From: Eubacteriales bacterium
GTDB taxonomy: Bacteria; Bacillota; Clostridia; Oscillospirales; Butyricicoccaceae
Direction of reading: 5' to 3'
DNA length: 57,791 bases
NCBI GenBank assembly: GCA_030524205.1
Contig: JAUNGZ010000016.1
Coordinates: 1-57,791 of the forward strand
Shown: in pieces, positions 1 through 57,791 of the stretch
Layout: each line of letters begins with the position of its first letter
How positions within the stretch are numbered: the stretch's first letter is position 1
Position numbers and translations under genes: made by a program
The notes under the pieces: generated by a model
What the model saw: only the letters and a program-made list of their open reading frames with translations
Told to the model about the DNA's origin: nothing
The model's database searches: none

Positions 1-415
1 CCAGATACTTGTCCTTTTTCCGGCAGCTGGACTGGAACATCTGGGGCATGTCCTCGCTGTCGATATGGCCTTTCTGCTCAAACGCGCGCAGGAGATAGTA
101 CAGGTAGTAGCTGTCCTCCTTCTCCGTATCCGCGCGCAGGCTGCGCGCGGCCTGTCCGCCCTCCGCCACGCCGGTCAGGCACAGCAGGGGCGCGTCGGTG
201 ACCGCGCGCAGCTCGCCGCACAGCGCAGCGCCCGAGCCGTCCGGCAGCGCAAGGTCGAGCACGATCAGGTCGAGCCGGACGCCGCGCGCCGCGTCTCGCG
301 CCTGCCGCAGCGTGCCGGCTGTTGAAACGCGGTGGCCCGCGCCGGTCAGCCGCCGACGGATGTACGCGGCAAGCCCCGCGTCGCCCTCCACCAGCAAAAT
401 ATGAGATATTGGCAA
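1..415 (-). CDS. Response regulator receiver protein, 3' end outside the window
   Basis: The visible 138 codons begin with a receiver fold: ILLVEGD at the first strand, VLDLALPDG carrying the phospho-acceptor Asp, and LCLTG with the conserved Thr. The proposed start is TTG at 413-415, placed 7 nt after a GGGGAGG Shine-Dalgarno; no ATG fits the frame. The receiver is atypical. The usual acidic pair is E-G-D, and the conserved Lys-Pro near the end of the domain is replaced by a longer stretch, TEKEDSYYLYYLL. The gene runs off the window, so any output domain is unseen. It probably transduces a signal from a sensor kinase, but may be a degenerate or phosphorylation-independent receiver. Confidence 0.7.
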   Translation of the reverse strand, partial: MPISHILLVEGDAGLAAYIRRRLTGAGHRVSTAGTLRQARDAARGVRLDLIVLDLALPDGSGAALCGELRAVTDAPLLCLTGVAEGGQAARSLRADTEKEDSYYLYYLLRAFEQKGHIDSEDMPQMFQSSCRKKDKYL

Positions 416-526
416 TACACCGCCTCCCCGTCCTGCGGTCGTCCCGCCTATCTGCTATTATTTTATCATATGTCAGGCGGGCGTGCACAACCAAACCGGC
501 TGAAAATTACATTTTTTGCGCGAAGT

Positions 527-549
527 CCGCGGGTACGGCGCGGCTTTTT
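527..549 (+). terminator. Weak terminator-like hairpin upstream of pyrK
   Basis: CCGCG at 527-531 pairs with CGCGG at 539-543 and is followed by CTTTTT. With only 5 bp it is weak. It lies between the divergent response regulator and pyrK and could be a leader hairpin for the pyrimidine genes. No PyrR-binding consensus was recognised beside it. Confidence 0.25.
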
Positions 550-586
550 AGCGGCCGCCCCTCTTTCCTTTTTGCGCAAATTCCTG

Positions 587-592
587 TACAAT
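587..592 (+). promoter_or_regulatory. Possible -10 element for pyrK
   Basis: TACAAT lies 34 nt before the pyrK start. The -35 region at the proper spacing is TTTCCT, a poor match, so the promoter is tentative. Apart from this and the hairpin at 527-549, the 210 bp gap 416-625 shows nothing. Confidence 0.3.
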
Positions 593-625
593 AAAAGCAG
601 TACCACCGAAAGGGGAATTCATTCT

Positions 626-1393
626 ATGGCAATTCAGGAAATTGGCACGGTCGCAAGCATACAGCGGCTGGGCGAGGGGTTATACGCGCTGCTGCTGAAC
701 GCGCCCGGCGCGGCGGCGCTGGCGCAGTGCGGGCAGTTTGTGCACATCGCCTGCGGCGAGGGCAGCCTGCTGCGGCGGCCGATCTCGATCTGCGATTACG
801 GCGCGGGGCGGCTGCGCCTCGTGTTTCAGGTCAAGGGCGAGGGCACCAAGTGGCTGGCCGCGCGGCAGGCGGGCGACGAAATCGACGTGCTCGGCCCGCT
901 CGGGCACGGGTTCGAGCTGGAAGCGCTGGGCGACCGGCCTGTTTTCGTCGGCGGGGGCATCGGCGTGCCGCCCATGCTCGCCTGCGTCAAAAAGGCCGCG
1001 GGCGAAGGCAAAGCGCCGCGCGCCATCCTCGGTTTCCGGAATGCGGACGCGGCGATCCTGACGGACGATTTCCGCAAGCTCTGCCCCACGTCCGTCTGCA
1101 CGGACGACGGCAGCTTCGGCGTGCACGGCTTTGTGACCGACGCGCTGAAGGAGCGGCTGTCGGACGCGACCGGCGTTGCCGCCTGCGGCCCGAAGCCCAT
1201 GCTCAAAGCCATCGCCGCGCTGGCGAAGGCCGCGGGCCTGCCCTGTCAGGTGTCGATGGAGGAGCGCATGGGCTGCGGCATCGGCGCGTGTCTGGTGTGC
1301 GCGTGCGCGCTCAAAGCGGAAACCGGCGAAACAAGATACGGCCACGTCTGCAAGGACGGGCCGGTGTTCGACGCTGAGGAGGTGGAATGGTAA
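626..1393 (+). CDS. pyrK: Dihydroorotate dehydrogenase B, electron transfer subunit PyrK
   Basis: The product (255 aa) is the FAD/[2Fe-2S] subunit that passes electrons from the PyrD flavin to NAD+. The N-terminal half is a ferredoxin-reductase-like FAD domain with LLRRPISICD. The middle holds the nucleotide-binding GGGIGVPPML loop. The C-terminus has the cluster cysteines CGIGACLVC plus a later Cys in YGHVCKDG. ATG 626 follows AAAGGGGAATTCATTCT, a usable ribosome binding site; a longer upstream reading is not supported. The end overlaps pyrD by a few bases, as expected for two subunits of one heterotetramer. It is the first gene of a short pyrimidine operon facing the carAB operon. Confidence 0.93.
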   Translation: MAIQEIGTVASIQRLGEGLYALLLNAPGAAALAQCGQFVHIACGEGSLLRRPISICDYGAGRLRLVFQVKGEGTKWLAARQAGDEIDVLGPLGHGFELEALGDRPVFVGGGIGVPPMLACVKKAAGEGKAPRAILGFRNADAAILTDDFRKLCPTSVCTDDGSFGVHGFVTDALKERLSDATGVAACGPKPMLKAIAALAKAAGLPCQVSMEERMGCGIGACLVCACALKAETGETRYGHVCKDGPVFDAEEVEW

Positions 1394-2307
1394 TGGCCGA
1401 TCTGCGCGTAAATTTCTGCGGCGTCACGCTCAAAAACCCGATCACGACCGCGTCCGGCACCTTTGGCTTCGGCCATGAGTACGGCGAGTTTTTCGACCTC
1501 GGCCTGCTCGGCGGCATCGGCGTCAAGGGCCTGACGCCGACCGAGCGGCTGGGCAACCCCGCGCCCCGCATCGCGGAGACCCCGCAGGGCATTTTGAACT
1601 GCGTCGGCCTGCAAAACCCGGGCATCGACCGGTTTATCGAGGAGCAGATCCCGTTCCTGCGGCAGTACGATACCAAAATCATCGCCAACGTCTCGGGCAA
1701 CACGGTCGAGGAGTACGAGGGCATGGTCGAAAAGATCTCGGACGCGGACGTCGACCTGATCGAGCTGAACATCTCCTGCCCGAACGTCAAGTGCGGCGGG
1801 CTGGCCTTCGGCACGCGCGCCGATATGGTGCAGGAGGTCGTCTCGGCGGCCAAGGCCAAGGCCAAAAAGCCGCTGATCGTCAAATTGTCCCCCAACGTGA
1901 CCGACATCGCCGAAATCGCCCGCGCCGCCGAGGCCGCGGGCGCGGACGCGCTGTCGCTGATCAACACGCTGCTCGGCATGCGCATCGACGTGGAGACCCG
2001 CAGGCCCATCCTGTCCAACGTCATGGGCGGCCTGTCCGGCCCGGCAGTGTTTCCTGTCGCGGTGCGCATGGTCTATCAGGTGCGCAAGGCCGTTTCGGTG
2101 CCGATTCTCGGCATGGGCGGCATCCGCACGGGGCGCGATATCGTCGAAATGCTGCTCGCGGGCGCGGACGCGGTCGCCATGGGCACGGTGCTGTTCGCCG
2201 ATCCAACGGCTCCCGTTAAGGCGCTTCATGAGCTTTCCGCGTGGATGGACGCGCACGGCGTAAAGTCCGTCCGCGAGCTTTCGGGCGCGGTCGAGGTAAA
2301 CGCATGA
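1387..2307 (+). CDS. pyrD: Dihydroorotate dehydrogenase class 1B, catalytic subunit PyrD
   Basis: The protein (306 aa) oxidises dihydroorotate to orotate with FMN, the fourth step of UMP synthesis; PyrK then passes the electrons to NAD+. Class 1 hallmarks are visible: the active-site loop NISCPNVKCGG with the catalytic Cys, the substrate-binding NCVGLQNPG, and GGIRTGRD near the phosphate site. GAGGAGGTG precedes two ATGs, 1387 and 1393; both are possible, the second having the better spacing. Overlap with pyrK supports co-translation. Length is normal for the family. Confidence 0.95.
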   Translation: MVMADLRVNFCGVTLKNPITTASGTFGFGHEYGEFFDLGLLGGIGVKGLTPTERLGNPAPRIAETPQGILNCVGLQNPGIDRFIEEQIPFLRQYDTKIIANVSGNTVEEYEGMVEKISDADVDLIELNISCPNVKCGGLAFGTRADMVQEVVSAAKAKAKKPLIVKLSPNVTDIAEIARAAEAAGADALSLINTLLGMRIDVETRRPILSNVMGGLSGPAVFPVAVRMVYQVRKAVSVPILGMGGIRTGRDIVEMLLAGADAVAMGTVLFADPTAPVKALHELSAWMDAHGVKSVRELSGAVEVNA

Positions 2308-3467
2308 AAACGACCGTCTATCTCATCCGCCACGCGGAGGCCGAGGGCAACGTCTACCGCCGCTGCCACGGGCAGTACGACAGCCTGCTCACCCCGCGCG
2401 CCTACGAGCAGCTTCCCCATCTGGCAAAGCGCTTTGAAAGCGTGCCGCTCGACGCGGTCTACGCCTCCGACCTGTTCCGCGCCCGCACGACCGCCAAAAC
2501 CGTCGCCGCGCCGCACGGGCTGCCGGTCGAAATCCGTCCCGTGCTGCGCGAGATCGACATGGGCGACTGGGAGGACCTGACCTGGGCCGAGCTGCCCCGC
2601 CTCTGGCCCGCGGAATACGCCCTGTGGCGCACCCGTCCGTGGGACGCGCGCCCGCCGCACGGCGAGTGCGTGATCGACGCCGGGCGGCGCATGCTGGACG
2701 GCGTGCGCGGGCTGGTGCGCGAAAACGAGGGCAAAGCCTTTGCCGTCGTCACGCACGGCTCGGCCATCCGCGGCGCGCTGACGCTGGCGCACGGCCTCGC
2801 CCCGGAGCAGATGGGCGAGATCGGCTGGGGCGACAACACCTGCGTTGCCAAATTTGAGTTTGACGGGCCCGACAGCGTTCGCGTGGTGTACGAAAACGAC
2901 GCCTCCCACCTGCCCGCCGCGCTGTCCACCTTCGCCTCGATCGGCTGGACGGACAACAAGGGCGTGCCGAACACCCCGCAGATCTGGTTCCGCCGCGCCG
3001 ACCCGATGGACGAGGGCGACGCGGCGCAGCTTGTCCGCTTCATGCGGGAGCTGCACCAAAACGCCTACGGCTCCGAAAGCGGCCTGCATCCGGACCAGCT
3101 GCTCGCGGATGTGGCCGAGATGCAGAAAATCAGCCCGCGCTCGGTGACCTTCGGCTGTCTGGAGGACGGCTCGCCCGCCGCGCTCGTCTACCTGAACACA
3201 CGGTATGAGGACGAGCCGGGCGTCGGTCTGGTCGGCGGCTTCTGCATCGACGAAGCGTACCGCGGTCACGGTCTGTCCCAGCAGATCCTCGGGCAGGCGA
3301 TCAGCGTGTACCGCTCGCTCGGGCGGGAATATCTAGTCGCGCACGCGGCCGAGAAAAACGCGCGCGCCAAGGGCTTTTACCGGAAATTCGGCTTTGAGCA
3401 GCGCGGCGAGTACCGCAACGAAAACGGCAACCACTACCGGATGTTTAAGCGGATCAAGGTTGACTAG
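2304..3467 (+). CDS. Histidine phosphatase (PGM-like) fused to GNAT acetyltransferase
   Basis: This 387-aa protein has two enzyme domains. Residues 1 to about 195 are a phosphoglycerate-mutase-type histidine phosphatase with the LIRHAEAEGN motif (catalytic His10) and a second catalytic region VVTHGSAIRG. About residues 225-387 are a GNAT N-acetyltransferase with the acetyl-CoA loop region DEAYRGHGLSQQIL and a terminal FYRKFGFEQRGEY. ATG 2304 overlaps the pyrD stop as ATGA, so the gene is translationally coupled to pyrD. The substrates of both halves are unknown. The pyr location may suggest removal or tagging of a phosphorylated metabolite, but that is inference. Confidence 0.85.
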   Translation: MKTTVYLIRHAEAEGNVYRRCHGQYDSLLTPRAYEQLPHLAKRFESVPLDAVYASDLFRARTTAKTVAAPHGLPVEIRPVLREIDMGDWEDLTWAELPRLWPAEYALWRTRPWDARPPHGECVIDAGRRMLDGVRGLVRENEGKAFAVVTHGSAIRGALTLAHGLAPEQMGEIGWGDNTCVAKFEFDGPDSVRVVYENDASHLPAALSTFASIGWTDNKGVPNTPQIWFRRADPMDEGDAAQLVRFMRELHQNAYGSESGLHPDQLLADVAEMQKISPRSVTFGCLEDGSPAALVYLNTRYEDEPGVGLVGGFCIDEAYRGHGLSQQILGQAISVYRSLGREYLVAHAAEKNARAKGFYRKFGFEQRGEYRNENGNHYRMFKRIKVD

Positions 3468-3572
3468 CGGCCTGTTTGGGATGTAATACATAATCTTTGC
3501 AGGCTACGGCTATCCCTCTCTTTATGTATATACTTATCGCGATATAGACCCCGCCCGCAAACGCAATTCAAA

Positions 3573-3670
3573 TGGCGCACCGCTGCGCGATGCGCCAAAA
3601 AGTCAGGACACAAGATGAATTGTCCGAGGGACAAGTGAGGGCGGTCTGCGCCGTGCGCCTGACGTTTTTA
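3573..3670. other. Structured intergenic segment between converging pyr operons
   Basis: The gap 3468-3784 has no credible ORF. It holds TGGCGCA/TGCGCCA at 3573-3597. A possible branched fold at 3602-3663 has outer GTCAGG/CCTGAC, an inner TTGTCC-GAG-GGACAA hairpin, and then GTTTTT. The latter could terminate plus-strand transcription from pyrK-pyrD or be the end of a small RNA. The rest of the gap holds the stem-loop module described separately. Confidence 0.45.
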
Positions 3671-3679
3671 CCAATAGAA

Positions 3680-3783
3680 CAAGGCCGCCGGAATCTAATT
3701 TCCGGCGGCCTTGCTCTGCAATAGCCTTTCCAGCCGGAGGCTGGCAAAGGCGTCCCTCGTTTGAAGCTGTGCGCTTCAAACGA
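3680..3783 (-). repeat. Triple stem-loop module, copy A (after carB)
   Basis: Read on the minus strand from 2 nt past the carB stop, there are three hairpins in series. Hairpin 1 (3757-3783) is an 11-bp perfect stem with arm TCGTTTGAAGC. Hairpin 2 (3724-3751) is a stem of 6+6 bp with one bulge. Hairpin 3 (3680-3713) is a 14-bp perfect stem with arm CAAGGCCGCCGGAA. The linkers are GGGAC between 1 and 2 and TATTGC between 2 and 3. The same order and linkers recur at 22947-23111 and 29520-29697. Hairpin 3 may also terminate carB transcripts. Confidence 0.8.
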
Positions 3784-3784
3784 A

Positions 3785-6700
3785 TCATATGGTGTTGATA
3801 TCCACCATGTCGCAATTTTCGATTTTGATATCGCCCTCGAGGCAGCGCAGCAGCGCGGAGGCCGTGTCGATCGAGGTCAGGCACGGGATAGCGCGCTCGA
3901 CCGCCGTACGGCGGATGTGCACCGAGCCAAGCTCGGGGTGGCGGCCCTTGACCGAGGTCGCGATCACGTAGTCGATCTTGCCCGACTCGATCAGGTCGAT
4001 GATGTTCGGGCTGTCCTCGTCCACATTGCGCACCGCGTTGGTGGCGACCATGTGGCGGTTTAGGACGTTCGCCGTGCCGCTGGTGGCGTACACGTCGAAG
4101 CCGAGGGCCTCGAACCGCTCGCCGATGCGGATAGCCTCCTGCTTGTCCGAATCGCGCACGGAAATGAGCACCGCGCCCTTCTTCTTCATCTGGAAGCCCG
4201 CGCCGAGCAGACCCTTCAAAAGCGCCTCGCGGAACGAGGTGGACACGCCCAAAACCTCGCCGGTGGACTTCATTTCCGGCCCGAGCTGGGTGTCCAGATC
4301 GCGCAGCTTCTGCCACGAGAACACCGGCACCTTGACCGCGTAATGGTCGCTTTCCGGATGCAGGCCGACGCCGCAGCCCATATCGCGCAGCTTTTCACCG
4401 AACATGCAGCGGGTGGCCAGATCGACCATCGGCACGCCGGTCACCTTGGAAATATACGGCACGGTGCGGGACGAACGGGGGTTGACCTCGATGACATACA
4501 CCTCGTCGTTATACAGCACGAACTGGATGTTGACCAGACCGAGCACGGAAAGCGACTTTGCCAGCGCCTCGGTGTAACGAATGAGCGTTTGCTTGTGCTT
4601 GTCCTCAATGGTGATGGCGGGGTAAACCGAAATCGAGTCGCCCGAGTGCACGCCCGCGCGCTCCATGTGCTCCATGATGCCGGGGATCAGGATATCGTCG
4701 CCGTCGCAGATCGCGTCGACCTCGATTTCGCGGCCCATCATATATTTGTCGACCAGCACAGGGTTTTCCACCTTGTTGCGGGTGATGACCTGCATGAACT
4801 CGCGCACGTCCTCTTCCTTGTAGGCGATTTCCATGCCCTGGCCGCCGAGTACGTAGGACGGGCGCACGAGGACGGGATAGCCCAGCTCGTCCGCGGCGCG
4901 CACGGCCTCCTCCTCGGTCATGACGGTGTGGCCCGCCGGGCGGCGGATGCCGCACTTTTCGAGGATCACGTCGAACTTCTCGCGGTCCTCGGCCGCGTCG
5001 ATGCTCCACGCGGGCGTGCCAAGGATCGGCACGCCGAGCGACTCGATGTGCGCGGCGAGGTTGATGGCGGTCTGCCCGCCGAACTGCACGATGGCGTAAT
5101 CGGGCTTTTCGGCGTTCACCACGCCGGTCACGTCCTCGGGCGTGAGCGGCTCAAAGTACAGCCGGTCGGCGGTGTCGAAGTCGGTCGAGACCGTCTCGGG
5201 GTTGTTGTTGATGATAACGGTCTCGCAGCCGAGGGCTTTGAGCGCCCAGACCGCGTGCACCGAGCAGTAGTCGAATTCGATGCCCTGTCCGATGCGGATC
5301 GGGCCGGAGCCCAGAACCAGCACCTTCTTCTTGCCGGTGGAGGGCTTTGTTTCGGTCTCCTCGTCGTAGGTCGAATAGTAATACGGGGTCTCGGCCTCGA
5401 ACTCGGCGGCGCAGGTGTCGACCGTTTTGTAAACGGGCAGGCGCTTGACGGCGGAAATGTCCGCACCGGAGAGCTGCTCGATCGTCTTATCGAGGAAGCC
5501 CATCTTCTTCGCGCGCAGGTAGAGCGCGGCGTCGACGGTCCCGGCGGCCGCGAGCGCCTTTTCCATGTCGACGATGTTCTGGAACTTGTGCAGGAAGAAG
5601 GTGTCCATCGTGGTGATCTCGTGGATCTCCTCGATGGTCATGATGCCGCGGCGCAGCGCCTCGCAGATGTGGAACAGGCGGTCCACGTCGGTCGTGGCAA
5701 CGCCCTTGCGGATCTCCGCGTCGCTCTTGGCGGCGAAGCGCGGCGCGGCCAAGCTCTCCATTTTGATTTCGCAGCCGCGCACAGCCTTCATCAGCGCGCC
5801 CTCGAACGAATTGTCGATGGCCATGACCTCGCCGGTGGCCTTCATCTGCGTGCCGAGCGAGGAATCCGCGTACACGAACTTATCGAACGGCCAGCGCGGG
5901 AACTTGATCACGCAGTAGTCGATGGTCGGCTCAAAGCAGGCCTTTGTCTTGCCGGTGACGGCGTTTTCGATCTCGTCGAGGCCGTAGCCGACCGCGATCT
6001 TGGCGGTCACCTTGGCGATCGGGTAGCCGGTTGCCTTGGACGCGAGCGCGGAGGAGCGCGACACGCGGGGGTTTACCTCGATCACGGCGTACTCGAAGGA
6101 TTCGGGGTTTAAGGCGTACTGCACGTTGCAGCCGCCCTCGATGCCCAGCTCGGTGATGATGTTTAAAGCCGAGGTGCGCAGCATCTGGTATTCCTTGTCG
6201 CACAGCGTCTGGCTGGGCGCGACGACGACCGAGTCTCCCGTGTGCACGCCGACCGGGTCGACGTTTTCCATGTTGCAGATGGTGATGGCGTTGCCCTTGG
6301 CGTCGCGCATGACCTCGTACTCGATTTCCTTCCAGCCCGCGATGCATTTTTCGACGAGGATTTCGTCGACGCGGGAGTACATGATGCCGGACGCGGCGAT
6401 CTCGCGCAGCTGGTCCCACGTGTAGGCGATGCCGCCGCCCGTGCCGCCGAGCGTGTACGCCGGGCGGATGATGACGGGCAGGCCGATCTCGCGGGTGAAC
6501 TCGACCGCGTCCTCGACCGTGTGCACGACCTTGGAGGCGATGCACGGCTCGCCGATCTTTTCCATCGTGTCCTTAAAGAGCTGGCGATCCTCCGCCTTGG
6601 CGATGGTGTCCGGCTTGGCGCCGAGGAGCTTTACGCCCATTTTATCCAAAAAGCCGTTTTCGCACAGCTCCATGGCGAGGTTCAGGCCGGTCTGGCCGCC

Positions 6701-6970
6701 GAGGTTGGGCAGCAGCGAATCCGGGCGCTCCTTTTTGATGATCTCCTCCACAGCCTCGATGGTCATCGGCTCGATGTAGACCTTGTCGGCCATAGCCTTG
6801 TCGGTCATGATGGTGGCGGGGTTGGAGTTGACGAGCACGACCTCGAGACCCTCCTCGCGCAGCGCGCGGCAGGCCTGCGTGCCGGCGTAGTCGAACTCGG
6901 CCGCCTGACCGATGACGATCGGGCCGGAGCCCAGCACCATTACCTTTTTAATGTCCTTGCGCAGCGGCAT
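3785..6970 (-). CDS. carB: Carbamoyl-phosphate synthase large subunit
   Basis: At 1061 aa this is the full-length synthetase. It carries two homologous ATP-grasp halves, each opening with a nucleotide loop (MVLGSGPIVIGQAAEFDY near the start, VLVLGSGPIRIGQGIEFDY near the middle). A C-terminal MGS-like allosteric domain (LISVRDSDKQEAIRIGERF) normally binds UMP and other effectors. It makes carbamoyl phosphate from ammonia delivered by CarA, bicarbonate and two ATP, feeding pyrimidine and arginine synthesis. It starts 2 bp after the carA stop and is the last gene of pyrR-pyrF-carA-carB. A stem-loop module follows its stop directly. Confidence 0.97.
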   Translation of the reverse strand: MPLRKDIKKVMVLGSGPIVIGQAAEFDYAGTQACRALREEGLEVVLVNSNPATIMTDKAMADKVYIEPMTIEAVEEIIKKERPDSLLPNLGGQTGLNLAMELCENGFLDKMGVKLLGAKPDTIAKAEDRQLFKDTMEKIGEPCIASKVVHTVEDAVEFTREIGLPVIIRPAYTLGGTGGGIAYTWDQLREIAASGIMYSRVDEILVEKCIAGWKEIEYEVMRDAKGNAITICNMENVDPVGVHTGDSVVVAPSQTLCDKEYQMLRTSALNIITELGIEGGCNVQYALNPESFEYAVIEVNPRVSRSSALASKATGYPIAKVTAKIAVGYGLDEIENAVTGKTKACFEPTIDYCVIKFPRWPFDKFVYADSSLGTQMKATGEVMAIDNSFEGALMKAVRGCEIKMESLAAPRFAAKSDAEIRKGVATTDVDRLFHICEALRRGIMTIEEIHEITTMDTFFLHKFQNIVDMEKALAAAGTVDAALYLRAKKMGFLDKTIEQLSGADISAVKRLPVYKTVDTCAAEFEAETPYYYSTYDEETETKPSTGKKKVLVLGSGPIRIGQGIEFDYCSVHAVWALKALGCETVIINNNPETVSTDFDTADRLYFEPLTPEDVTGVVNAEKPDYAIVQFGGQTAINLAAHIESLGVPILGTPAWSIDAAEDREKFDVILEKCGIRRPAGHTVMTEEEAVRAADELGYPVLVRPSYVLGGQGMEIAYKEEDVREFMQVITRNKVENPVLVDKYMMGREIEVDAICDGDDILIPGIMEHMERAGVHSGDSISVYPAITIEDKHKQTLIRYTEALAKSLSVLGLVNIQFVLYNDEVYVIEVNPRSSRTVPYISKVTGVPMVDLATRCMFGEKLRDMGCGVGLHPESDHYAVKVPVFSWQKLRDLDTQLGPEMKSTGEVLGVSTSFREALLKGLLGAGFQMKKKGAVLISVRDSDKQEAIRIGERFEALGFDVYATSGTANVLNRHMVATNAVRNVDEDSPNIIDLIESGKIDYVIATSVKGRHPELGSVHIRRTAVERAIPCLTSIDTASALLRCLEGDIKIENCDMVDINTI

Positions 6971-6972
6971 CC

Positions 6973-8064
6973 TTACACCCCTCCCTTCGTTTTTTCAATG
7001 TTTTCGATGAATTTGTCGAACAGATAGCCGGTGTCCATCGGCCCGGGGCAGACCTCGGGATGGTACTGCACGGTAAAGACCGGACGGCCGATATGCTCGA
7101 CGCCCTCGACCGTGCCGTCGTTCAAATTCACATAGCGCACGCGGGCGACGGCCGGGTCGACCGACTCGCCCACGACCGCGTAGCCGTGGTTCTGGCTGGT
7201 GATATAGGTGCGGTCCTCGTCGAGGTCCTTGACCGGGTGGTTGACGCCGCGGTGGCCGTATTTAAGCTTTTCCGTCTTTGCGCCGATGGCAAGCGACAAA
7301 AGCTGATGGCCCAGACAAATGCCGAAGATCGGCATGCCGCTTTCGAGCAGCTTTTTGAGGATCTCGACCACCTCTACGTTCTCCGCCGGGTCGCCGGGGC
7401 CGTTCGAGAGCATCACGCCGTCGAATTTGCCGATCACCTCGTCCGCCGGGGTCAGCGCGGGGATGGTGACGACCTCGCAGCCGCGCTTTTGCAGCTCGCG
7501 CTCGATATTATACTTGACGCCGTAATCGTACAGCGCCACGCGGTATTTCTGTTCGCCCTCTGCGGGGTAAACCGCGCTGTCCGCGCAGGTGACGGCCTTC
7601 ACCGCGTCCCTCACGGCGTAGGCCTTCATTTGCTCGATGGTTTTTTCGTCCGGCTCGAAGCCCTCGGTATAGATCACGCCGTTCATGACGCCCGAATTGC
7701 GCAGGATGCGGGTCAGGCGGCGGGTGTCGATGCCCGCGAGGCCGACGACCTTTTGCAGCTTCAGGTAATCGTCCAGCGTGTGCTTGCAGCGCCAGTTGGA
7801 CGGATATTCGGCCATTTCGCGCATGATAAAGCCCGAAACCCAGCTTTTGCGGGACTCGTAATCGTCAAAATTGATGCCGTAGTTGCCGATCAGCGGGTAG
7901 GTCATCGTGACGACCTGCCCGTAATAGGACGGGTCGGTCAGCACCTCCTGATAGCCCGCCATGCCGGTGTTGAACACGACCTCGCCGATGCTCCGCCCCT
8001 CGTACCCGACGCTCGCGCCCTCGAACAGCGTCCCGTCCGCCAGCAGTAAATACGCTTTTTTCAT
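6973..8064 (-). CDS. carA: Carbamoyl-phosphate synthase small (glutaminase) subunit
   Basis: The product (363 aa) hydrolyses glutamine and channels ammonia to CarB. An N-terminal CPSase_sm domain (LLADGTLFEGASVGYEG) is followed by a class I glutamine amidotransferase with the nucleophile loop FGICLGHQLLSLA and the QYHPE catalytic His-Glu. Start 8064 (MKKAYLLL) is preferred because GGAG lies 8 nt upstream. An ATG 15 nt earlier overlaps the Shine-Dalgarno. It sits between pyrF and carB in the operon, separated from pyrF by about 30 bp. Confidence 0.96.
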   Translation of the reverse strand: MKKAYLLLADGTLFEGASVGYEGRSIGEVVFNTGMAGYQEVLTDPSYYGQVVTMTYPLIGNYGINFDDYESRKSWVSGFIMREMAEYPSNWRCKHTLDDYLKLQKVVGLAGIDTRRLTRILRNSGVMNGVIYTEGFEPDEKTIEQMKAYAVRDAVKAVTCADSAVYPAEGEQKYRVALYDYGVKYNIERELQKRGCEVVTIPALTPADEVIGKFDGVMLSNGPGDPAENVEVVEILKKLLESGMPIFGICLGHQLLSLAIGAKTEKLKYGHRGVNHPVKDLDEDRTYITSQNHGYAVVGESVDPAVARVRYVNLNDGTVEGVEHIGRPVFTVQYHPEVCPGPMDTGYLFDKFIENIEKTKGGV

Positions 8065-8094
8065 ATATTGTATCTCCACATCCCCAGTTTTGGT

Positions 8095-9012
8095 TTACCG
8101 TATAGCATTCACAATTTCATCCCGCATGCGGATGGCTTCCGCGCGGGCGGCTTCCTTATAGTCGTGTCCGTCGCCGCCGGTCTTTTTCCACGCGCACATG
8201 ATGCCGCGCGAGGAGTTGACGATCGCGCCGAGGCCGTCGTCGTTAAAGGCGTTTGCGATATCCTGCGCGCTCGCGCCCTGCGCGCCGTAGCCCGGCACGA
8301 GGAAATACGACTTCGGCAGCAGCGCGCGGACGATCTTCTGCTCCTCCGGATAGGTCGCGCCGACGACCGCGCCCACCTGATTGTAGCCGCAGGGCGTATC
8401 CAGCCCCTCGCCCCACCCCGCGACCATCTCGGCCATGCGGGCGTACAGCGGCTTGCCCTCCATATCGCGGTTCTGCAGCTCGCCCGAGGACGGGTTGGAG
8501 GTCTTTACCAGCACGAACAGGCTCTTGTCCCGCTCGCGGCACTCCTTTAAGAACGGCTCGATGCCGTCCGTTCCCAGATAGCCGTTGACGGTGGCGCTGT
8601 CACAGCCATAGGGCGCGATCTCGGTATCGCCCACGCGGGTCTTGCCGAGATACGCCTCGGCATACGCCGCGGCGGTCGCGCCGATGTCGTTGCGCTTGAT
8701 GTCCCCGATGACGTACATGCCCTTGGCGTGCGCGTAGTCGATCGTCTCCTTGAGCGCCATCGCGCCGTAGGAGCCCAAAAGCTCGTAATACGCCGCCTGC
8801 GGCTTGACGGCCGGCACGATATCGCACAGCGCGTCGATCAGCCCGCAGTTGAAGGCGACGACGCTCTCAGCCGCGGCGCGCAGCGTTTCGCCGTGCAGCA
8901 TCATGTTGCGGCCCGAGATATGCTGCGGAATATACTCCAAACGGGCGTCCAGCCCCGCGACGGTGGGGTTGCCTTTTTCCTTGATCTTTTCTACCAGTGC
9001 TTGAATCGACAT
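8095..9012 (-). CDS. pyrF: Orotidine 5'-phosphate decarboxylase (type 2)
   Basis: The protein (305 aa) decarboxylates OMP to UMP, the last step of de novo pyrimidine synthesis. It is the longer PyrF subfamily: VGDIKRNDIGAT-type catalytic region (GDIKRNDIGAT) with the conserved Lys and Asp, and a phosphate-binding tail VPGYGAQGASAQD followed by NSSRGI. Start 9012 (MSIQALVEK) follows GGAAAGGAAGATTG; an in-frame ATG at 9060 lacks a ribosome binding site and would overlap pyrR. It is second in the operon. Confidence 0.95.
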   Translation of the reverse strand: MSIQALVEKIKEKGNPTVAGLDARLEYIPQHISGRNMMLHGETLRAAAESVVAFNCGLIDALCDIVPAVKPQAAYYELLGSYGAMALKETIDYAHAKGMYVIGDIKRNDIGATAAAYAEAYLGKTRVGDTEIAPYGCDSATVNGYLGTDGIEPFLKECRERDKSLFVLVKTSNPSSGELQNRDMEGKPLYARMAEMVAGWGEGLDTPCGYNQVGAVVGATYPEEQKIVRALLPKSYFLVPGYGAQGASAQDIANAFNDDGLGAIVNSSRGIMCAWKKTGGDGHDYKEAARAEAIRMRDEIVNAIR

Positions 9013-9043
9013 AAAACAATCTTCCTTTCCACGAAGCGGACGG

Positions 9044-9571
9044 CTATTCTTCCTTCTCAAAAATGACGACGTTATCTTCCCCGTCGACCTCGGTCAGGCG
9101 TACGCGCACGCGCTCGTCCTTGGAGGTCGGCAGGTTTTTGCCGATATAGTCGGGCCGGATTGGGATTTCGCGGTGGCCGCGGTCGACCAGCACGGCGAGC
9201 TGGATGCGCCCCGCGCGGCCCAGATGGGACACCGCCTCGATCGCCGCGCGCACCGTGCGCCCGGTGTACAGCACATCGTCCACAATGACGACGGCCGCGC
9301 CCTCGACGCGCGGGTCGGGCGGCGGGAGCGGGCGCTGCGCGCGGGGGATGTCGTCCCGCCACGGGGTCACGTCCAGCGCGAGGACGGGCGGGGCCTTGCC
9401 CTCGACCTCGCCCAGCTTCTGGGCCAAACGTCCGGCCAGATACACGCCGCGCGTTTTGATCCCGGCGAGCAGCACGTTTTCCACGCCTTGGTTTTTTTCG
9501 GTGATTTCAAACGCGATGCGAGTCAGCGCGCGCCGCACGCCGTCCGCGTCGAGTATGACGGCCTTCTCCAC
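9044..9571 (-). CDS. pyrR: PyrR bifunctional pyrimidine attenuator / uracil phosphoribosyltransferase
   Basis: At 175 aa, PyrR binds pyr mRNA when UMP is high and can also convert uracil to UMP. The PRPP-binding motif VVIVDDVLYTGRTVRAA is intact, and the N-terminal IAFEITEKNQG and LLAGIKTRG match the family. Start is GTG at 9569-9571, with GGGAGG 7 nt upstream; a longer ATG reading starts inside the leader and is unlikely. It is the first gene of pyrR-pyrF-carA-carB, so it probably regulates its own operon through the upstream leader. Confidence 0.92.
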   Translation of the reverse strand: MEKAVILDADGVRRALTRIAFEITEKNQGVENVLLAGIKTRGVYLAGRLAQKLGEVEGKAPPVLALDVTPWRDDIPRAQRPLPPPDPRVEGAAVVIVDDVLYTGRTVRAAIEAVSHLGRAGRIQLAVLVDRGHREIPIRPDYIGKNLPTSKDERVRVRLTEVDGEDNVVIFEKEE

Positions 9572-9599
9572 CCGGCCACCTCCCTCGGACAAAAATTTA

Positions 9600-9633
9600 C
9601 AAAAAAACAGCTTTCCGCCAAAGAGCAGAAAGC
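9600..9633 (-). terminator. Attenuator-type terminator in the pyrR leader
   Basis: On the minus strand GCTTTCTGC (9625-9633) pairs with GCGGAAAGC (9610-9618), 9 bp with one G-U, followed by TGTTTTTTT. It lies between the promoter and the pyrR start, as expected for PyrR-mediated attenuation. I could not identify a clean PyrR anti-antiterminator consensus upstream. Confidence 0.65.
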
Positions 9634-9739
9634 CGCACCAACTCACACCTGTCCCCCTAATTCCGGCTGACGGCGTACGCACTGTTTTCTGCCTTGGCGG
9701 GCTCGCAGGCCGCGCCTTAAAGGCGGATTATTGAAATAT

Positions 9740-9768
9740 ATTATATCCTATGAACGGCCGTTTGTAAA
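9740..9768 (-). promoter_or_regulatory. Promoter of the pyrR-pyrF-carA-carB operon
   Basis: TTTACA (-35, 9763-9768) and TATAAT (-10, 9740-9745) are separated by exactly 17 bp. Transcription would start near 9733, giving a leader of about 160 nt before pyrR. Confidence 0.8.
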
Positions 9769-9909
9769 CAGTCGAAGCCACAAAACGAAATTGTTTTTTT
9801 ATGCAATTTTTGTTGTTTCGGCGCGGCGCGCAACTTCGCGCGCAAAGCGGGCAAACTGATTTTGCAGCACCAAGCAGCAAATTTTATAAGGAAAGGCGGC
9901 GGACAGATT

Positions 9910-10092
9910 ATGCGAGTATCTCCCTTTATTTCAGGCATTGCGACCGGCGCGGTCGCGGGCGCGGTCGTTTCGATGGTGGCGGCCGGCGCGATGATGAATC
10001 CCTCCATCCGCAGAAGCGCGCAGCATGCGGCAAACAAGGCCGGCCATGCGATGCACAAGGCGGCGCAGAACGCAGGGCACATGATCGGGTAA
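9910..10092 (+). CDS. Small YtxH-like membrane-anchored protein
   Basis: The 60-aa protein begins MRVSPFISGIATGAVAGAVV. It has a single hydrophobic glycine/alanine-rich segment, followed by a basic, helical tail rich in Ala, His and Lys (SAQHAANKAGHAMHKAAQ). AAGGAAAGGCGG precedes ATG 9910; a longer in-frame start at 9862 has no ribosome binding site. This layout resembles small YtxH-type stress-associated proteins, but no specific function can be assigned. It is monocistronic and divergent from the pyr operon. Confidence 0.65.
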   Translation: MRVSPFISGIATGAVAGAVVSMVAAGAMMNPSIRRSAQHAANKAGHAMHKAAQNAGHMIG

Positions 10093-10146
10093 GCTTTTCG
10101 GGGGCGCCGCCGGGAACGGCGGGAACCGCTGCCGCACGCGCGGCAG

Positions 10147-10321
10147 GCGCGCAAGAGGGGAGAAACCGTAGGTTTCTCCCCTCTTGTGAATTTCCTCTTT
10201 TCCCTTATTTATAGCGGGAAGCCCGGGCCGATTCCATCGTCCCTCCCGCACGGCACACCGCTCCGAAAAAGGACGGCGGAGGCCGAAGCGGAGGGGCCTG
10301 CCGCGCAGAAGCCCGCGCCGC
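10147..10321 (+). repeat. Dispersed ~175-bp intergenic repeat, copy 1
   Basis: It is closely similar to 57300-57473 in the same orientation. It opens with a 16-bp perfect hairpin (arm CAAGAGGGGAGAAACC at 10152-10167, loop GTA). It continues through shared blocks such as CTCCCGCACGGCACACCGCT and CGCGCAGAAGCCCGCGCCGC. No ORF is shared between the copies. It fills the gap between the small membrane protein and yhhQ. A further CTGCCGC/GCGGCAG hairpin lies just before it near 10128-10145. Confidence 0.85.
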
Positions 10322-10335
10322 CCACAGGCGGTAAT

Positions 10336-11052
10336 TCACACCGTCTCCGCGGTGCGCCCCGCTTTTTTGTCATGCAGCCGCCGCGCAAGGTAAACCACCG
10401 GCGTATCGAGCAGCGAGGTGAAAATAAAAATTACATAGCTCGACAGCGCGATGGAAAGCAGCGTGCCCCAGTCATACGTGCCGTAAAACGCAAACAAGGT
10501 GAACAGCATGGCGTTTACGAGCTGCGAGAGCAGCGTTGAGCCGTTGTTGCGCAGCCAAAGCCAGGCGCGGCGGTCGCCCGTGCGCTTTTCGGTCAGCGCC
10601 CACCATTTATGGTACAGCCAAACGTCGAAAATCTGCGCGATCGCGTATACCGCGAGCGAGGACAGCATCATGCGCGGCGTGTTGGAAAACACCGTGCGCA
10701 TCGCGGGCGCGGCCCAATCGTTTGGGGACGGCACGTACAGCAGCCATGACTGCGAAACCAGAATAAACAGCAGATTGGCGCAGATACCCGCCCAAACCGC
10801 CCGCTGCGCGGCTTTCTTGCCCATCGTCTCGCTCAATATATCGGTGACCAGAAAGGTGGTGGCAAACAGAATATTGCCCAGCGTCATCTCCATGCCGAAC
10901 GCGTCGACGAGCAGCAGCACCTCGATGTTTGCCGCGATGGTCGCGAACACGGTGAACGCCGTCAGCCCGCCCGCGCCGAACAGATAGAACCACAGCAGCA
11001 CCGCGCCGTAAAGCACGACGAGCGAGCCGAGCAGCAGCATTTCGTTTGTCAT
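10336..11052 (-). CDS. yhhQ: Queuosine precursor transporter, YhhQ family (COG1738)
   Basis: This hydrophobic protein (238 aa) has about six membrane segments. The family signature is clear in LLLVDAFGMEMTLGNILFATTFLVTDILSE and, later, QIFDVWLYHKWW and SQLVNAMLFTLFAFYG. Family members import queuosine precursors (preQ0, preQ1 or queuine). Its ATG overlaps the stop of the upstream radical SAM gene as ATGA, with GGAGGAATGG as ribosome binding site. The pair sits downstream of a preQ1-I riboswitch, so transport of a 7-deazaguanine is well supported; queuine rather than preQ1 is inferred from the partner. Confidence 0.88.
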   Translation of the reverse strand: MTNEMLLLGSLVVLYGAVLLWFYLFGAGGLTAFTVFATIAANIEVLLLVDAFGMEMTLGNILFATTFLVTDILSETMGKKAAQRAVWAGICANLLFILVSQSWLLYVPSPNDWAAPAMRTVFSNTPRMMLSSLAVYAIAQIFDVWLYHKWWALTEKRTGDRRAWLWLRNNGSTLLSQLVNAMLFTLFAFYGTYDWGTLLSIALSSYVIFIFTSLLDTPVVYLARRLHDKKAGRTAETV

Positions 11053-11768
11053 TTTTCCATTCCTCCTACGCCGAAATCGGTGTTATTCAGCAGAATATCC
11101 ACGCGCGGGTCAGCCTTATATACCGGATAAACCGACTGCACAAAGGCCGCGCGCACCGCCTTGTCCGGCTTCACCGCCGTCGAGTTTTCCACCATCAGGT
11201 TGACGCACACGCGGTCAAAATGTTTGAGCCCTGTCTCGATATCGCGCGCCATGCCCGCCGCCGTCTGCCCGGAAAGGCCGAACAGCAGACAGCAGTCGTC
11301 GAATTTTTCGGCTATCTTGGCCGGGTCGGTCTCGGGAATGCCCTTGCGCAGCACGCGCTCGCGGTAGTCCGCGTCGAACGTCTCCACGCCGATTTTAACG
11401 TGCAGCGTTATTCCCCCGGCGGCAAAGCGCGAGCGCAGCGCGGGCAGGCCGTTTCGGAACAGCCAGTGGCTCTCGATATGCAGGTCGCGGATTCCCTTTT
11501 CGCGGCAGACCGTTTCGACCAGCCGCACCGTGCGTTCGTCCAGCTCGGCGAACGAGCCGGAGTTGATGGCCTCCAGCCGCGAAAAGCGTCCGGTGACCCG
11601 CGCGAGCGCCTCGCGGTTGAGGGCAAAATTCGCGCTCTCGTCCTTCGACGCGTCCAGATGATAGTCGCAGAACGCGCATTTGCTCCACGCGCAGCCCCGG
11701 CCGCGCAGCAGCACGATTTCGCGCGGATTTTTGTCCTCGATGACAGAATAACGGGTGAGTCCGGCCAT
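11049..11768 (-). CDS. Radical SAM protein, probable queuine lyase (QueL-like)
   Basis: The product (239 aa) is a radical SAM enzyme with cluster cysteines C26, C31 and C34 in RGCAWSKCAFCDY, that is CX4CX2C rather than the usual CX3CX2C. Later motifs are NSGSFAELDERTVRL, HIESHWLFR and KIGVETFD. ATG 11768 follows GGAGGCCGAAC. Translational coupling to yhhQ and a preQ1-I riboswitch upstream match the reported clostridial queuine-salvage clusters, where a radical SAM lyase releases queuine from queuosine 5'-phosphate. The family assignment rests on this context, so another queuosine-related radical SAM role is possible. No nucleoside hydrolase (QueK) lies beside it. Confidence 0.7.
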   Translation of the reverse strand: MAGLTRYSVIEDKNPREIVLLRGRGCAWSKCAFCDYHLDASKDESANFALNREALARVTGRFSRLEAINSGSFAELDERTVRLVETVCREKGIRDLHIESHWLFRNGLPALRSRFAAGGITLHVKIGVETFDADYRERVLRKGIPETDPAKIAEKFDDCCLLFGLSGQTAAGMARDIETGLKHFDRVCVNLMVENSTAVKPDKAVRAAFVQSVYPVYKADPRVDILLNNTDFGVGGMEK

Positions 11769-11787
11769 GTTCGGCCTCCTTTTCGGC

Positions 11788-11822
11788 AAAAAAATAACGG
11801 CAGCCCCAAACAGAGATGCCGT
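11788..11822 (-). terminator. Riboswitch-linked terminator before queL-like gene
   Basis: On the minus strand ACGGCA/TGCCGT (6 bp) is followed by TATTTTTTT, about 20 nt before the start codon. It lies just downstream of the preQ1-I aptamer and is the likely expression platform. Confidence 0.55.
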
Positions 11823-11858
11823 CACAACAAATCCCCCGCGCCGCATGGCCGGGGTGCG

Positions 11859-11898
11859 CCTTAGTTTTGTTTTGAGACAGGATGGTGACGAACTGTCT
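11859..11898 (-). ncRNA. preQ1-I riboswitch
   Basis: On the minus strand the stem AGACAG/CTGTCT encloses the C-rich loop TTCGTCACCATC. It is followed by the A-rich tail CAAAACAAAACTAAGG, which forms the pseudoknot in the preQ1-I family. It lies between a strong promoter and the queL-yhhQ pair. High preQ1 is expected to switch the salvage genes off. Confidence 0.85.
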
Positions 11899-11918
11899 GT
11901 TCTTTGGTTGTAACTTGC

Positions 11919-11947
11919 AGTATACCGGAAAAAACCGGCCAAGTCAA
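11919..11947 (-). promoter_or_regulatory. Promoter of the preQ1 riboswitch operon
   Basis: TTGACT (11942-11947) and TATACT (11919-11924) are 17 bp apart on the minus strand. The transcript would begin about 15 nt before the aptamer. Confidence 0.85.
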
Positions 11948-11979
11948 GCATATACTTCTCCGAATGAGGGAGGATGTCT

Positions 11980-13344
11980 ATGCTTTTGGAACGTATCGCA
12001 CTGCTCGCGGACATGGTGCGCGCCTTTGTCTGGGGGCCGCCCATGCTCGTGCTGCTCGTCGGCACGGGCGTGTATTTCACGGTCAAAACCGGATTTTTTC
12101 AGCTGTCCCATATCGGGCTTTGGTTTAAAAAGACGCTGTTTTCGTGCTTCACCGGGGCGGCGCGCGCGAAAAACGGCAAAAACGCGGTGTCCCCCTTCGC
12201 CACCATGTGCACTGCGCTCGCCGCGACGGTCGGCACGGGCAACATCGCGGGCGTGGCGACCGCGCTGACGCTCGGCGGCCCGGGCGCGGTGTTCTGGATG
12301 TGGGTGTCGGCGTTTTTCGGCATGATGACCGCGTTCGCCGAGAACACGCTCGGCATGCTCTACCGCGAAAAGGGACCGGACGGGGCGGCGCGCGGCGGGC
12401 CGATGCTCTACCTGCGGCGCGGGCTGCACAGCCCGTTCCTCGCGGGGGCGTTCGCGCTGTTCTGCGTGCTCGCCTCCTTCGGCATCGGCAACATGAGCCA
12501 GTGCAACTCGATCGCCGCCGGGCTTTCCGGCTCGTTCGGCGTACCGCCGCTCGCGACGGGCGTGTGCACGGCGGTTCTGCTCGGCGTGACCCTGCTCGGC
12601 GGGCTCACGCGCATTTCCCGCGTCACCGAGACGCTCGTGCCCGCCATGGCGCTGTTTTACATGGGCGGCGCGGCGCTTGTGCTGTTTGCCCACCGGGCGG
12701 CGCTCGGCCCCGCGCTCGGGCAGATCGTCGGAAGCGCGTTCAGCCTGCGCGCGGGGGCCTCGGGCGCGCTGGGCTGCGGGCTGGCGCGGGCGGTGCGCAT
12801 CGGCGTGTCGCGCGGCGTGTTCTCGAACGAGGCCGGGCTCGGCTCGTCGGTCATGGTGCACGCCGCGGCGGACGCGAAGGAGCCGTGCGAGCAGGGCATG
12901 TGGGCGGTGTTCGAGGTGTTCTTCGACACGGTCGTCATGTGCACGGTGACGGCGCTCGTCATCCTGTGCTCGGGCGTGTACGGTGCGGGCGGCGAAACGG
13001 GCGCGGCCCTGACCGCCGCCGCGTTCTCCACCGTGTTCGGCCCGCTCGGCGGCGGGTTCGTGTCGGTCTCGCTCGTTCTGTTCGCGTTTTCCACGCTGCT
13101 CGGCTGGTCGTATTACGGGCAGCGCGGGGTGGAATACCTGCTCGGCGCGCGAGCCGTGCCGGTGTACAAGGCCCTGTTCGTGCTGGCCACCGCCGCCGGC
13201 TGCACCATGCGCCTTGAGCTTGCGTGGACGCTGTCGGACGCCTTCAACGGCCTGATGGCGCTGCCCAACCTCGTCGGCGTGCTCGCGCTGCGGCGCGAGG
13301 CGCTCGCCGAATGGCGGCGCTACCGGCGCGTGAACCATATTTGA
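11980..13344 (+). CDS. AGCS-family alanine/glycine:cation symporter
   Basis: This 454-aa inner-membrane carrier couples amino-acid uptake to Na+ or H+. Family signatures include ATVGTGNIAGVATALTLGGP and SNEAGLGSS, with the closing ALPNLVG segment. About ten membrane segments are visible. ATG 11980 is chosen because GGGAGG abuts the earlier ATG at 11974. It is a paralogue of the symporter at 32612-34015 but has no glycine riboswitch. It diverges from the queuosine salvage operon. Substrate (Ala, Gly or another neutral amino acid) cannot be told from sequence alone. Confidence 0.9.
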   Translation: MLLERIALLADMVRAFVWGPPMLVLLVGTGVYFTVKTGFFQLSHIGLWFKKTLFSCFTGAARAKNGKNAVSPFATMCTALAATVGTGNIAGVATALTLGGPGAVFWMWVSAFFGMMTAFAENTLGMLYREKGPDGAARGGPMLYLRRGLHSPFLAGAFALFCVLASFGIGNMSQCNSIAAGLSGSFGVPPLATGVCTAVLLGVTLLGGLTRISRVTETLVPAMALFYMGGAALVLFAHRAALGPALGQIVGSAFSLRAGASGALGCGLARAVRIGVSRGVFSNEAGLGSSVMVHAAADAKEPCEQGMWAVFEVFFDTVVMCTVTALVILCSGVYGAGGETGAALTAAAFSTVFGPLGGGFVSVSLVLFAFSTLLGWSYYGQRGVEYLLGARAVPVYKALFVLATAAGCTMRLELAWTLSDAFNGLMALPNLVGVLALRREALAEWRRYRRVNHI

Positions 13345-13426
13345 CAAATCCCCCCGTTCTCCGTCCGTTTTCCCCCGCAGATTGCACAAAACCGTGCCGC
13401 CCGCCGCAAAACGCCGTATTTTGGCC

Positions 13427-13455
13427 TTGTCAACCCGGTAAAATACATGTAAAAT
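13427..13455 (+). promoter_or_regulatory. Promoter of the nhaC-like gene
   Basis: TTGTCA and TAAAAT are separated by 17 bp, about 65 nt upstream of the start codon. The rest of the gap 13345-13521 has no further element I recognise. Confidence 0.65.
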
Positions 13456-13521
13456 AAAAGGGACTTGCAGGGGAAATGCGGACTTCTCCCTGCAAAACGG
13501 AATATTAGGGGGAAATATAAA

Positions 13522-15003
13522 ATGACGGCTACCGTTTGGACCCTGCTGCCGCCGGTCATTGCGATCGCGCTGGCACTCATCACCAAGGAGGTTTACTCCT
13601 CCCTGCTGATCGGCATTCTGTCGGGTGCGCTGCTCTTCACGGGCTTTAACCCGTTGCACGCGCTGGAAACCACGTTTACCGTAATGGGCGACAAGCTCGG
13701 CGGCAACATCAACATCTGCATCTTTCTGGTGCTGCTCGGCATCCTCGTCTCGCTCGTAACCAAATCGGGCGCGTCCCGCGCCTACGGCGAGTGGGCGGTT
13801 AAAAGCATCAAAACCCGCCGCGGCGCGTCGTTTGCGACCTCGTTCCTCGGCATATTCATCTTTGTGGACGATTACTTCAACTGCCTGACCGTCGGCACGG
13901 TCATGCGCCCGGTGACGGACAAGTACCGCATCTCGCGCGCCAAGCTCGCCTATATCATCGACGCGACGGCCGCGCCCGTGTGCATTATCGCGCCGATTTC
14001 CAGCTGGGCGGCGGCGGTCGGCTCGTCCCTGCCGGAGTCGTCCTCGATCGACGGGTTCTCGCTTTTCCTCAAAACCATCCCGATGAACCTGTACGCGCTT
14101 TTGACGCTCGCGTTCCTGATGTGGCTGATGGCGTCCGACTTCGACTTCGGCCCGATGGCCAAGTACCAAAAGCGCCACGAGCAGGATGATTTCCAGCATA
14201 CGGAGGAAACGCACGTCGTCGGCGGCGCAGGCAAGGTGTCCGACCTGATCCTGCCCATCGTCGTGCTGATCGTGCTGTGCATTTCGGGCATGCTGTACAC
14301 CGGCGGCATTCTGGAGGGCGCCTCGATTGTGGACGCGTTTGCAAACTGCGATTCCTCGACCGCGCTGGTGCTCGGCTCGTTCACCACGCTGATTTTCACG
14401 GCCCTTCTGTACCTGCCCCGCAAGATCCTGACCTTCGGCCAGTTCTGCGAGTCCTTTACCGAGGGCTTCCGCGCAATGGTGCCCGCGCTGATGATCCTGA
14501 CGCTCGCGTGGACGCTGTCCGGCGTGTGCTCGGAGGATTACCTCAACATCGGCGGCTACGTAAAGACCATTGTAAACCCCGCCTCGGGCGTTACGATGTT
14601 CCTGCCCGCGATCTTCTTCCTGATCGCCTTGGGGCTGGCGTTCGCTACCGGCACCTCGTGGGGCACCTTCGGCATCCTGATCCCGATCGTTTTGCCCGTG
14701 TTCGGCGATGTGGACAGCACCATGCTTGTCATGACGGTCGCGGCCTGCCTTGCGGGCGCGGTCTGCGGCGACCATGTTTCGCCCATTTCGGATACGACCA
14801 TCCTCGCCTCGGCGGGCGCGCAGTGCAACCACATCGACCATGTTTCGACGCAGATGCCCTATGCGCTGCTGATCGCGGCGATCTGCCTTGTCGGCTATCT
14901 GGCCGGCGGCATCACCGGCAACGGCCTCGTCGCCCTCGGGCTTGGGGCGGCGCTGCTGCTGGTCGCGGCTCTCGTGCTTACCGCCAAACACAAAAAGCAA
15001 TAA
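13522..15003 (+). CDS. NhaC-family Na+/H+ antiporter
   Basis: The protein (493 aa) is a polytopic carrier with NhaC-family features: FVDDYFNCLTVGTVMRP in the first half, and FATGTSWGTFGI and CGDHVSPISDTT in the second. Such antiporters exchange Na+ for H+ or, in some members, exchange organic acids or amines (for example malate/lactate in MleN). ATG 13522 lies 8 nt after TTAGGGGGAAAT. It follows a sodium-coupled AGCS carrier, so sodium extrusion is plausible, but the two genes have separate promoters. The exact substrate is uncertain. Confidence 0.85.
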   Translation: MTATVWTLLPPVIAIALALITKEVYSSLLIGILSGALLFTGFNPLHALETTFTVMGDKLGGNINICIFLVLLGILVSLVTKSGASRAYGEWAVKSIKTRRGASFATSFLGIFIFVDDYFNCLTVGTVMRPVTDKYRISRAKLAYIIDATAAPVCIIAPISSWAAAVGSSLPESSSIDGFSLFLKTIPMNLYALLTLAFLMWLMASDFDFGPMAKYQKRHEQDDFQHTEETHVVGGAGKVSDLILPIVVLIVLCISGMLYTGGILEGASIVDAFANCDSSTALVLGSFTTLIFTALLYLPRKILTFGQFCESFTEGFRAMVPALMILTLAWTLSGVCSEDYLNIGGYVKTIVNPASGVTMFLPAIFFLIALGLAFATGTSWGTFGILIPIVLPVFGDVDSTMLVMTVAACLAGAVCGDHVSPISDTTILASAGAQCNHIDHVSTQMPYALLIAAICLVGYLAGGITGNGLVALGLGAALLLVAALVLTAKHKKQ

Positions 15004-15024
15004 CCGAAATCTCCGCATCCGTAT

Positions 15025-15048
15025 GGCTCCCCCGGGAACGGGGGAGCC
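15025..15048 (+). terminator. Hairpin after the nhaC-like gene
   Basis: GGCTCCCCC/GGGGGAGCC is a perfect 9-bp stem with a 6-nt loop, 21 nt past the stop. Only a weak U stretch follows (AATTTCTCT), so termination may be partial and could allow read-through into the MATE gene. Confidence 0.5.
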
Positions 15049-15079
15049 AATTTCTCTGACTTTTGGAAGGTGAATTTTT

Positions 15080-16438
15080 TTGACAACCGATCTAACCGAG
15101 GGGTCGCCCTCAAAAAAGCTGTTCTGGTTTTCCCTGCCCCTGCTGCTCAGCGTCGCGTTCCAGCAGCTTTACCAGATGGCCGACTCGATCATCGTCGGCC
15201 GCTTCGCCGCCAGCGCGGCCGCGGGCGAGCTCGCGCTTGCCGCCGTCGGCGCCAGCTTCCCGATCACGCAGCTCTTCGTCGCGGTCGCGACCGGCGTCAA
15301 CATCGGCGCCTCCGTGCTGGTCAGCCAGCTTTTCGGGGCAAGGCGCTATGTGCGCATGAAAAGCGCCGTATCCACCGCGCTTCTGACGACGACCGCCGTC
15401 GCCCTGCTGCTGACGCTGATCGGCACGTTTGCGGCAGGCGGCATTATGACCGCCCTGCAAACCCCGGCGGATGTGTTCGCAGACGGCGCGCTGTACCTGC
15501 GGGTCTATGTGTTCGGCCTGCTGTTCCTGTTCCTGTACAACGTGTGCACGGGCATTTTCAACGCCATGGGCGACAGCCGGACGCCGCTCGCGCTGCTGAT
15601 TTTCTCCTCTGTTTTAAATGTGCTGCTCGACCTCGTGTTCGTGGCGGGCCTCGGCCTCGGCGTCGCGGGCGTCGCGTGGGCGACCTTTATCGCGCAGGGC
15701 GCGGCGAGCGTGATCGCGCTGCTGCTTTTGCTGCGCCGCGTCTTTTCCTTTGAGACGGGCGGGCATTTTCTGCTGTTTTCGCTCGATATGCTGCGCCGGC
15801 TGACCAACTACGGCGTACCCTCGATCGCGCAGCAGAGCTTTGTATCGGTTGGCAACGTGATCATCCAGTACCTAATCAATAGCTGCGGCCCGGCCGTCAT
15901 GGGCGGGTATTCCGCGGCCATCAAAATCAGCTCGTTCGGGCTGACCTGCTGCATGGCGTTTTCCTCCGGCCTGTCGAGCTACGTCGCGCAGAACATCGGC
16001 GCGCGCAGGCTCGACCGCATCAGCCCCGGCCTCAAGGCGGGCGCGAAGTACGCGATTGGTCTGTCCGTTGTGTTCACCGCGGTTTTCCTGCTCTTCGCGG
16101 ACCAAATCGTCGGCGTTTTCGTGCCGGCGGGCAGCGTTTCGGGCGTGATCGCCGTGGGACGGCAGTATCTGTTCGTCGTCGCGCCGTTCTATGCGCTGAT
16201 CTGCGTCAAATTCGTCTGCGACTCCGTCCTTCGCGGCGCGGGCGCGATGCGTCCGTTCATGATTACGACCTTCGCCGACCTGATCATCCGCGTGGCGCTG
16301 TCCATCATCCTATTCCACGTGATCGGCAGCGAGCTGGGCATTTGGCTGTCTTGGCCGATCGGCTGGTTCCTCGGCACCGGGCTGTCCTTCCTGTTTTACA
16401 AAACCGGCGTGTGGCGGAACAATCTGCCGGCGCTGTGA
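15080..16438 (+). CDS. MATE-family multidrug/metabolite exporter
   Basis: At 452 aa it has the expected twelve membrane segments in two halves. Family motifs are FSLPLLLSVAFQQLYQMADS near the start, QLFVAVATGVNIGASVLVSQ, and the second-half repeat around YGVPSIAQQSFVSVGNVIIQ. The start is TTG 15080, 8 nt after GGAAGGTG; no ATG is available. MATE exporters of this subgroup use a Na+ or H+ gradient to expel cationic compounds. Substrate is unknown. It may be partly co-transcribed with the NhaC-type antiporter. Confidence 0.9.
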   Translation: MTTDLTEGSPSKKLFWFSLPLLLSVAFQQLYQMADSIIVGRFAASAAAGELALAAVGASFPITQLFVAVATGVNIGASVLVSQLFGARRYVRMKSAVSTALLTTTAVALLLTLIGTFAAGGIMTALQTPADVFADGALYLRVYVFGLLFLFLYNVCTGIFNAMGDSRTPLALLIFSSVLNVLLDLVFVAGLGLGVAGVAWATFIAQGAASVIALLLLLRRVFSFETGGHFLLFSLDMLRRLTNYGVPSIAQQSFVSVGNVIIQYLINSCGPAVMGGYSAAIKISSFGLTCCMAFSSGLSSYVAQNIGARRLDRISPGLKAGAKYAIGLSVVFTAVFLLFADQIVGVFVPAGSVSGVIAVGRQYLFVVAPFYALICVKFVCDSVLRGAGAMRPFMITTFADLIIRVALSIILFHVIGSELGIWLSWPIGWFLGTGLSFLFYKTGVWRNNLPAL

Positions 16439-16603
16439 CGGTGCGCTCGCGGCCGCTGAAAACGGCTTCCCCGGCGGTTGCGCCGCAGTATGCGGCGAAT
16501 CCCTTTCCCGGCTCCCGCTTGACGCTTTTATTTTCAAACGTCGTTGCGGCTCGTCGAGCCGATACCCCGAGTATTTCAGGATATCATATTACTTTCGCAG
16601 CAA

Positions 16604-16640
16604 AAAACGCACCGGATTCCGCTGGAATCCGGTGCGTTTT
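16604..16640. terminator. Strong bidirectional terminator
   Basis: The 17-bp perfect stem AAAACGCACCGGATTCC/GGAATCCGGTGCGTTTT has a 3-nt loop and ends in T4. It lies in the 344-bp gap 16439-16782, which has no ORF and becomes AT-rich. A smaller GCCGCA/TGCGGC hairpin lies near 16483. This marks the boundary between the MATE gene and the accessory segment. Confidence 0.75.
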
Positions 16641-16735
16641 ATCACTTCGTCTCGATCCTCAGAATACGGTCACACAAGCAAATTGCAAAGCAGGCATATC
16701 CGCTTGCAAAAAATGCTGTCTCAGTTTGCAAAGGA

Positions 16736-16764
16736 TTGCTTTTTCCCCGCTTCAACGATATAAT
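16736..16764 (+). promoter_or_regulatory. Promoter of the alcohol dehydrogenase gene
   Basis: TTGCTT and TATAAT are 17 bp apart, ending 18 nt before the start codon. The short leader leaves little room for RNA regulation. Confidence 0.75.
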
Positions 16765-16782
16765 AACCCCGAGGTGAATCGC

Positions 16783-17817
16783 ATGCTAGCCTATACGTAC
16801 ATGGAACAGGGCAAATTTGCTCTTGTGGATAAGCCAAAGCCGGTTTTGCTCCAAGCGCGGGACGCCATCGTCCGGGTGACGCTGGGGAGCGTCTGCACCA
16901 GCGACCTGCACATCAAGCACGGCTCCGTGCCCCGGGCCGTACCGGGCATTACCGTGGGCCATGAGATGGTGGGCGTGGTGGAAGAGGTGGGAACCGCCGT
17001 CACCGCCGTCAAACCCGGCGACCGGGTGACGGTGAATGTGGAGACCTTCTGCGGGAAATGCTTCTTTTGCCAGCGCGGCTGGGTCAACAACTGCACCGAT
17101 CCGGACGGCGGCTGGGCTTTGGGCTGCCGCATCGACGGCGGGCAGGCAGAGTATGTCCGTGTTCCCTACGCCGATCAGGGGCTGAACAAAATTCCGGACA
17201 GCGTCAGCGATTTACAGGCTCTTTTGGTGGGCGACGTGCTGGCCACCGGCTATTGGGCGGCGCAGATTTCCGAGATCCGGCCGGAGGACGCCGTGCTCAT
17301 CATCGGCGCGGGGCCCACAGGTATTTGCACCCTGCAATGCGTGCGCCTGAAAGGGCCGAAGCGGATCATCGTCTGCGATAAGGACCCCCGGCGGCTGGAC
17401 TTTGTCCGCGCGCACTACCCGGAGGTCATCACTGCCCCGCCGGAGCGGGTCATGGAAACGGTCCGCGCCCACGGCGCGCACGGCGGCGCCGACGTAGTGC
17501 TGGAGGCGGCCGGCGCTCCCGAGACCTTCCGCATGGCCTGGGAATGCGCCCGGCCCAACGCCACCGTCACGGTCGTGGCCCTGTACGACGGGCCTCAGAC
17601 TCTGCCTCTGCCAACGATGTACGGCAAAAACCTGACCTTTAAAACCGGCGGGGTGGACGGCTGCAGCTGCGATGAGACGCTGGCGCTCATCGCGGCGGGG
17701 AAACTGGACACCGTCCCCCTCATCACCCACACCTACCCCCTAAAGGATATCGAGGCCGCCTACGACCTCTTTGAACACCGCCGGGACGGCGTCATAAAAG
17801 TTGCGATTGAAGTGTAA
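16783..17817 (+). CDS. Zinc-dependent medium-chain alcohol dehydrogenase
   Basis: The 344-aa enzyme has catalytic zinc ligands in SVCTSDLHIKHG and VGHEMVG. The structural zinc lobe CGKCFFCQRGWVNNC is intact. A Rossmann loop LIIGAGPTGICTLQCVR is followed by an acidic residue in VCDKDPRR, suggesting NAD+. GAGGTGAATC precedes ATG 16783. It falls in the alcohol/sorbitol/threonine dehydrogenase family; the substrate is not apparent. It is followed 13 bp later by a peroxiredoxin, suggesting co-transcription, perhaps for aldehyde or oxidative stress. Confidence 0.88.
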   Translation: MLAYTYMEQGKFALVDKPKPVLLQARDAIVRVTLGSVCTSDLHIKHGSVPRAVPGITVGHEMVGVVEEVGTAVTAVKPGDRVTVNVETFCGKCFFCQRGWVNNCTDPDGGWALGCRIDGGQAEYVRVPYADQGLNKIPDSVSDLQALLVGDVLATGYWAAQISEIRPEDAVLIIGAGPTGICTLQCVRLKGPKRIIVCDKDPRRLDFVRAHYPEVITAPPERVMETVRAHGAHGGADVVLEAAGAPETFRMAWECARPNATVTVVALYDGPQTLPLPTMYGKNLTFKTGGVDGCSCDETLALIAAGKLDTVPLITHTYPLKDIEAAYDLFEHRRDGVIKVAIEV

Positions 17818-17830
17818 AGGAGTATATGCT

Positions 17831-18295
17831 ATGTTGGAAGTTGGTACCAAGGCCCCGGATTTTACCCTGAACGACAAAAACGGAACCCCTGTCCGCCTGT
17901 CCGATTTTCTGGGCAAAAAAGTTGTGCTCTATTTCTATCCCAAGGATAACACCCCCGGCTGCACCCGGCAGGCCTGCGCCTTTGCGCAGCATTACGGCGA
18001 TTTCGAGGCAAGCAATGCGGCGGTTATCGGCGTCAGCAAGGATTCCGCGGCCTCCCATCTGAAATTCGCGGACAAGTATGAGCTGCCCTTCGTGCTGCTC
18101 TCCGACCCGGAGCACGCGGTTATCGAGGCCTACGGCGCATGGCAGGAAAAGAAGCTTTACGGCAAGGTGGGCATGGGCGTGGTGCGCAGCACCTACCTCA
18201 TAGACGAGCAGGGCGTCATTGAAAAGGTGATGCCCAAGGTCAAGCCCGACAGCAACGCCGCCGAGATTCTGGCCTATTTGGGAAAACAGGCGTGA
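17831..18295 (+). CDS. bcp: Thioredoxin-dependent peroxiredoxin, Bcp/PrxQ type
   Basis: The protein (154 aa) reduces hydroperoxides. The peroxidatic Cys lies in KDNTPGCTRQACAF; the second Cys five residues later is the usual resolving residue of PrxQ. VRSTYLIDEQGVI completes the fold. AAAGGAGTATATGCT precedes ATG 17831. It is 13 bp after the alcohol dehydrogenase and 45 bp before the GHKL-ATPase gene, so all three may share one transcript. Confidence 0.92.
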   Translation: MLEVGTKAPDFTLNDKNGTPVRLSDFLGKKVVLYFYPKDNTPGCTRQACAFAQHYGDFEASNAAVIGVSKDSAASHLKFADKYELPFVLLSDPEHAVIEAYGAWQEKKLYGKVGMGVVRSTYLIDEQGVIEKVMPKVKPDSNAAEILAYLGKQA

Positions 18296-18340
18296 TAAGC
18301 CGCATCTTTCCGCTAAAAAGAGAAATAAGGACAGATTGAA

Positions 18341-20062
18341 ATGAGTGAAATTTTCAAGGATTTTTTAACCCCCACACTAAATCAGATTCGCCAAAGCATT
18401 CGCGGCATCGACGACAGCTATAATAACTTTTGGGACATATTGGCCGAATTGATTCAAAATTCTGTCGACGCCATTAACCGCGCAGCGGATTTTACGCAAG
18501 GCGAAATTGATTTATACATTGATTGCAGGCGAAAAGAAATCTCCATCCGCGACAATGGATGCGGCATTGCGCCTGAAAAGCTGGTTGAGCTTTTGCGCCC
18601 TTTTTCCACAGACAAGCTGGAGGATGAGAGCCAGATTGGGGAAAAAGGCGTCGGGCTGAAATTTGCGTATTTCCAGAGCACTTATTTTAAAATTATAACG
18701 GGCAACGATTCTGGCAGTGCGCAGGCGGAAATCAGCGATGCGCGGCTATGGAAATTGCAAACCAGTCCCGAATATCTCTCAGTTTCGTATGAAAAGTACA
18801 GCGAACCCTTCCGCGGCACAGAAATCATATTAAAGGGCATTGAGAACGAACAGCTATTCTCCCTCTCGATTCCCCAGATGAAATATATTTTGCGCACCAA
18901 AACCGCCGTGGGCAATACAAGCGCCATTTGGAAAGAGGTCTCCCCCATTAAAATTGTATTGGAGATGACTGACTATAACGGCGGCCATGCCAAGGAGGGC
19001 ATTTCATACAGCTATTTCCTACCTACCGACATGCTGCTGCCGCATGAGCAAATATCCCTTGACGAGTTTGAAGAGTGGCTGCACGGAGGGGACAGGACCG
19101 ATCTCGAGAAGCGCACAAAGCTGCGGAATAAGGTGATTGCCGCAAAGGGCTCCTTTCTGCATGGCGGCTACCGAGAAATCCGCTATTGGGCGTGCTTTGT
19201 TCCTTCCCGCAGAATCTGGGATCAGCTATGTCTCAAAGAAGGCCTTGCGACTGACAGCCTTCTGTCCGACGAAAATTGGCTTAACGAAAAAAGCTTTGTG
19301 CTGCACCGTCCTGGAATTTATACCGCTGTAAAGGGAATGCCGACCGGAATCACCGTTGAACATCCTTCTGCGGGGTATTCCGGGTACTGGTCGAACATGT
19401 TTATTCTTTTTGAGGACGATTGTCTGAGTTTTGATATCGGCCGCAAGTCGATCCACGGGCTTACCGCCAACATCTATAAAGGCTACGCAAAGGAAATTTT
19501 CAACCGCTTCCTTCAGTATATTGTCAAGTATGTCAGCGGCTCTGTCGAACCGTACTCTGCCGAATGGAATAAAGAAGCTTTGATTGACGAAATCAAAGCC
19601 TTGCCGGATCTCAGCCATAGCGCCATAAAATTTGGAAAGAATCCCAAAGATCAAGAGGCCTCAGTCGCCGCTATATTTTATGAACTCATCGGAGCCGGCC
19701 ATATCAGCGACGTGGAGCCGCTGATCTCCGGATACCGCAGCAAGTATGACCTTTATGCCAAATGGAACGGCCGGACGGTCGTCATCGAATTCAAGTCCCA
19801 CCTCAAAAACATTGTCAAAGACTTTGACGATGCACGGAAGGTATTTGATGAGATGGATTATATCGTATGCTGGGAAGTGACGGATGAAGATGTGGAAAAG
19901 CTGTACCAGCTAAGCATAACCATTGAGCAACTGAACGAGCCTTCGCTTTTTTCACAGGCGCCGATGCATATTTCCTGCTGCACCCATCGCCTCCTTATCA
20001 ATGCCAATGTAACCCCTGTCTACATCATCGACTTAAAGCGTTTCTTAAGCTCGCTTCATTAA
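18341..20062 (+). CDS. GHKL (Hsp90/MutL/MORC-like) ATPase fused to a PD-(D/E)XK-like nuclease domain
   Basis: This 573-aa protein starts with a GHKL ATP-binding fold. The N-box has E36, N40 and D43 (AELIQNSVDA), followed by D71-NGCG (G1) and GEKGVGLKF at 100-108 (G2). FRGTEI probably forms the final loop. The middle resembles a transducer-like region with no recognised motif. The C-terminus carries D470, E483 and K485 (YDLY then VVIEFKS), the spacing of a PD-(D/E)XK nuclease core. No membrane segments are present. Base composition is clearly more AT-rich than its neighbours, suggesting transfer. ATPase-nuclease fusions of this kind are common in anti-phage defence, but no immune function is shown here. 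Confidence 0.75.
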   Translation: MSEIFKDFLTPTLNQIRQSIRGIDDSYNNFWDILAELIQNSVDAINRAADFTQGEIDLYIDCRRKEISIRDNGCGIAPEKLVELLRPFSTDKLEDESQIGEKGVGLKFAYFQSTYFKIITGNDSGSAQAEISDARLWKLQTSPEYLSVSYEKYSEPFRGTEIILKGIENEQLFSLSIPQMKYILRTKTAVGNTSAIWKEVSPIKIVLEMTDYNGGHAKEGISYSYFLPTDMLLPHEQISLDEFEEWLHGGDRTDLEKRTKLRNKVIAAKGSFLHGGYREIRYWACFVPSRRIWDQLCLKEGLATDSLLSDENWLNEKSFVLHRPGIYTAVKGMPTGITVEHPSAGYSGYWSNMFILFEDDCLSFDIGRKSIHGLTANIYKGYAKEIFNRFLQYIVKYVSGSVEPYSAEWNKEALIDEIKALPDLSHSAIKFGKNPKDQEASVAAIFYELIGAGHISDVEPLISGYRSKYDLYAKWNGRTVVIEFKSHLKNIVKDFDDARKVFDEMDYIVCWEVTDEDVEKLYQLSITIEQLNEPSLFSQAPMHISCCTHRLLINANVTPVYIIDLKRFLSSLH

Positions 20063-20127
20063 ACATGCGGAGCAGCCGCTTTTTCTAAAATTTTTGCCGC
20101 TTACCATAATGGCGCGCCTGACACGCC

Positions 20128-20170
20128 CGATGCCCGGAAAGCCTTTATTTTCAAGGCCTTCCGGGCATCG
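20128..20170. terminator. Hairpin after the GHKL-nuclease gene
   Basis: An 18-bp stem with one G-U pair (CGATGCCCGG at the base) encloses a 7-nt loop, 65 nt past the stop codon. There is no long U-tract directly after it. A weaker GCGG/CCGC hairpin followed by TTTTT lies nearer the stop, at about 20065-20085. Confidence 0.6.
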
Positions 20171-20207
20171 TTTACATTCCCCGCGGCGCAGATCGCTTAA
20201 CGGGCGG

Positions 20208-20236
20208 TTGCCGTTTTGCGTTTGATATGGTACAGT
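20208..20236 (+). promoter_or_regulatory. Promoter of the MFS exporter leader
   Basis: TTGCCG and TACAGT are 17 bp apart, about 30 nt upstream of the leader ORF. The transcript would have a leader of about 170 nt before the exporter start. Confidence 0.6.
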
Positions 20237-20268
20237 AATGCTAGCACGATATGATTGGAGGGATTGCC

Positions 20269-20307
20269 GTGCGCCTCTGCATTGCCGCGGCTCCATGCAA
20301 AGTCTGA
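20269..20307 (+). CDS. Leader peptide of the MFS exporter
   Basis: A 12-codon ORF, MRLCIAAAPCKV, starts at GTG 20269 with a perfect GGAGGG ribosome binding site 6 nt upstream. It ends inside the first hairpin of the leader. Position, size and ribosome binding site match leader peptides that sense ribosome stalling upstream of macrolide efflux genes such as mefA. No repeated regulatory codon is obvious. It is too short for ordinary gene detection. Confidence 0.6.
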   Translation: MRLCIAAAPCKV

Positions 20308-20398
20308 CAGACGGACGGGACTGCATGGAGAAGCATCATCGTTAGCTTCGTCCGCACGGGCTTTGCATTTTGATGAATGAATTACCAACCCATCAAAA
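20291..20398 (+). promoter_or_regulatory. Leader attenuator with alternative hairpins
   Basis: CTCCATGCA (20291-20299) pairs with TGCATGGAG (20322-20330). The overlapping ATGCAAAG (20295-20302) pairs instead with CTTTGCAT (20361-20368); the two are mutually exclusive. A third hairpin, TTTTGATG (20368-20375) with CATCAAAA (20391-20398), ends directly against the GGAG of the exporter. A ribosome stalled on the leader ORF would occupy the shared 5' arm. Induction by translation inhibitors is inferred from this geometry. Confidence 0.65.
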
Positions 20399-20409
20399 GG
20401 AGCAAAGTC

Positions 20410-21723
20410 ATGAAACAACAAAACAACCCGCCCTTCGCGGGTCTGAAAGCTTTTTTGCTTTTGTGGAGCACGCAGGCGCTTTCCGCGCTCGGCAGCGCGA
20501 TGACCAGCTTCGCGCTCGTCGTCTGGTCCTACGAGCAGCAGGGCTCGGCGCTGACGACCGCGCTGCTGTCGGTCTGTTCCTACGCGCCTTACGTGCTTTT
20601 GAGTATTTTCGCGGGCGCGCTCAGCGACCGCTGGGACAAAAAGCGCACCATGCTCGTGTGCGACAGCTTGGCCGCGCTTTCAACGCTTGGCGTGCTGGCG
20701 CTGTTGCGCGCGGGCTGCCTGCAAATCTGGCATTTGTACGCGCTCAACGCCTTAAACGGCCTGATGAACACCTTGCAGCAGCCCGCCTCCGACGTGGCGG
20801 CCAGCCTGCTCGCGCCGCGCGAGCAGTACCAGCGGGTCGGCGGCCTGCGCGCGCTGTCGTGCTCGCTCACCACCGTGCTCTCGCCGGTGCTGGCGACGGC
20901 CGCCTACGCCCTTGCGGGCATGGACGCGGTCATCCTGATTGATTTGGCGACGTTCGCCGTGGCCTTTGCCGCACTCGCGTTTTTTATCCGCGTTCCCAAG
21001 CCCGAAGCCGGCGCGGAAACGCCCGAGCCGGTTCTGCAGGCGGTGAAAAGCGGCCTGCGCTTTCTGCGCCGCAACCGCGGCATTTTGGATCTGATCCTCT
21101 TTCTCGCCGCGATCAACCTGACCGCGTCGATGTACAACGCGGCGCTGCCCGCGATGCTGCTGCCCCGGCCGGACGGCGGCCGGGCGGCGCTCGGTCTGGT
21201 GGAGATGTGCGCAGGGCTTGCCAACGTGGCGGGCAGTCTGATCGTATCGCTGGCGCCCGCGCCCAAAAGCCGCGTGCGCGCCATCGTCGGCTCGCTTTTA
21301 TTCGCGATGAGCACGGAAAACCTGATCCTCGCGCTCGGCAAAAGCCTGCCGGTCTGGTGCGTGGGCGCGGTGCTCGGCTGGCTGTTCATCCCGGTGATGA
21401 ACGCCAATCTGGACGTGCTGTTCCGTTCGCACATCCCGATCCGCATGCAGGGGCGCGTCTACGCGGCGCGCAACAGCCTGCAGTTTTTCACCATCCCGGT
21501 CGGCTACCTGCTCGGCGGCGCGCTGGTCGACCATGTGTGCGAGCCGTTTATGGCGGCGCAGACGGCGGACAGCCCGTTCCGGGCGCTGTTCGGCGCGGGC
21601 AAGGGCGCGGGCGCGGCGCTTTTATTCGCCGGGCTCGCGGTGCTGGGCGTGGCCACCTGCCTGTATTTCCGCCGCAGCCCGCACATCCGCCGGCTGGAAC
21701 AGGCCGAGCACATGCATAAATAA
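20410..21723 (+). CDS. MFS exporter, DHA3 (macrolide efflux Mef-like) family
   Basis: At 437 aa it has twelve predicted membrane segments. FLLLWSTQALSALGSAMTSF at the start and FAGALSDRWDKKRTM (the MFS A-like motif after TM2) are typical of DHA3 drug exporters. A second-half segment GRVYAARNSLQFFTIPVGYL matches the family too. Start is ATG 20410, 7 nt after GGAG; an in-frame ATG at 20377 lies inside the leader hairpin. The upstream leader peptide with alternative hairpins fits antibiotic-inducible control. Substrate is inferred to be a ribosome-targeting compound. Confidence 0.85.
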   Translation: MKQQNNPPFAGLKAFLLLWSTQALSALGSAMTSFALVVWSYEQQGSALTTALLSVCSYAPYVLLSIFAGALSDRWDKKRTMLVCDSLAALSTLGVLALLRAGCLQIWHLYALNALNGLMNTLQQPASDVAASLLAPREQYQRVGGLRALSCSLTTVLSPVLATAAYALAGMDAVILIDLATFAVAFAALAFFIRVPKPEAGAETPEPVLQAVKSGLRFLRRNRGILDLILFLAAINLTASMYNAALPAMLLPRPDGGRAALGLVEMCAGLANVAGSLIVSLAPAPKSRVRAIVGSLLFAMSTENLILALGKSLPVWCVGAVLGWLFIPVMNANLDVLFRSHIPIRMQGRVYAARNSLQFFTIPVGYLLGGALVDHVCEPFMAAQTADSPFRALFGAGKGAGAALLFAGLAVLGVATCLYFRRSPHIRRLEQAEHMHK

Positions 21724-21767
21724 CCCCGCCTTTTCCCAAACTGAATGGGAATGGGAGGGAAAATGCC

Positions 21768-22424
21768 TTGCTAAAGCTCATATCTGCGAGTAAAATATAT
21801 GGTGAAAGCGGCGTGCGCGCGCTCGACAACATCAGCCTTACCGTGCGGGATGGGGAATACGTCTCGATCACGGGCGCGTCCGGCTCGGGCAAGAGTACGC
21901 TCATGCATATTCTGGGCCTGCTCGACACGCTGACGGACGGAACCTATCTGCTCGGCGGGGAGGACGTGTCCGCCCTGCCGCCCAAAACGCTCGCCCGCCT
22001 GCGCGGCGAAAAGATCGGCTTTGTATTCCAGCGCTTCCAGCTCATCCCGGGCATGACGGCGCTGGAAAACGCAGCCCTGCCGCTGACCCTGCAGGGCGTG
22101 CCGCGCGCCGAGCGGCTGCGCCGCGCCGAACAGGCGCTCGCGTCGGTCGGTCTGTCGCACCGCGCCGCGCACCGGCCGGGCCAGCTTTCGGGCGGCCAGC
22201 AGCAGCGCGTCGCCATCGCGCGCGCGGTCATTACCGAGCCGTGCGTCGTGCTGGCGGACGAGCCGACCGCCGGGCTGGACCCCGAGGCCGCGTCCGACGT
22301 GCTCGATCTGCTGGACGGGCTGCACCGCAAGGGCAACACGGTCGTGTTGATCACGCATGACCGCGCCGCCGCCGCGCGCGCCGCGCGGCGGCTGTATCTC
22401 GAAAACGGCACGCTGACCGGATGA
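21768..22424 (+). CDS. ABC transporter ATP-binding protein (MacB/LolD type), no permease nearby
   Basis: This 218-aa ATPase has all motor motifs: Walker A GASGSGKST, Q-loop FVFQRFQ, signature LSGGQQQR, Walker B VVLADEPTAGLD, and switch His in LITHDRA. The subfamily normally drives lipoprotein release or peptide/antibiotic export. Start is TTG 21768, 9 nt after GGGAGG, because the neighbouring ATG runs into an early stop. It follows the MFS gene by 44 bp and precedes dCMP deaminase. No membrane component is visible in the window. Confidence 0.9.
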   Translation: MLKLISASKIYGESGVRALDNISLTVRDGEYVSITGASGSGKSTLMHILGLLDTLTDGTYLLGGEDVSALPPKTLARLRGEKIGFVFQRFQLIPGMTALENAALPLTLQGVPRAERLRRAEQALASVGLSHRAAHRPGQLSGGQQQRVAIARAVITEPCVVLADEPTAGLDPEAASDVLDLLDGLHRKGNTVVLITHDRAAAARAARRLYLENGTLTG

Positions 22425-22450
22425 ATCAACATCACTGTGGGAGGGCAAAC

Positions 22451-22939
22451 ATGAACCGACGGGACAAGGTAAACTATTATCTCGATATGGCGCAGGTCGC
22501 GCTCGAGCGCGGCACCTGCCTGCGGCGCAACTTCGGCGCGGTCATCGTCAAAAACGACGTGATCGTGTCGACCGGCTACACCGGCGCGCCGCGCGGCCGT
22601 GAAAACTGCATCGACATCGGCACCTGCATCCGCCAGAAAATGGGCATCCCGCGCGGCGAGCGGTACGAGTTCTGCCGCTCGGTGCACGCGGAGGCCAACG
22701 CCATCATCGCCGCCCCGCGCGAGCAGATGCTGGGCGCGACGCTCTATCTGGTCGGGCGCGACATGTCGACCGGCGAAATCATGCCGGACGCCAACTCCTG
22801 CACGATGTGCAAGCGCATGATCATCAACGCGGGCATCGAAAAGGTGATCATCCGGCGCGACAGCGATACATATGACACGGTAAACGTGCGCGACTGGATC
22901 TATCACGACGATATTCTGGGCGGCCAGCGAGGCTACTGA
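22451..22939 (+). CDS. Deoxycytidylate (dCMP) deaminase, ComEB family
   Basis: The 162-aa zinc enzyme deaminates dCMP to dUMP for dTTP supply. The active-site HAE lies in RSVHAEANAI, and the second zinc motif is SCTMCKRMI, with both cysteines. An N-terminal basic start MNRRDKVNYY is chosen because GGGAGGG lies 5-6 nt upstream of ATG 22451. In-frame ATG 22421 has no such site and overlaps the ABC gene end. A stem-loop module follows directly after the stop. Confidence 0.92.
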   Translation: MNRRDKVNYYLDMAQVALERGTCLRRNFGAVIVKNDVIVSTGYTGAPRGRENCIDIGTCIRQKMGIPRGERYEFCRSVHAEANAIIAAPREQMLGATLYLVGRDMSTGEIMPDANSCTMCKRMIINAGIEKVIIRRDSDTYDTVNVRDWIYHDDILGGQRGY

Positions 22940-22946
22940 AAAACTT

Positions 22947-23111
22947 CGTTTGAAGCGTACAGCTTTAAACGGGGGACGGTGTTTCAGCCTGCGGCTGAAA
23001 CACCTATTGCGCCGGACAGACGGCAAAATTTCGATTTTGCCGACCGTCCGCCTGTGAAAAAAATGAACGGGCGAAGCTCGTCCATTTTTTGCAAGCGGCA
23101 GAGCCGTTTGC
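22947..23111 (+). repeat. Stem-loop module, copy B (after dCMP deaminase), five hairpins
   Basis: Starting 8 nt after the stop there are five consecutive hairpins. Hairpin 1 (22947-22971) has arm CGTTTGAAGC, shared with copy A. Hairpin 2 (22978-23004) is 12 bp with arm GGTGTTTCAGCC. Hairpin 3 has a core CGGCAAAAT-TTCG-ATTTTGCCG at 23021-23042 with outer CGGAC/GTCCG. Hairpin 4 (23058-23090) is 15 bp with one mismatch and ends in T6. Hairpin 5 (23091-23111) is 9 bp. The linker CTATTGCGCC between 2 and 3 is identical in copy C. The remaining gap up to 23182 has no further element I recognise. Confidence 0.85.
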
Positions 23112-23182
23112 TGATAAAATACGCGCACGGCGCGTAAACGCACAAAAACGAGCAACACTAGGAGTCAAAGGAGGATTTGCAA

Positions 23183-23563
23183 ATGGAACTGAAGGTATTC
23201 AAATGCATGCACTGCGGCAACATCATTGAGATGGTGGAGGATCACGGCGTGCCGGTCTACTGCTGCGGCGAGCCGATGAAGGAATTTAAGGCCGGCGAAA
23301 CGGACGGCGCGCAGGAAAAGCACGTGCCGGTCGTCGAGGTGGACGGCGACACCGTGCGCGCGAACGTCGGCGAGGTCACCCATCCGATGAGCGAGGAGCA
23401 CCATATCTCGTTCATCTGGCTGGTAACGGATAAGGGGATCTACCGCCGCGCGCTGCCGCATACCGGCGCGCCCGAGGCAAGCTTCCGCGTCGCGGCGGAC
23501 GAAACGCCCGAGGCGGTATATGAATTCTGCAACCTGCACGGGCTGTGGCGCACGAAAATTTAA
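23183..23563 (+). CDS. Desulfoferrodoxin-type superoxide reductase
   Basis: The 126-aa protein reduces superoxide to peroxide, typical of strict anaerobes. The N-terminal rubredoxin-like centre is FKCMHCGNI with YCCGEP. The catalytic iron ligands are all present: His in EKHVPVVE, two His in HPMSEEHHISFIWL, and Cys/His in FCNLHGLW. AAAGGAGGATTTGCAA gives ATG 23183 good spacing. It is a class I (two-iron) enzyme by architecture. Electron donors such as rubredoxin are not nearby. Confidence 0.95.
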   Translation: MELKVFKCMHCGNIIEMVEDHGVPVYCCGEPMKEFKAGETDGAQEKHVPVVEVDGDTVRANVGEVTHPMSEEHHISFIWLVTDKGIYRRALPHTGAPEASFRVAADETPEAVYEFCNLHGLWRTKI

Positions 23564-23613
23564 TTTCGCCTGCACCGTACGGCTGACAGCAAGAGCCGGC
23601 GGTTCAGCAAATA

Positions 23614-23648
23614 AAAAACGCAGCGGGACTTTGTCCCGCTGCGTTTTT
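23614..23648. terminator. Bidirectional terminator between superoxide reductase and citrate synthase
   Basis: AAAAACGCAGCGGGAC/GTCCCGCTGCGTTTTT is a perfect 16-bp stem with a 3-nt loop and A/T-rich flanks on both sides. It separates two converging genes. Confidence 0.9.
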
Positions 23649-23673
23649 GCAGGTGCGGAGAAAAACCCGGCGG

Positions 23674-25041
23674 TCAGCCGCGCTCATCCAGATTCTTGTA
23701 CACGGTCGACTTGGCCAGCGGCTTATAGGCCGGGCGGATGATCTTGCCGCCGCTCGTGACCTCCTCGAGACGGTGCGCCATCCAGCCGACAATGCGCGCG
23801 GTGGCGAACAGCGGCGTGTAAATCGACTTGGGCAGGCCGAGCATCTTATACACAAAGCCGGAGTACAGGTCGACGTTGGCGCACATGGGCTTATCCAGCC
23901 CTTTTTTCTCCGCAAAAATCTGCGGCGTCAGCTTTTCAACCAGCTCGATGAGCGCCATTTCCTCGGAAAAGCCCGTTTTTTCGGCCAGCGGACGCGCCGC
24001 TTTCTTCAGCGCGACCGCGCGCGGGTCGGATAACGTGTAAATCGCATGGCCCATGCCGTAGATCAGGCCCGAGCCGTCGCCCGCCGCGCCGTCCATAATT
24101 TTGCGCAGATAATCCGCGACCTCGCCCTCGTCCGTCCAATTCCTGACGTTTTCCTTGATTTCGTCGAACTGCCGAACGACGCGCAGGTTGGCGCCGCCGT
24201 GTCGCGGCCCCTTGAGCGAGGACACGGCCGCCGCGATGGACGAATACGTATCCGTGCCCGAGGACGAGGTAACGCGCACGGTGAACGACGAGTTGTTGCC
24301 GCCGCCGTGCTCGGCGTGCAGGATCAGGCAGCGGTCGAGCAGCAGCGCCTCGTCCGCGGTGTATTCGCCGTTCGGGCGGATCAGGTGCAGAATGTTTTCC
24401 GCCGTCGACCGGTCGGGGTCGGGCACGTGCAGGAACATCGAATCGCCGTCAAAATAGCGGCGCTTGGCCTGATAGGCGTGCGAGATGATGACCGGGAATT
24501 TGGCCATCAGGCTGATGCCCTGCCGCATGATGTTCTCGACCGTGGTTTCGTCCGGGTTTTCATCGTAGGAATAGAGCGCGAGCGTCGCGCCGGCGAGCTT
24601 GTTCATGATGTCGCGGCTGGGCGCGCGCATGATCATATCCTCGGTAAAGTTATCGGGCAGCGCGCGCTCCAGACCGATCGTGTGCTGGAAATCGGTCAGC
24701 TGCCGGCGGTTTGGCAGCGAGCCGCACATCAGCAGATAGCCGACCTCTTCAAAGCCGAAGCGGTTTTCCTGCTCCAGCCCGTGAATCAGATCGTACACGT
24801 TGTAGCCGCGGTAGGTCAGGCGGCCTTCAATCGGCTCGCGCTCGCCTTCGTTCATGATATAGCCGTGCACGTTGCCCAGACGGCTCGCGCCGACCAGCAC
24901 GCCCGTGCCGTCCGCATTGCGCAGGCCGCGCTTGATGCTGTATCGGGAGAACAGCTCGGCCGGAATCTGATCGTGCATACGGAAGCTCTCGCTCAATTCC
25001 TGCAAAAGCTCTTCTCTTACAAAATTCGGCTGCGTCGTCAT
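23674..25041 (-). CDS. gltA: Citrate synthase
   Basis: At 455 aa it condenses acetyl-CoA and oxaloacetate to citrate, here probably for glutamate synthesis in an incomplete anaerobic TCA route. Catalytic residues are visible: His in LILHAEHGGGNNSSF, His in YGMGHAIYT, and Asp in CANVDLYSGF. The length and N-terminal extension match the larger bacterial citrate synthases of gut clostridia. No aconitase or isocitrate dehydrogenase lies next to it. It has its own promoter. Confidence 0.95.
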   Translation of the reverse strand: MTTQPNFVREELLQELSESFRMHDQIPAELFSRYSIKRGLRNADGTGVLVGASRLGNVHGYIMNEGEREPIEGRLTYRGYNVYDLIHGLEQENRFGFEEVGYLLMCGSLPNRRQLTDFQHTIGLERALPDNFTEDMIMRAPSRDIMNKLAGATLALYSYDENPDETTVENIMRQGISLMAKFPVIISHAYQAKRRYFDGDSMFLHVPDPDRSTAENILHLIRPNGEYTADEALLLDRCLILHAEHGGGNNSSFTVRVTSSSGTDTYSSIAAAVSSLKGPRHGGANLRVVRQFDEIKENVRNWTDEGEVADYLRKIMDGAAGDGSGLIYGMGHAIYTLSDPRAVALKKAARPLAEKTGFSEEMALIELVEKLTPQIFAEKKGLDKPMCANVDLYSGFVYKMLGLPKSIYTPLFATARIVGWMAHRLEEVTSGGKIIRPAYKPLAKSTVYKNLDERG

Positions 25042-25083
25042 CGGGCTTTCTCCTTTCCGGTTCGGGATGCGAACAATGAATAT

Positions 25084-25112
25084 ATTTTACATCAAACTTG
25101 CAAAAATGTCAA
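25084..25112 (-). promoter_or_regulatory. Promoter of citrate synthase
   Basis: TTGACA (25107-25112) and TAAAAT (25084-25089) are 17 bp apart on the minus strand. The leader is about 35 nt with GAAAGGAGAAAG before the start. The upstream AT-rich stretch 25113-25260 has no other recognisable feature. Confidence 0.85.
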
Positions 25113-25260
25113 TTCTCGCCGCTTGTGTAAACGTACAAAAAGCGTGTTGCCGCATTTTTCCCTATTGTTCACAATGTTTGTACGCAAGTTTATTTTTAAA
25201 TTTTGCAAACAGTTTCTCACAGCAAAGCGAAAAAGCCCGTGCCGCGGCGCGTACAAAATA

Positions 25261-25289
25261 GAACAAAGGCGGCAGCGCCGCCTTTGTTC
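25261..25289. terminator. Terminator of the L,D-transpeptidase gene
   Basis: GAACAAAGGCGGC/GCCGCCTTTGTTC is a perfect 13-bp stem with a 3-nt loop, 45 nt past the gene's end. Confidence 0.75.
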
Positions 25290-25334
25290 TCATTAAATTG
25301 CCCAATGGCCGCCCGTGGTTCCGACCGAACGGTT

Positions 25335-28028
25335 TTAGAAAATGACGACCGTCGTTCCCACCGGAACGGTATCATAGATCCACTGGATATCGCTCTTATA
25401 CATGCGCACGCAGCCGTGCGAGACCGGATAACCGGCGCTGAAATCATATTCTTTGTCCGTTCCGGGGTAGCAGAGGCGCGAATGGAACGCATATCCGGTG
25501 CCCGGGTAAAAGCCGACGACAGGGCGCACGGTGTAGGTGGAGGTCGTCCAGCCGCCCGCGCTCTTGTAGGACACCGTGGTGATGCCGGTCGGCGTGGGCG
25601 TCGACGCCGCGCCCGTGCCGACGAGGAAGGACTTATGCAGCTTCCAGTTCCCCTTGGAGCCGGTAAACACGTTTACGTGCTGATACGCGCGGTTGATCCA
25701 AAGCAGGTATTTCGAGTTGCTCGAATAGCCCTTGGCGTTGACGAAAACTTCCTTTTCGTAGCTCGCGTAGTCGTTATTGACCGCGTACGCCGTCGTATAG
25801 TTGCCGCGGTATGTAGAGGAGACCAGACCCAGCACCCGGTCCACGTCGCGCTGATAGTACCACTCGTCCGAATGGTTTTCGATCGGCACGGTCTTTTCCG
25901 CGTAAACCTCCTCGGTTTCGCCGGTCGAGGGGTTGGCGTAGCTCAGCTTAAAGCCGATGGTCACGCTCTTCTGCATGTTCTTGGTGAATTCAAAATACGA
26001 GGTGTGGCGCGAAACCTTATCGGCGGTCAGCTCAAAATTCTCGTTGGCGAAGCCCTCGATCGGCTTGCCGTCCTGATACCACTGCGCCTTGCACACCTTG
26101 GGCTCCTGCACGCCCGCAAACTTGACCTGCGTCAGCAGCGAGCCGCCCGGCGTGACCTTGGTGGGCACGCCGATCTCGATGGAAACGCCGGCAAGGCCCT
26201 GATCAATGTTTTCGAGCTTGGAATCGGCGGTCAGCGTCACCTCGCAGCCGACCGCGCGGATATCGACCTCGCCGGCCTTGCCCCTGCCGTCGACCTTGGA
26301 GCCGAGGCCCGCGACGGTCAGCGTATCGACCGCCTTATTCAGCGTCAGATGGTTGTTCTTCGCGCCGCCCGCGATCTGCACGCCGGCCGCCGGGCCGTCG
26401 ACAACGATGGTGTTGCCGCTGCCCGTGACGGAAAGCCGCTCGGCCTCCATACCGGTCAGGGTGATCGTGCGGTTTGAGGCGGTGATCTCGATATTATTCG
26501 CCGCGCCGCGGTAGGAAACGGCGCCGCCCGTGCCGGCGATCAGCAGCGTGCCGGCCGACGAGCCGCCGGTCAGCTCGATCTTGGCCTCGCCCGCCGGGTC
26601 GGCGGCAATCAGCCCAAGCTCGGTCTTACCCTGCGCGGTCAGCTCAACCGCCTCCGCGCCCTTGAGCACGACGCGGCCCGCCGCCGTCACCGCGTCGAGC
26701 GCGATTTTCTCGACGGCAGCCGGGAAATACAGGTCGCCCGCCGCCGTCAGATCCTCGAGCTTGTTTTCCGGAGCGGACAGCAGCGCGCCGCCCTGAACCG
26801 TCTCCGGATATCCTTCCGCTTCGATAAAATCCGGTACGATGCGCAGCAGCATCGTCACGAACTGCGCGCGCGTCAGCGCGGCGTTCGGCGCGAGGGTTGT
26901 CGCGGTGTCGCCCTTGACCACGCCCGCCGAAACCAGCGCGGCGGCGGCGTTTTTCTGCGCCGCGGTCATGGAGGACGTGTCCGTAAAGGCCGCAAGCGCG
27001 TCGCTGTCTCCGGGCACGCCGTCATAGACGAACGCGCGCGCGAGCAGCACAAAGGCCTCGGCGCGGGTGCAGGCCGCGTCGAAATTGCGGCTGTCCGCCG
27101 CGTCGATCAGGCCCAGATGGATGGCTTTGCCCAGATCGTTCGCGTACCACGCGTTCTGGGGCACGTTTTTCAGGCCGGAAACGTCGTCCGCCTCGGAAGC
27201 GCCCAGCGTGCGGTTGAGGATGACGGCGGCCTCGGAGCGCTTGACCGGGTCGTCGGGCAGGATTTTACCGCCCGCGCCCTTCAAAAGCCCCAGCTCGACC
27301 GCGCGCGCCAGCGACGCCTCGGCCCAGTGGCCCGCCATGTCCGGGAAGGCGGGCTCGGCGGGCTGGCCGGTCTGGTCCTCGCCGGTGTCGGTCACAAGGG
27401 TGAGAGTGACCGGAAGCGCGCCTGCCATAATGCGCGCGACGTACAGCTTGGCCGCATCGAGATCGAAACCGCCGGTTACGATCAGCGCGCCCGCGTCATA
27501 TGCGGCGGCTTCGCCGACGGCCGCGCCGTCAAGCGCAGCCGACAGCGCCGCATCCCCGTCCCGCTCGGCAAGCGCCTTCTGCGCGCCGTCCGTCAGGCCG
27601 AGCTGTATGTAAGCCGCACCGTCATCCAGCCCGGCTTCGGCGAGCGTCACATCCGCGTTTTTCAGCGAGATTTTGCCGTCCGCAGTTGCGATGGACAGCA
27701 CATTCGGCAGCATCAGAAAGGTCGCGAGCCCATCCGCCGCATCCGCGCCTTCCGGCAGGGTGACGGCGACCGTTTTCCGGTCGTCCGGAAAGGCGACGAC
27801 GGCACTTTCAAAGCCAAGCAGCTCGAGCCGTTTCTCCAGCACGGCCTTCACGTCCGCCTGCGTTTTGTCCCACATTTGGTCGGTATCCATTTCCTCCGGC
27901 AGCGTGGCCGCGAAGGTCAGCACCGTTTCCTCCGCGCCCTCCGCCGGCGCGGTATCGCCGTCCGCCGCGAAGGCCGCGGAAAACAGCATCAGAGCGGCCA
28001 GCAGGCCGCTGAGCAATCGTTTCTTCAA
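25335..28028 (-). CDS. Secreted protein: SecD-head-like domain, three SLH domains, L,D-transpeptidase (YkuD)
   Basis: The 897-aa protein has a signal peptide (KKRLLSGLLAALMLFSAAFA). About residues 30-200 resemble the periplasmic P1/head domain of SecD: VLEKRLELLGFE, VTLPEGADAADG, and GALPVTLTLV at the end. Residues about 205-395 hold three SLH repeats (FPDMAGHWAEASLARAVELG is the clearest), which bind secondary wall polymer. A glycine-rich beta-repeat region and an Ig-like segment follow. The C-terminal YkuD domain ends with the catalytic SHGCVRM. TTG 28028 is preferred because GGGGG lies 10 nt upstream; ATG 28049 has no ribosome binding site. It probably makes or edits 3-3 peptidoglycan cross-links at the wall. 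Confidence 0.85.
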   Translation of the reverse strand: MKKRLLSGLLAALMLFSAAFAADGDTAPAEGAEETVLTFAATLPEEMDTDQMWDKTQADVKAVLEKRLELLGFESAVVAFPDDRKTVAVTLPEGADAADGLATFLMLPNVLSIATADGKISLKNADVTLAEAGLDDGAAYIQLGLTDGAQKALAERDGDAALSAALDGAAVGEAAAYDAGALIVTGGFDLDAAKLYVARIMAGALPVTLTLVTDTGEDQTGQPAEPAFPDMAGHWAEASLARAVELGLLKGAGGKILPDDPVKRSEAAVILNRTLGASEADDVSGLKNVPQNAWYANDLGKAIHLGLIDAADSRNFDAACTRAEAFVLLARAFVYDGVPGDSDALAAFTDTSSMTAAQKNAAAALVSAGVVKGDTATTLAPNAALTRAQFVTMLLRIVPDFIEAEGYPETVQGGALLSAPENKLEDLTAAGDLYFPAAVEKIALDAVTAAGRVVLKGAEAVELTAQGKTELGLIAADPAGEAKIELTGGSSAGTLLIAGTGGAVSYRGAANNIEITASNRTITLTGMEAERLSVTGSGNTIVVDGPAAGVQIAGGAKNNHLTLNKAVDTLTVAGLGSKVDGRGKAGEVDIRAVGCEVTLTADSKLENIDQGLAGVSIEIGVPTKVTPGGSLLTQVKFAGVQEPKVCKAQWYQDGKPIEGFANENFELTADKVSRHTSYFEFTKNMQKSVTIGFKLSYANPSTGETEEVYAEKTVPIENHSDEWYYQRDVDRVLGLVSSTYRGNYTTAYAVNNDYASYEKEVFVNAKGYSSNSKYLLWINRAYQHVNVFTGSKGNWKLHKSFLVGTGAASTPTPTGITTVSYKSAGGWTTSTYTVRPVVGFYPGTGYAFHSRLCYPGTDKEYDFSAGYPVSHGCVRMYKSDIQWIYDTVPVGTTVVIF

Positions 28029-28063
28029 GTTCTGGTTTCCCCCCTGCATTCATATGTATTTCT

Positions 28064-28092
28064 ATTGTACGGTGGGCGGCATGGCTTGTCAA
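28064..28092 (-). promoter_or_regulatory. Promoter of the SLH/L,D-transpeptidase gene
   Basis: Near-consensus TTGACA (28087-28092) and TACAAT (28064-28069) with a 17-bp spacer on the minus strand. Confidence 0.88.
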
Positions 28093-28152
28093 GCCAAAGC
28101 GCACTGCTTTTGGAACGATTCCCCGCCCTTTCCCGTCAAAATGAAGCAAAGG

Positions 28153-28181
28153 TTTACAACCCCGCAACCTCGTGATATACT
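28153..28181 (+). promoter_or_regulatory. Promoter of the zinc-ribbon/LprI-like gene
   Basis: TTTACA and TATACT with a 17-bp spacer; GAGGAGG follows 30 nt later. It is divergent from the L,D-transpeptidase promoter. Confidence 0.82.
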
Positions 28182-28225
28182 AACAAAGGATTTTGATTAC
28201 CGATTATTCAGAGGAGGAACCATCC

Positions 28226-29518
28226 ATGCTTTGCAAGAATTGCGGCAAGGAGCTGCCCATCGCGGGCAAATTCTGCCCCTTCTGCGGCGCACCGATCGAG
28301 CAGGCCGGCGCAAACGACGAAACCGCCGTTTTCACCGCCCTGCCAGACGAGCTGAACGGCCCGCTCGACCTTTCGGCCTTCGACGCCGTCATGAAGGACG
28401 TGCACGGCGCGCAGGACGGCGGCGCGGCCGACCCGCTTGCCGCGACCGATCCGCATATGCCGCGGGCGGACGAACTGCCGCCGATCAACGTGCCGCCCGT
28501 GCGGCGCGCACAGGGCGCGCCGGGCGCGCCCCGCACCACCTATTTTGAGCAGCCCGACCTCGACGACAAGCCGTTTAAAAAGCCGTCCAAGGGCAAAAAG
28601 GGCGCGGTGATCGCGCTGGTCGTCGTGCTCGTGCTGGCGCTGATCGGCGGCGGCGTGTGGTTCGTCCTCTCCCGCCAGCCGGACGAAAACCTGACGCTGG
28701 CCGAAAAGTACATGAAGCACGGCGATTTCGACAAGGCGCTCGAATACTACCTTGCCGCGCAGGGCGAGGCCAAGGACCCCGCCTCGCTCGACCAGACCAT
28801 CCAGCTGCTCAAGGATTTCCAGACCGCGCAGGGCTTTATGGACAACGGGCAGTACACCGAGGCGCTCGCGGCCCTGCAGCTTTTGCAGAACCGTGTGACC
28901 GACCCGGATTCCCCGCTGTACGACGCGATCAAGGAGCTGACGGACAAGGCCTCCGCCGCCCAGTCGGACAGCCAGTTCGCCGCCGATCTGCAGAAGGCGT
29001 CGGATTACCTTGCCAACAAGCAGTACGACCAGTGCGCCGCCCAGCTCGACATGCTCGCCGCGGACGACACGCTGACCGGCGAGCAGGTCAAGCAGGTCGA
29101 AAAGCTGCGCGACAGCCTCAAGGAAGCGCGGGAGGCCGCCGAACGGCAGGAGCAGAACCAGCAGCAGCAGCAGGAGAAGAAGCAGGGCTTTGTTGACCAG
29201 ATGAACCAGCTCGACGAAAACGACCAGAAGATCGCCGCCGCCGCGACGGCCGAGGAGGAGCTTGACCTGACCTCGACCTCGTTCGAGGCGTGGGACACGC
29301 TGCTCAGCGATATGTACGACCATCTGGCCACCGTGCTCAACGCCGACCAGTACGCCTCCGAGGAGGAGAGCTACAAGAAGTGGGTCGAGGAGCGCGACGC
29401 GGGCGCGCAGAACGCCGCCAAGGACGCCGCGGACGAAACCGCCGGCAAGCTGGCCGCGGCGAGCTTCAAGCAGAGCTACACCAAGACACGGTGCTATAAG
29501 CTACTCGACATGATGTAA
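28226..29518 (+). CDS. Zinc-ribbon membrane protein with TPR-like and LprI-like (DUF1311) regions
   Basis: This 430-aa protein starts with a zinc ribbon (CKNCGKELPIAGKFCPFCG). A Pro/Ala/Asp-rich linker leads to one membrane segment (AVIALVVVLVLALIGGGVWF, about residues 130-150). The outer part has TPR-like helices (AEKYMKHGDFDKALEYYLAA) and a Gln/Glu-rich coiled stretch. The end (AWDTLLSDMYDHLATVLN, then TKTRCYKLLDMM) resembles lysozyme-inhibitor LprI domains, though the usual Cys pattern is reduced. Start 28226 follows GAGGAGGAACC. Topology implies a cytoplasmic zinc ribbon and an external helical domain. Function is unknown. Confidence 0.75.
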   Translation: MLCKNCGKELPIAGKFCPFCGAPIEQAGANDETAVFTALPDELNGPLDLSAFDAVMKDVHGAQDGGAADPLAATDPHMPRADELPPINVPPVRRAQGAPGAPRTTYFEQPDLDDKPFKKPSKGKKGAVIALVVVLVLALIGGGVWFVLSRQPDENLTLAEKYMKHGDFDKALEYYLAAQGEAKDPASLDQTIQLLKDFQTAQGFMDNGQYTEALAALQLLQNRVTDPDSPLYDAIKELTDKASAAQSDSQFAADLQKASDYLANKQYDQCAAQLDMLAADDTLTGEQVKQVEKLRDSLKEAREAAERQEQNQQQQQEKKQGFVDQMNQLDENDQKIAAAATAEEELDLTSTSFEAWDTLLSDMYDHLATVLNADQYASEEESYKKWVEERDAGAQNAAKDAADETAGKLAAASFKQSYTKTRCYKLLDMM

Positions 29519-29519
29519 G

Positions 29520-29697
29520 TCGATTGAAAGCCCGCTTTCTGCGAAAGCGGGCTTTCAATCGAGGAACGCACGCTGGGAGCGTGCTATTGCGCCAGCGGCC
29601 CCTCGGAATTTCGATTCCGAGGGGCCGCTGCCTTTGTATAAAATCCAAGGCGCATGTCCTTGGATTTTATGAAAACGGCTGTTTCACACCCGTTTTC
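29520..29697 (+). repeat. Stem-loop module, copy C (after the zinc-ribbon gene), five hairpins
   Basis: Beginning 2 nt after the stop there are five hairpins. Hairpin 1 (29520-29562) is a perfect 20-bp stem with a TGC loop. Hairpin 2 (29568-29584) is GCACGC/GCGTGC. Hairpin 3 (29594-29629) is a perfect 16-bp stem with a TTCG tetraloop. Hairpin 4 (29638-29670) is 13 bp with arm ATAAAATCCAAGG. Hairpin 5 (29671-29697) is GAAAACGG/CCGTTTTC. Linkers are GGAAC between 1 and 2 and CTATTGCGCC between 2 and 3. Order and linkers match copies A and B. Confidence 0.88.
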
Positions 29698-29748
29698 TAT
29701 CAGATGCGCGCGGCGGCACGGGAGACGAGGGACGAAGGGCGGGGCTGA

Positions 29749-29778
29749 TTGACCCTTTGGGGCGGGGTATGGTATACT
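29749..29778 (+). promoter_or_regulatory. Promoter of the lipase gene
   Basis: TTGACC and TATACT with an 18-bp spacer, 24 nt before the start codon. Confidence 0.75.
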
Positions 29779-29801
29779 GAAAAAGAACAGGGGGATTGCG
29801 T

Positions 29802-31163
29802 ATGGAGTATTGGAAACGCGCCGGGCGGGTTCTGGCGGTCTTTTGCCTTGCCAATTTTTTGCTGGTGTTTACCGTGGTCGCGCCGCTGTCCGGCTGGCCG
29901 GCGGCGGGCGTGCTGCTCGGGCTGCTGGCGTTTTATTTGTATTTTAACCTCCGTCCGCGCCGCGCCAAAGGGGCGACGCGCCGCCTGCGCGCGCTTTTGG
30001 GCGGATATGAGCTGCTGCTCGTCTGCTTTTTCGTCATTCTGGCGGAAACGGTGTTCTGTCCCGCGCTCGCGCTGTCGGGCGCGCTGGACGGTCTGGCCTA
30101 TTCGGGCGCAGTATGGATGCCGCTGCTTGTCAACGCGCTCGTGTTCGTGCCGGTGGTCGGGCTGCTGCTGGTGAACGGTTTTTTCCGCGTGCTGATCACC
30201 TGCAAGCGGCTGCGCGTCGTTTGGCGCGTGCTGCTTCTGCTGTGCTGGTGGGTGCCGCTGTTCAACCTGTACTTATTCTTCCGCGTGCTCAAGGCCGCGC
30301 GGAGCGAATACTACTTTGAACGGGCCCGGCTGGAGAGCGAGGCCGTCCACGCCGAAAACGGGGACTGCAAAACCCGGTACCCGCTCGTGCTCGTCCACGG
30401 CATTTTCTTCCGCGACTGGCAGCTGATCGGCTACTGGGGCCGCATCCCGCAGGCGCTGCAAAAATGCGGGGCGGAGATTTATTACGGCGGGCAGCAGTCG
30501 GCCGCGCCGGTGGCGGCCTCGGCGGCCGAGCTGAAGGCGCATATCCTCGAAATTTTGGAGCGAACAGGCGCGGAAAAGGTCAACCTGATCGCCCACTCCA
30601 AGGGCGGGCTGGACAGCCGCTGCGCCATTTCCCGGCTGGGGCTGGCGGACAAGGTCGCCTCGCTTACCACCATCAACACGCCGCACCGCGGCTGCGTATT
30701 CGCCGAGCATCTGCTGCAATCGCTGCCGCCCAAGCTGCTTGGCCAGATGGAACGCAAATACAACGCCGTTTTCCACAAGCTCGGCGACGACAAGCCCGAT
30801 TTCATGGGCGGCGTGCGCGATCTGGCGGCGGACGCCTGCCGCGCCTTCAACGAGCAGACGCCGGACGCGGAGGGCGTGCTCTACCAAAGCGTGATGAGCA
30901 CGATGAAAAGCCCCAAAAGCGCGGGCTTCCCCCTCAATCTCACATGGCGGCTGGTAAACAAGTACGACAAGCAGGAAAACGACGGCCTCGTGGCGCGCGC
31001 GTCCGCCCCGTGGGGGCGTTTTCTGGGCGAGGTGACCGTGCCCGGCCGGCGCGGCATCTCGCACGGCGATATCATCGACCTGCTGCGCGAGGATATCGAC
31101 GGCTTCAACGTGCGCGAGTTCTATATCGACCTTGTGCGGGATTTGAAGCAGCAGGGATTATAA
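29802..31163 (+). CDS. Membrane-anchored alpha/beta hydrolase, triacylglycerol-lipase-like
   Basis: The 453-aa protein has four to five N-terminal membrane segments (about residues 10-150), then a cytoplasmic or surface alpha/beta hydrolase. The oxyanion region is LVLVHGIFFRDW. The nucleophile elbow is AHSKGGLDS with the catalytic Ser. The acid/calcium region is NDGLVARAS, and the catalytic His is probably in GISHGDIIDL. These are hallmarks of family I bacterial lipases, though the multi-span anchor is unusual for them. AGGGGG is 7 nt before ATG 29802. The substrate could be a membrane or dietary lipid; this is untested. Confidence 0.82.
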   Translation: MEYWKRAGRVLAVFCLANFLLVFTVVAPLSGWPAAGVLLGLLAFYLYFNLRPRRAKGATRRLRALLGGYELLLVCFFVILAETVFCPALALSGALDGLAYSGAVWMPLLVNALVFVPVVGLLLVNGFFRVLITCKRLRVVWRVLLLLCWWVPLFNLYLFFRVLKAARSEYYFERARLESEAVHAENGDCKTRYPLVLVHGIFFRDWQLIGYWGRIPQALQKCGAEIYYGGQQSAAPVAASAAELKAHILEILERTGAEKVNLIAHSKGGLDSRCAISRLGLADKVASLTTINTPHRGCVFAEHLLQSLPPKLLGQMERKYNAVFHKLGDDKPDFMGGVRDLAADACRAFNEQTPDAEGVLYQSVMSTMKSPKSAGFPLNLTWRLVNKYDKQENDGLVARASAPWGRFLGEVTVPGRRGISHGDIIDLLREDIDGFNVREFYIDLVRDLKQQGL

Positions 31164-31167
31164 AGGC

Positions 31168-31205
31168 AAAAAAGAGCGTCAAGCCGCGGCTTGACGCTCT
31201 TTTTT
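31168..31205. terminator. Bidirectional terminator between lipase and brnQ
   Basis: A perfect 18-bp stem (arm AAAAAAGAGCGTCAAGCC) ends in T6 on both strands. It overlaps the last bases of the brnQ-like gene. Confidence 0.9.
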
Positions 31206-32505
31206 ATGCTTTCTCCGTTTTGCGCGCCAGCACCAGCCCGAGCGCCAGCCCCGCCCGCGCGGGCGCCGCCCAGCCCCGACCGTGCGCGGCGACCGGCCGC
31301 CGGTCGAACGCATCGGCCAGCAGCGGCAGGCGCAGGCCGCTCTGCGCGAGCGCCTCGACGACGCTCTGCGCGCAGGCGAGGCCGACCGTCAGCGGATAGA
31401 CCAGCCGGTACGCGCCCAGCCGCGGCGCAAAGGACAGCAGAATGAGCACGAGCGCCGCCGGATAAATCGCATTCAAAACGGGCGTGGACAGGCGGATGAT
31501 GCCCTCCAGCCCGATATTGGACACGACCATGCTGACCGCGGCGAAAAACGCCGCCCAGCCCTTGTACGGCACGCGCGGGAGCAGCCCGTGGAAATACTCG
31601 CTGACGCACGAGATCAGGCCGACGCAGGTGTTGAGGCACGCGATGACGAAAATTGCCGCGAGCAGCACGCTGCCCGGGCCGCCGAACAGCGCGGACACCA
31701 GCCGCGTGAGCGTGTCCGTGCCCGTTTTGCCGCCGGGAAAGGCCGCGCCGGACAGCGCGCCGACATGCGTCAGCATCGCGTAAACGATCAGCAGCACCGC
31801 GCCCGCGATCCAGCCCGCGCGGATCGTGCCGCGCACGACCGAGCGCTCGTCCTCCACGCCCCTCGCCCGGATGTTGAGCGCGATGACCGCGCCGAAATTG
31901 AGCGCCGCGATCGCGTCCATCGTCTGATAGCCGTACAGAAAGCCCTTGACCGGCGGCAGCGCGGCGTATGCCTGCTGCACCGCGCCGTAATGCGCGGTCA
32001 CGGGGAACGCCACGCAGCCGATAAACACCGCCGCGATCAGCAGCAGCAGGCAGGGGCACAGGATGCGGCCCAGCCGGTCGGTCAGCTTCTCGGGCTTGAG
32101 CGCGAGCAGCAGCGCGGCGGCGAAAAAGACCGCCGAATACGCGGCCTGCAAAGCGGCGCCCTCGCCTGCAAACGGCGCGACCGCCATCTGGAACGAGGTG
32201 CTCGCCGTGCGCGGGATTGCAAGGCAGGGGCCGATCGACAGGTAGATCAGCAGCGTGAACACGGCGGCAAACCGCGGATGCACGCGCCCGGCGAGCGTTT
32301 GCAGGCCGCCCGAACGCGCCACCGCGATCACGCCCAGTATCGGAAAGCCGATCGCGCTCGCCGCAAAGCCGAAAAAGGCCGGCCACGCGCTCGTTCCGGC
32401 CTCGGCGCCCAGAAAGGGCGGAAAAATCAGGTTGCCCGCCCCGAAAAACATGGAAAACAGCGTGAAGCCGACCAGCAGCAGATCACGCCCGCGCAGCTCG
32501 CGCAT
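31204..32505 (-). CDS. brnQ: Branched-chain amino acid:cation symporter, BrnQ family
   Basis: The product (433 aa) carries Leu, Ile and Val with Na+ or H+. Family signatures are GFTLFSMFFGAGNLIFPPFL at the start and SIGPCLAIPRTASTSFQ in the third segment; twelve membrane segments are expected. Start 32505 (MRELRGRD) follows AGGAGAGGAAGTG; an ATG-equivalent at 32526 overlaps it. The gene is monocistronic, with its own promoter and a shared terminator downstream. Confidence 0.93.
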   Translation of the reverse strand: MRELRGRDLLLVGFTLFSMFFGAGNLIFPPFLGAEAGTSAWPAFFGFAASAIGFPILGVIAVARSGGLQTLAGRVHPRFAAVFTLLIYLSIGPCLAIPRTASTSFQMAVAPFAGEGAALQAAYSAVFFAAALLLALKPEKLTDRLGRILCPCLLLLIAAVFIGCVAFPVTAHYGAVQQAYAALPPVKGFLYGYQTMDAIAALNFGAVIALNIRARGVEDERSVVRGTIRAGWIAGAVLLIVYAMLTHVGALSGAAFPGGKTGTDTLTRLVSALFGGPGSVLLAAIFVIACLNTCVGLISCVSEYFHGLLPRVPYKGWAAFFAAVSMVVSNIGLEGIIRLSTPVLNAIYPAALVLILLSFAPRLGAYRLVYPLTVGLACAQSVVEALAQSGLRLPLLADAFDRRPVAAHGRGWAAPARAGLALGLVLARKTEKA

Positions 32506-32534
32506 GGTTTCACTTCCTCTCCTCATGTTTTAAC

Positions 32535-32563
32535 AGTATACCCGAAAAAGGCGGAAAAAGCAA
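32535..32563 (-). promoter_or_regulatory. Promoter of brnQ
   Basis: TTGCTT (32558-32563) and TATACT (32535-32540) are 17 bp apart on the minus strand, immediately after the terminator of the upstream symporter. Confidence 0.7.
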
Positions 32564-32567
32564 AGAA

Positions 32568-32595
32568 AAGGGGCGCTCCCTGCGGAGCGCCCCTT
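32568..32595 (-). terminator. Terminator of the glycine-regulated symporter
   Basis: AAGGGGCGCTCC/GGAGCGCCCCTT, a perfect 12-bp stem followed by TTCTTTGCTTTTT on the minus strand, 17 nt past the stop codon. Confidence 0.85.
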
Positions 32596-32611
32596 GCGGA
32601 ACCGTTGTTTT

Positions 32612-34015
32612 TTACTTTTCCTTGCCCTTGGTGATGCGGACGACCAGCCCGGAAAGCGCGATCAGGCCGATCAGGTTGGGCAGCACCATCAGGCCGTTGA
32701 ACATATCGGACATGTTCCAGACCAAATCCACCTTGAGCCACGAGCCCAAAACGATGAACAGCACGACGATCACCGCGTAAATCTTGACCGCCTTCTTGCC
32801 GAACAGCGCCTTGACGTTGGTCTCGCCGAAGAAATACCAGCCGATAATGGTAGAAAACGCGAAGAACAGCATGCAGATCGCGATGAACACGTTGCCGAAC
32901 GAGCCGAACGCCGCATTGAACGCCGCCTGCGCGAGCGGCGCGCCGTCCAGCCCGCTCGACCACAGGCCGGACGAGATGATGACGAGCGCGGTCAGGGTGA
33001 GGATGATGAAGGTGTCGATGAACACGCCCATCATAGCGACGACGCCCTGATCCTGCGGCTTTTCGACCTTCGCCAGCGCGTGCGCGTGCGGGGTCGAGCC
33101 CATGCCGGCCTCGTTGGAGAACAGGCCGCGCGCCACGCCGTAGCGCATGGCCTTCTGCACGGACAGGCCGATCACGCCGCCCGCCACGGCCTGCGGATTG
33201 AACGCCATGACGAAAATTTCCTTAAAGGCAAGGCCGATCGTCGCATGGTTGATGCACAAAATCGTCACGCAGCCGACGATATACAGCGCCGCCATCACCG
33301 GAACGATCTTTTCGGTAAACGCCGCGATGCGCCCCACGCCGCCTAGGAAAATAAAGGCTGCCACGACCGCGCACACCACGCCGACGAGCACCGGCTGAAC
33401 GCCGAACGCGTTTTCAAACGCCGAGCCGATCGAGTTGGACTGCACCATGTTGCCCATGAAGCCAAGCGCCAGAATGATGGCGACCGAGAAGAAGCCCGCC
33501 AAAAACTTGCCGAACTTGCCTGTAAACGCCGCCTTGATGTAATAAATCGGGCCGCCGGTGGTCTGCCCGTCCGCGTCGGTGGTTTTGAACTTCTGCGCCA
33601 AAACCGCCTCGGCGTAGATCGTGCTCATGCCGAAAAACGCCGACACCCACATCCAGAAGATCGCGCCCGGGCCGCCGGAGGCGATGGCCGTGGCCGCGCC
33701 CGCGATGTTGCCCGTGCCGACCTGCGCCGCGATGGCGGTCGTCAGCGCCTGGAAGGACGACATGCCCTCCTTGCCGGCCTTATCGCCCTTCAGGCTGAAT
33801 CCCCCGAACAGCCGCTTCATGCCCTCGCCGAACTTGCGCACCTGAATGAAGCCAAGCCGGACGGTGAAGTACACGCCGGTCGCGATCAGCAGAAACAGCA
33901 GCGCGTAATCCCACAGGATCGTGTTCATAAACGCGACGATTGCCTCGACCACCTTGCCGGGCGCGCCCGTCTGCGCCGCCTGTAAAATACCCTGAAACCC
34001 CTCGATAATTGCCAT
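32612..34015 (-). CDS. AGCS-family symporter, probably glycine/alanine:Na+
   Basis: At 467 aa it has the AGCS signatures AAQVGTGNIAGAATAIASGG and FSNEAGMGSTPHAHA, and the closing MFNGLMVLPNLIG. It is a full-length paralogue of the symporter at 11980-13344. ATG 34015 follows AAAGGGGAATAAAAAG. The upstream tandem glycine riboswitch makes glycine the probable substrate, taken up for use or removed when in excess. It is monocistronic. Confidence 0.93.
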   Translation of the reverse strand: MAIIEGFQGILQAAQTGAPGKVVEAIVAFMNTILWDYALLFLLIATGVYFTVRLGFIQVRKFGEGMKRLFGGFSLKGDKAGKEGMSSFQALTTAIAAQVGTGNIAGAATAIASGGPGAIFWMWVSAFFGMSTIYAEAVLAQKFKTTDADGQTTGGPIYYIKAAFTGKFGKFLAGFFSVAIILALGFMGNMVQSNSIGSAFENAFGVQPVLVGVVCAVVAAFIFLGGVGRIAAFTEKIVPVMAALYIVGCVTILCINHATIGLAFKEIFVMAFNPQAVAGGVIGLSVQKAMRYGVARGLFSNEAGMGSTPHAHALAKVEKPQDQGVVAMMGVFIDTFIILTLTALVIISSGLWSSGLDGAPLAQAAFNAAFGSFGNVFIAICMLFFAFSTIIGWYFFGETNVKALFGKKAVKIYAVIVVLFIVLGSWLKVDLVWNMSDMFNGLMVLPNLIGLIALSGLVVRITKGKEK

Positions 34016-34055
34016 TTTTCTTTTTATTCCCCTTTATTTTGTGGATTGCGGCAAA

Positions 34056-34097
34056 CAAAAAAGCCAATCCGGCGGACTGTGCCCGCGCGGCTTGGCT
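34056..34097 (-). terminator. Expression-platform terminator of the glycine riboswitch
   Basis: On the minus strand AGCCAA/TTGGCT with GC-rich inner pairing is followed by TTTTTTG. It lies between the second aptamer and the start codon and is likely disrupted or favoured by ligand binding. Confidence 0.6.
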
Positions 34098-34159
34098 CCG
34101 CGAAAACGGCGCGAAAAAGCATCCGAACGCCGCCCCCGGCCTTCGGCTGCCGCCGTTTC

Positions 34160-34340
34160 CGATACTCTGTCCTTTTGCCTGAGAGATTCGCGCGGCTTCG
34201 CGCGTTGCACCTTCGGCATCCCCGCACAAGGGGGGACTTCTCCAGAGCCACATCCGTCCACAGTCCTCATCTCCCGTCTGGGGAAACGCCTGAGAGTTTT
34301 GCTCCTTCGGCAAGCCGTGCGGCTTTTTCCTGCGGATTTC
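34160..34340 (-). ncRNA. Tandem glycine riboswitch
   Basis: Two aptamers on the minus strand precede the AGCS symporter. The upstream one has GCCGAAGGAGCAAAACTCTC, then an inserted hairpin (TTCCCC/GGGAGA region) before GAGGACTG. The downstream one is canonical: GCTCTGGAG, GCCGAAGGTGCAA, then TCTCAGGCAAAAGGACAGAG. Both core motifs are hallmarks of the family. Glycine riboswitches in front of symporters may act as on or off switches; direction is not decided here. Confidence 0.92.
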
Positions 34341-34364
34341 GTTTGTCGCTGTTCAGTTGTGAAT

Positions 34365-34393
34365 AATATAACATTACAGCCGCGCAAAGTCAA
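34365..34393 (-). promoter_or_regulatory. Promoter of the glycine riboswitch transcript
   Basis: TTGACT (34388-34393) and TATATT (34365-34370), 17-bp spacer, about 20 nt upstream of the first aptamer. Confidence 0.8.
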
Positions 34394-34470
34394 GTTCTTC
34401 CATCTAACGCGCTGAATTGATAAAAGCCTGCGGCTTTTTACCGGCCGTTCATATCCGCCTTGACAGGCTG

Positions 34471-34479
34471 TGCTATAAT
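34471..34479 (+). promoter_or_regulatory. Extended -10 promoter of the FHA-SEDS/PBP operon
   Basis: TGCTATAAT is an extended -10 element (TG plus one base then TATAAT). The -35 position is poor; a TTGACA at 34460-34465 is only 8 bp away and cannot serve as the -35. Confidence 0.6.
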
Positions 34480-34522
34480 AAGGAAGTTAACCTGTGTCAT
34501 ATCCCGAAGGGAGGAAGCGAAA

Positions 34523-36274
34523 ATGAACGACGCTTTGCAGCGTCTGATGGATACGCTCGGCGGTTTTCTGGCGGAAAACCCGCTGGTCGGCGCGTGGTAC
34601 ACAACGGTCGTGCGCTTTGTGTTCCCCATTCTCGCGCTGATGATTCTGGTCGGCGCGATCCGCTCGCTCTGGAAGGTCAAGCACCCGGACGAGGTCTGGG
34701 GTTACCTTGGGCTGGCAAACGGCGTGCGCCTGCCGATCACGCACTGGGAAAATATCATCGGCCGCGCGCCCGCGTGCGACGTGCAGCTCGAGTATCCCTC
34801 TGTCTCGCGGCAGCACGCCTCGCTCATCCGCGAGGAGGACGGAAGCTGGACGGTGTACGACCTCGGCTCAAAGGGCGGGGTCAAGGTAAACGACCTAGAC
34901 GTGGACGAGTACGCCGTGGCAAACGACGGCGACACGCTCTCCTTCGGCGGCATCCCCGCCGTGCTGCTGCCGGTATCGGCCGAGGAAAAGCGCGAGCAGA
35001 TCGCCGAGCGCCGGCTGGAGGGCCGCCCTGCGGGCATGTGGGGCTCGCTCGTGCTGCTGACGCTGTTTCAGGTGCTGACCGCCGTGCAGCTCATCGTGGC
35101 GGGCGGGGAAAAGGCGACCGCCGCCATCCCGCTGACGTTTTTGGCGTTCACCGCCGTGTGCTGGGGCTATTTCGTCGTGCTGCGCTCGTTCCGGCGCATC
35201 GGCTTCGAGATGGAGACCATCGCGTTCTTCCTGTGCACGCTGTCGCTCGCGGTCACGGCCTCGGCCGCGCCCGAGGCGCTGTTCAAGCAATTCATCTCCA
35301 TCCTGATGGGGCTTGCGATCTTTTTGGTGCTCGGCTTTTTCCTGCGCGATCTGGACCGCGCCAAGCAGGTGCGCTGGGTCATGGCGGCCGCGGCCATCGG
35401 CCTTTTGGCGATCACGCTCGTGATCGGCACGGGCGAGTACGGCGCGAAAAACTGGATCAAATTCGGCGGTTTCTCGTTCCAGCCGTCCGAGGTCGCGAAA
35501 ATCTGCTATATTTTCGCGGGCGCGGCCTCGCTCGACCGGCTGTTCAACAAGCGCAACCTGACGCTGTTCATCGTGCTCACCGGCGCGTGCGGCGGCTGTC
35601 TGGCGCTGCAAAACGATTTCGGCACGGCGCTGATCTTCTTCGTCACCTTTCTCGTCATCGCCTATCTGCGCTCGGGTGATTTCGCGGTGCTCGGGCTGGT
35701 GTGCGCGGGCTGCTTCGGCGGCGGCATGGTCATGCTGACCGTCAAGCCCCATATCGCGCAGCGCTTCGCCACGTGGGGCCACGCGTGGGAGGCCGCGAGC
35801 GAGGGCGGCTTCCAGCAGGTGCGCACCATGTCGGCCGCCGCGTCCGGCGGCATGACCGGCGTGGGCGCGGGCAAGGGCTGGCTCGAGGGCATCTTTGCCG
35901 CCGACACCGACCTCGTTTTCGGCATGCTGTGCGAGGAATGGGGGCTGATCATCGCCGTTTTAGCCGTTTTGTGCATCATCACGCTGGCCGTGTTCGCCGT
36001 GCGCGCCTGCCGCGCCGGACGCTCGAGCTTTTACACCATCGCGGCCTGCGCCGCGACCAGCCTTCTGGTGTTCCAAACCTGCCTGAACGTGTTCGGCGCG
36101 GTCGACATCCTGCCGCTGACCGGCGTGACCTTCCCGTTCGTGTCGAACGGCGGCTCGTCGATGCTGTCGGCGTGGGGCATGCTCGCCTTTTTGAAGGCGA
36201 CCGATACGCGGCAGAACGCTTCGTTCGCGGTGCGCCTGCCCTCGCGGCGCGAGCTTCACGGGGAGGTGCGCTGA
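34523..36274 (+). CDS. SEDS peptidoglycan glycosyltransferase (FtsW/RodA) with N-terminal FHA domain
   Basis: The 583-aa protein starts with one membrane segment, then an FHA phosphothreonine-binding domain (about residues 65-140: IIGRAPACDVQLEYPSVSRQ followed by HASL, then GGVKVND). The rest is a ten-segment SEDS glycosyltransferase with FSFQPSEVAKI, NDFGTALIFF, DTDLVFGMLCEEWG (family catalytic Asp region) and PLTGVTFPFVSNGGSS. It polymerises lipid II glycan strands with a class B PBP. ATG 34523 follows GGGAGGAAGCG. The partner PBP starts at the next base after its stop. The FHA domain suggests control by Ser/Thr phosphorylation. Confidence 0.9.
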   Translation: MNDALQRLMDTLGGFLAENPLVGAWYTTVVRFVFPILALMILVGAIRSLWKVKHPDEVWGYLGLANGVRLPITHWENIIGRAPACDVQLEYPSVSRQHASLIREEDGSWTVYDLGSKGGVKVNDLDVDEYAVANDGDTLSFGGIPAVLLPVSAEEKREQIAERRLEGRPAGMWGSLVLLTLFQVLTAVQLIVAGGEKATAAIPLTFLAFTAVCWGYFVVLRSFRRIGFEMETIAFFLCTLSLAVTASAAPEALFKQFISILMGLAIFLVLGFFLRDLDRAKQVRWVMAAAAIGLLAITLVIGTGEYGAKNWIKFGGFSFQPSEVAKICYIFAGAASLDRLFNKRNLTLFIVLTGACGGCLALQNDFGTALIFFVTFLVIAYLRSGDFAVLGLVCAGCFGGGMVMLTVKPHIAQRFATWGHAWEAASEGGFQQVRTMSAAASGGMTGVGAGKGWLEGIFAADTDLVFGMLCEEWGLIIAVLAVLCIITLAVFAVRACRAGRSSFYTIAACAATSLLVFQTCLNVFGAVDILPLTGVTFPFVSNGGSSMLSAWGMLAFLKATDTRQNASFAVRLPSRRELHGEVR

Positions 36275-37651
36275 ATGCGGAAAATTGAGAAACGCGGCAT
36301 CTTCTGCCTGATCCTTGCGGCGCTGCTCGGCGTCGGTCTGGCGCTGTTCTGCTTCCGCTTTGTGGCGGACGGCGGCGACTGGGCCTCCTTCCCCTCCAAC
36401 CGGCACCTGTACGACAGCGAGGGCCGGCTCAAGGGCGGCGTCATCCTCGACCGGGACGGCGACGTGCTCTCCCAGCCCGCCGAGGACGGCGCGGGACGCG
36501 ATTATTACCCGGACGCCGACGTGCGAAAGGCTACGCTGCACGCGGTCGGCGATCAGGCGGGCAACATCGGCGCGGGCGCACAGACCGCGTTCGCGGACAA
36601 GCTCTCGGGCTACAACCTGATCACGGGCGCGTACTCGCCGCTCGGCAACGGCAACTACCTGTATCTGACGATAGACGCCTATTTGAACAACATCGCCTAT
36701 CAGGCTTTGGGCGGAATGAACGGAACCGTCGGCGTTTACAACTATAAAACGGGCGAGATTTTGTGCATGGTGTCCACGCCGACCTTCGACCCGGCCAACC
36801 CGCCCACCATCGACCCGGACGACCCCGCGTGGGACGGCGTTTACGTCAACCGCCTGCTGTCGGCCAACTCAATTCCCGGCTCGATCTTCAAGGTAGTCAC
36901 CTTAAACGCCGCCATCGAGAATATCCCCGACCTGTTTTCGCGCCACTGGACCTGCACCGGCTCGGTCGAGGTCGGCGGAGACGCGGTCACCTGCCCCTAC
37001 GCGCACGGCGAGCTGGACATCGAAAACGCGCTTGCCGTTTCTTGCAACGGCGTGTTCGGCCAGCTCGCGGTCGAGCTGGGCGGCAAGACCATGCAGAAAT
37101 ATACCGACGCGGCCGGGCTGACCACCGCGATCAAGGTGGACGGCGTCCAGACCTCCAAGGGCAGCTTTAACTTTGAGGGCAGCGACAATCAGCTCGCCTG
37201 GGCGGGCGTCGGGCAGGGGCAGGACGCGATGTGCCCGATCAACATGATGCTGTACATGGGCGCGATCGCCAACGGCGGCAAGGCCGCCATGCCGCGCCTG
37301 ATCGAGAAAACCTCGACCGATTACGGCCTGCCGACCGGCTTCTATTTCGCGCACAAATCGTCCGCGCTGATCGACGAAAAGACGGCGGGCACGATTGCCG
37401 ACATGATGCACAACAACGTCATCGAGACCTACGGGCAGGACCGCTTCCCCGGTATGGACATCTGCGCCAAGTCGGGCACGGCGGAAATCGGAGCGGATAA
37501 AAGCCCGAACGCCTGGTTCACCGGCTTTCTGCGAGACGACGCGACGCCCTATGCCTTCATCGTGCTGGTCGAGCAGGGCGGCGGCGGCTCGTCGGTCGCG
37601 GGCACGGTGGCCTCCAAGGTGCTTTCGGCGGCGGTCGAAAAGGGCTATTGA
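36275..37651 (+). CDS. Penicillin-binding protein transpeptidase (class B type)
   Basis: At 458 aa it has one N-terminal membrane anchor and a transpeptidase domain. All three active-site motifs are present: SIFK in NSIPGSIFKVV, SCN in LAVSCNGVFG, and KSG in CAKSGTAE. The PASTA and dimerisation regions of larger PBPs are absent, matching PbpA/SpoVD-like short forms. ATG 36275 is adjacent to the SEDS stop with GGGGAGG upstream, so the two are translated together. It cross-links the strands made by its SEDS partner, at the septum, side wall or spore cortex. Confidence 0.92.
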   Translation: MRKIEKRGIFCLILAALLGVGLALFCFRFVADGGDWASFPSNRHLYDSEGRLKGGVILDRDGDVLSQPAEDGAGRDYYPDADVRKATLHAVGDQAGNIGAGAQTAFADKLSGYNLITGAYSPLGNGNYLYLTIDAYLNNIAYQALGGMNGTVGVYNYKTGEILCMVSTPTFDPANPPTIDPDDPAWDGVYVNRLLSANSIPGSIFKVVTLNAAIENIPDLFSRHWTCTGSVEVGGDAVTCPYAHGELDIENALAVSCNGVFGQLAVELGGKTMQKYTDAAGLTTAIKVDGVQTSKGSFNFEGSDNQLAWAGVGQGQDAMCPINMMLYMGAIANGGKAAMPRLIEKTSTDYGLPTGFYFAHKSSALIDEKTAGTIADMMHNNVIETYGQDRFPGMDICAKSGTAEIGADKSPNAWFTGFLRDDATPYAFIVLVEQGGGGSSVAGTVASKVLSAAVEKGY

Positions 37652-37674
37652 TCGCCCGGCCGCCGGTTCCCATC

Positions 37675-37703
37675 AAAAAAAGACCGCTCCGCGGTCTTTT
37701 TTT
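37675..37703 (+). terminator. Terminator of the SEDS/PBP operon
   Basis: AAAAAAAGACCGC/GCGGTCTTTTTTT, 13-bp stem with a 3-nt loop and T7, 24 nt past the stop. Confidence 0.92.
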
Positions 37704-37757
37704 GTTTGCCGCAACGCTTCTTGCGCGTTGCGCGATGATCATACGTGCAAAACGGCT

Positions 37758-38027
37758 TTAAGGACGCGCGCAAACGCCGGTACTTCGATTGCGCGCGCAG
37801 CCGCAATCGAGACGCTTCTCCGGGAACGGCAGAACGACCGTCGCCCGGCGGCGCGGCGTGGGCTTGCGGCGCGCCAAGCGCTTCCCCGCTGCAAAAAGCA
37901 GCCCCGCGTATAAAACGCCGAGCGCCAGCCCGCCGGCCGCCACCGTTCCCGCGTCCGAGGCGCCGGCCGCCAGAAACAACAGCAGGCCTCCCGCCGCCTG
38001 TAAACCTAAGCCAATCCTTTTCCGCAT
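37758..38027 (-). CDS. Small two-span membrane protein, unknown function
   Basis: The 89-aa product begins MRKRIGLGLQAAGG and has two hydrophobic segments (about residues 6-23 and 31-48), then a long basic, Arg/Pro-rich tail. GGAGGGG is 6 nt upstream of ATG 38027. An extended reading from 38084 lacks a ribosome binding site. I do not recognise a family. It lies alone between the PBP operon and the nanE locus. Confidence 0.5.
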   Translation of the reverse strand: MRKRIGLGLQAAGGLLLFLAAGASDAGTVAAGGLALGVLYAGLLFAAGKRLARRKPTPRRRATVVLPFPEKRLDCGCARNRSTGVCARP

Positions 38028-38112
38028 CCGAAACCCCTCCGATTCCTTTTTGATGGATTCAGTATACCGGAAATTCAGTCCCATAAACCGGACTTTGCTT
38101 CGCGGACTACAA

Positions 38113-38147
38113 AAAACCCCGGCGATAGACGATATCGCCGGGGTTTT
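38113..38147. terminator. Orphan terminator with no visible gene
   Basis: AAAACCCCGGCGATA/TATCGCCGGGGTTTT, perfect 15-bp stem with a 5-nt loop and T/A tracts on both sides. No annotated gene ends here on either strand, so it may end a small RNA or limit read-through. The rest of 38148-38266 shows nothing else. Confidence 0.75.
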
Positions 38148-38266
38148 CTTTCATTTTTCTGTTTCTGTCGATTTTTACTTAATTTTATTAGGCAGTTGCA
38201 CCAACCGCTGGGCAATCTGCTCAAAAATCAACGCGGTTTTTGTCCAACGAACAGCGCAATTCTGTC

Positions 38267-38295
38267 TTGACGAAAACATTTTCACTTTGTATAAT
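38267..38295 (+). promoter_or_regulatory. Promoter of nanE
   Basis: TTGACG and TATAAT with a 17-bp spacer, 37 nt before the start codon. Confidence 0.85.
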
Positions 38296-38331
38296 AAAGA
38301 TGAAAATAAAACCAAAAAGGAGGACGGCACT

Positions 38332-39012
38332 ATGCTCGATCAGGTAAAGGGCGGTTTGATCGTATCCTGTCAGGCGCTCGAACACGAACCGCTTCATTCA
38401 TCCTTTATTATGGGGCGCATGGCGCGCGCGGCGGAAGAGGGCGGGGCGGTCGGCATCCGGGCGAACACCAAGGCCGATATCGACGAAATCGCCAAAAACA
38501 CTGCTTTGCCGATCATCGGCATCGTCAAGCGCGATTACGAGGGCACGCCCATCTACATCACGCCCACGCTCCGCGAGATCGAGGAGCTGGCGCAGACCTC
38601 GTGCGCGATGATTGCCTTCGACGCGACCGAACGGCCCCGTTATCAGGGCGAGGCGCTCGCGGATTTCCTGCAAAAAGCGCGCGCGGCCGCGCCCGGCAAG
38701 CTGATGATGGCCGATATCGCCACGCTGAGCGAGGCGGTAAACGCCGAAAAGCTCGGCTTTGACTGCGTGTCGACCACGCTGATGGGCTACACCGAGCAGT
38801 CCGCGGGCGACAATATCGCGGACGACGATTTCGCCAAACTCAAAGCCATTCTCGCCGCGGTACATATCCCGGTGATCGCCGAGGGGCATGTGGACACGCC
38901 CGCCAAGGCGCGGCGCTGTCTGGAGCTGGGCGCGCACGCGGTCGTCACCGGCGGCGCGATCACCCGTCCCCAGCAGATCACCAAGGCCTTCACCGACGCG
39001 ATTTACGCATAA
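38332..39012 (+). CDS. nanE: N-acetylmannosamine-6-phosphate 2-epimerase NanE
   Basis: The 226-aa TIM-barrel enzyme converts ManNAc-6-P to GlcNAc-6-P. Family motifs are GGLIVSCQALEHEPL, GAVGIRANTKADI, GIVKRDY with the catalytic Lys region, MMADIATLSEA, and VIAEGHVDTP. AAAAAGGAGGACGG precedes ATG 38332. It is separated from its likely regulator (converging RpiR gene) and the sugar operon by short gaps. It implies that the locus handles sialic-acid- or mannosamine-derived sugars. Confidence 0.93.
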   Translation: MLDQVKGGLIVSCQALEHEPLHSSFIMGRMARAAEEGGAVGIRANTKADIDEIAKNTALPIIGIVKRDYEGTPIYITPTLREIEELAQTSCAMIAFDATERPRYQGEALADFLQKARAAAPGKLMMADIATLSEAVNAEKLGFDCVSTTLMGYTEQSAGDNIADDDFAKLKAILAAVHIPVIAEGHVDTPAKARRCLELGAHAVVTGGAITRPQQITKAFTDAIYA

Positions 39013-39013
39013 A

Positions 39014-39038
39014 GAAAGAGCGCCGCGCGCGCTCTTTC
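39014..39038. terminator. Hairpin between nanE and the RpiR gene
   Basis: GAAAGAGCGC/GCGCTCTTTC, perfect 10-bp stem between converging genes, overlapping the RpiR stop. It lacks a long U-tract. Confidence 0.5.
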
Positions 39039-39846
39039 AGAATCTGCGGTTGGACAGCGTTTGCAGCGCCCGCTCGCGGCTTTCCCGGCATTTGGGGTCC
39101 TCAAGCAGCCGGTAGGTGACCGCGTCGATCAAAAACACCAGCGGCATCTGGGCGTTGATGAATTTTTCATCCCCCATCTGGCCGACGTCGCCCGCATACA
39201 ATATGGTATCCGCCATCTGCGCCAGCGCCGTCTGCCCGTTCTGGGTGAGCGCGCAGATCGGCGCGCCGACCGATTTGGCGATCCGGCACGCGGCGACGAC
39301 CTCGGGCGTTTCGCCGGAGTTGGACACCGCGATGATCAGATCGCGCGGGGAAAACAGGCTCGACTGCACGCGCATCAGGAACGTATCGGTCATCACGCTC
39401 GAGGTAAAGCCCATCTGCACCAGCCGCATGTTGAACTCGCTCGCGGTCAGCCCCGAGCTGCCGAGGCCGAAAATCAAAATCTTGTCCGCGCGGTGGATCT
39501 GCCCGACGAAGGCGTCCAGATCGGCCGGTCGCACCAGCTCGCACGCCGCGTCCAGCGTCCGCTCGTAATAATGGTCGATGCGGCGCACGGTTTGGTCGGG
39601 CGTTTCGCCCGGCGTGCCCTCCGCGGCAAGCAGCGTTTGGAACTCGATATAATTGCGGTAATCCAGCTTCTTACAGAAGCGGGTCAGCGTTGAGTTGGAC
39701 GTTCCGATCTCCTGTGCGAGCCGCTGGCTGGACACGGTCGCGGCCTGCGCCGGGTTCGCAATGATATACGAGGCGATCCTCTGTTCACTTTTACTCAGCC
39801 GGAAGCCGAAAACCTGCAGCCGGTTTTGAAAACTCAGATCTGCCAT
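39037..39846 (-). CDS. RpiR-family transcriptional regulator (HTH plus SIS)
   Basis: The 269-aa protein has an N-terminal RpiR helix-turn-helix (IASYIIANPAQAATVSSQRL, then EIGTSNSTLTRFCKKLDY). A C-terminal SIS domain binds phosphosugars: ILIFGLGSSGLTA and LIIAVSNSGETPEVV. AGGAGGAACCT precedes the ATG. It is divergent from the sugar operon and converges on nanE, so it likely senses a phosphorylated amino sugar or a PTS product and controls both. An AACCGGTT palindrome lies in the divergent gap near 39889. Confidence 0.92.
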   Translation of the reverse strand: MADLSFQNRLQVFGFRLSKSEQRIASYIIANPAQAATVSSQRLAQEIGTSNSTLTRFCKKLDYRNYIEFQTLLAAEGTPGETPDQTVRRIDHYYERTLDAACELVRPADLDAFVGQIHRADKILIFGLGSSGLTASEFNMRLVQMGFTSSVMTDTFLMRVQSSLFSPRDLIIAVSNSGETPEVVAACRIAKSVGAPICALTQNGQTALAQMADTILYAGDVGQMGDEKFINAQMPLVFLIDAVTYRLLEDPKCRESRERALQTLSNRRF

Positions 39847-40015
39847 AGGTTCCTCCTAAAACTGTCTTTTCTTTAACAATCATAGTATAACCGGTTTCAT
39901 TTTGCAACAGATAAAGTCAAAATACCGGAAAATTCACATAAGGCGGCCGCGCGGCCGCATCTACTGCCGTCGGCAAAACCTTCAAGGTCTTACGATATGA
40001 AAGGGAGAATGTGTT

Positions 40016-41017
40016 ATGAACAATCATCTCAAGGTAGGCGTCATCGGTTTCGGACAGATGGGGCAGGTCCACGCCGGCATTTACAACAAGCTGCCGGGCG
40101 TCGAGCTGGCCGCCGTGTGCGAGTACAATGACGAGGGCCGGGCAAAGGCCGCGCAGCAGTACGGCTGCAAAACCTATAAGGACTATCGGGAAATGCTCGA
40201 AAACCCCGAGATCGAAGCCGTTTCGATCGTCCTGCCCGACAACATGCACCGTGAGGCCGTCGAGATCGCGGTCAAGAACAACAAGCACATCCTGCTCGAA
40301 AAGCCGCTGGCCAAGGAGCTGGCCGACGGCAGGGCCATGTACGAAATCACCAAGGATTACGACAAGGTGTTCACCGTCGGCTTCCTGCTGCGCTTCGACC
40401 CGCGCTTCAATTTGATCAAGCAGTCGCTCGACGCGGGCGAGCTGGGCGACATCATCCACATGTACTGCCGCCGCAATTCCCCCATCGTCGGGCCGCGCCG
40501 CTACATCGGCGCCTCCGACCTGTCCATGCACGTTATGATCCACGATATCGACTATGTCAACTGGTTCATGGGCTGCCAGCCGGTCAAGGTGTACGCCAAG
40601 GCGCGCAGCGTGCTGCTCAAGGAGTACGGCATGGACGATGTGATCTACGCCCTTGTCACCTATGAGAACGGCGCGGTGGCCTGTTTGGAGGCCTGCTGGG
40701 TGCTGCCCGAGAACTCGCCCACGATCATCGACGACAAGGTCGAGCTGGTCGGCACCAAGGGCGTCGTATACGTCGACGCGTGCGACAACGGCGTGCGCTT
40801 CGTCACGGGCGACCGCGTGCAGTACCCCGACTCCCGCCACTGGTACAACTGCAACGGCGCGCCGTCGGGCGATCTCTCCGAGGAGATCATGGCATTCGTA
40901 GGCAACATCCAGAACGGCACCAAGTCCATCATCACGCCGGAGGATGCGCTGAACTCGCTCCGCGTGGTCGACGCCATCGAGCGCTCGATCGCAGAGGGCA
41001 AGGAGGTAGACCTGTAA
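40016..41017 (+). CDS. Gfo/Idh/MocA-family oxidoreductase
   Basis: The 333-aa NAD(P)-dependent enzyme has the Rossmann loop VGVIGFGQMGQVHAG. The catalytic Lys region is ILLEKPLAKELAD, and the active-site His/Asp region is HVMIHDIDYVNWFM. Members oxidise or reduce sugars, inositols or amino-sugar derivatives. It is the first gene of a probable operon with PTS, HAD, EIIA and ROK genes, so it acts on a sugar entering by that PTS. GAAAGGGAGAATGTGTT precedes ATG 40016. Confidence 0.9.
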   Translation: MNNHLKVGVIGFGQMGQVHAGIYNKLPGVELAAVCEYNDEGRAKAAQQYGCKTYKDYREMLENPEIEAVSIVLPDNMHREAVEIAVKNNKHILLEKPLAKELADGRAMYEITKDYDKVFTVGFLLRFDPRFNLIKQSLDAGELGDIIHMYCRRNSPIVGPRRYIGASDLSMHVMIHDIDYVNWFMGCQPVKVYAKARSVLLKEYGMDDVIYALVTYENGAVACLEACWVLPENSPTIIDDKVELVGTKGVVYVDACDNGVRFVTGDRVQYPDSRHWYNCNGAPSGDLSEEIMAFVGNIQNGTKSIITPEDALNSLRVVDAIERSIAEGKEVDL

Positions 41018-41067
41018 AAGCGGCACCCACAGAAGAACGGTAGACACGGATTAAGGAGGGTAAAAGA

Positions 41068-42483
41068 ATGTCAGTACGAGTACAAGTGCAGAAATTCGGC
41101 AGCAAGCTCAGCAGCATGGTTATCCCCAACCTCGGCGCGTTCATCGCCTGGGGCCTGCTGACCGCGGTCGGCATCGCGATTGACAGCGACATGCTCCGCG
41201 GCTTCATCACCCCGATGCTCAATTATCTGCTTCCCCTTTTGATCGCGTTTGCGGGCGGCAAAATGGTGTACGACTACCGCGGCGGCGTGATCGGCACGGT
41301 GGCGACGATCGGCGTCATCATCGGCTCAAGCGTGACAATGTTCATCGGCGCGATGATCCTTGGCCCGCTCGCGGCCTGGCTGCTCAAGAAATTTGACCAG
41401 ATGCTCGACGGCCACATCCCGATGGGCTTCGAGCTGATCGTCAACAACTATTCGGTCGGCATCCTCGGCGCGATTCTGGGCGTGATCGGCTGCGTCTGGC
41501 TCGGGCCCGCGATCTCCTCGCTGACCAACGTGTTCGCCGGCGGCGTTGATTACCTCGTGCAGCACAACCTGCTGCCGCTGACCGCGCTGCTGATCGAACC
41601 GGCCAAGCCCCTGTTCCTGAATAACGCCATCGGTCAGGGCATCCTGACCCCGATGGGCACCACGCAGCTCGGCGAGCTGGGCAAGTCCGTTTTGTTCCTG
41701 CTCGAATCGAACCCCGGCCCCGGCATGGGCGTGCTGCTTGCTTACATGCTGTTCGGCAAGGGCACCTCGAAATCGTCCGCTTGGGGCGCTTCCATCATCC
41801 ACCTGTTCGGCGGCATCCACGAGATCTATTTCCCGTTCGTGCTGATGAACCCCATCCTCATTCTCCCGCTGATCCTCGGCGGCGCGTGCGGCACGCTGAT
41901 TTTCAACCTGCTGAACGTCGGTCTGCTGGGCGTTGCTTCCCCCGGCTCGATCATTTCCATCATGATCATGTCCGCCCCCGGCGACCAGTTCAAGATCATT
42001 CTGGGCGTGCTGGCGGCCTGTGCGGTCACGTTCCTGATCTCCATCCCGCTGGTCAAGCGCGCGGGCGGCGGCGACGATTCCTCGCTCAAGGAAGCCGCCA
42101 AGACCATGAACGAGCTCAAGGGCAAGCGCAGCCGCATCTCCTCCGTGTTTGAGGACGCGGCGGATACCTTCGATTTTGCCAAGGTCACCCGCATCGCGTA
42201 TGCGTGCGACGCCGGCATCGGCTCCTCCGCCATGGGCGCGACCGTTCTGCAGAAAAAGTGCAAGGCCGCGGGGCTGGACGACGTCAAGGTGTTCCACATC
42301 TCTATCGAAAACCTGCCGACCGACTGTCAGGTCGTCGTCACGCAGGAAATGCTGCTCGACCGCGCGAAGGGCGCGCAGCCGGACGCTTACTGCATCGCGG
42401 TGACCGACTTCCTCAACGCGCCGCAGTATGACGAGCTGATCGACAAGATCAAGCAGGCGCGCGGCGTAGGCGCAAAGGCCTAA
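41068..42483 (+). CDS. PTS EIICB component, mannitol/fructitol-like family
   Basis: The 471-aa permease has the mannitol-type EIIC (SSMVIPNLGAFIAWGLLTAV at the start, GIHEIYFPF with the conserved Glu, and IEPAKPLFLNNAIGQG). A linker leads to an EIIB domain with the phosphorylated Cys in YACDAGIGSSAMG. No IIA domain is fused; a separate EIIA lies 730 bp downstream. Family members take up mannitol or related alditols, but NanE and the oxidoreductase suggest another sugar here. GGAGGGTAAAAGA precedes ATG 41068. Confidence 0.92.
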   Translation: MSVRVQVQKFGSKLSSMVIPNLGAFIAWGLLTAVGIAIDSDMLRGFITPMLNYLLPLLIAFAGGKMVYDYRGGVIGTVATIGVIIGSSVTMFIGAMILGPLAAWLLKKFDQMLDGHIPMGFELIVNNYSVGILGAILGVIGCVWLGPAISSLTNVFAGGVDYLVQHNLLPLTALLIEPAKPLFLNNAIGQGILTPMGTTQLGELGKSVLFLLESNPGPGMGVLLAYMLFGKGTSKSSAWGASIIHLFGGIHEIYFPFVLMNPILILPLILGGACGTLIFNLLNVGLLGVASPGSIISIMIMSAPGDQFKIILGVLAACAVTFLISIPLVKRAGGGDDSSLKEAAKTMNELKGKRSRISSVFEDAADTFDFAKVTRIAYACDAGIGSSAMGATVLQKKCKAAGLDDVKVFHISIENLPTDCQVVVTQEMLLDRAKGAQPDAYCIAVTDFLNAPQYDELIDKIKQARGVGAKA

Positions 42484-42490
42484 GCGGAAA

Positions 42491-42523
42491 ACGGCGCCGC
42501 CCCTTTGCAGGCGGCGGCGCCGT
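42491..42523 (+). terminator. Strong hairpin between EIICB and HAD genes
   Basis: CGGCGCCGCC/GGCGGCGCCG is a perfect 10-bp stem, followed by TCGCTTTTACC. It may partly terminate the transcript or protect the upstream mRNA, so the permease would be made in excess over downstream genes. Confidence 0.6.
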
Positions 42524-42553
42524 CGCTTTTACCATTACGGAAACGGAGTCAGT

Positions 42554-43201
42554 ATGCTGAAAACAATTATTATGGACTTCGACGGTCTGATTGTCGACAC
42601 GGAGGTCGTCTGGTATCAGATCTATGTCGAATGGCTGCGGGAGCAGAAGGACTACGCGCTTACCGTGCAGGAATTCCTGACCTGCGTCGGTTCGACCCCC
42701 GAGGACCTGTTCGACAAGCTCGACCGCGGCGGCATCCACGTCGACCGGGCGCAGTTCGCCCGCGACACGACCGCGCGGTTTCTCGAGGAAAGCGCGTTCC
42801 TGCCGGCCAAGCACGGCGTGGAGGATTTCCTGCGCGCGGCCAAGGAAAACGGGCTGTACGTTTCGCTCGCCACCTCGGCCGGGCTGAAAAAGCCGACCGT
42901 CCACCTTGAACGGCTCGGCCTGATGCGGTATTTCGACCTGCTGGTCACCGCCGAGGACGTCGAGCGCGTCAAGCCTTATCCCGACCTGTTCCTGAAAACG
43001 GCGGAAAAGCTCGGCTGCTCCCCCGCCGAATGTCTGGTGGTCGAGGATTCGCTCAACGGGCTGACGGCGGGCCGGAACGCCGGTATGCGCGTGCTGATCG
43101 TGCCGAACGACGTGACGCGCTACTGCGCCTTTGAAGGACAGTACCGGCTGTGCGGTTCGCTTGCCGACGTGGACGTGCCTGCGCTCATCGCAGATTTTTA
43201 G
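42554..43201 (+). CDS. HAD-superfamily phosphatase / beta-phosphoglucomutase-like
   Basis: The 215-aa HAD hydrolase has DXD nucleophile motif IIMDFDGLIVDTE. The phosphate-binding Thr/Ser loop is VSLATSAGLKKP. The Lys is in ERVKPYPDLFLK, with the closing acidic motif CLVVEDSLNG. The cap domain is small and alpha-helical, as in beta-phosphoglucomutase and sugar-phosphate phosphatases. It lies inside the sugar operon and may dephosphorylate or isomerise the PTS product. Substrate is not identified. Confidence 0.88.
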   Translation: MLKTIIMDFDGLIVDTEVVWYQIYVEWLREQKDYALTVQEFLTCVGSTPEDLFDKLDRGGIHVDRAQFARDTTARFLEESAFLPAKHGVEDFLRAAKENGLYVSLATSAGLKKPTVHLERLGLMRYFDLLVTAEDVERVKPYPDLFLKTAEKLGCSPAECLVVEDSLNGLTAGRNAGMRVLIVPNDVTRYCAFEGQYRLCGSLADVDVPALIADF

Positions 43202-43216
43202 GAGGTATTTCATACA

Positions 43217-43657
43217 ATGCTGCTAGAAAAGATCACGGCAGAGGACGTGCAGATCGCCCTTTCGGCCGCGGACTGGGAGGACGCGATCCGCAAAGCGGCG
43301 GCCCCCCTCGCGGCGCAGGGCGCCATCGAGCAGAGCTATGTGGAGGGCATGATCGAGTCCGTTCACAAAAACGGCCCGTATTTCGTGCTGGCCAAGGGGC
43401 TTGCGCTCGCGCACGCCCGCCCCGAATGCGGCGCCAACCGCTTGGCGCTGAATTTTACGACGTTTGATCCCCCCGTGTCGTTCGGCGCGGGCGACAACGA
43501 CCCCGTCCGGCTGATCATCACGCTGGCCGCGACCGATCCTGACAGCCACATCGACCTGCTCGGCGAATTGGCCGAAGTGCTGATGGACGACACGCGCATG
43601 CAGCAGCTGTTCGACGCGCCCTCTCCCGATGCGTTCCGCGCGCTGCTGCTCGCCTGA
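43217..43657 (+). CDS. PTS EIIA component, mannitol/fructose family
   Basis: The 146-aa domain accepts phosphate from HPr and passes it to the EIIB Cys. The active-site His lies in KGLALAHARPECGAN. The overall fold, MLLEKITAEDVQIALSA then SVHKNGPYFVLA, matches PTS_EIIA type 2. GGAGGTATTTC precedes ATG 43217. It is the missing IIA partner of the EIICB gene upstream. Confidence 0.93.
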   Translation: MLLEKITAEDVQIALSAADWEDAIRKAAAPLAAQGAIEQSYVEGMIESVHKNGPYFVLAKGLALAHARPECGANRLALNFTTFDPPVSFGAGDNDPVRLIITLAATDPDSHIDLLGELAEVLMDDTRMQQLFDAPSPDAFRALLLA

Positions 43658-43678
43658 TCCGCCCCGGAAAAGGAATGA

Positions 43679-44563
43679 ATGCAAATGGTTTTGTGCTTTG
43701 ACATCGGCGGCACCTCGATCAAATACGGGCTGGCGCACGACCCCGGCGGCCAGATCGTCTTTTCCGCCCGCTGGGAAACGCCGACCGACGCCAAGACCCT
43801 GCGCGGCCCGGGCGTCGAGCGCAAGCTGCTCGACCTGATAGGCGGCCTGCGCGGCAAATACAGCCCCACGGGCGTCGCGATCTCGACCGCCGGCATGGTC
43901 GACCACCGCACGGGCGCGATCCTGTACGCCAACGAGAATATTCCCGATTACACGGGCCGCAACCTCAAAACGGCGGTGGAAAACGCGTTCGGCCTGCCCT
44001 GCGCGGTCGAAAACGACGTGAACGCCGCCGCCCTCGGAGAAGCCGCCTACGGCGCGGGCCGGGGCACGGACAGCGTGCTCTGCCTGACGGTGGGCACGGG
44101 CGTCGGCGGCGCGGTCGTGCTGGACGGCAAAATCTGGCACGGCCACGGCGGCAGCGCGGGCGAGGTGGGCTATCTGCCGCTCGGCGGCAGCACGCTCGAA
44201 GAGCAGGCTTCCACCACCGCGCTCGTGCGCCGCGTGCGCAATGAAACGGGAGAAACGCTTGACGGCAAACAGATCTTCAGCCGTGCGCAGGCGGGCGACG
44301 AGATCTGCACCCGCGCGATCGGCGATATGTGCGAAAAGCTGGCGCAGGGCGTCGCGTCCTGCCTGTGCGTGCTCGACCCTGCGGTCGTCGTGCTGGGCGG
44401 CGGCATTATGGCGCAGACCACGTATCTGCGGCCGCTGCTGGAAACGCAGCTCCGGCGCTTCGCTAACCCCTTTGTGCTGTCGCACACCACGCTCGCGTTT
44501 GCCGAGCTGGGCAACAGCGCGGGCATGGCGGGCGCGTTCCGCCTATTGCAGCAGTCAAAATAG
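43679..44563 (+). CDS. ROK-family sugar kinase
   Basis: The 294-aa kinase has the ATP phosphate loop CFDIGGTSIKYG and the second ATP motif VLCLTVGTGVGGAVVLDG. The sugar-binding EVGYLPLGG is present. The zinc-binding CXCG motif of many ROK proteins is missing; STLEEQAST stands in its place. No DNA-binding domain is present. Together with NanE it could phosphorylate ManNAc or a related hexosamine (NanK-like). It ends the sugar operon. AAAAGGAATGA precedes ATG 43679. Confidence 0.88.
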   Translation: MQMVLCFDIGGTSIKYGLAHDPGGQIVFSARWETPTDAKTLRGPGVERKLLDLIGGLRGKYSPTGVAISTAGMVDHRTGAILYANENIPDYTGRNLKTAVENAFGLPCAVENDVNAAALGEAAYGAGRGTDSVLCLTVGTGVGGAVVLDGKIWHGHGGSAGEVGYLPLGGSTLEEQASTTALVRRVRNETGETLDGKQIFSRAQAGDEICTRAIGDMCEKLAQGVASCLCVLDPAVVVLGGGIMAQTTYLRPLLETQLRRFANPFVLSHTTLAFAELGNSAGMAGAFRLLQQSK

Positions 44564-44627
44564 TCACGCCTCCGCATCGCGGTCCGCACGGCGCCATCCC
44601 CCCTCCGCCGTGCGCCGCGTGTGCATG

Positions 44628-44661
44628 AAAAGCGCCCCTTCTTTTGAAGGGGCGCTTTTTT
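44628..44661 (+). terminator. Terminator of the sugar operon
   Basis: AAAAGCGCCCCTTC/GAAGGGGCGCTTTT, perfect 14-bp stem, followed by TT, about 65 nt past the ROK stop. Confidence 0.85.
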
Positions 44662-44685
44662 GCGCGCAAGCGTGGTCGCGATCGA

Positions 44686-44722
44686 GAGACTGCGCGAAAA
44701 ACTGTGTTTTTCGCGCAGTCTC
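44686..44722 (-). terminator. Hairpin at the 3' end of the dus gene
   Basis: A perfect 16-bp stem, GAGACTGCGCGAAAAA/TTTTTCGCGCAGTCTC with a 5-nt loop, starts inside the dus stop codon. It lacks a downstream U-tract on the minus strand. It resembles hairpin 1 of the stem-loop modules in position (right at a stop), but the conserved linkers are absent. Confidence 0.6.
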
Positions 44723-45689
44723 ACGCGGGCCGGAACCAGCCGGGGACGGCGTCGTCCAGCAGGTCGAGGTCGCGGAACACAGCCGCCGCCGCGGCCTCAT
44801 ACGCGCGCGGGTCGCCCGATTTGCGCAGCGCCTTGCCGTGCCTTTCGCTGTCCGCGAACAGGTTGATGTGGTAAAACCAAATCTCCTTCATGCGCAGCAT
44901 GGCGATCCGCCGGTCGCCGAAGGCGTCGCAGTACCGCCCGTACAGCGCGTTATGGAAGGCCTCGAGCGTCCGCTTGTCCGCCCGCGCGCCGCCGCGCAGC
45001 CGCGTGACGAGCGAGGGATCGGCGATCAGCCCGCGCCCCAGCATCAGTGCGGACAGCGCCGGACAGCGCGTTTCGACCGCGCGCGCGTCCGCCTGACAAA
45101 CCACGTCGCCGTTATAGCAGACCGGCATGCGGCACCGGGGCAGCGCGGCGGCAAACTCCGCCTCCCGCACGCGTCCCTTATAAAAATCCTGCCGCACGCG
45201 CGGGTGGATGGTCAGCTCCGCGATGGGATATCGGTTATAAACGGCGAGCAGACGGTCAAACTCGGCGGGGTCGCGCACGCCCAGCCGCGTTTTGACCGAA
45301 ATTTTGACCGCGCACGCCGCGAACACCGCGTCGAAAAAGCGGTCGAGCGCTTCCGGGTCGGCCAGAAAGCCCGCGCCCTTGCCCTTGGCGGTCACCGTAC
45401 CGGACGGACAGCCCAAATTGAGGTTGACCTCGCCGTAGCCGAGCGCGGCCAGCGCGTTCGCGCACCAGATAAAGTCGGCCGCGTTTTTGGTCAAAAGCTG
45501 CGGCACGGCGGGCACGCCCGCATTGGCCTCGGGCGCGACGTCGCGTTTTTGGCGCGGCGTCAGCCGCTCCTGCGCGGTCGGGGTGATAAAGGGCATAAAA
45601 TATTTGTCAACGCCCGGAAAATATTCGCGGTGCGTGCGCCGGTACACAGCGCTTGTCACGCCCTCCATCGGGGCGAAATAATACTGCAT
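44721..45689 (-). CDS. dus: tRNA-dihydrouridine synthase
   Basis: The 322-aa flavoenzyme reduces uridine to dihydrouridine in the tRNA D-loop. FMN-barrel motifs are FAPMEGVTSAVYRRTH at the start, the catalytic Cys in NLGCPSGTVTAKGKGAG, the KISVKTRLG strand, and CYNGDVVCQADA and LMLGRGLIADP. Start 45689 (MQYYFAP) follows AGGGAAGG. An upstream in-frame start at 45755 overlaps the promoter. It is monocistronic. Confidence 0.9.
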   Translation of the reverse strand: MQYYFAPMEGVTSAVYRRTHREYFPGVDKYFMPFITPTAQERLTPRQKRDVAPEANAGVPAVPQLLTKNAADFIWCANALAALGYGEVNLNLGCPSGTVTAKGKGAGFLADPEALDRFFDAVFAACAVKISVKTRLGVRDPAEFDRLLAVYNRYPIAELTIHPRVRQDFYKGRVREAEFAAALPRCRMPVCYNGDVVCQADARAVETRCPALSALMLGRGLIADPSLVTRLRGGARADKRTLEAFHNALYGRYCDAFGDRRIAMLRMKEIWFYHINLFADSERHGKALRKSGDPRAYEAAAAAVFRDLDLLDDAVPGWFRPA

Positions 45690-45722
45690 GGGCCTTCCCT
45701 CTTTCGCTGCTGCTGTGCTTCC

Positions 45723-45751
45723 ATTATAGCGGCTGCGCGGCAAGCAGGCAA
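45723..45751 (-). promoter_or_regulatory. Promoter of dus
   Basis: TTGCCT (45746-45751) and TATAAT (45723-45728), 17-bp spacer on the minus strand. Further upstream, 45752-45877 has TCGCCG/CGGCGA and CGGCCGCG/CGCGGCCG inverted repeats after the spoVAE stop. Confidence 0.78.
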
Positions 45752-45877
45752 GCAAAAGAGCGGCGCATTCTCAATCGCGGCCACGCTGCACGCATTATAA
45801 TCGCCGCACGGCGACGAAATAGGGATAGCGGGCTACGGCCGCGAGCGAATATTCCGACTTCTGCGCGCGGCCGAAGC

Positions 45878-46243
45878 TTAGCTTTTCGATTTCGGCTTGG
45901 CGATCAGCGCGAACAGGCAGCCGAACACGATCGCCGCCGCGATGCCGCCCGCCGCGCCCGTCACGCCGCCGGTGAACACGCCCAAAAGCCCCGACTCCCC
46001 GACCGCTTTGGCAACGCCCTTGGCCAGCGAATAGCCAAAGCCCAAAAGCGGCACGGTCGCGCCCGCGCCCGCGTAATCCACAACCGGCTGGTACACGCCG
46101 ACGCCCTGCAAAATAACGCCGAGCACGACAAGCGAAACCAAAATACGCGCCGGAGTGAGCTTGGTCTTGTCAATAAACACCTGACAAACCGCGCAGATCG
46201 CGCCGCCGACCCAAAAGGCGTTTACATATTCCATCCAGTTCAT
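45878..46243 (-). CDS. spoVAE: Stage V sporulation protein AE
   Basis: The 121-aa membrane protein has three to four hydrophobic segments: FWVGGAICAVCQVFIDKTKL, ILVSLVVLGVILQGVGVYQP, and the glycine-rich GVFTGGVTGAAGGIAAAIVF. It belongs to the SpoVAC/SpoVAE family, part of the dipicolinic-acid channel of forespores. It overlaps the spoVAD end by ATGA and is last of spoVAC-AD-AE. The conserved trio indicates an endospore former. Confidence 0.93.
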   Translation of the reverse strand: MNWMEYVNAFWVGGAICAVCQVFIDKTKLTPARILVSLVVLGVILQGVGVYQPVVDYAGAGATVPLLGFGYSLAKGVAKAVGESGLLGVFTGGVTGAAGGIAAAIVFGCLFALIAKPKSKS

Positions 46244-47256
46244 GCCTCGCTCCTTTCGATGACGACCGCGTGGCAGATGCCCGCGATCGGCTGCCCCTGC
46301 TGCACCGAGGTCGGGCTCATCATCGCGCCCGTGCCCGCGAAGACCAGACGCTTTATTTTGCCGCTCTGCATATCGCGCAGCAGCGGTCCGCACAAAACGG
46401 CCGCCGAGCAGCCGCAGCCTGACCCGCCCGCGTGCGCGTCCTGCTCGTCGCCGAACAGCAGGCTGCCGCAGTCCGAATAGACGGGCGACAGGTCGATCCC
46501 GTCCTGCCGGAACAGCGTCAGCAGGATGTCCGCGCCTACATGGCCGAGGTCGCCGGTCACGATGCAGTCAAAATCGCGCGGCGCAGCGTCCAGATCGTCG
46601 AGCAGGGTTTTGAGCGTGTCGTAGGCGGCGGGGGCCATCGCCGCCCCCATATTGTTCGCGTCCTTCACGCCCAGCTCGACCATTTTGCCGAACAGCGCGT
46701 GCGTCACGCGCAGGCTGCCCGAGCCCTTGCACCCTAAAACCGCCGCGCCCGCCGCCGTGGCCGTCCACTGGGCGGTCGGCGTGCGCTGTCCGCCGTAGGC
46801 CAGCGGGAAACGGTACTGCCGCTCGGCCGAGCAGAAATGCGACGAGGCCGAGGCGACCAGCCGTCTGGCCGCGCCGCCCTCGACCAGACAAGCGCCGAGC
46901 GCCAGCCCCTGCGCCATCGTCGAGCAGGCGCCGTACTGGCCGAGATACGGCACGTTTGAATCGACCGAGGCAAGGAACGAGCCGATGCACTGGTTGAGCA
47001 GGTCGCCCGCCAAAATGAAGTCCAAATCGTTTTTTTGCAGCGCGCCCTTTTTCAGCGCCATTTCAATCGCGGTTTTTTGCAGGCGGCTCTCGGCCAGCTC
47101 CCACGATTTTTCCCCCATGCGGTCGTCCTCGGTCACATAGTCGAACTGGGCGCCGAGCGGCCCGTCGCCCTCCTTTTTTCCCACCGCCGCCGCGTGCGAC
47201 AGCAGCACGGGCTTCTTGCCGAATTTGAGCGTGCGCTGTCCGGTGCGCTCGATCAT
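46240..47256 (-). CDS. spoVAD: Stage V sporulation protein AD
   Basis: The 338-aa thiolase-fold protein is the soluble DPA-binding component of the SpoVA channel. Signature segments are SWELAESRLQKTAIEMALKK, YGACSTMAQGLALGACLVEG with the thiolase-like Cys, SHFCSAERQYRFPLAYGGQR and GDLGHVGADIL. It is peripherally attached to the inner spore membrane. Start and stop overlap spoVAC and spoVAE. Length is normal. Confidence 0.96.
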   Translation of the reverse strand: MIERTGQRTLKFGKKPVLLSHAAAVGKKEGDGPLGAQFDYVTEDDRMGEKSWELAESRLQKTAIEMALKKGALQKNDLDFILAGDLLNQCIGSFLASVDSNVPYLGQYGACSTMAQGLALGACLVEGGAARRLVASASSHFCSAERQYRFPLAYGGQRTPTAQWTATAAGAAVLGCKGSGSLRVTHALFGKMVELGVKDANNMGAAMAPAAYDTLKTLLDDLDAAPRDFDCIVTGDLGHVGADILLTLFRQDGIDLSPVYSDCGSLLFGDEQDAHAGGSGCGCSAAVLCGPLLRDMQSGKIKRLVFAGTGAMMSPTSVQQGQPIAGICHAVVIERSEA

Positions 47257-47705
47257 GCCGCGCCGCCTCCCCCCATAAACAAAAGCACCAGCCCGTAAAT
47301 CACGCTGGCCGAAATACCGTACACCAGCACCGGCCCGGCGATGGCGAACAGCTTGGCGCCAAGGCCCAGAACCAGCCCCTCGCTTTTAAACTCCATCGCG
47401 GGCGAAACGATGGCGTTGGCAAAGCCCGTGATCGGCACGATCGTGCCCGCGCCCGCGTGCTTGGCCAGTTTATCGTACAGATGCAGGCAGGTCAGCAGCG
47501 CGCCGAGGAACACCATCGTGATCGCGGTCGCGGCCGCGGCGTCCGCCGTGTCCATGCCGCGCGACTGCCAAAAATTGCTTACGCCCTCGCCGACCGTACA
47601 GATCGCGCCGCCAAATAAAAACGCCTTCAGGCAATCCTTCCACAGCGGTGAGTTCGGGCTTTTCTGCTCCAGCAGCTGCTGGTATTGCTGTTTGTCCAGC
47701 TTCAT
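47253..47705 (-). CDS. spoVAC: Stage V sporulation protein AC
   Basis: The 150-aa membrane protein has a helical N-terminus (MKLDKQQYQQLLEQKSPN) and four hydrophobic segments (AFLFGGAICTVGEGVSNFW and ISASVIYGLVLLFMGGGG among them). It forms the mechanosensitive part of the SpoVA channel, releasing DPA on germination. Start 47705 has GGGGAG 8 nt upstream; the ATG at 47711 is too close. It is the first gene of the trio. I could not identify a sigma-G promoter with confidence in 47706-47864. Confidence 0.94.
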   Translation of the reverse strand: MKLDKQQYQQLLEQKSPNSPLWKDCLKAFLFGGAICTVGEGVSNFWQSRGMDTADAAAATAITMVFLGALLTCLHLYDKLAKHAGAGTIVPITGFANAIVSPAMEFKSEGLVLGLGAKLFAIAGPVLVYGISASVIYGLVLLFMGGGGAA

Positions 47706-47864
47706 GCGCATTTCTCCCCTTCTTGTTTTGGGGTATTTTGCGCGGGAATCGGTATATTATCCATCTGGCATTATAAAATAAACGCAAATTGGATATTTCA
47801 AACATGCCAATAACGGATTATCATAACAGCATAACAAAACCGATTCTCCAAGGGGGCATTCACC

Positions 47865-48455
47865 ATGAAAAACAAAAAGCTGACGCTGTACGATATCGTC
47901 ATGACCGGCCTGCTGGCGGCGGTCGTGTTCGTTACGACGATGTTCCTGTCCATCCGCATCCCCACGCCGACCGGCACGGTGATGATCAAGCTGGCAAACG
48001 CCTTCGTGCTGCTGTGCGGCCTGCTGCTCGGGCCGGTGCGCGGCGGGCTGGCGGCGGGCTTCGGCTCGATGATCTTCGACCTGATGACGCCCGAGTATGT
48101 GCCCGAGGCGTGGCTGACCTTCATCCGCTTTTTCCTGATGGCATACCTGTGCGGGCTGATCGCCCACTGGGCGGGCGCGCGGGCGCGCAAGTTCAGCCGC
48201 AATCTTGTGGCGGCGGTCAGCGGCGCGCTGTTTTCGACCGTGTTTTATGTGGCGCAGAACGTCATTTTCCTTATGCTGGGCGGCTCGGCGCTCGGGCCCG
48301 CGTTTATTGCGAACATCCCGAAGTTTTTGACCTCCCCGCCGAACACGGTCATTGCGGTCGTGGTTTCGCTGGTGCTGCTGCCGCCGCTGCAAAAGGCGAT
48401 TTCGCACACCGCGTTCGGCCGCCAGACGGCGGAGGCCGCGCCCAAATCCAACTGA
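47865..48455 (+). CDS. ECF transporter S component, substrate unknown
   Basis: The 196-aa protein has five to six membrane segments, starting with the S-component motif LTLYDIVMTGLLAAVVFVTT, followed by GLLLGPVRGGLAAGFGSMIF. The end segment is NTVIAVVVSLVLLPPLQKAI. S components bind vitamins or metals and dock on a shared EcfAAT module, not seen here. AAGGGGGCATTCACC precedes ATG 47865. No riboswitch was recognised in the short leader, so the vitamin cannot be named. Confidence 0.85.
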   Translation: MKNKKLTLYDIVMTGLLAAVVFVTTMFLSIRIPTPTGTVMIKLANAFVLLCGLLLGPVRGGLAAGFGSMIFDLMTPEYVPEAWLTFIRFFLMAYLCGLIAHWAGARARKFSRNLVAAVSGALFSTVFYVAQNVIFLMLGGSALGPAFIANIPKFLTSPPNTVIAVVVSLVLLPPLQKAISHTAFGRQTAEAAPKSN

Positions 48456-48486
48456 ACAAATATGCCGGTTTTGATAACCGGACGGC

Positions 48487-48517
48487 AAAAGCGCGCGTCA
48501 AAATGACGCGCGCTTTT
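48487..48517. terminator. Bidirectional terminator between ECF S and MFS genes
   Basis: AAAAGCGCGCGTCA/TGACGCGCGCTTTT, perfect 14-bp stem with an AAA loop, followed by T. Confidence 0.88.
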
Positions 48518-48555
48518 TCGCAAATTTATTGGATGCGCCCGGTTTCCGGCCTTTT

Positions 48556-49728
48556 TCAATGCGGTTCTGCCGCGTCAGGACGGGGCTCGCGCCGTTCTGT
48601 TCCGCACAGGAGCAGCAGCGCCGCGCACACAAACATGCCCGCGACCGCGGCCGTAATGCTCATCATGCCCGCGTGAATGCCGAAGGCCGAGGCGACCGCG
48701 CCGACGATATAGGGCATCAAAATCGCGCCGACGCCCGCCGCAGGCAGCATGACGCCCACGCCCGCGCTCGACAGCGATTTGCCCGCGCTCGCCACCGTGG
48801 TCGGGTTGACGCCCGCGATCGCCGCGCCGAACAGGGCGAGCAGCGCGAGCGCCGCGCCCGGCGTGCGCGCCCGCAGCAGCAGGATGTACGCGGCGACGCA
48901 GCCCGCCGTCATCACCGTCAGCGCGCGCGACCCGTTTTCGACATGCAGCACAAGCGCGATGAACAGCCGGCCAACCAGCATCGCGCCCCAGATCACGGTG
49001 ACCGTGAGCTGTCCCGCCGCGCCGGACAGGATGCCCGTGTCCTTAAAATACGTCACCATCCAGCCGGTAACGGCGATTTCGGTGCAGTTCTGGAAGAACA
49101 GCAGCGCGGTCAGCAGCCAAAAGCGGCGCGAGCGGAGGAAATCCCACTGTCCCGCGCCGGCGGCGGCACGGCTGACGCGCCGCGGCAGGCGGCCCCGGTA
49201 ATAGCAGAGCCACAGCAGCGCGCCGCACACGGCCAGCCCCAGCATGGGCGCGCGCCAGTGCAGCAGTCCCAAGGCCGCGATCAGCAGCGGGCACAGCAGC
49301 GAGCCGAGCGCAAACCGCGCGTGCGCCAGAATCATGCCCTGCGTGCGGTTTTCCGCCGCGATGGCGACGAGCACGCTGTCCGTATTGAGCACGCAGCCCT
49401 TGGCCGCGCCGACCAGCGCGAACGCCGCGAGCAGCAGCCACGGATTGCCGGTCAGCGCCATGGCGAGGTAGCCCGCCGCGCCGCCGACGGTCAGCAGCAG
49501 CGCGGTGCTGCGCATGCCGCGCCGGATGGTCAGCAGCCCGGTGGTAAAGCCGGAAAGCAGGTTGCCCACGCTGAGCGCGGCCAGCAGAATGCCGCCCCAT
49601 TCGTATCCCAGCGCATAGCGGTCCTGCAAAAGCGCCATGACCACGCCGCTGCTCGACCCCAGCAGGCCGCCGAGCAGCATCGTGCGGTCCGCGCAGCGCA
49701 CAAACCGCCGCGATTGAAAGGTTTGCAT
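48556..49728 (-). CDS. MFS transporter
   Basis: The 390-aa protein has twelve membrane segments. TGLLTIRRGMRSTALLLTVG fits the MFS TM2-3 loop. FALVGAAKGCVLNTDSVLVA and the second-half VNPTTVASAGKSLSSAGVGV resemble sugar-type carriers of the FucP/NagP clade, but the substrate is unassigned. ATG 49728 is chosen, 8 nt after GGGGG; the GTG just before is possible. It is monocistronic and opposite the ECF S gene. Confidence 0.82.
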   Translation of the reverse strand: MQTFQSRRFVRCADRTMLLGGLLGSSSGVVMALLQDRYALGYEWGGILLAALSVGNLLSGFTTGLLTIRRGMRSTALLLTVGGAAGYLAMALTGNPWLLLAAFALVGAAKGCVLNTDSVLVAIAAENRTQGMILAHARFALGSLLCPLLIAALGLLHWRAPMLGLAVCGALLWLCYYRGRLPRRVSRAAAGAGQWDFLRSRRFWLLTALLFFQNCTEIAVTGWMVTYFKDTGILSGAAGQLTVTVIWGAMLVGRLFIALVLHVENGSRALTVMTAGCVAAYILLLRARTPGAALALLALFGAAIAGVNPTTVASAGKSLSSAGVGVMLPAAGVGAILMPYIVGAVASAFGIHAGMMSITAAVAGMFVCAALLLLCGTERREPRPDAAEPH

Positions 49729-49761
49729 CACCCGTTCCCCCGATCCGTTTGTTCTCGTACC

Positions 49762-49790
49762 AGTTTACACCCGGTACCGCTCCCGCGCAA
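49762..49790 (-). promoter_or_regulatory. Promoter of the MFS gene
   Basis: TTGCGC (49785-49790) and TAAACT (49762-49767), 17-bp spacer on the minus strand. Confidence 0.55.
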
Positions 49791-49804
49791 GAGCGGGCAT
49801 GAAA

Positions 49805-49833
49805 AAAACGCCGCTTTTCTCGGGCGGCGTTTT
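49805..49833 (-). terminator. Terminator after tyrA
   Basis: AAAACGCCGC/GCGGCGTTTT, 10-bp stem followed by TTT on the minus strand, 31 nt past the tyrA stop. It is just upstream of the MFS promoter. Confidence 0.82.
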
Positions 49834-49863
49834 GACGGTCCGTCAGCCGGTGCAAGCCGGGCT

Positions 49864-50700
49864 TTAGCCCAGCCGCTCCTTGCGCTCCCTGCCGTCGCGC
49901 AGCAGGGCGGTGAGCGTTTCGCGGTCGCCCGCGCGGATGGCGCGGCGGTATTCGTCCAGATGGCCGATCACCTCGTCGATCTCGCGCGCGAGCGGCTCGG
50001 CGTTGCACAGGAACAGCTCGCTCCACATCGTTTCGTTCAGCTTGGCCACGCGCGTCAGGTCGCGGTAGGAGCCCGCCGAATAGCCGTTGTGCTGGTCGGC
50101 CTCCGGGCTTTTGATGTAAGCCGAGGACACCACGTGCGCGAGCTGCGAGGTGAACGCGATCATGCGGTCGTGCTGGTCGGCCGTGCAGCGCACGGTCTGC
50201 CCGAAGCCAAGGCGCATGAAAAACGCTTCGAGCGCCTGCAAAACCGGCTCGGTGCTCGACCGGTTGGGCACGAGGATCATGCTCGCCCCGTCGAACAGCG
50301 TCGGCAGCGCGTAGTCGAGGCCGGAAAACTCGCGCCCCGCCATCGGATGCCCGCCGACGAAGTGCAGGCCCAGCTCGAGCGCCGGTTTTTCCAGCCGGTC
50401 GGCCATAAACTGCTTGACGCCGACCATATCGACGATGACGCAGCCCTTTTTGAATTTGGGCATGTGCTCGAGCAGCCAGTCGACCGTGGCCTGCGGATAC
50501 AGGCCGATGATGACGAGATCGGCGTCCGCAAAGAGCGCCTCGCCCGCCACGGCGTCGATCGTGCCGTCGGCCTTGGCTTTTTCGGCGGTTTCGCGCGTGC
50601 GGTTCCAGCCGAGCACGCGGCAGTCCGTGTGCCGCTTGATGGCCTGCGCCATCGAGCCGCCCATCAGGCCGAGGCCGGCGATCAGTACGGTGTCAAACAT
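49864..50700 (-). CDS. tyrA: Prephenate dehydrogenase
   Basis: The 278-aa enzyme oxidatively decarboxylates prephenate to 4-hydroxyphenylpyruvate for tyrosine synthesis. The NAD(P) loop is VLIAGLGLMGGSMAQAIKRH, and the catalytic region is HFVGGHPMAGREFSGLDYA. FTSQLAHVVSSAY and GSYRDLTRVA are family landmarks. No chorismate mutase or ACT domain is attached. ATG 50700 lies 8 nt inside the end of the vanZ-like gene, so the two are coupled. Confidence 0.93.
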   Translation of the reverse strand: MFDTVLIAGLGLMGGSMAQAIKRHTDCRVLGWNRTRETAEKAKADGTIDAVAGEALFADADLVIIGLYPQATVDWLLEHMPKFKKGCVIVDMVGVKQFMADRLEKPALELGLHFVGGHPMAGREFSGLDYALPTLFDGASMILVPNRSSTEPVLQALEAFFMRLGFGQTVRCTADQHDRMIAFTSQLAHVVSSAYIKSPEADQHNGYSAGSYRDLTRVAKLNETMWSELFLCNAEPLAREIDEVIGHLDEYRRAIRAGDRETLTALLRDGRERKERLG

Positions 50701-51361
50701 GGTTTCCCTCTCCTTTTTTCGGGGTAACGCGGCAGACCTGCCGCCAAAGCGGGGGGACGCGGCAGAGAACAAACACCAGCAGCGCGCCCGCAAGGTTTAA
50801 GATCAGATCGTCCACGTCGCACGAGCCCGCGCCCGTGTAAACCTGCGCGACCTCAACCGCCGTGATGCCAAGCGTCAGCGTGGCGGTAAAGAAGAAAATG
50901 CTGCGCTGCCAGCGGAACAGCGCGGGCAGGAAAAAGCCCATCGGCGCGAACGCCGCCACGTTGCCCGCGAGGTTCAGAACCACCAGCCGCAGTGAGATAT
51001 TGCCGTAGCCGTAAGCCGACAGGTAGTTTTTGATGGTGCGCAGCGGCTCAAGGTTGACCGCCTCGAACGACACATGGCCGGAAAAGCCGCGGCCGAAGGC
51101 GTTGTCGAAAAACAGAATGTTGGCCAGCACCCATAAGTAGTACCAAAACAGCAGCAGCACGTAATCATGCCGCCGTTTTTCCCGCGCGCCGCGCGGCGCG
51201 CCGAAAAAGAACGCCAGCCACAAAAGCCCCGCGATCGCCGCCGCAAAGGCCAGCTTCCACTCAGGGCCGACCACATACTTGGGCGCCAGCTCGATATATA
51301 AATTGAAGCAGAGCACCGCGGCGGACAAAACCGCCGCGACGACGCGGATCAGGGTCTTCAA
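50693..51361 (-). CDS. VanZ-like family membrane protein
   Basis: The 222-aa protein has five membrane segments. The VanZ-family core is visible in NLEPLRTIKNYLS, LNLAGNVAAFAPMGFFLPAL, and TAVEVAQVYTGAGSCDVDD followed by LILNLAGALLVF. The best start is TTG 51361 (LKTLIRV), with AAAGGAG 11 nt upstream; longer readings overlap nadE. Family function is poorly known. It may be linked to teicoplanin tolerance or envelope homeostasis, but nothing here shows that. It lies between nadE and tyrA. Confidence 0.82.
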   Translation of the reverse strand: MKTLIRVVAAVLSAAVLCFNLYIELAPKYVVGPEWKLAFAAAIAGLLWLAFFFGAPRGAREKRRHDYVLLLFWYYLWVLANILFFDNAFGRGFSGHVSFEAVNLEPLRTIKNYLSAYGYGNISLRLVVLNLAGNVAAFAPMGFFLPALFRWQRSIFFFTATLTLGITAVEVAQVYTGAGSCDVDDLILNLAGALLVFVLCRVPPLWRQVCRVTPKKGEGNHV

Positions 51362-51381
51362 AGCGGCAAACGCTCCTTTTT

Positions 51382-53310
51382 TTACAGGTTTTGCGCCTGC
51401 TCCAGCCAGAGCGCGGCGCAGGCGTCCGACGGCATGCGCCAATCGCCGCGCGGCGACAGCGAAACCGTGCCGACCTTGGGTCCGTCCGGCAGGCAGGAGC
51501 GCTTGAACTGCTGCGCGAAAAAGCGGCGGAGAAAGGTGACGAGCCACTTTTTGATTGTCGCTTCGTCATACGCGCCGGCAAACGCCTTTTTCGCTGCGCG
51601 GTAGATCTTGCGCGGCGGATAGCCGAAGCGCAGCATATAATAGAGGAAAAAGTCGTGCAGCTCATACGGGCCGACAAGATCCTCGGTCTTTTGGCTGATT
51701 TCGCCGTCCCTCGGCGGCAGAAGCTCGGGGGAAACCGGGGTGTCGAGCACGTCGCGCAAAACGGCGGCGAGCGCGGGGTCGGACGCTCTTCCGGCCTCGT
51801 AATCGACCAGAAAGCGCACCAGCGTTTTGGGAATCGAGGCGTTGACGCCGTACATCGACATATGGTCGCCGTTATAGGTGGCCCAGCCGAGCGCCAGCTC
51901 GGACAAATCGCCCGTGCCGACCACCATGCCGCCGTGCATGTTGGCAAGGTCCATCAGCACCATCGTGCGCATGCGCGCCTGCCCGTTTTCAAAGGTGACG
52001 GTCAAATCGTCCTTGCTCTGCCCGATGTCCGCAAAATGCCGGTCGACCGCGCCCTTGATATCGACGGTTTGCAGCGTCGCGCCGTAGGCCTCGGCCAGCT
52101 TTTCCGCATTGCCTTTCGTGCGCGCGGTCGTGCCGAAGCAGGGCATGGTCACCGCGAGGATGCCCCTGCGGTCCAGCCCGAGCCGGTCGAAGGCGTGCGC
52201 CATGACGATCAGCGCGAGCGTCGAATCCAGCCCGCCCGACAGGCCGACGACCGCCGTTTTGGCGTGCGTGTGACGGAGGCGGGTGGCGAGGCCGGCGGCC
52301 TGAATGGTCAAAATCTCCTCGCAGCGCTCGCGCAGGCGGCTCTTGTCCGCCGGGACGAAGGGCGTGCGCGGGAAAACGCGGTCGCGAAGATCGCAGTCCC
52401 GCGCGGGCAGCCAGAACTCCATCCGCCGGTACGCGTCGGGGTCGGCCGCAAAGGTGTTCATGCGGCGGCGGTCGTGCAGCAGGCGGCCGAGGTCGAGGTC
52501 GGCGTACACCACGCCGCTTTCAAAGCGGCGGCTCTCGTTTAAAAGCGCGCCGTTTTCCGCAATCAGGTCGTGTCCGGCGAAAACGAGATCCTGCGTGGAC
52601 TCGCCCACGCCCGCGTCCGCGTACACATAGGCGCACAGCAGACGGGCGGACTGGCTTTTCACCAGCTCGCGCCGGTAGGCCGCCTTGCCGACCAGCTCGT
52701 CCGACGCGGACAGGTTGACGATCACGGTCGCGCCCGCCCGCGCGAGCGCGGCGGAGGGCGGCTCGGGCACCCAGAGATCCTCGCAGATCTCAACGCCGAC
52801 GGCGAACGACGGCATATCGGCGTGCCGCCACACCTGCACGCCGCCGAAGGGCACGCCCTCGAGCGTCTTACCCGACGGCAGGCGCAGGCGGATATCCGTT
52901 TCGATCCCCTCGCCCGAGGTAAACTGGCGCGGCTCATAAAACTCCGCATAGCCCGGCAGGCTGCGCTTGGGCACAAGACCGAGCACGTCGCCGTGCGCGT
53001 GCGCGGCGGCAACATTGTAGATTTTGCCCTCCCACTGGAAGGGCAGGCCGACGACTACCAGCGCGTCGAGCGTTTCGGTTTCGCGCAGCACGGTTTCGAG
53101 CGCGGAAAGCGCGCCGTCCAGCAGCGTTTGCTGCAAAAACAGGTCGCCGCAGGTATAGCCGGTCAGGCACAGCTCGGGAAACGCGATGAGCTGCGCGCCC
53201 TTTCCGGCAGCTTCCTTGGCCAGCTTTACGATCTCCGAGGCGTTGTACGCGCAGTCGGCCACGCGCAGCGCGGGCGTTGCGGCGGCGGCCTTGATAAATC
53301 CGTCCTTCAT
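51382..53310 (-). CDS. nadE: NAD+ synthase, glutamine-hydrolysing
   Basis: The 642-aa enzyme makes NAD+ from nicotinate adenine dinucleotide. The N-terminal nitrilase-like glutaminase has the Glu in FPELCLTGY, Lys in [10 protein letters not shown] and catalytic Cys in [11 protein letters not shown]. The C-terminal synthetase has the PP-loop [14 protein letters not shown] and [25 protein letters not shown] lies 8 nt before ATG 53310; a longer frame to 53370 covers the promoter. The length is typical for the fused bacterial type. vanZ-tyrA follow in the same direction. Confidence 0.95.
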
Positions 53311-53341
53311 GGGCGCATCCTCCAAAATTTCAGATGGGATT

Positions 53342-53370
53342 AGTATACCCCTTTTTGTCCGTTTGCGCAA
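53342..53370 (-). promoter_or_regulatory. Promoter of nadE-vanZ-tyrA
   Basis: TTGCGC (53365-53370) and TATACT (53342-53347), 17-bp spacer, minus strand. Confidence 0.7.
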
Positions 53371-53381
53371 GGCGGCGCCAT

Positions 53382-53411
53382 AAAAAGGGACGGCACAAGC
53401 CGTCCCTTTTT
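53382..53411 (-). terminator. Terminator after pgsA
   Basis: AAAAAGGGACGGC/GCCGTCCCTTTTT, perfect 13-bp stem with T5 on the minus strand, directly after the pgsA stop. Confidence 0.9.
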
Positions 53412-53414
53412 CGT

Positions 53415-53981
53415 TTACTTTTCCTTGACCGCGCCGTCGCGGATGAGGTCCCAGTTTTTGCGCAGGTAGTCAAAGCCGGAATACAGGGTGACAAGGGTCA
53501 TCACCCAGACAATGACCGGAGTAAATAGATGCACAGCAAAAGCATCACTCGGCGTGGCAAAAATCTGCATCAGGAAAATAAGGATGATGCCGCCGATCTG
53601 CACGCAGGTTTTGACCTTGCCCGTCCATGTGGCGGCGAGCACGCGGCCCTTATTGGCCGCGACGATGCGCAGGCTGGTGATGATGAACTCGCGCGCGAGG
53701 ATGATGAACACCATCCACGCCGGGAAAAAGCCTTTTTCAATGAAAATGAGCAGCGCCGCCGTAACGAGCAGCTTGTCGGCCAAGGGGTCGACGAATTTGC
53801 CGAAATCGGTCACCTGATTGTACTTGCGGGCGACGTAGCCGTCCAGAAAATCAGTAAAGCTCGCCACGCAGAACAGCACGAGCGCCGCGATCTGGAACGC
53901 CGCCGTGTCCTGCATCGCGCACCAGATGAAAAACGGGATCATCAAAATGCGCACGATGGTGATTTTATTCGCTAAGGTCAT
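53415..53981 (-). CDS. pgsA: CDP-diacylglycerol-glycerol-3-phosphate 3-phosphatidyltransferase
   Basis: The 188-aa membrane enzyme makes phosphatidylglycerol phosphate. The CDP-alcohol phosphotransferase motif is complete: FLDGYVARKYNQVTDFGKFV then DPLADK, with the D-G-A-R and the two later Asp. Four to six membrane segments are visible. Its start overlaps the rimO end by 17 bp, so they are translated together, a common arrangement in Firmicutes. Confidence 0.95.
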   Translation of the reverse strand: MTLANKITIVRILMIPFFIWCAMQDTAAFQIAALVLFCVASFTDFLDGYVARKYNQVTDFGKFVDPLADKLLVTAALLIFIEKGFFPAWMVFIILAREFIITSLRIVAANKGRVLAATWTGKVKTCVQIGGIILIFLMQIFATPSDAFAVHLFTPVIVWVMTLVTLYSGFDYLRKNWDLIRDGAVKEK

Positions 53982-55314
53982 GGTTTTCGTCCTCCTTCCG
54001 CACGCCGAGCAGGTCGGCGCCCAGACTGTCGGTGATCAAAACAGGCACGAAGTCGCCCGGGGCGACCGCCGCGCCGCTTGCAAAATACACCTTGCCGTCC
54101 ACCTCGACCGAGTCGGCGTAGGTGCGGCCGAAATACAGGGTTTCGTCCTCGTCGAAGCCCTCGGCGAGCACGGTCTGCACCGTGCCGTGGCGGCCGAGAT
54201 TAAACTCGTCCAGCACGCCGGACTGCAATTCCTCGACGATCAGGCGGCGGGTCTGCTTGGTTTCCGCGTCGATCTGGCCGGGCAGCCCGGCGGCGGCGGT
54301 GCCCTCCTCGGGCGAAAACTCGAACACGCCGACGCGCTCGAGGCGCTCCCTCTGCAAAAATTCGCACAGCTCGGCAAACTCGTCCTCGGTTTCGCCCGGC
54401 AGGCCGACGATCAGGCTGGTGCGCAGCACAAGGCCGGGAATCCGCGCGCGCAGCTTTTCCAGCAGGGCGGAGAAGGTTTCGCCGTCGCCCGGGCGGCGCA
54501 TGGCCCTCAGAATGCGCTTCGATACGTGCTGGAGCGGGATGTCCAGATAGTTTACGATCTTGTCCTCTTCCGCGATCACGTCGATCAGCTCGTCGGTGAT
54601 CTGGTCGGGGTACAGGTAGTGCAGGCGGATCCATGTAAAGGGGAGCTTCGCCAGCTCGCGCAGCAGCGCGGGCAGCAGGCGCTTATGCTCCGGCAGGTCG
54701 AGGCCGTACTTGGTGATGTCCTGCGCGATGACGATCAGCTCTTTTACGCCCGCGTCCGCGAGGCCCTTCGCCTCGTCGAGCAGCGCGTCCATTTCGCGCG
54801 AGCGGTACGGCCCGCGCAGTTTCGGGATGATGCAGTAGGCGCAGGTGTTCGAGCAGCCCTCCGCGATCTTGAAATACGCGGTGTAGGACGGCGTCAGCCG
54901 GTCCCGCCCGCCGTCGAGCGCGGCGGCCGCCATATCGGCCATGTACGCGGCCTTTCGGCCGCCGAGCGCGGCATTCGCCGCGTCCGTGATGCTCTCGTAG
55001 CTGCCCGTGCCGCACAGCACGTCGATCTCGGGCAGGTCGCTTTTGATTTCCTCTGCGTAGCGCTGCACCAGACAGCCGGTGACGACCAGGCCCTTCATCC
55101 TGCCCGCCTGCTTGTACCGCGCGGTTTCAAGGATGGTTTCGATGGCCTCGGTCTTGGCGGCCTCGATAAAGCCGCAGGTATTGACCACGCCCACGTCGGC
55201 CTCGGCCATATCGTCCGTGACCTCCCAGCCCGCGTCCCGCAGCAGGGCGAGCATGTGCTCGCTGTCGACCAGATTCTTGGCGCAGCCGAGCGAAATTAAC
55301 CCTATTTTAGGCAT
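53965..55314 (-). CDS. rimO: Ribosomal protein S12 methylthiotransferase RimO
   Basis: The 449-aa radical SAM enzyme adds a methylthio group to the conserved Asp of ribosomal protein uS12. The N-terminal UPF0004 cluster starts ISLGCAKNLVDSE, with later Cys in NTCGF and GCLVQRY. The radical SAM cluster is EGCSNTCAYCIIP (CX3CX2C). The C-terminal TRAM domain is around RTYADSVEVDGKVYF. ATG 55314 follows AAGGAGAGGC. It leads a rimO-pgsA operon. Confidence 0.95.
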   Translation of the reverse strand: MPKIGLISLGCAKNLVDSEHMLALLRDAGWEVTDDMAEADVGVVNTCGFIEAAKTEAIETILETARYKQAGRMKGLVVTGCLVQRYAEEIKSDLPEIDVLCGTGSYESITDAANAALGGRKAAYMADMAAAALDGGRDRLTPSYTAYFKIAEGCSNTCAYCIIPKLRGPYRSREMDALLDEAKGLADAGVKELIVIAQDITKYGLDLPEHKRLLPALLRELAKLPFTWIRLHYLYPDQITDELIDVIAEEDKIVNYLDIPLQHVSKRILRAMRRPGDGETFSALLEKLRARIPGLVLRTSLIVGLPGETEDEFAELCEFLQRERLERVGVFEFSPEEGTAAAGLPGQIDAETKQTRRLIVEELQSGVLDEFNLGRHGTVQTVLAEGFDEDETLYFGRTYADSVEVDGKVYFASGAAVAPGDFVPVLITDSLGADLLGVRKEDENHDLSE

Positions 55315-55346
55315 GTTGCCTCTCCTTTTAAGTGGAATCACATCCT

Positions 55347-55375
55347 ATTATACAGCACGCGCGCGCGTTTGTCAC
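55347..55375 (-). promoter_or_regulatory. Promoter of rimO-pgsA
   Basis: GTGACA (55370-55375) and TATAAT (55347-55352), 17-bp spacer. The -35 overlaps the pepF stop codon, so no terminator separates pepF from rimO and read-through is likely. Confidence 0.75.
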
Positions 55376-57171
55376 GAGAGAAGGCTCTCCATTTCGCCGA
55401 TCAGCTCGTCAAACAGGGCGACAGCGTCCGCGACGGGCGCGGGGCCCGCCATATCGACGCCCGCGCCGCGCAGCAGCGCGATCGGGTCCTTGGAGCACCC
55501 GCCGGACAGGAAGCCGAGGTAGTCGCGCACCGCGCCCGCGCCCTCCCGCAGGATACGGCGGGACAGCGCGATGGCGGCGGCGTAGCCGGTCGCGTACTGG
55601 TAGACGTAGTAATCGTAGTAAAAATGCGGAATGCGCGCCCACTCGAGGGCGATTTCGTCGTCAATCACCATATCGGGGCCGAAATACGCTTCGTTGAGCG
55701 CCTTGTAGCGCGCGCACAGGGCCTCGGCCGTCGTGCCCTCGCCGCGCTGGGTCATCTCGTTCATTTGCAGCTCGAACTCCGCGAACATGGTCTGGCGGTA
55801 GAAGGTCGCGCGGAACTGCTCCAAAAAGTGGTTGACCAGATAGGCGCGCTGCTTTTTATCCGCCGTCACCGACAGCAGATATTCCATCAGCAGCGCCTCG
55901 TTGCAGGTCGAGGCGACTTCGGCCACAAAGATCACGTAATCCTGATAGGCCGTCGGCTGGGTTTTGTTGGACAGGTACGAGTGCACGGCGTGGCCCATTT
56001 CATGCACCAGCGTGAACACGTCGTCGAGCGTGCCCTTAAAATTGAGCAGCACATAGGGATGCACGCGCGCGCCCGCCGAATACGCGCCCGAACGCTTGCC
56101 CTCGTTCTCGTACACGTCGATCCAGCCGTTCGCAAAGCCCTCGCGCAGGATGGCGAGGTAGTCCTCCCCGAGCGGCGCGAGCGCTTTGAGCGCGATTTCC
56201 TTGGCCTCGTCGAACGTAAAGCGCATTTCCACCCCGTCGACGATGGGCACGTACAGGTCGTACATGTGCAGCCGGTCCAGTCCGAGCGCGCGGCGGCGCA
56301 GCGACACATAGCGGTGCATGGGCGCGAGGCCGGCGCGCACGCCCTCGATCAGGCTGTGATATACGCCTGCCGGCACCTCGGTGCCGTCGAGCGCGGCCTC
56401 CAGCGTTGAGGAATACTGCCGCGCGTTCGCAAAAAACAGCAGGCTCTTCATCTGCGCGGACAGGGTGGCCGCGGCGGTGTTGCGGAACCTTCCGTACACC
56501 GAATAGACCGAGTGAAACGCGCTTTTGCGCAGCGCGCGGTCGTAGGACTGCATCAGCGGCACAAAGGTGCCGTGGGTGACGGGGTGCTTTTCCCCCTCGC
56601 CGTCGACCGCGTCCGGGAAGGTCAGGTCGGCGTCGTTCAGCATGGAGAAGATCTCGTCCGGACACTGCGCCATTTCGCCCGCGGCGGCGAGCAGGGCCTC
56701 CTCCTTTTCGCCCAGCACGTGCGCGCGGCGGCGGCGCACGCGGTCGATCGCAAGGCGGTAGTTTTCGAGCGCGGGCGCGTCCTCATAAAAGCGGGCGAGC
56801 GTTTCGTCCGGGATGGCGAGCAGCTCGGGCGTTTCAAACGCGCACGCGCTTTGCAGCTCGACCGCGAGGCGCGTGGCCTGCCCGACCATCTCCTGATAGG
56901 CGGCGGCGCGGGTGTCCTCGTCGCTCTTGCGCTGGGCGTAGTGCACAAGCGCGTCGAAGGCGAGGCTGATCTCGTCGTCAAGCTTTAGGAACGCGAGCAG
57001 CGTCTCGCCGCTTTCGCCCAGCCGGCCCCGATACGAGGCGGCGCGGGGCGCATACTCCTTCGCGGCGGCAAGGGCGGCGCGCCAGTCCTCATCCGAGGCG
57101 AACAGGTCGCTGATCGCCCATTTGTCCGCGGCGGCAACGTCGGCGCGGGCGGGGATTTTAGTCGTTTCCAT
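55372..57171 (-). CDS. pepF: Oligoendopeptidase F (M3 family)
   Basis: The 599-aa cytoplasmic zinc peptidase cuts short peptides. The zinc motif is VHEMGHAVHSYL (HEXXH), with the third ligand in EVASTCNEALLMEYLL. Other family landmarks are ENYRLAIDRVRRRRAHVLGE and FYYDYYVYQYATGYAAAIAL near the C-terminus. ATG 57171 follows GGAAAGGAAG; longer readings run into the repeat region. Length is normal for PepF. Confidence 0.95.
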   Translation of the reverse strand: METTKIPARADVAAADKWAISDLFASDEDWRAALAAAKEYAPRAASYRGRLGESGETLLAFLKLDDEISLAFDALVHYAQRKSDEDTRAAAYQEMVGQATRLAVELQSACAFETPELLAIPDETLARFYEDAPALENYRLAIDRVRRRRAHVLGEKEEALLAAAGEMAQCPDEIFSMLNDADLTFPDAVDGEGEKHPVTHGTFVPLMQSYDRALRKSAFHSVYSVYGRFRNTAAATLSAQMKSLLFFANARQYSSTLEAALDGTEVPAGVYHSLIEGVRAGLAPMHRYVSLRRRALGLDRLHMYDLYVPIVDGVEMRFTFDEAKEIALKALAPLGEDYLAILREGFANGWIDVYENEGKRSGAYSAGARVHPYVLLNFKGTLDDVFTLVHEMGHAVHSYLSNKTQPTAYQDYVIFVAEVASTCNEALLMEYLLSVTADKKQRAYLVNHFLEQFRATFYRQTMFAEFELQMNEMTQRGEGTTAEALCARYKALNEAYFGPDMVIDDEIALEWARIPHFYYDYYVYQYATGYAAAIALSRRILREGAGAVRDYLGFLSGGCSKDPIALLRGAGVDMAGPAPVADAVALFDELIGEMESLLS

Positions 57172-57211
57172 GGAAATACTTCCTTTCCGGTGTGGTTTCT
57201 CGTTCCTTATT

Positions 57212-57240
57212 ATGATACCGCAGGGGGCGGAAACATGCAA
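57212..57240 (-). promoter_or_regulatory. Possible promoter of pepF
   Basis: TTGCAT (57235-57240) and TATCAT (57212-57217), 17-bp spacer on the minus strand, about 40 nt before the start. Confidence 0.55.
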
Positions 57241-57299
57241 GGGGGAGGGGAGATTTCGCCGCCCATGGGGGCGGCGGGGGGTTCGCGCGCTGCGGCGCG

Positions 57300-57473
57300 G
57301 GCGCACAAGAGGGGCGAACCCTACGGTTTCTCCCCTCTTGCGAATCACCCCTTTTCCCTTGTTCCCAATGGAATCCCGGGCCGATGCAATCGGCCCTCCC
57401 GCACGGCACACCGCTCCGAAAAGAATGGCGGGGGCCGAAGCGGAGGGATCTGCCGCGCAGAAGCCCGCGCCGC
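57300..57473 (+). repeat. Dispersed ~175-bp intergenic repeat, copy 2
   Basis: Homologous to 10147-10321 in the same orientation, including CTCCCGCACGGCACACCGCT and CGCGCAGAAGCCCGCGCCGC. The first hairpin is imperfect here (CAAGAGGGGCGAACC against GGTTTCTCCCCTCTTG). Next to it GGGCCGAT/ATCGGCCC forms a second hairpin. It sits upstream of pepF, on the opposite strand to it. Confidence 0.85.
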
Positions 57474-57744
57474 GCTCCGCACCGGAGGGTGCGTGCCGGA
57501 CAAGGCCGACGACCTTCCGCTCTATGCGCGCGTAACAGCGCGCGCGGGAGGGTGCGCAAAAGGGTGCATGCCCATATTGTGCCGCGCCGCACCCTCCGAA
57601 AGGAGCGCAAGGCGCGTCGCGCCACGGGCAGCACAGTCTAGTTCCGCAGCCGACCGCATCCCCGAAACGCACCGCAGCCCGCCTTGTCGTAGGGATTATA
57701 ACGGCGGCTAACGCACCCCAATAAACGTTGGGAGGAAGCGGTTT
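57474..57744. other. Non-coding stretch at the window end
   Basis: I see no supported ORF. The sequence GGAGGGTGCG occurs near 57484 and 57549, and its complement GCACCCTCC near 57589, so the segment can fold back on itself. No promoter or terminator was recognised. Confidence 0.4.
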
Positions 57745-57787
57745 CCTAAGTATCGCGGGGGGACGAAGTCCCCCCATTATACTTAGG
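57745..57787. repeat. Composite inverted repeat at the window end
   Basis: CCTAAGTAT (57745-57753) pairs with ATACTTAGG (57779-57787) around an inner GGGGGGAC/GTCCCCCC stem with a GAA loop. It may be a terminator or a palindromic element belonging to the gene beyond the window. Confidence 0.7.
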
Positions 57788-57791
57788 CGCC

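Follow-up and report, generated by a model that had tools for sequence, protein, structure and literature searches.

A genus-specific composite palindromic repeat positioned behind stop codons in a Butyricicoccaceae bacterium

The three copies of a hairpin-rich element found in the window (the whole stretch of 57,791 nucleotides that was analysed) are part of a far larger family, which counts at least 77 matches of 50 bits or more in the window's own genome. The family is on balance best explained as a genus-specific composite repeat of the REP/BIME kind, whose hairpins form putative transcribed 3' ends and whose stems are kept mainly at the level of the DNA.

An initial annotation, made from the letters of the window, had described three copies of a hairpin module behind three unrelated stop codons, and inspection of the sequence bears out their order and linkers, with TATTGC in every copy (Table 1). 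Against dinucleotide shuffles the copies fold with z-scores of -11.2 (copy 1), -8.8 (copy 2) and -10.7 (copy 3). The names given to the genes upstream of copies 2 and 3, dCMP deaminase and carB, are supported by a Pfam search; the name "zinc-ribbon gene" for 28226-29518, upstream of copy 1, is not, as that gene matched nothing in Pfam at E<=1e-5 or in NCBIfam at E<=1e-10. The nearness to the stop codons also stands, with the model matches at distances of 0 (copy 1), 5 (copy 2) and 0 (copy 3) nt in place of the 2-8 nt first given. Only the two plus-strand copies had been credited with two hairpins beyond the third, but the carB copy has the fourth hairpin (H4) too, its arms split by a large insert, and a short sixth hairpin usually follows the fifth as well (by eye). 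A lone hairpin resembling the first (TTCGATTGCG...CGCAATCGAGA) lies at 37784-37812 of the window, inside a called minus-strand ORF, with the rest of the module absent.

Table 1. Parts of the three copies of the element in the window (H1 to H6, hairpins 1 to 6).
Feature	Position	Strand	Basis
Copy 1, model match	29519-29674	+	R1, 104 bits
Copy 1 (after gene 28226-29518), H1, 20 bp stem, 1 nt past stop	29520..29562	+	sequence, fold
Copy 1, linker 1 GGAAC	29563..29567	+	sequence
Copy 1, H2, short, 7 bp	29568..29584	+	sequence, fold
Copy 1, linker 2 TATTGC	29585..29590	+	pattern match; block conserved in alignments
Copy 1, H3, loop TTCG	29591..29632	+	sequence, fold
Copy 1, H4, GGCGCATGTCC loop type	29638..29670	+	sequence, fold
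Copy 1, H5, A-tract/T-tract stem	29671..29697	+	sequence, fold
Copy 1, H6, degenerate, ATGCGCGCGGCGGCAC	29704..29719	+	sequence, by eye
Copy 2, model match	22945-23094	+	R1, 137.5 bits
Copy 2 (after dCMP deaminase, stop 22937-22939), H1, approximate bounds	22945..22972	+	sequence, fold
Copy 2, linker 1 GGGAC	22973..22977	+	sequence
Copy 2, H2, 12 bp	22978..23004	+	sequence, fold
Copy 2, linker 2 TATTGC	23005..23010	+	pattern match
Copy 2, H3, loop TTCG	23011..23052	+	sequence, fold
Copy 2, H4, GGGCGAAGCTC loop type, approximate bounds	23056..23090	+	sequence, alignment
Copy 2, H5	23091..23111	+	sequence, fold
Copy 2, H6, TACGCGCACGGCGCGTA	23120..23136	+	sequence, by eye
Copy 3, model match	3666-3784	-	R1, 102.9 bits
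Copy 3 (after carB, stop 3785-3787), H1	3757..3784	-	sequence, fold
Copy 3, linker 1 GGGAC	3752..3756	-	sequence, linker pattern
Copy 3, H2	3724..3751	-	sequence, fold
Copy 3, linker 2 TATTGC	3718..3723	-	pattern match
Copy 3, H3, loop ATTAGA	3676..3717	-	sequence, fold
Copy 3, H4, arms split by insert, approximate bounds	3595..3669	-	sequence, fold

Elements of type A follow the order H1, linker 1, H2, (C)TATTGC, H3, TTTGTA, H4, H5 and usually H6, and measure about 150 bp for H1-H4 and roughly 215-230 bp with H5 and H6. H1 has 10-20 bp, frequent loops of CACG/CCACGC or GTACA, and is followed by a linker 1 that ends in AC; H3 reaches up to 20 pairs without interruption, with loops that are chiefly TTCG, TTTG, TGCG or TCTG; the H4 loop is GGGCRAAGCTC or GGCRCATGTCC; the stem of H5 joins an A-tract to a T-tract; and H6, which comes after H5 in most copies (by eye), is short, G+C-rich and GCGCGCTGCGGCGCG-like. 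Sibling types share H1 and H4-H6 with type A and differ in the middle; examples are type B, whose middle contains GTTCCGACACGCGAAAC, and type C, with CGCGCCCTGCGGGCAC (all by eye). An extra unit of H1, linker and H2 occurs in four copies (L008, L027, L028, L074), and an additional insert inside H4 in L084, L085 and the carB copy. In the own genome, linker 1 mostly has the annotated form (G)GGAC/GGAAC; relatives show drift to GAAAC, GCGAC, ATATAC and other forms. Linker 2 is better kept than linker 1, with CTATTGC exact in 35 of 46 own copies and 25 of 38 relatives' copies of at least 86 bits (60/84 in total). On the question of terminal inverted repeats, H1 and H6 are unrelated palindromes (by eye), and among the relatives compared, which are other species, no empty site was close enough to define a target-site duplication.

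The size of the family was assessed in the own genome, a draft of 2,212,955 bases in 47 contigs that is 81.9% complete, where a DNA search returned partial matches to the element by the dozen and a scan with the linker pattern found the same order of hairpins in many copies. A covariance model (R1) built from 23 copies and spanning H1-H4 (151 positions, 49 pairs) gave at least 124 matches at E<=1 and at least 77 at 50 bits or more when 150 of 1640 candidates were scored, the best E-values reaching 9e-43. The counts of genomic context given below are based on 66 of these 77 matches, which were fetched and examined, the other 11 being left out; they exclude matches below 50 bits in the own genome and below 41 bits in relatives, and omit L014 (50.3 bits) and L122 (98.6 bits) because both copies are cut by a contig end. 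The relatives' copies examined are 30 loci from a 40-genome search, some of them own or weak, together with 20 picked from the list of that search, out of many more matches. The element is dispersed, multi-copy and extragenic, all 66 examined own copies adjoining called genes or contig ends. The window also has, at 10138-10325 and 57297-57473, another dispersed repeat, which is about 185 bp long and contains a strong palindrome (AAGAGGGG...CCCCTCTT); seven further places in the own genome, some of them partial, match it at 81-87% identity. In some copies the sequence past H6 (L021 below 1454 on the minus strand, L073 after 1664, L005 after 1732) leads to GGACGGGGGACG...GCGCCCACGGGGCGC-like units, which are perhaps a further repeat family.

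The search of related genomes with a covariance model, which the annotation had proposed as a check, yielded further copies in every genus relative sampled. In a draw of 40 genomes, all 24 genus relatives and the own genome match R1 at E<=0.01, and 6 of 15 genomes of other families have a weak match or two (E 2.6e-6 to 0.01). In an order-wide draw of 245 genomes, for which the filters were stricter than in the 40-genome draw and 12 candidates were scored per genome, a match at E<=1e-10 was obtained in 5 of the 6 genus members (the own genome counted among them), as against 0 of 14 genomes of the same family and 0 of 225 others (0/239 in total). The element is described here as genus-specific. 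Two sequence collections, genome_contigs and viral_contigs, from which records near the window's genome have possibly been left out, gave six and two pattern matches respectively and no R1 match at E<=0.001; all eight were taken as chance because none is a match to the model at that threshold, and virus-borne or distant copies were rejected. The proposal that the three window copies are themselves chance hairpins typical of a G+C-rich genome can appeal to the frequency of hairpins in this genome, but its probability is negligible, given an order, linkers and loops common to dozens of copies, E-values down to 9e-43 and the lack of any match at E<=1e-10 in the 239 non-genus genomes of the order; it was rejected on the basis of the shuffle z-scores, the covariation described below, and the counts of copies and genomes.

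The position of the element was determined relative to genes called with a simple codon-usage gene caller made for this analysis. In the own genome, 49 of the 66 copies start between -9 and +14 nt from a same-strand stop codon; four more lie 35-47 nt away because an extra hairpin (H1-H2) unit fills the gap, and the remainder comprises one copy 307 nt from the stop, three without a called gene on that side and nine in antisense orientation. The relatives' copies behave likewise, with 35 of 44 at -9 to +16 nt and 9 of 44 antisense. The first bases of H1 themselves form the stop codon in five copies (L012, L029, L054, L059, L124; distance -9). A cruder test of stop proximity counted 45 of 66 own copies against 772 of 20000 random positions, and by the same test an opposite-strand gene ends at the 3' end of the model in 6 of 66. 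Not every element is flush with a gene: in L180 and L181 a type-C-like element follows the gdhA stop at about 78 nt, after a terminator-like hairpin (by eye).

The sense orientation that the annotation had called invariable holds for the three window copies but not for the family, in which 9 of 66 own and 9 of 44 relatives' copies are antisense; disregard of gene ends or of orientation had been named as a finding that would tell against the module, and gene ends are in fact respected, while the bias in orientation is strong without being absolute. The distance between H1 and the start of the opposite gene is 17-26 nt in 5 of the 9 own antisense copies and in all 9 of the relatives', which places H1 beside that gene's ribosome-binding site, and 73-126 nt in the other four own copies; the relatives' nine are not independent, as five represent one locus (with L003) and two another, and for L036, classed as antisense, there is also a sense frame of 416 codons, which ends 7 nt before H1. 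Where both neighbouring genes were called, the pairs were ++ 28, +- 23, -- 8 and -+ 0 in the own genome and ++ 23, +- 12, -- 9 and -+ 0 in relatives, so that no copy (0/59 own, 0/44 relatives') lies between divergent genes; the window itself, for comparison, has 8 convergent and 8 divergent gene pairs. The element therefore shares with REPs and BIMEs its location downstream of coding regions, between tandem or convergent genes.

A rival proposal is that H4-H5 are ordinary intrinsic terminators that have acquired extra hairpins. H5 is indeed terminator-like in 22 of 53 sense own copies by a loose test, and the four convergent gene pairs that were fetched have one copy each (L001, L002, L011, L037), but in 7 of the 53 sense copies another terminator-like hairpin stands apart, further downstream, H1-H3 have, by eye, no T-run, and 28 of the 66 own copies occur in sense orientation within tandem gene pairs, where strong termination would be harmful. 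Given these tandem copies, full termination at every element is improbable, and the proposal as a whole is distinctly unlikely. One such copy follows infB (L079; NCBIfam scan) and precedes a gene that we take to be rbfA; another (L029) stands behind what is presumably an accB-like gene and before a presumed fabZ-like gene. At L011 (1407-1755), between convergent genes, two elements point towards each other; their short H2 is the same, they share a palindromic H6, and one of them looks like the product of an inverted duplication.

When 40 proteins encoded upstream of the element were scanned against NCBIfam, 12 had no match and the rest had mixed functions, among them rubrerythrin, glutamate dehydrogenase, an AspS-type ligase, ilvC, RNase J, metK, infB, argS, cobT, fhs and, from a relative, pnp; the frames assigned upstream of L003 and L072 are uncertain, both copies being antisense. 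A pathway-specific regulon was rejected, since no pathway is common to the upstream genes scanned.

Comparison of the same slot across genomes indicates that slot ages differ: some, such as that behind gdhA, are old, the one behind dCMP deaminase is lineage-specific, and the one behind carB is occupied by different types in different species. Behind the dCMP deaminase gene the element is present in 1 of 23 genomes, the own one, and absent in all 22 relatives where the gene was located. Behind gdhA, 11 of 22 genomes (the own one counted) have an R1 match, and a remnant or cut copy is visible by eye in two others (L167, L176). Behind carB, R1 finds it in 5 of 22 genomes, the copy being of type A in the own genome and of type B in four relatives (L188, L189, L195, L196; by eye); three genomes have deletion remnants (L187, L192, L201; by eye), and no element was seen in the remaining ones apart from L198, where the contig ends too early for a judgement. 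In L187 and L201 the remnants, right after the carB stop, resemble deletions between short direct repeats (TTTCG; GATGAAA; by eye) and illustrate the decay of a slot.

The content of a slot can also have a history different from that of the adjoining gene. Between L055 and L056 the gdhA coding sequences are 0.95 identical and the elements 0.75 (aligned columns, gaps ignored), which is the level of unrelated own copies (median 0.79, 630 pairs), while between L050 and L055 the gene is 0.93 and the element 0.98 identical; slots can therefore persist while their content is replaced. In the pnp slot, element identity is 0.88-0.99 in all ten pairs, alongside coding identity of 0.89-0.94, and this retention argues for function and against a passive repeat. 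One might go further and suppose a cassette system addressed by stop codons, in which interchangeable rows of hairpins are inserted, exchanged and lost at the base behind the stop codon, with the edge of the ribosome-binding site as its address when reversed; we consider this doubtful, but if it were true, the 3' ends of conserved genes (gdhA, pnp and carB among them) would form a set peculiar to each species.

The initial annotation had read the variation in the stems as apparent compensatory change and had proposed that covariation be scored. For this purpose 79 copies, being matches at E<=1e-19 in the 74 sources searched, were aligned, with L022, L077, L079, L080, L122 and L139 outside the set. 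Changes on both sides were found in 46 of the 49 pairs; the paired share of cells is 95.1%, and covariation scores 0.640, compared with 0.182 (sd 0.006) for shuffled and at most 0.147 for slid alignments; the alignment was fitted to the model and thus leans towards structure, but the margin is still very large. The stems therefore do vary and yet stay complementary, as annotated.

Such compensatory change is not, however, proof of selection as RNA. If stems are selected as transcribed RNA, G-U pairs should outlast A-C mismatches, so that the two classes can be compared in sense copies, with all mismatches scored alike. In 88 sense copies the stems contain 136 G-T and 124 A-C mismatches, with a slight G-T lean in relatives (66:53, p 0.27) and none in the own genome (70:71). 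Within the aligned sense copies, H1-H3 have 50 of each, and H4 has 100 G-T and 19 A-C, an excess that is due to conserved G-T columns. Intrinsic terminators of E. coli and the genus, treated by the equal method, gave 51 G-T and 23 A-C (binomial p 0.0015), a moderate contrast to the elements (Fisher p 0.012); other settings gave 62:31 and 108:59 for terminators, and the genus terminators alone 34:19. Chance stems in coding sequence are symmetric as well (G-T 129, A-C 118). The comparison relies on the terminator control, the remaining ones being small or biased: fixed-position wobble in 13 tRNAs was 4:3, some of them probably misindexed, tRNA stems based on ARAGORN are incapable of showing A-C pairs, and rRNA stems gave 20:11 or fewer.

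A second line of evidence comes from the loops. Template switching, as described by Monttinen and Loytynoja (PMC8794818), copies one arm of a hairpin from the other and so produces several compensatory changes at once and, rarely, an inverted loop. Exact inversions of common loops make up 5 of 40 recognised own H3 loops (CGAA once, CGCA twice, CAAA twice; in L025, on both strands of L011, in L087 and in L085), of which the two in L011 are possibly not independent; none was found among 15 recognised H3 loops of relatives or 82 recognised H4 loops. The missing wobble preference and the H3 inversions together indicate that the palindromes are probably kept at the level of the DNA, and arm copying by template switching would appear to act on the element, at least on H3. 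Points that tell against this view are the lack of inverted loops in H4 and in the relatives' H3, the G-T excess of H4, the slight G-T lean in relatives and the equal symmetry of chance stems. Even with such upkeep, the hairpins may matter as RNA.

Of the two readings that the annotation had set side by side, a palindromic DNA repeat family is supported by the dozens of dispersed copies, the gain and loss at species level, the antisense copies and the occasional loop inversions, and a 3'-UTR RNA structure stays in consideration because copies sit at expected 3' UTRs and some, as at pnp, are conserved like coding sequence. In its strict form the latter reading posits a 3'-UTR module selected as RNA, with candidate protein binding at its linkers (GGGAC, TATTGC, TTTGTA), which would control decay or termination and whose copies would be functional RNAs and not repeats. 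The predominance of sense copies, the slot at stop codons, the retention at gdhA and pnp, the covariation and the exactness of linker 2 all fit this possibility, which we nevertheless hold to be a minority one: the stems outside H4, unlike those of terminators, have no wobble preference, some H3 loops are inverted, antisense copies lie beside ribosome-binding sites, the copy behind dCMP deaminase is lineage-specific, the upstream genes have no common pathway and linker 1 drifts in relatives.

The repeat reading raises the question of which known repeats the element resembles. As the annotation had held, no named family with this order was found in Rfam or the open-access literature. Across the whole window no Rfam family matches over the element at gathering score, and a permissive search of 22900-29800, which takes in copies 1 and 2, gave eight matches, all below gathering, one of which, Thr_leader, scores 28.6 of 55 bits over H1 of copy 1; membership of an Rfam family was rejected on these grounds. 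The only window match at gathering score is a glycine riboswitch aptamer at 34157-34255 (minus strand, 58.4 bits), upstream of the minus-strand gene 32612-34015.

The element looks like a new, composite variant of the interspersed palindromic repeats. REPs are found mostly downstream of genes, in the gaps of unidirectional or convergent pairs, and the roles proposed for them concern supercoiling, termination and mRNA stability (PMC3733652); ribosome stalling has been reported for REPs situated within 15 nt of a stop codon (PMC12306157, citing other work). The likeness to REP/BIME thus consists in dispersed palindromes downstream of coding regions, some of them within 15 nt of the stop (PMC12306157, PMC3733652). 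The enterobacterial units are, however, 20-40 bp long and mostly tagged with GTAG or CGTC (PMC12306157, PMC3733652), and tagged REP repeats are reported mainly from gamma- and alphaproteobacteria (PMC3733652), whereas the present element consists of about six longer palindromes in fixed succession, with linkers that have no tag, an H1 flush with the stop and variable stem sequences; it is not a single imperfect palindrome of 20-40 (60) bp but a fixed row of H1-H5, usually with H6. GACG (CGTC on the other strand) follows H1 in 34 of 46 own copies but in only 12 of 38 relatives' copies of at least 86 bits, and CGTC was for this reason rejected as a tag; no GTAG tag was noticed in the element alignments (by eye, uncounted). 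With the REP/RAYT/REPIN system the element shares extragenic palindromes with compensatory changes, which in that system are thought to be mobile (PMC3116915), but mobilisation by a RAYT was rejected, because 4 of 25 genus genomes contain Y1_Tnp (PF01797) and the other 21, which include the own draft (82% complete), lack it.

MITE-like repeats such as ERIC, YPAL and Correia/NEMIS are similar in their length of about 100-200 bp and their strong folding, and are transcribed, as the present element would be; those reviewed are long stem-loops, several of them with terminal inverted repeats (PMC2229807). The present element differs from them in its several separate hairpins in a row and its interchangeable middle modules. 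Pneumococcal BOX is likewise a modular repeat. Template-switched hairpins also have stems with several simultaneous compensatory changes and a rare loop inversion, but template switching is described for rRNA and microRNA genes as a mutational process and is not a repeat family (PMC8794818).

The reading favoured here is that of a hairpin barrier at 3' ends and between cistrons, maintained at the level of the DNA, in which the role of barrier is putative. Some six DNA palindromes, placed in fixed order between a stop codon and the next feature, would work as a transcribed mRNA 3' end or as the gap between two genes. The row of strong hairpins would slow 3'-to-5' decay, and copies with a terminator-like H5 may help to end transcription, in line with earlier proposals for REP hairpins. 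The stems would stay perfect mainly at the DNA level, one arm being copied from the other by template switching at the palindrome, so that selection may act on the linkers and on whether the hairpins are present, and not on individual RNA pairs. ERIC acts on upstream mRNA in an orientation-dependent manner and is reported to destabilise it (PMC2229807), and the direction of the effect on mRNA could for this reason go either way.

The palindromes might alternatively serve as a device of the DNA itself, binding a protein or topoisomerase or absorbing supercoils at the ends of transcribed genes. A role of this kind has been proposed for BIMEs and gyrase. Mismatches without strand bias outside H4, the position at the 3' ends of many housekeeping genes and the occurrence of both orientations would suit such a device, but it leaves the bias in orientation unexplained, and it seems improbable.

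Strong covariation alone, here in 46 of 49 pairs, is insufficient to establish selection as RNA where arm copying can produce covariation. The role and the spread of REPs are still debated, and the genus offers a large, strictly ordered version of such a repeat, which occupies the same address behind one gene after another and of which old, new, exchanged and decaying copies exist together. Two questions are thereby made testable: whether such repeats are kept for RNA or for DNA, and how a repeat finds the stop codon.
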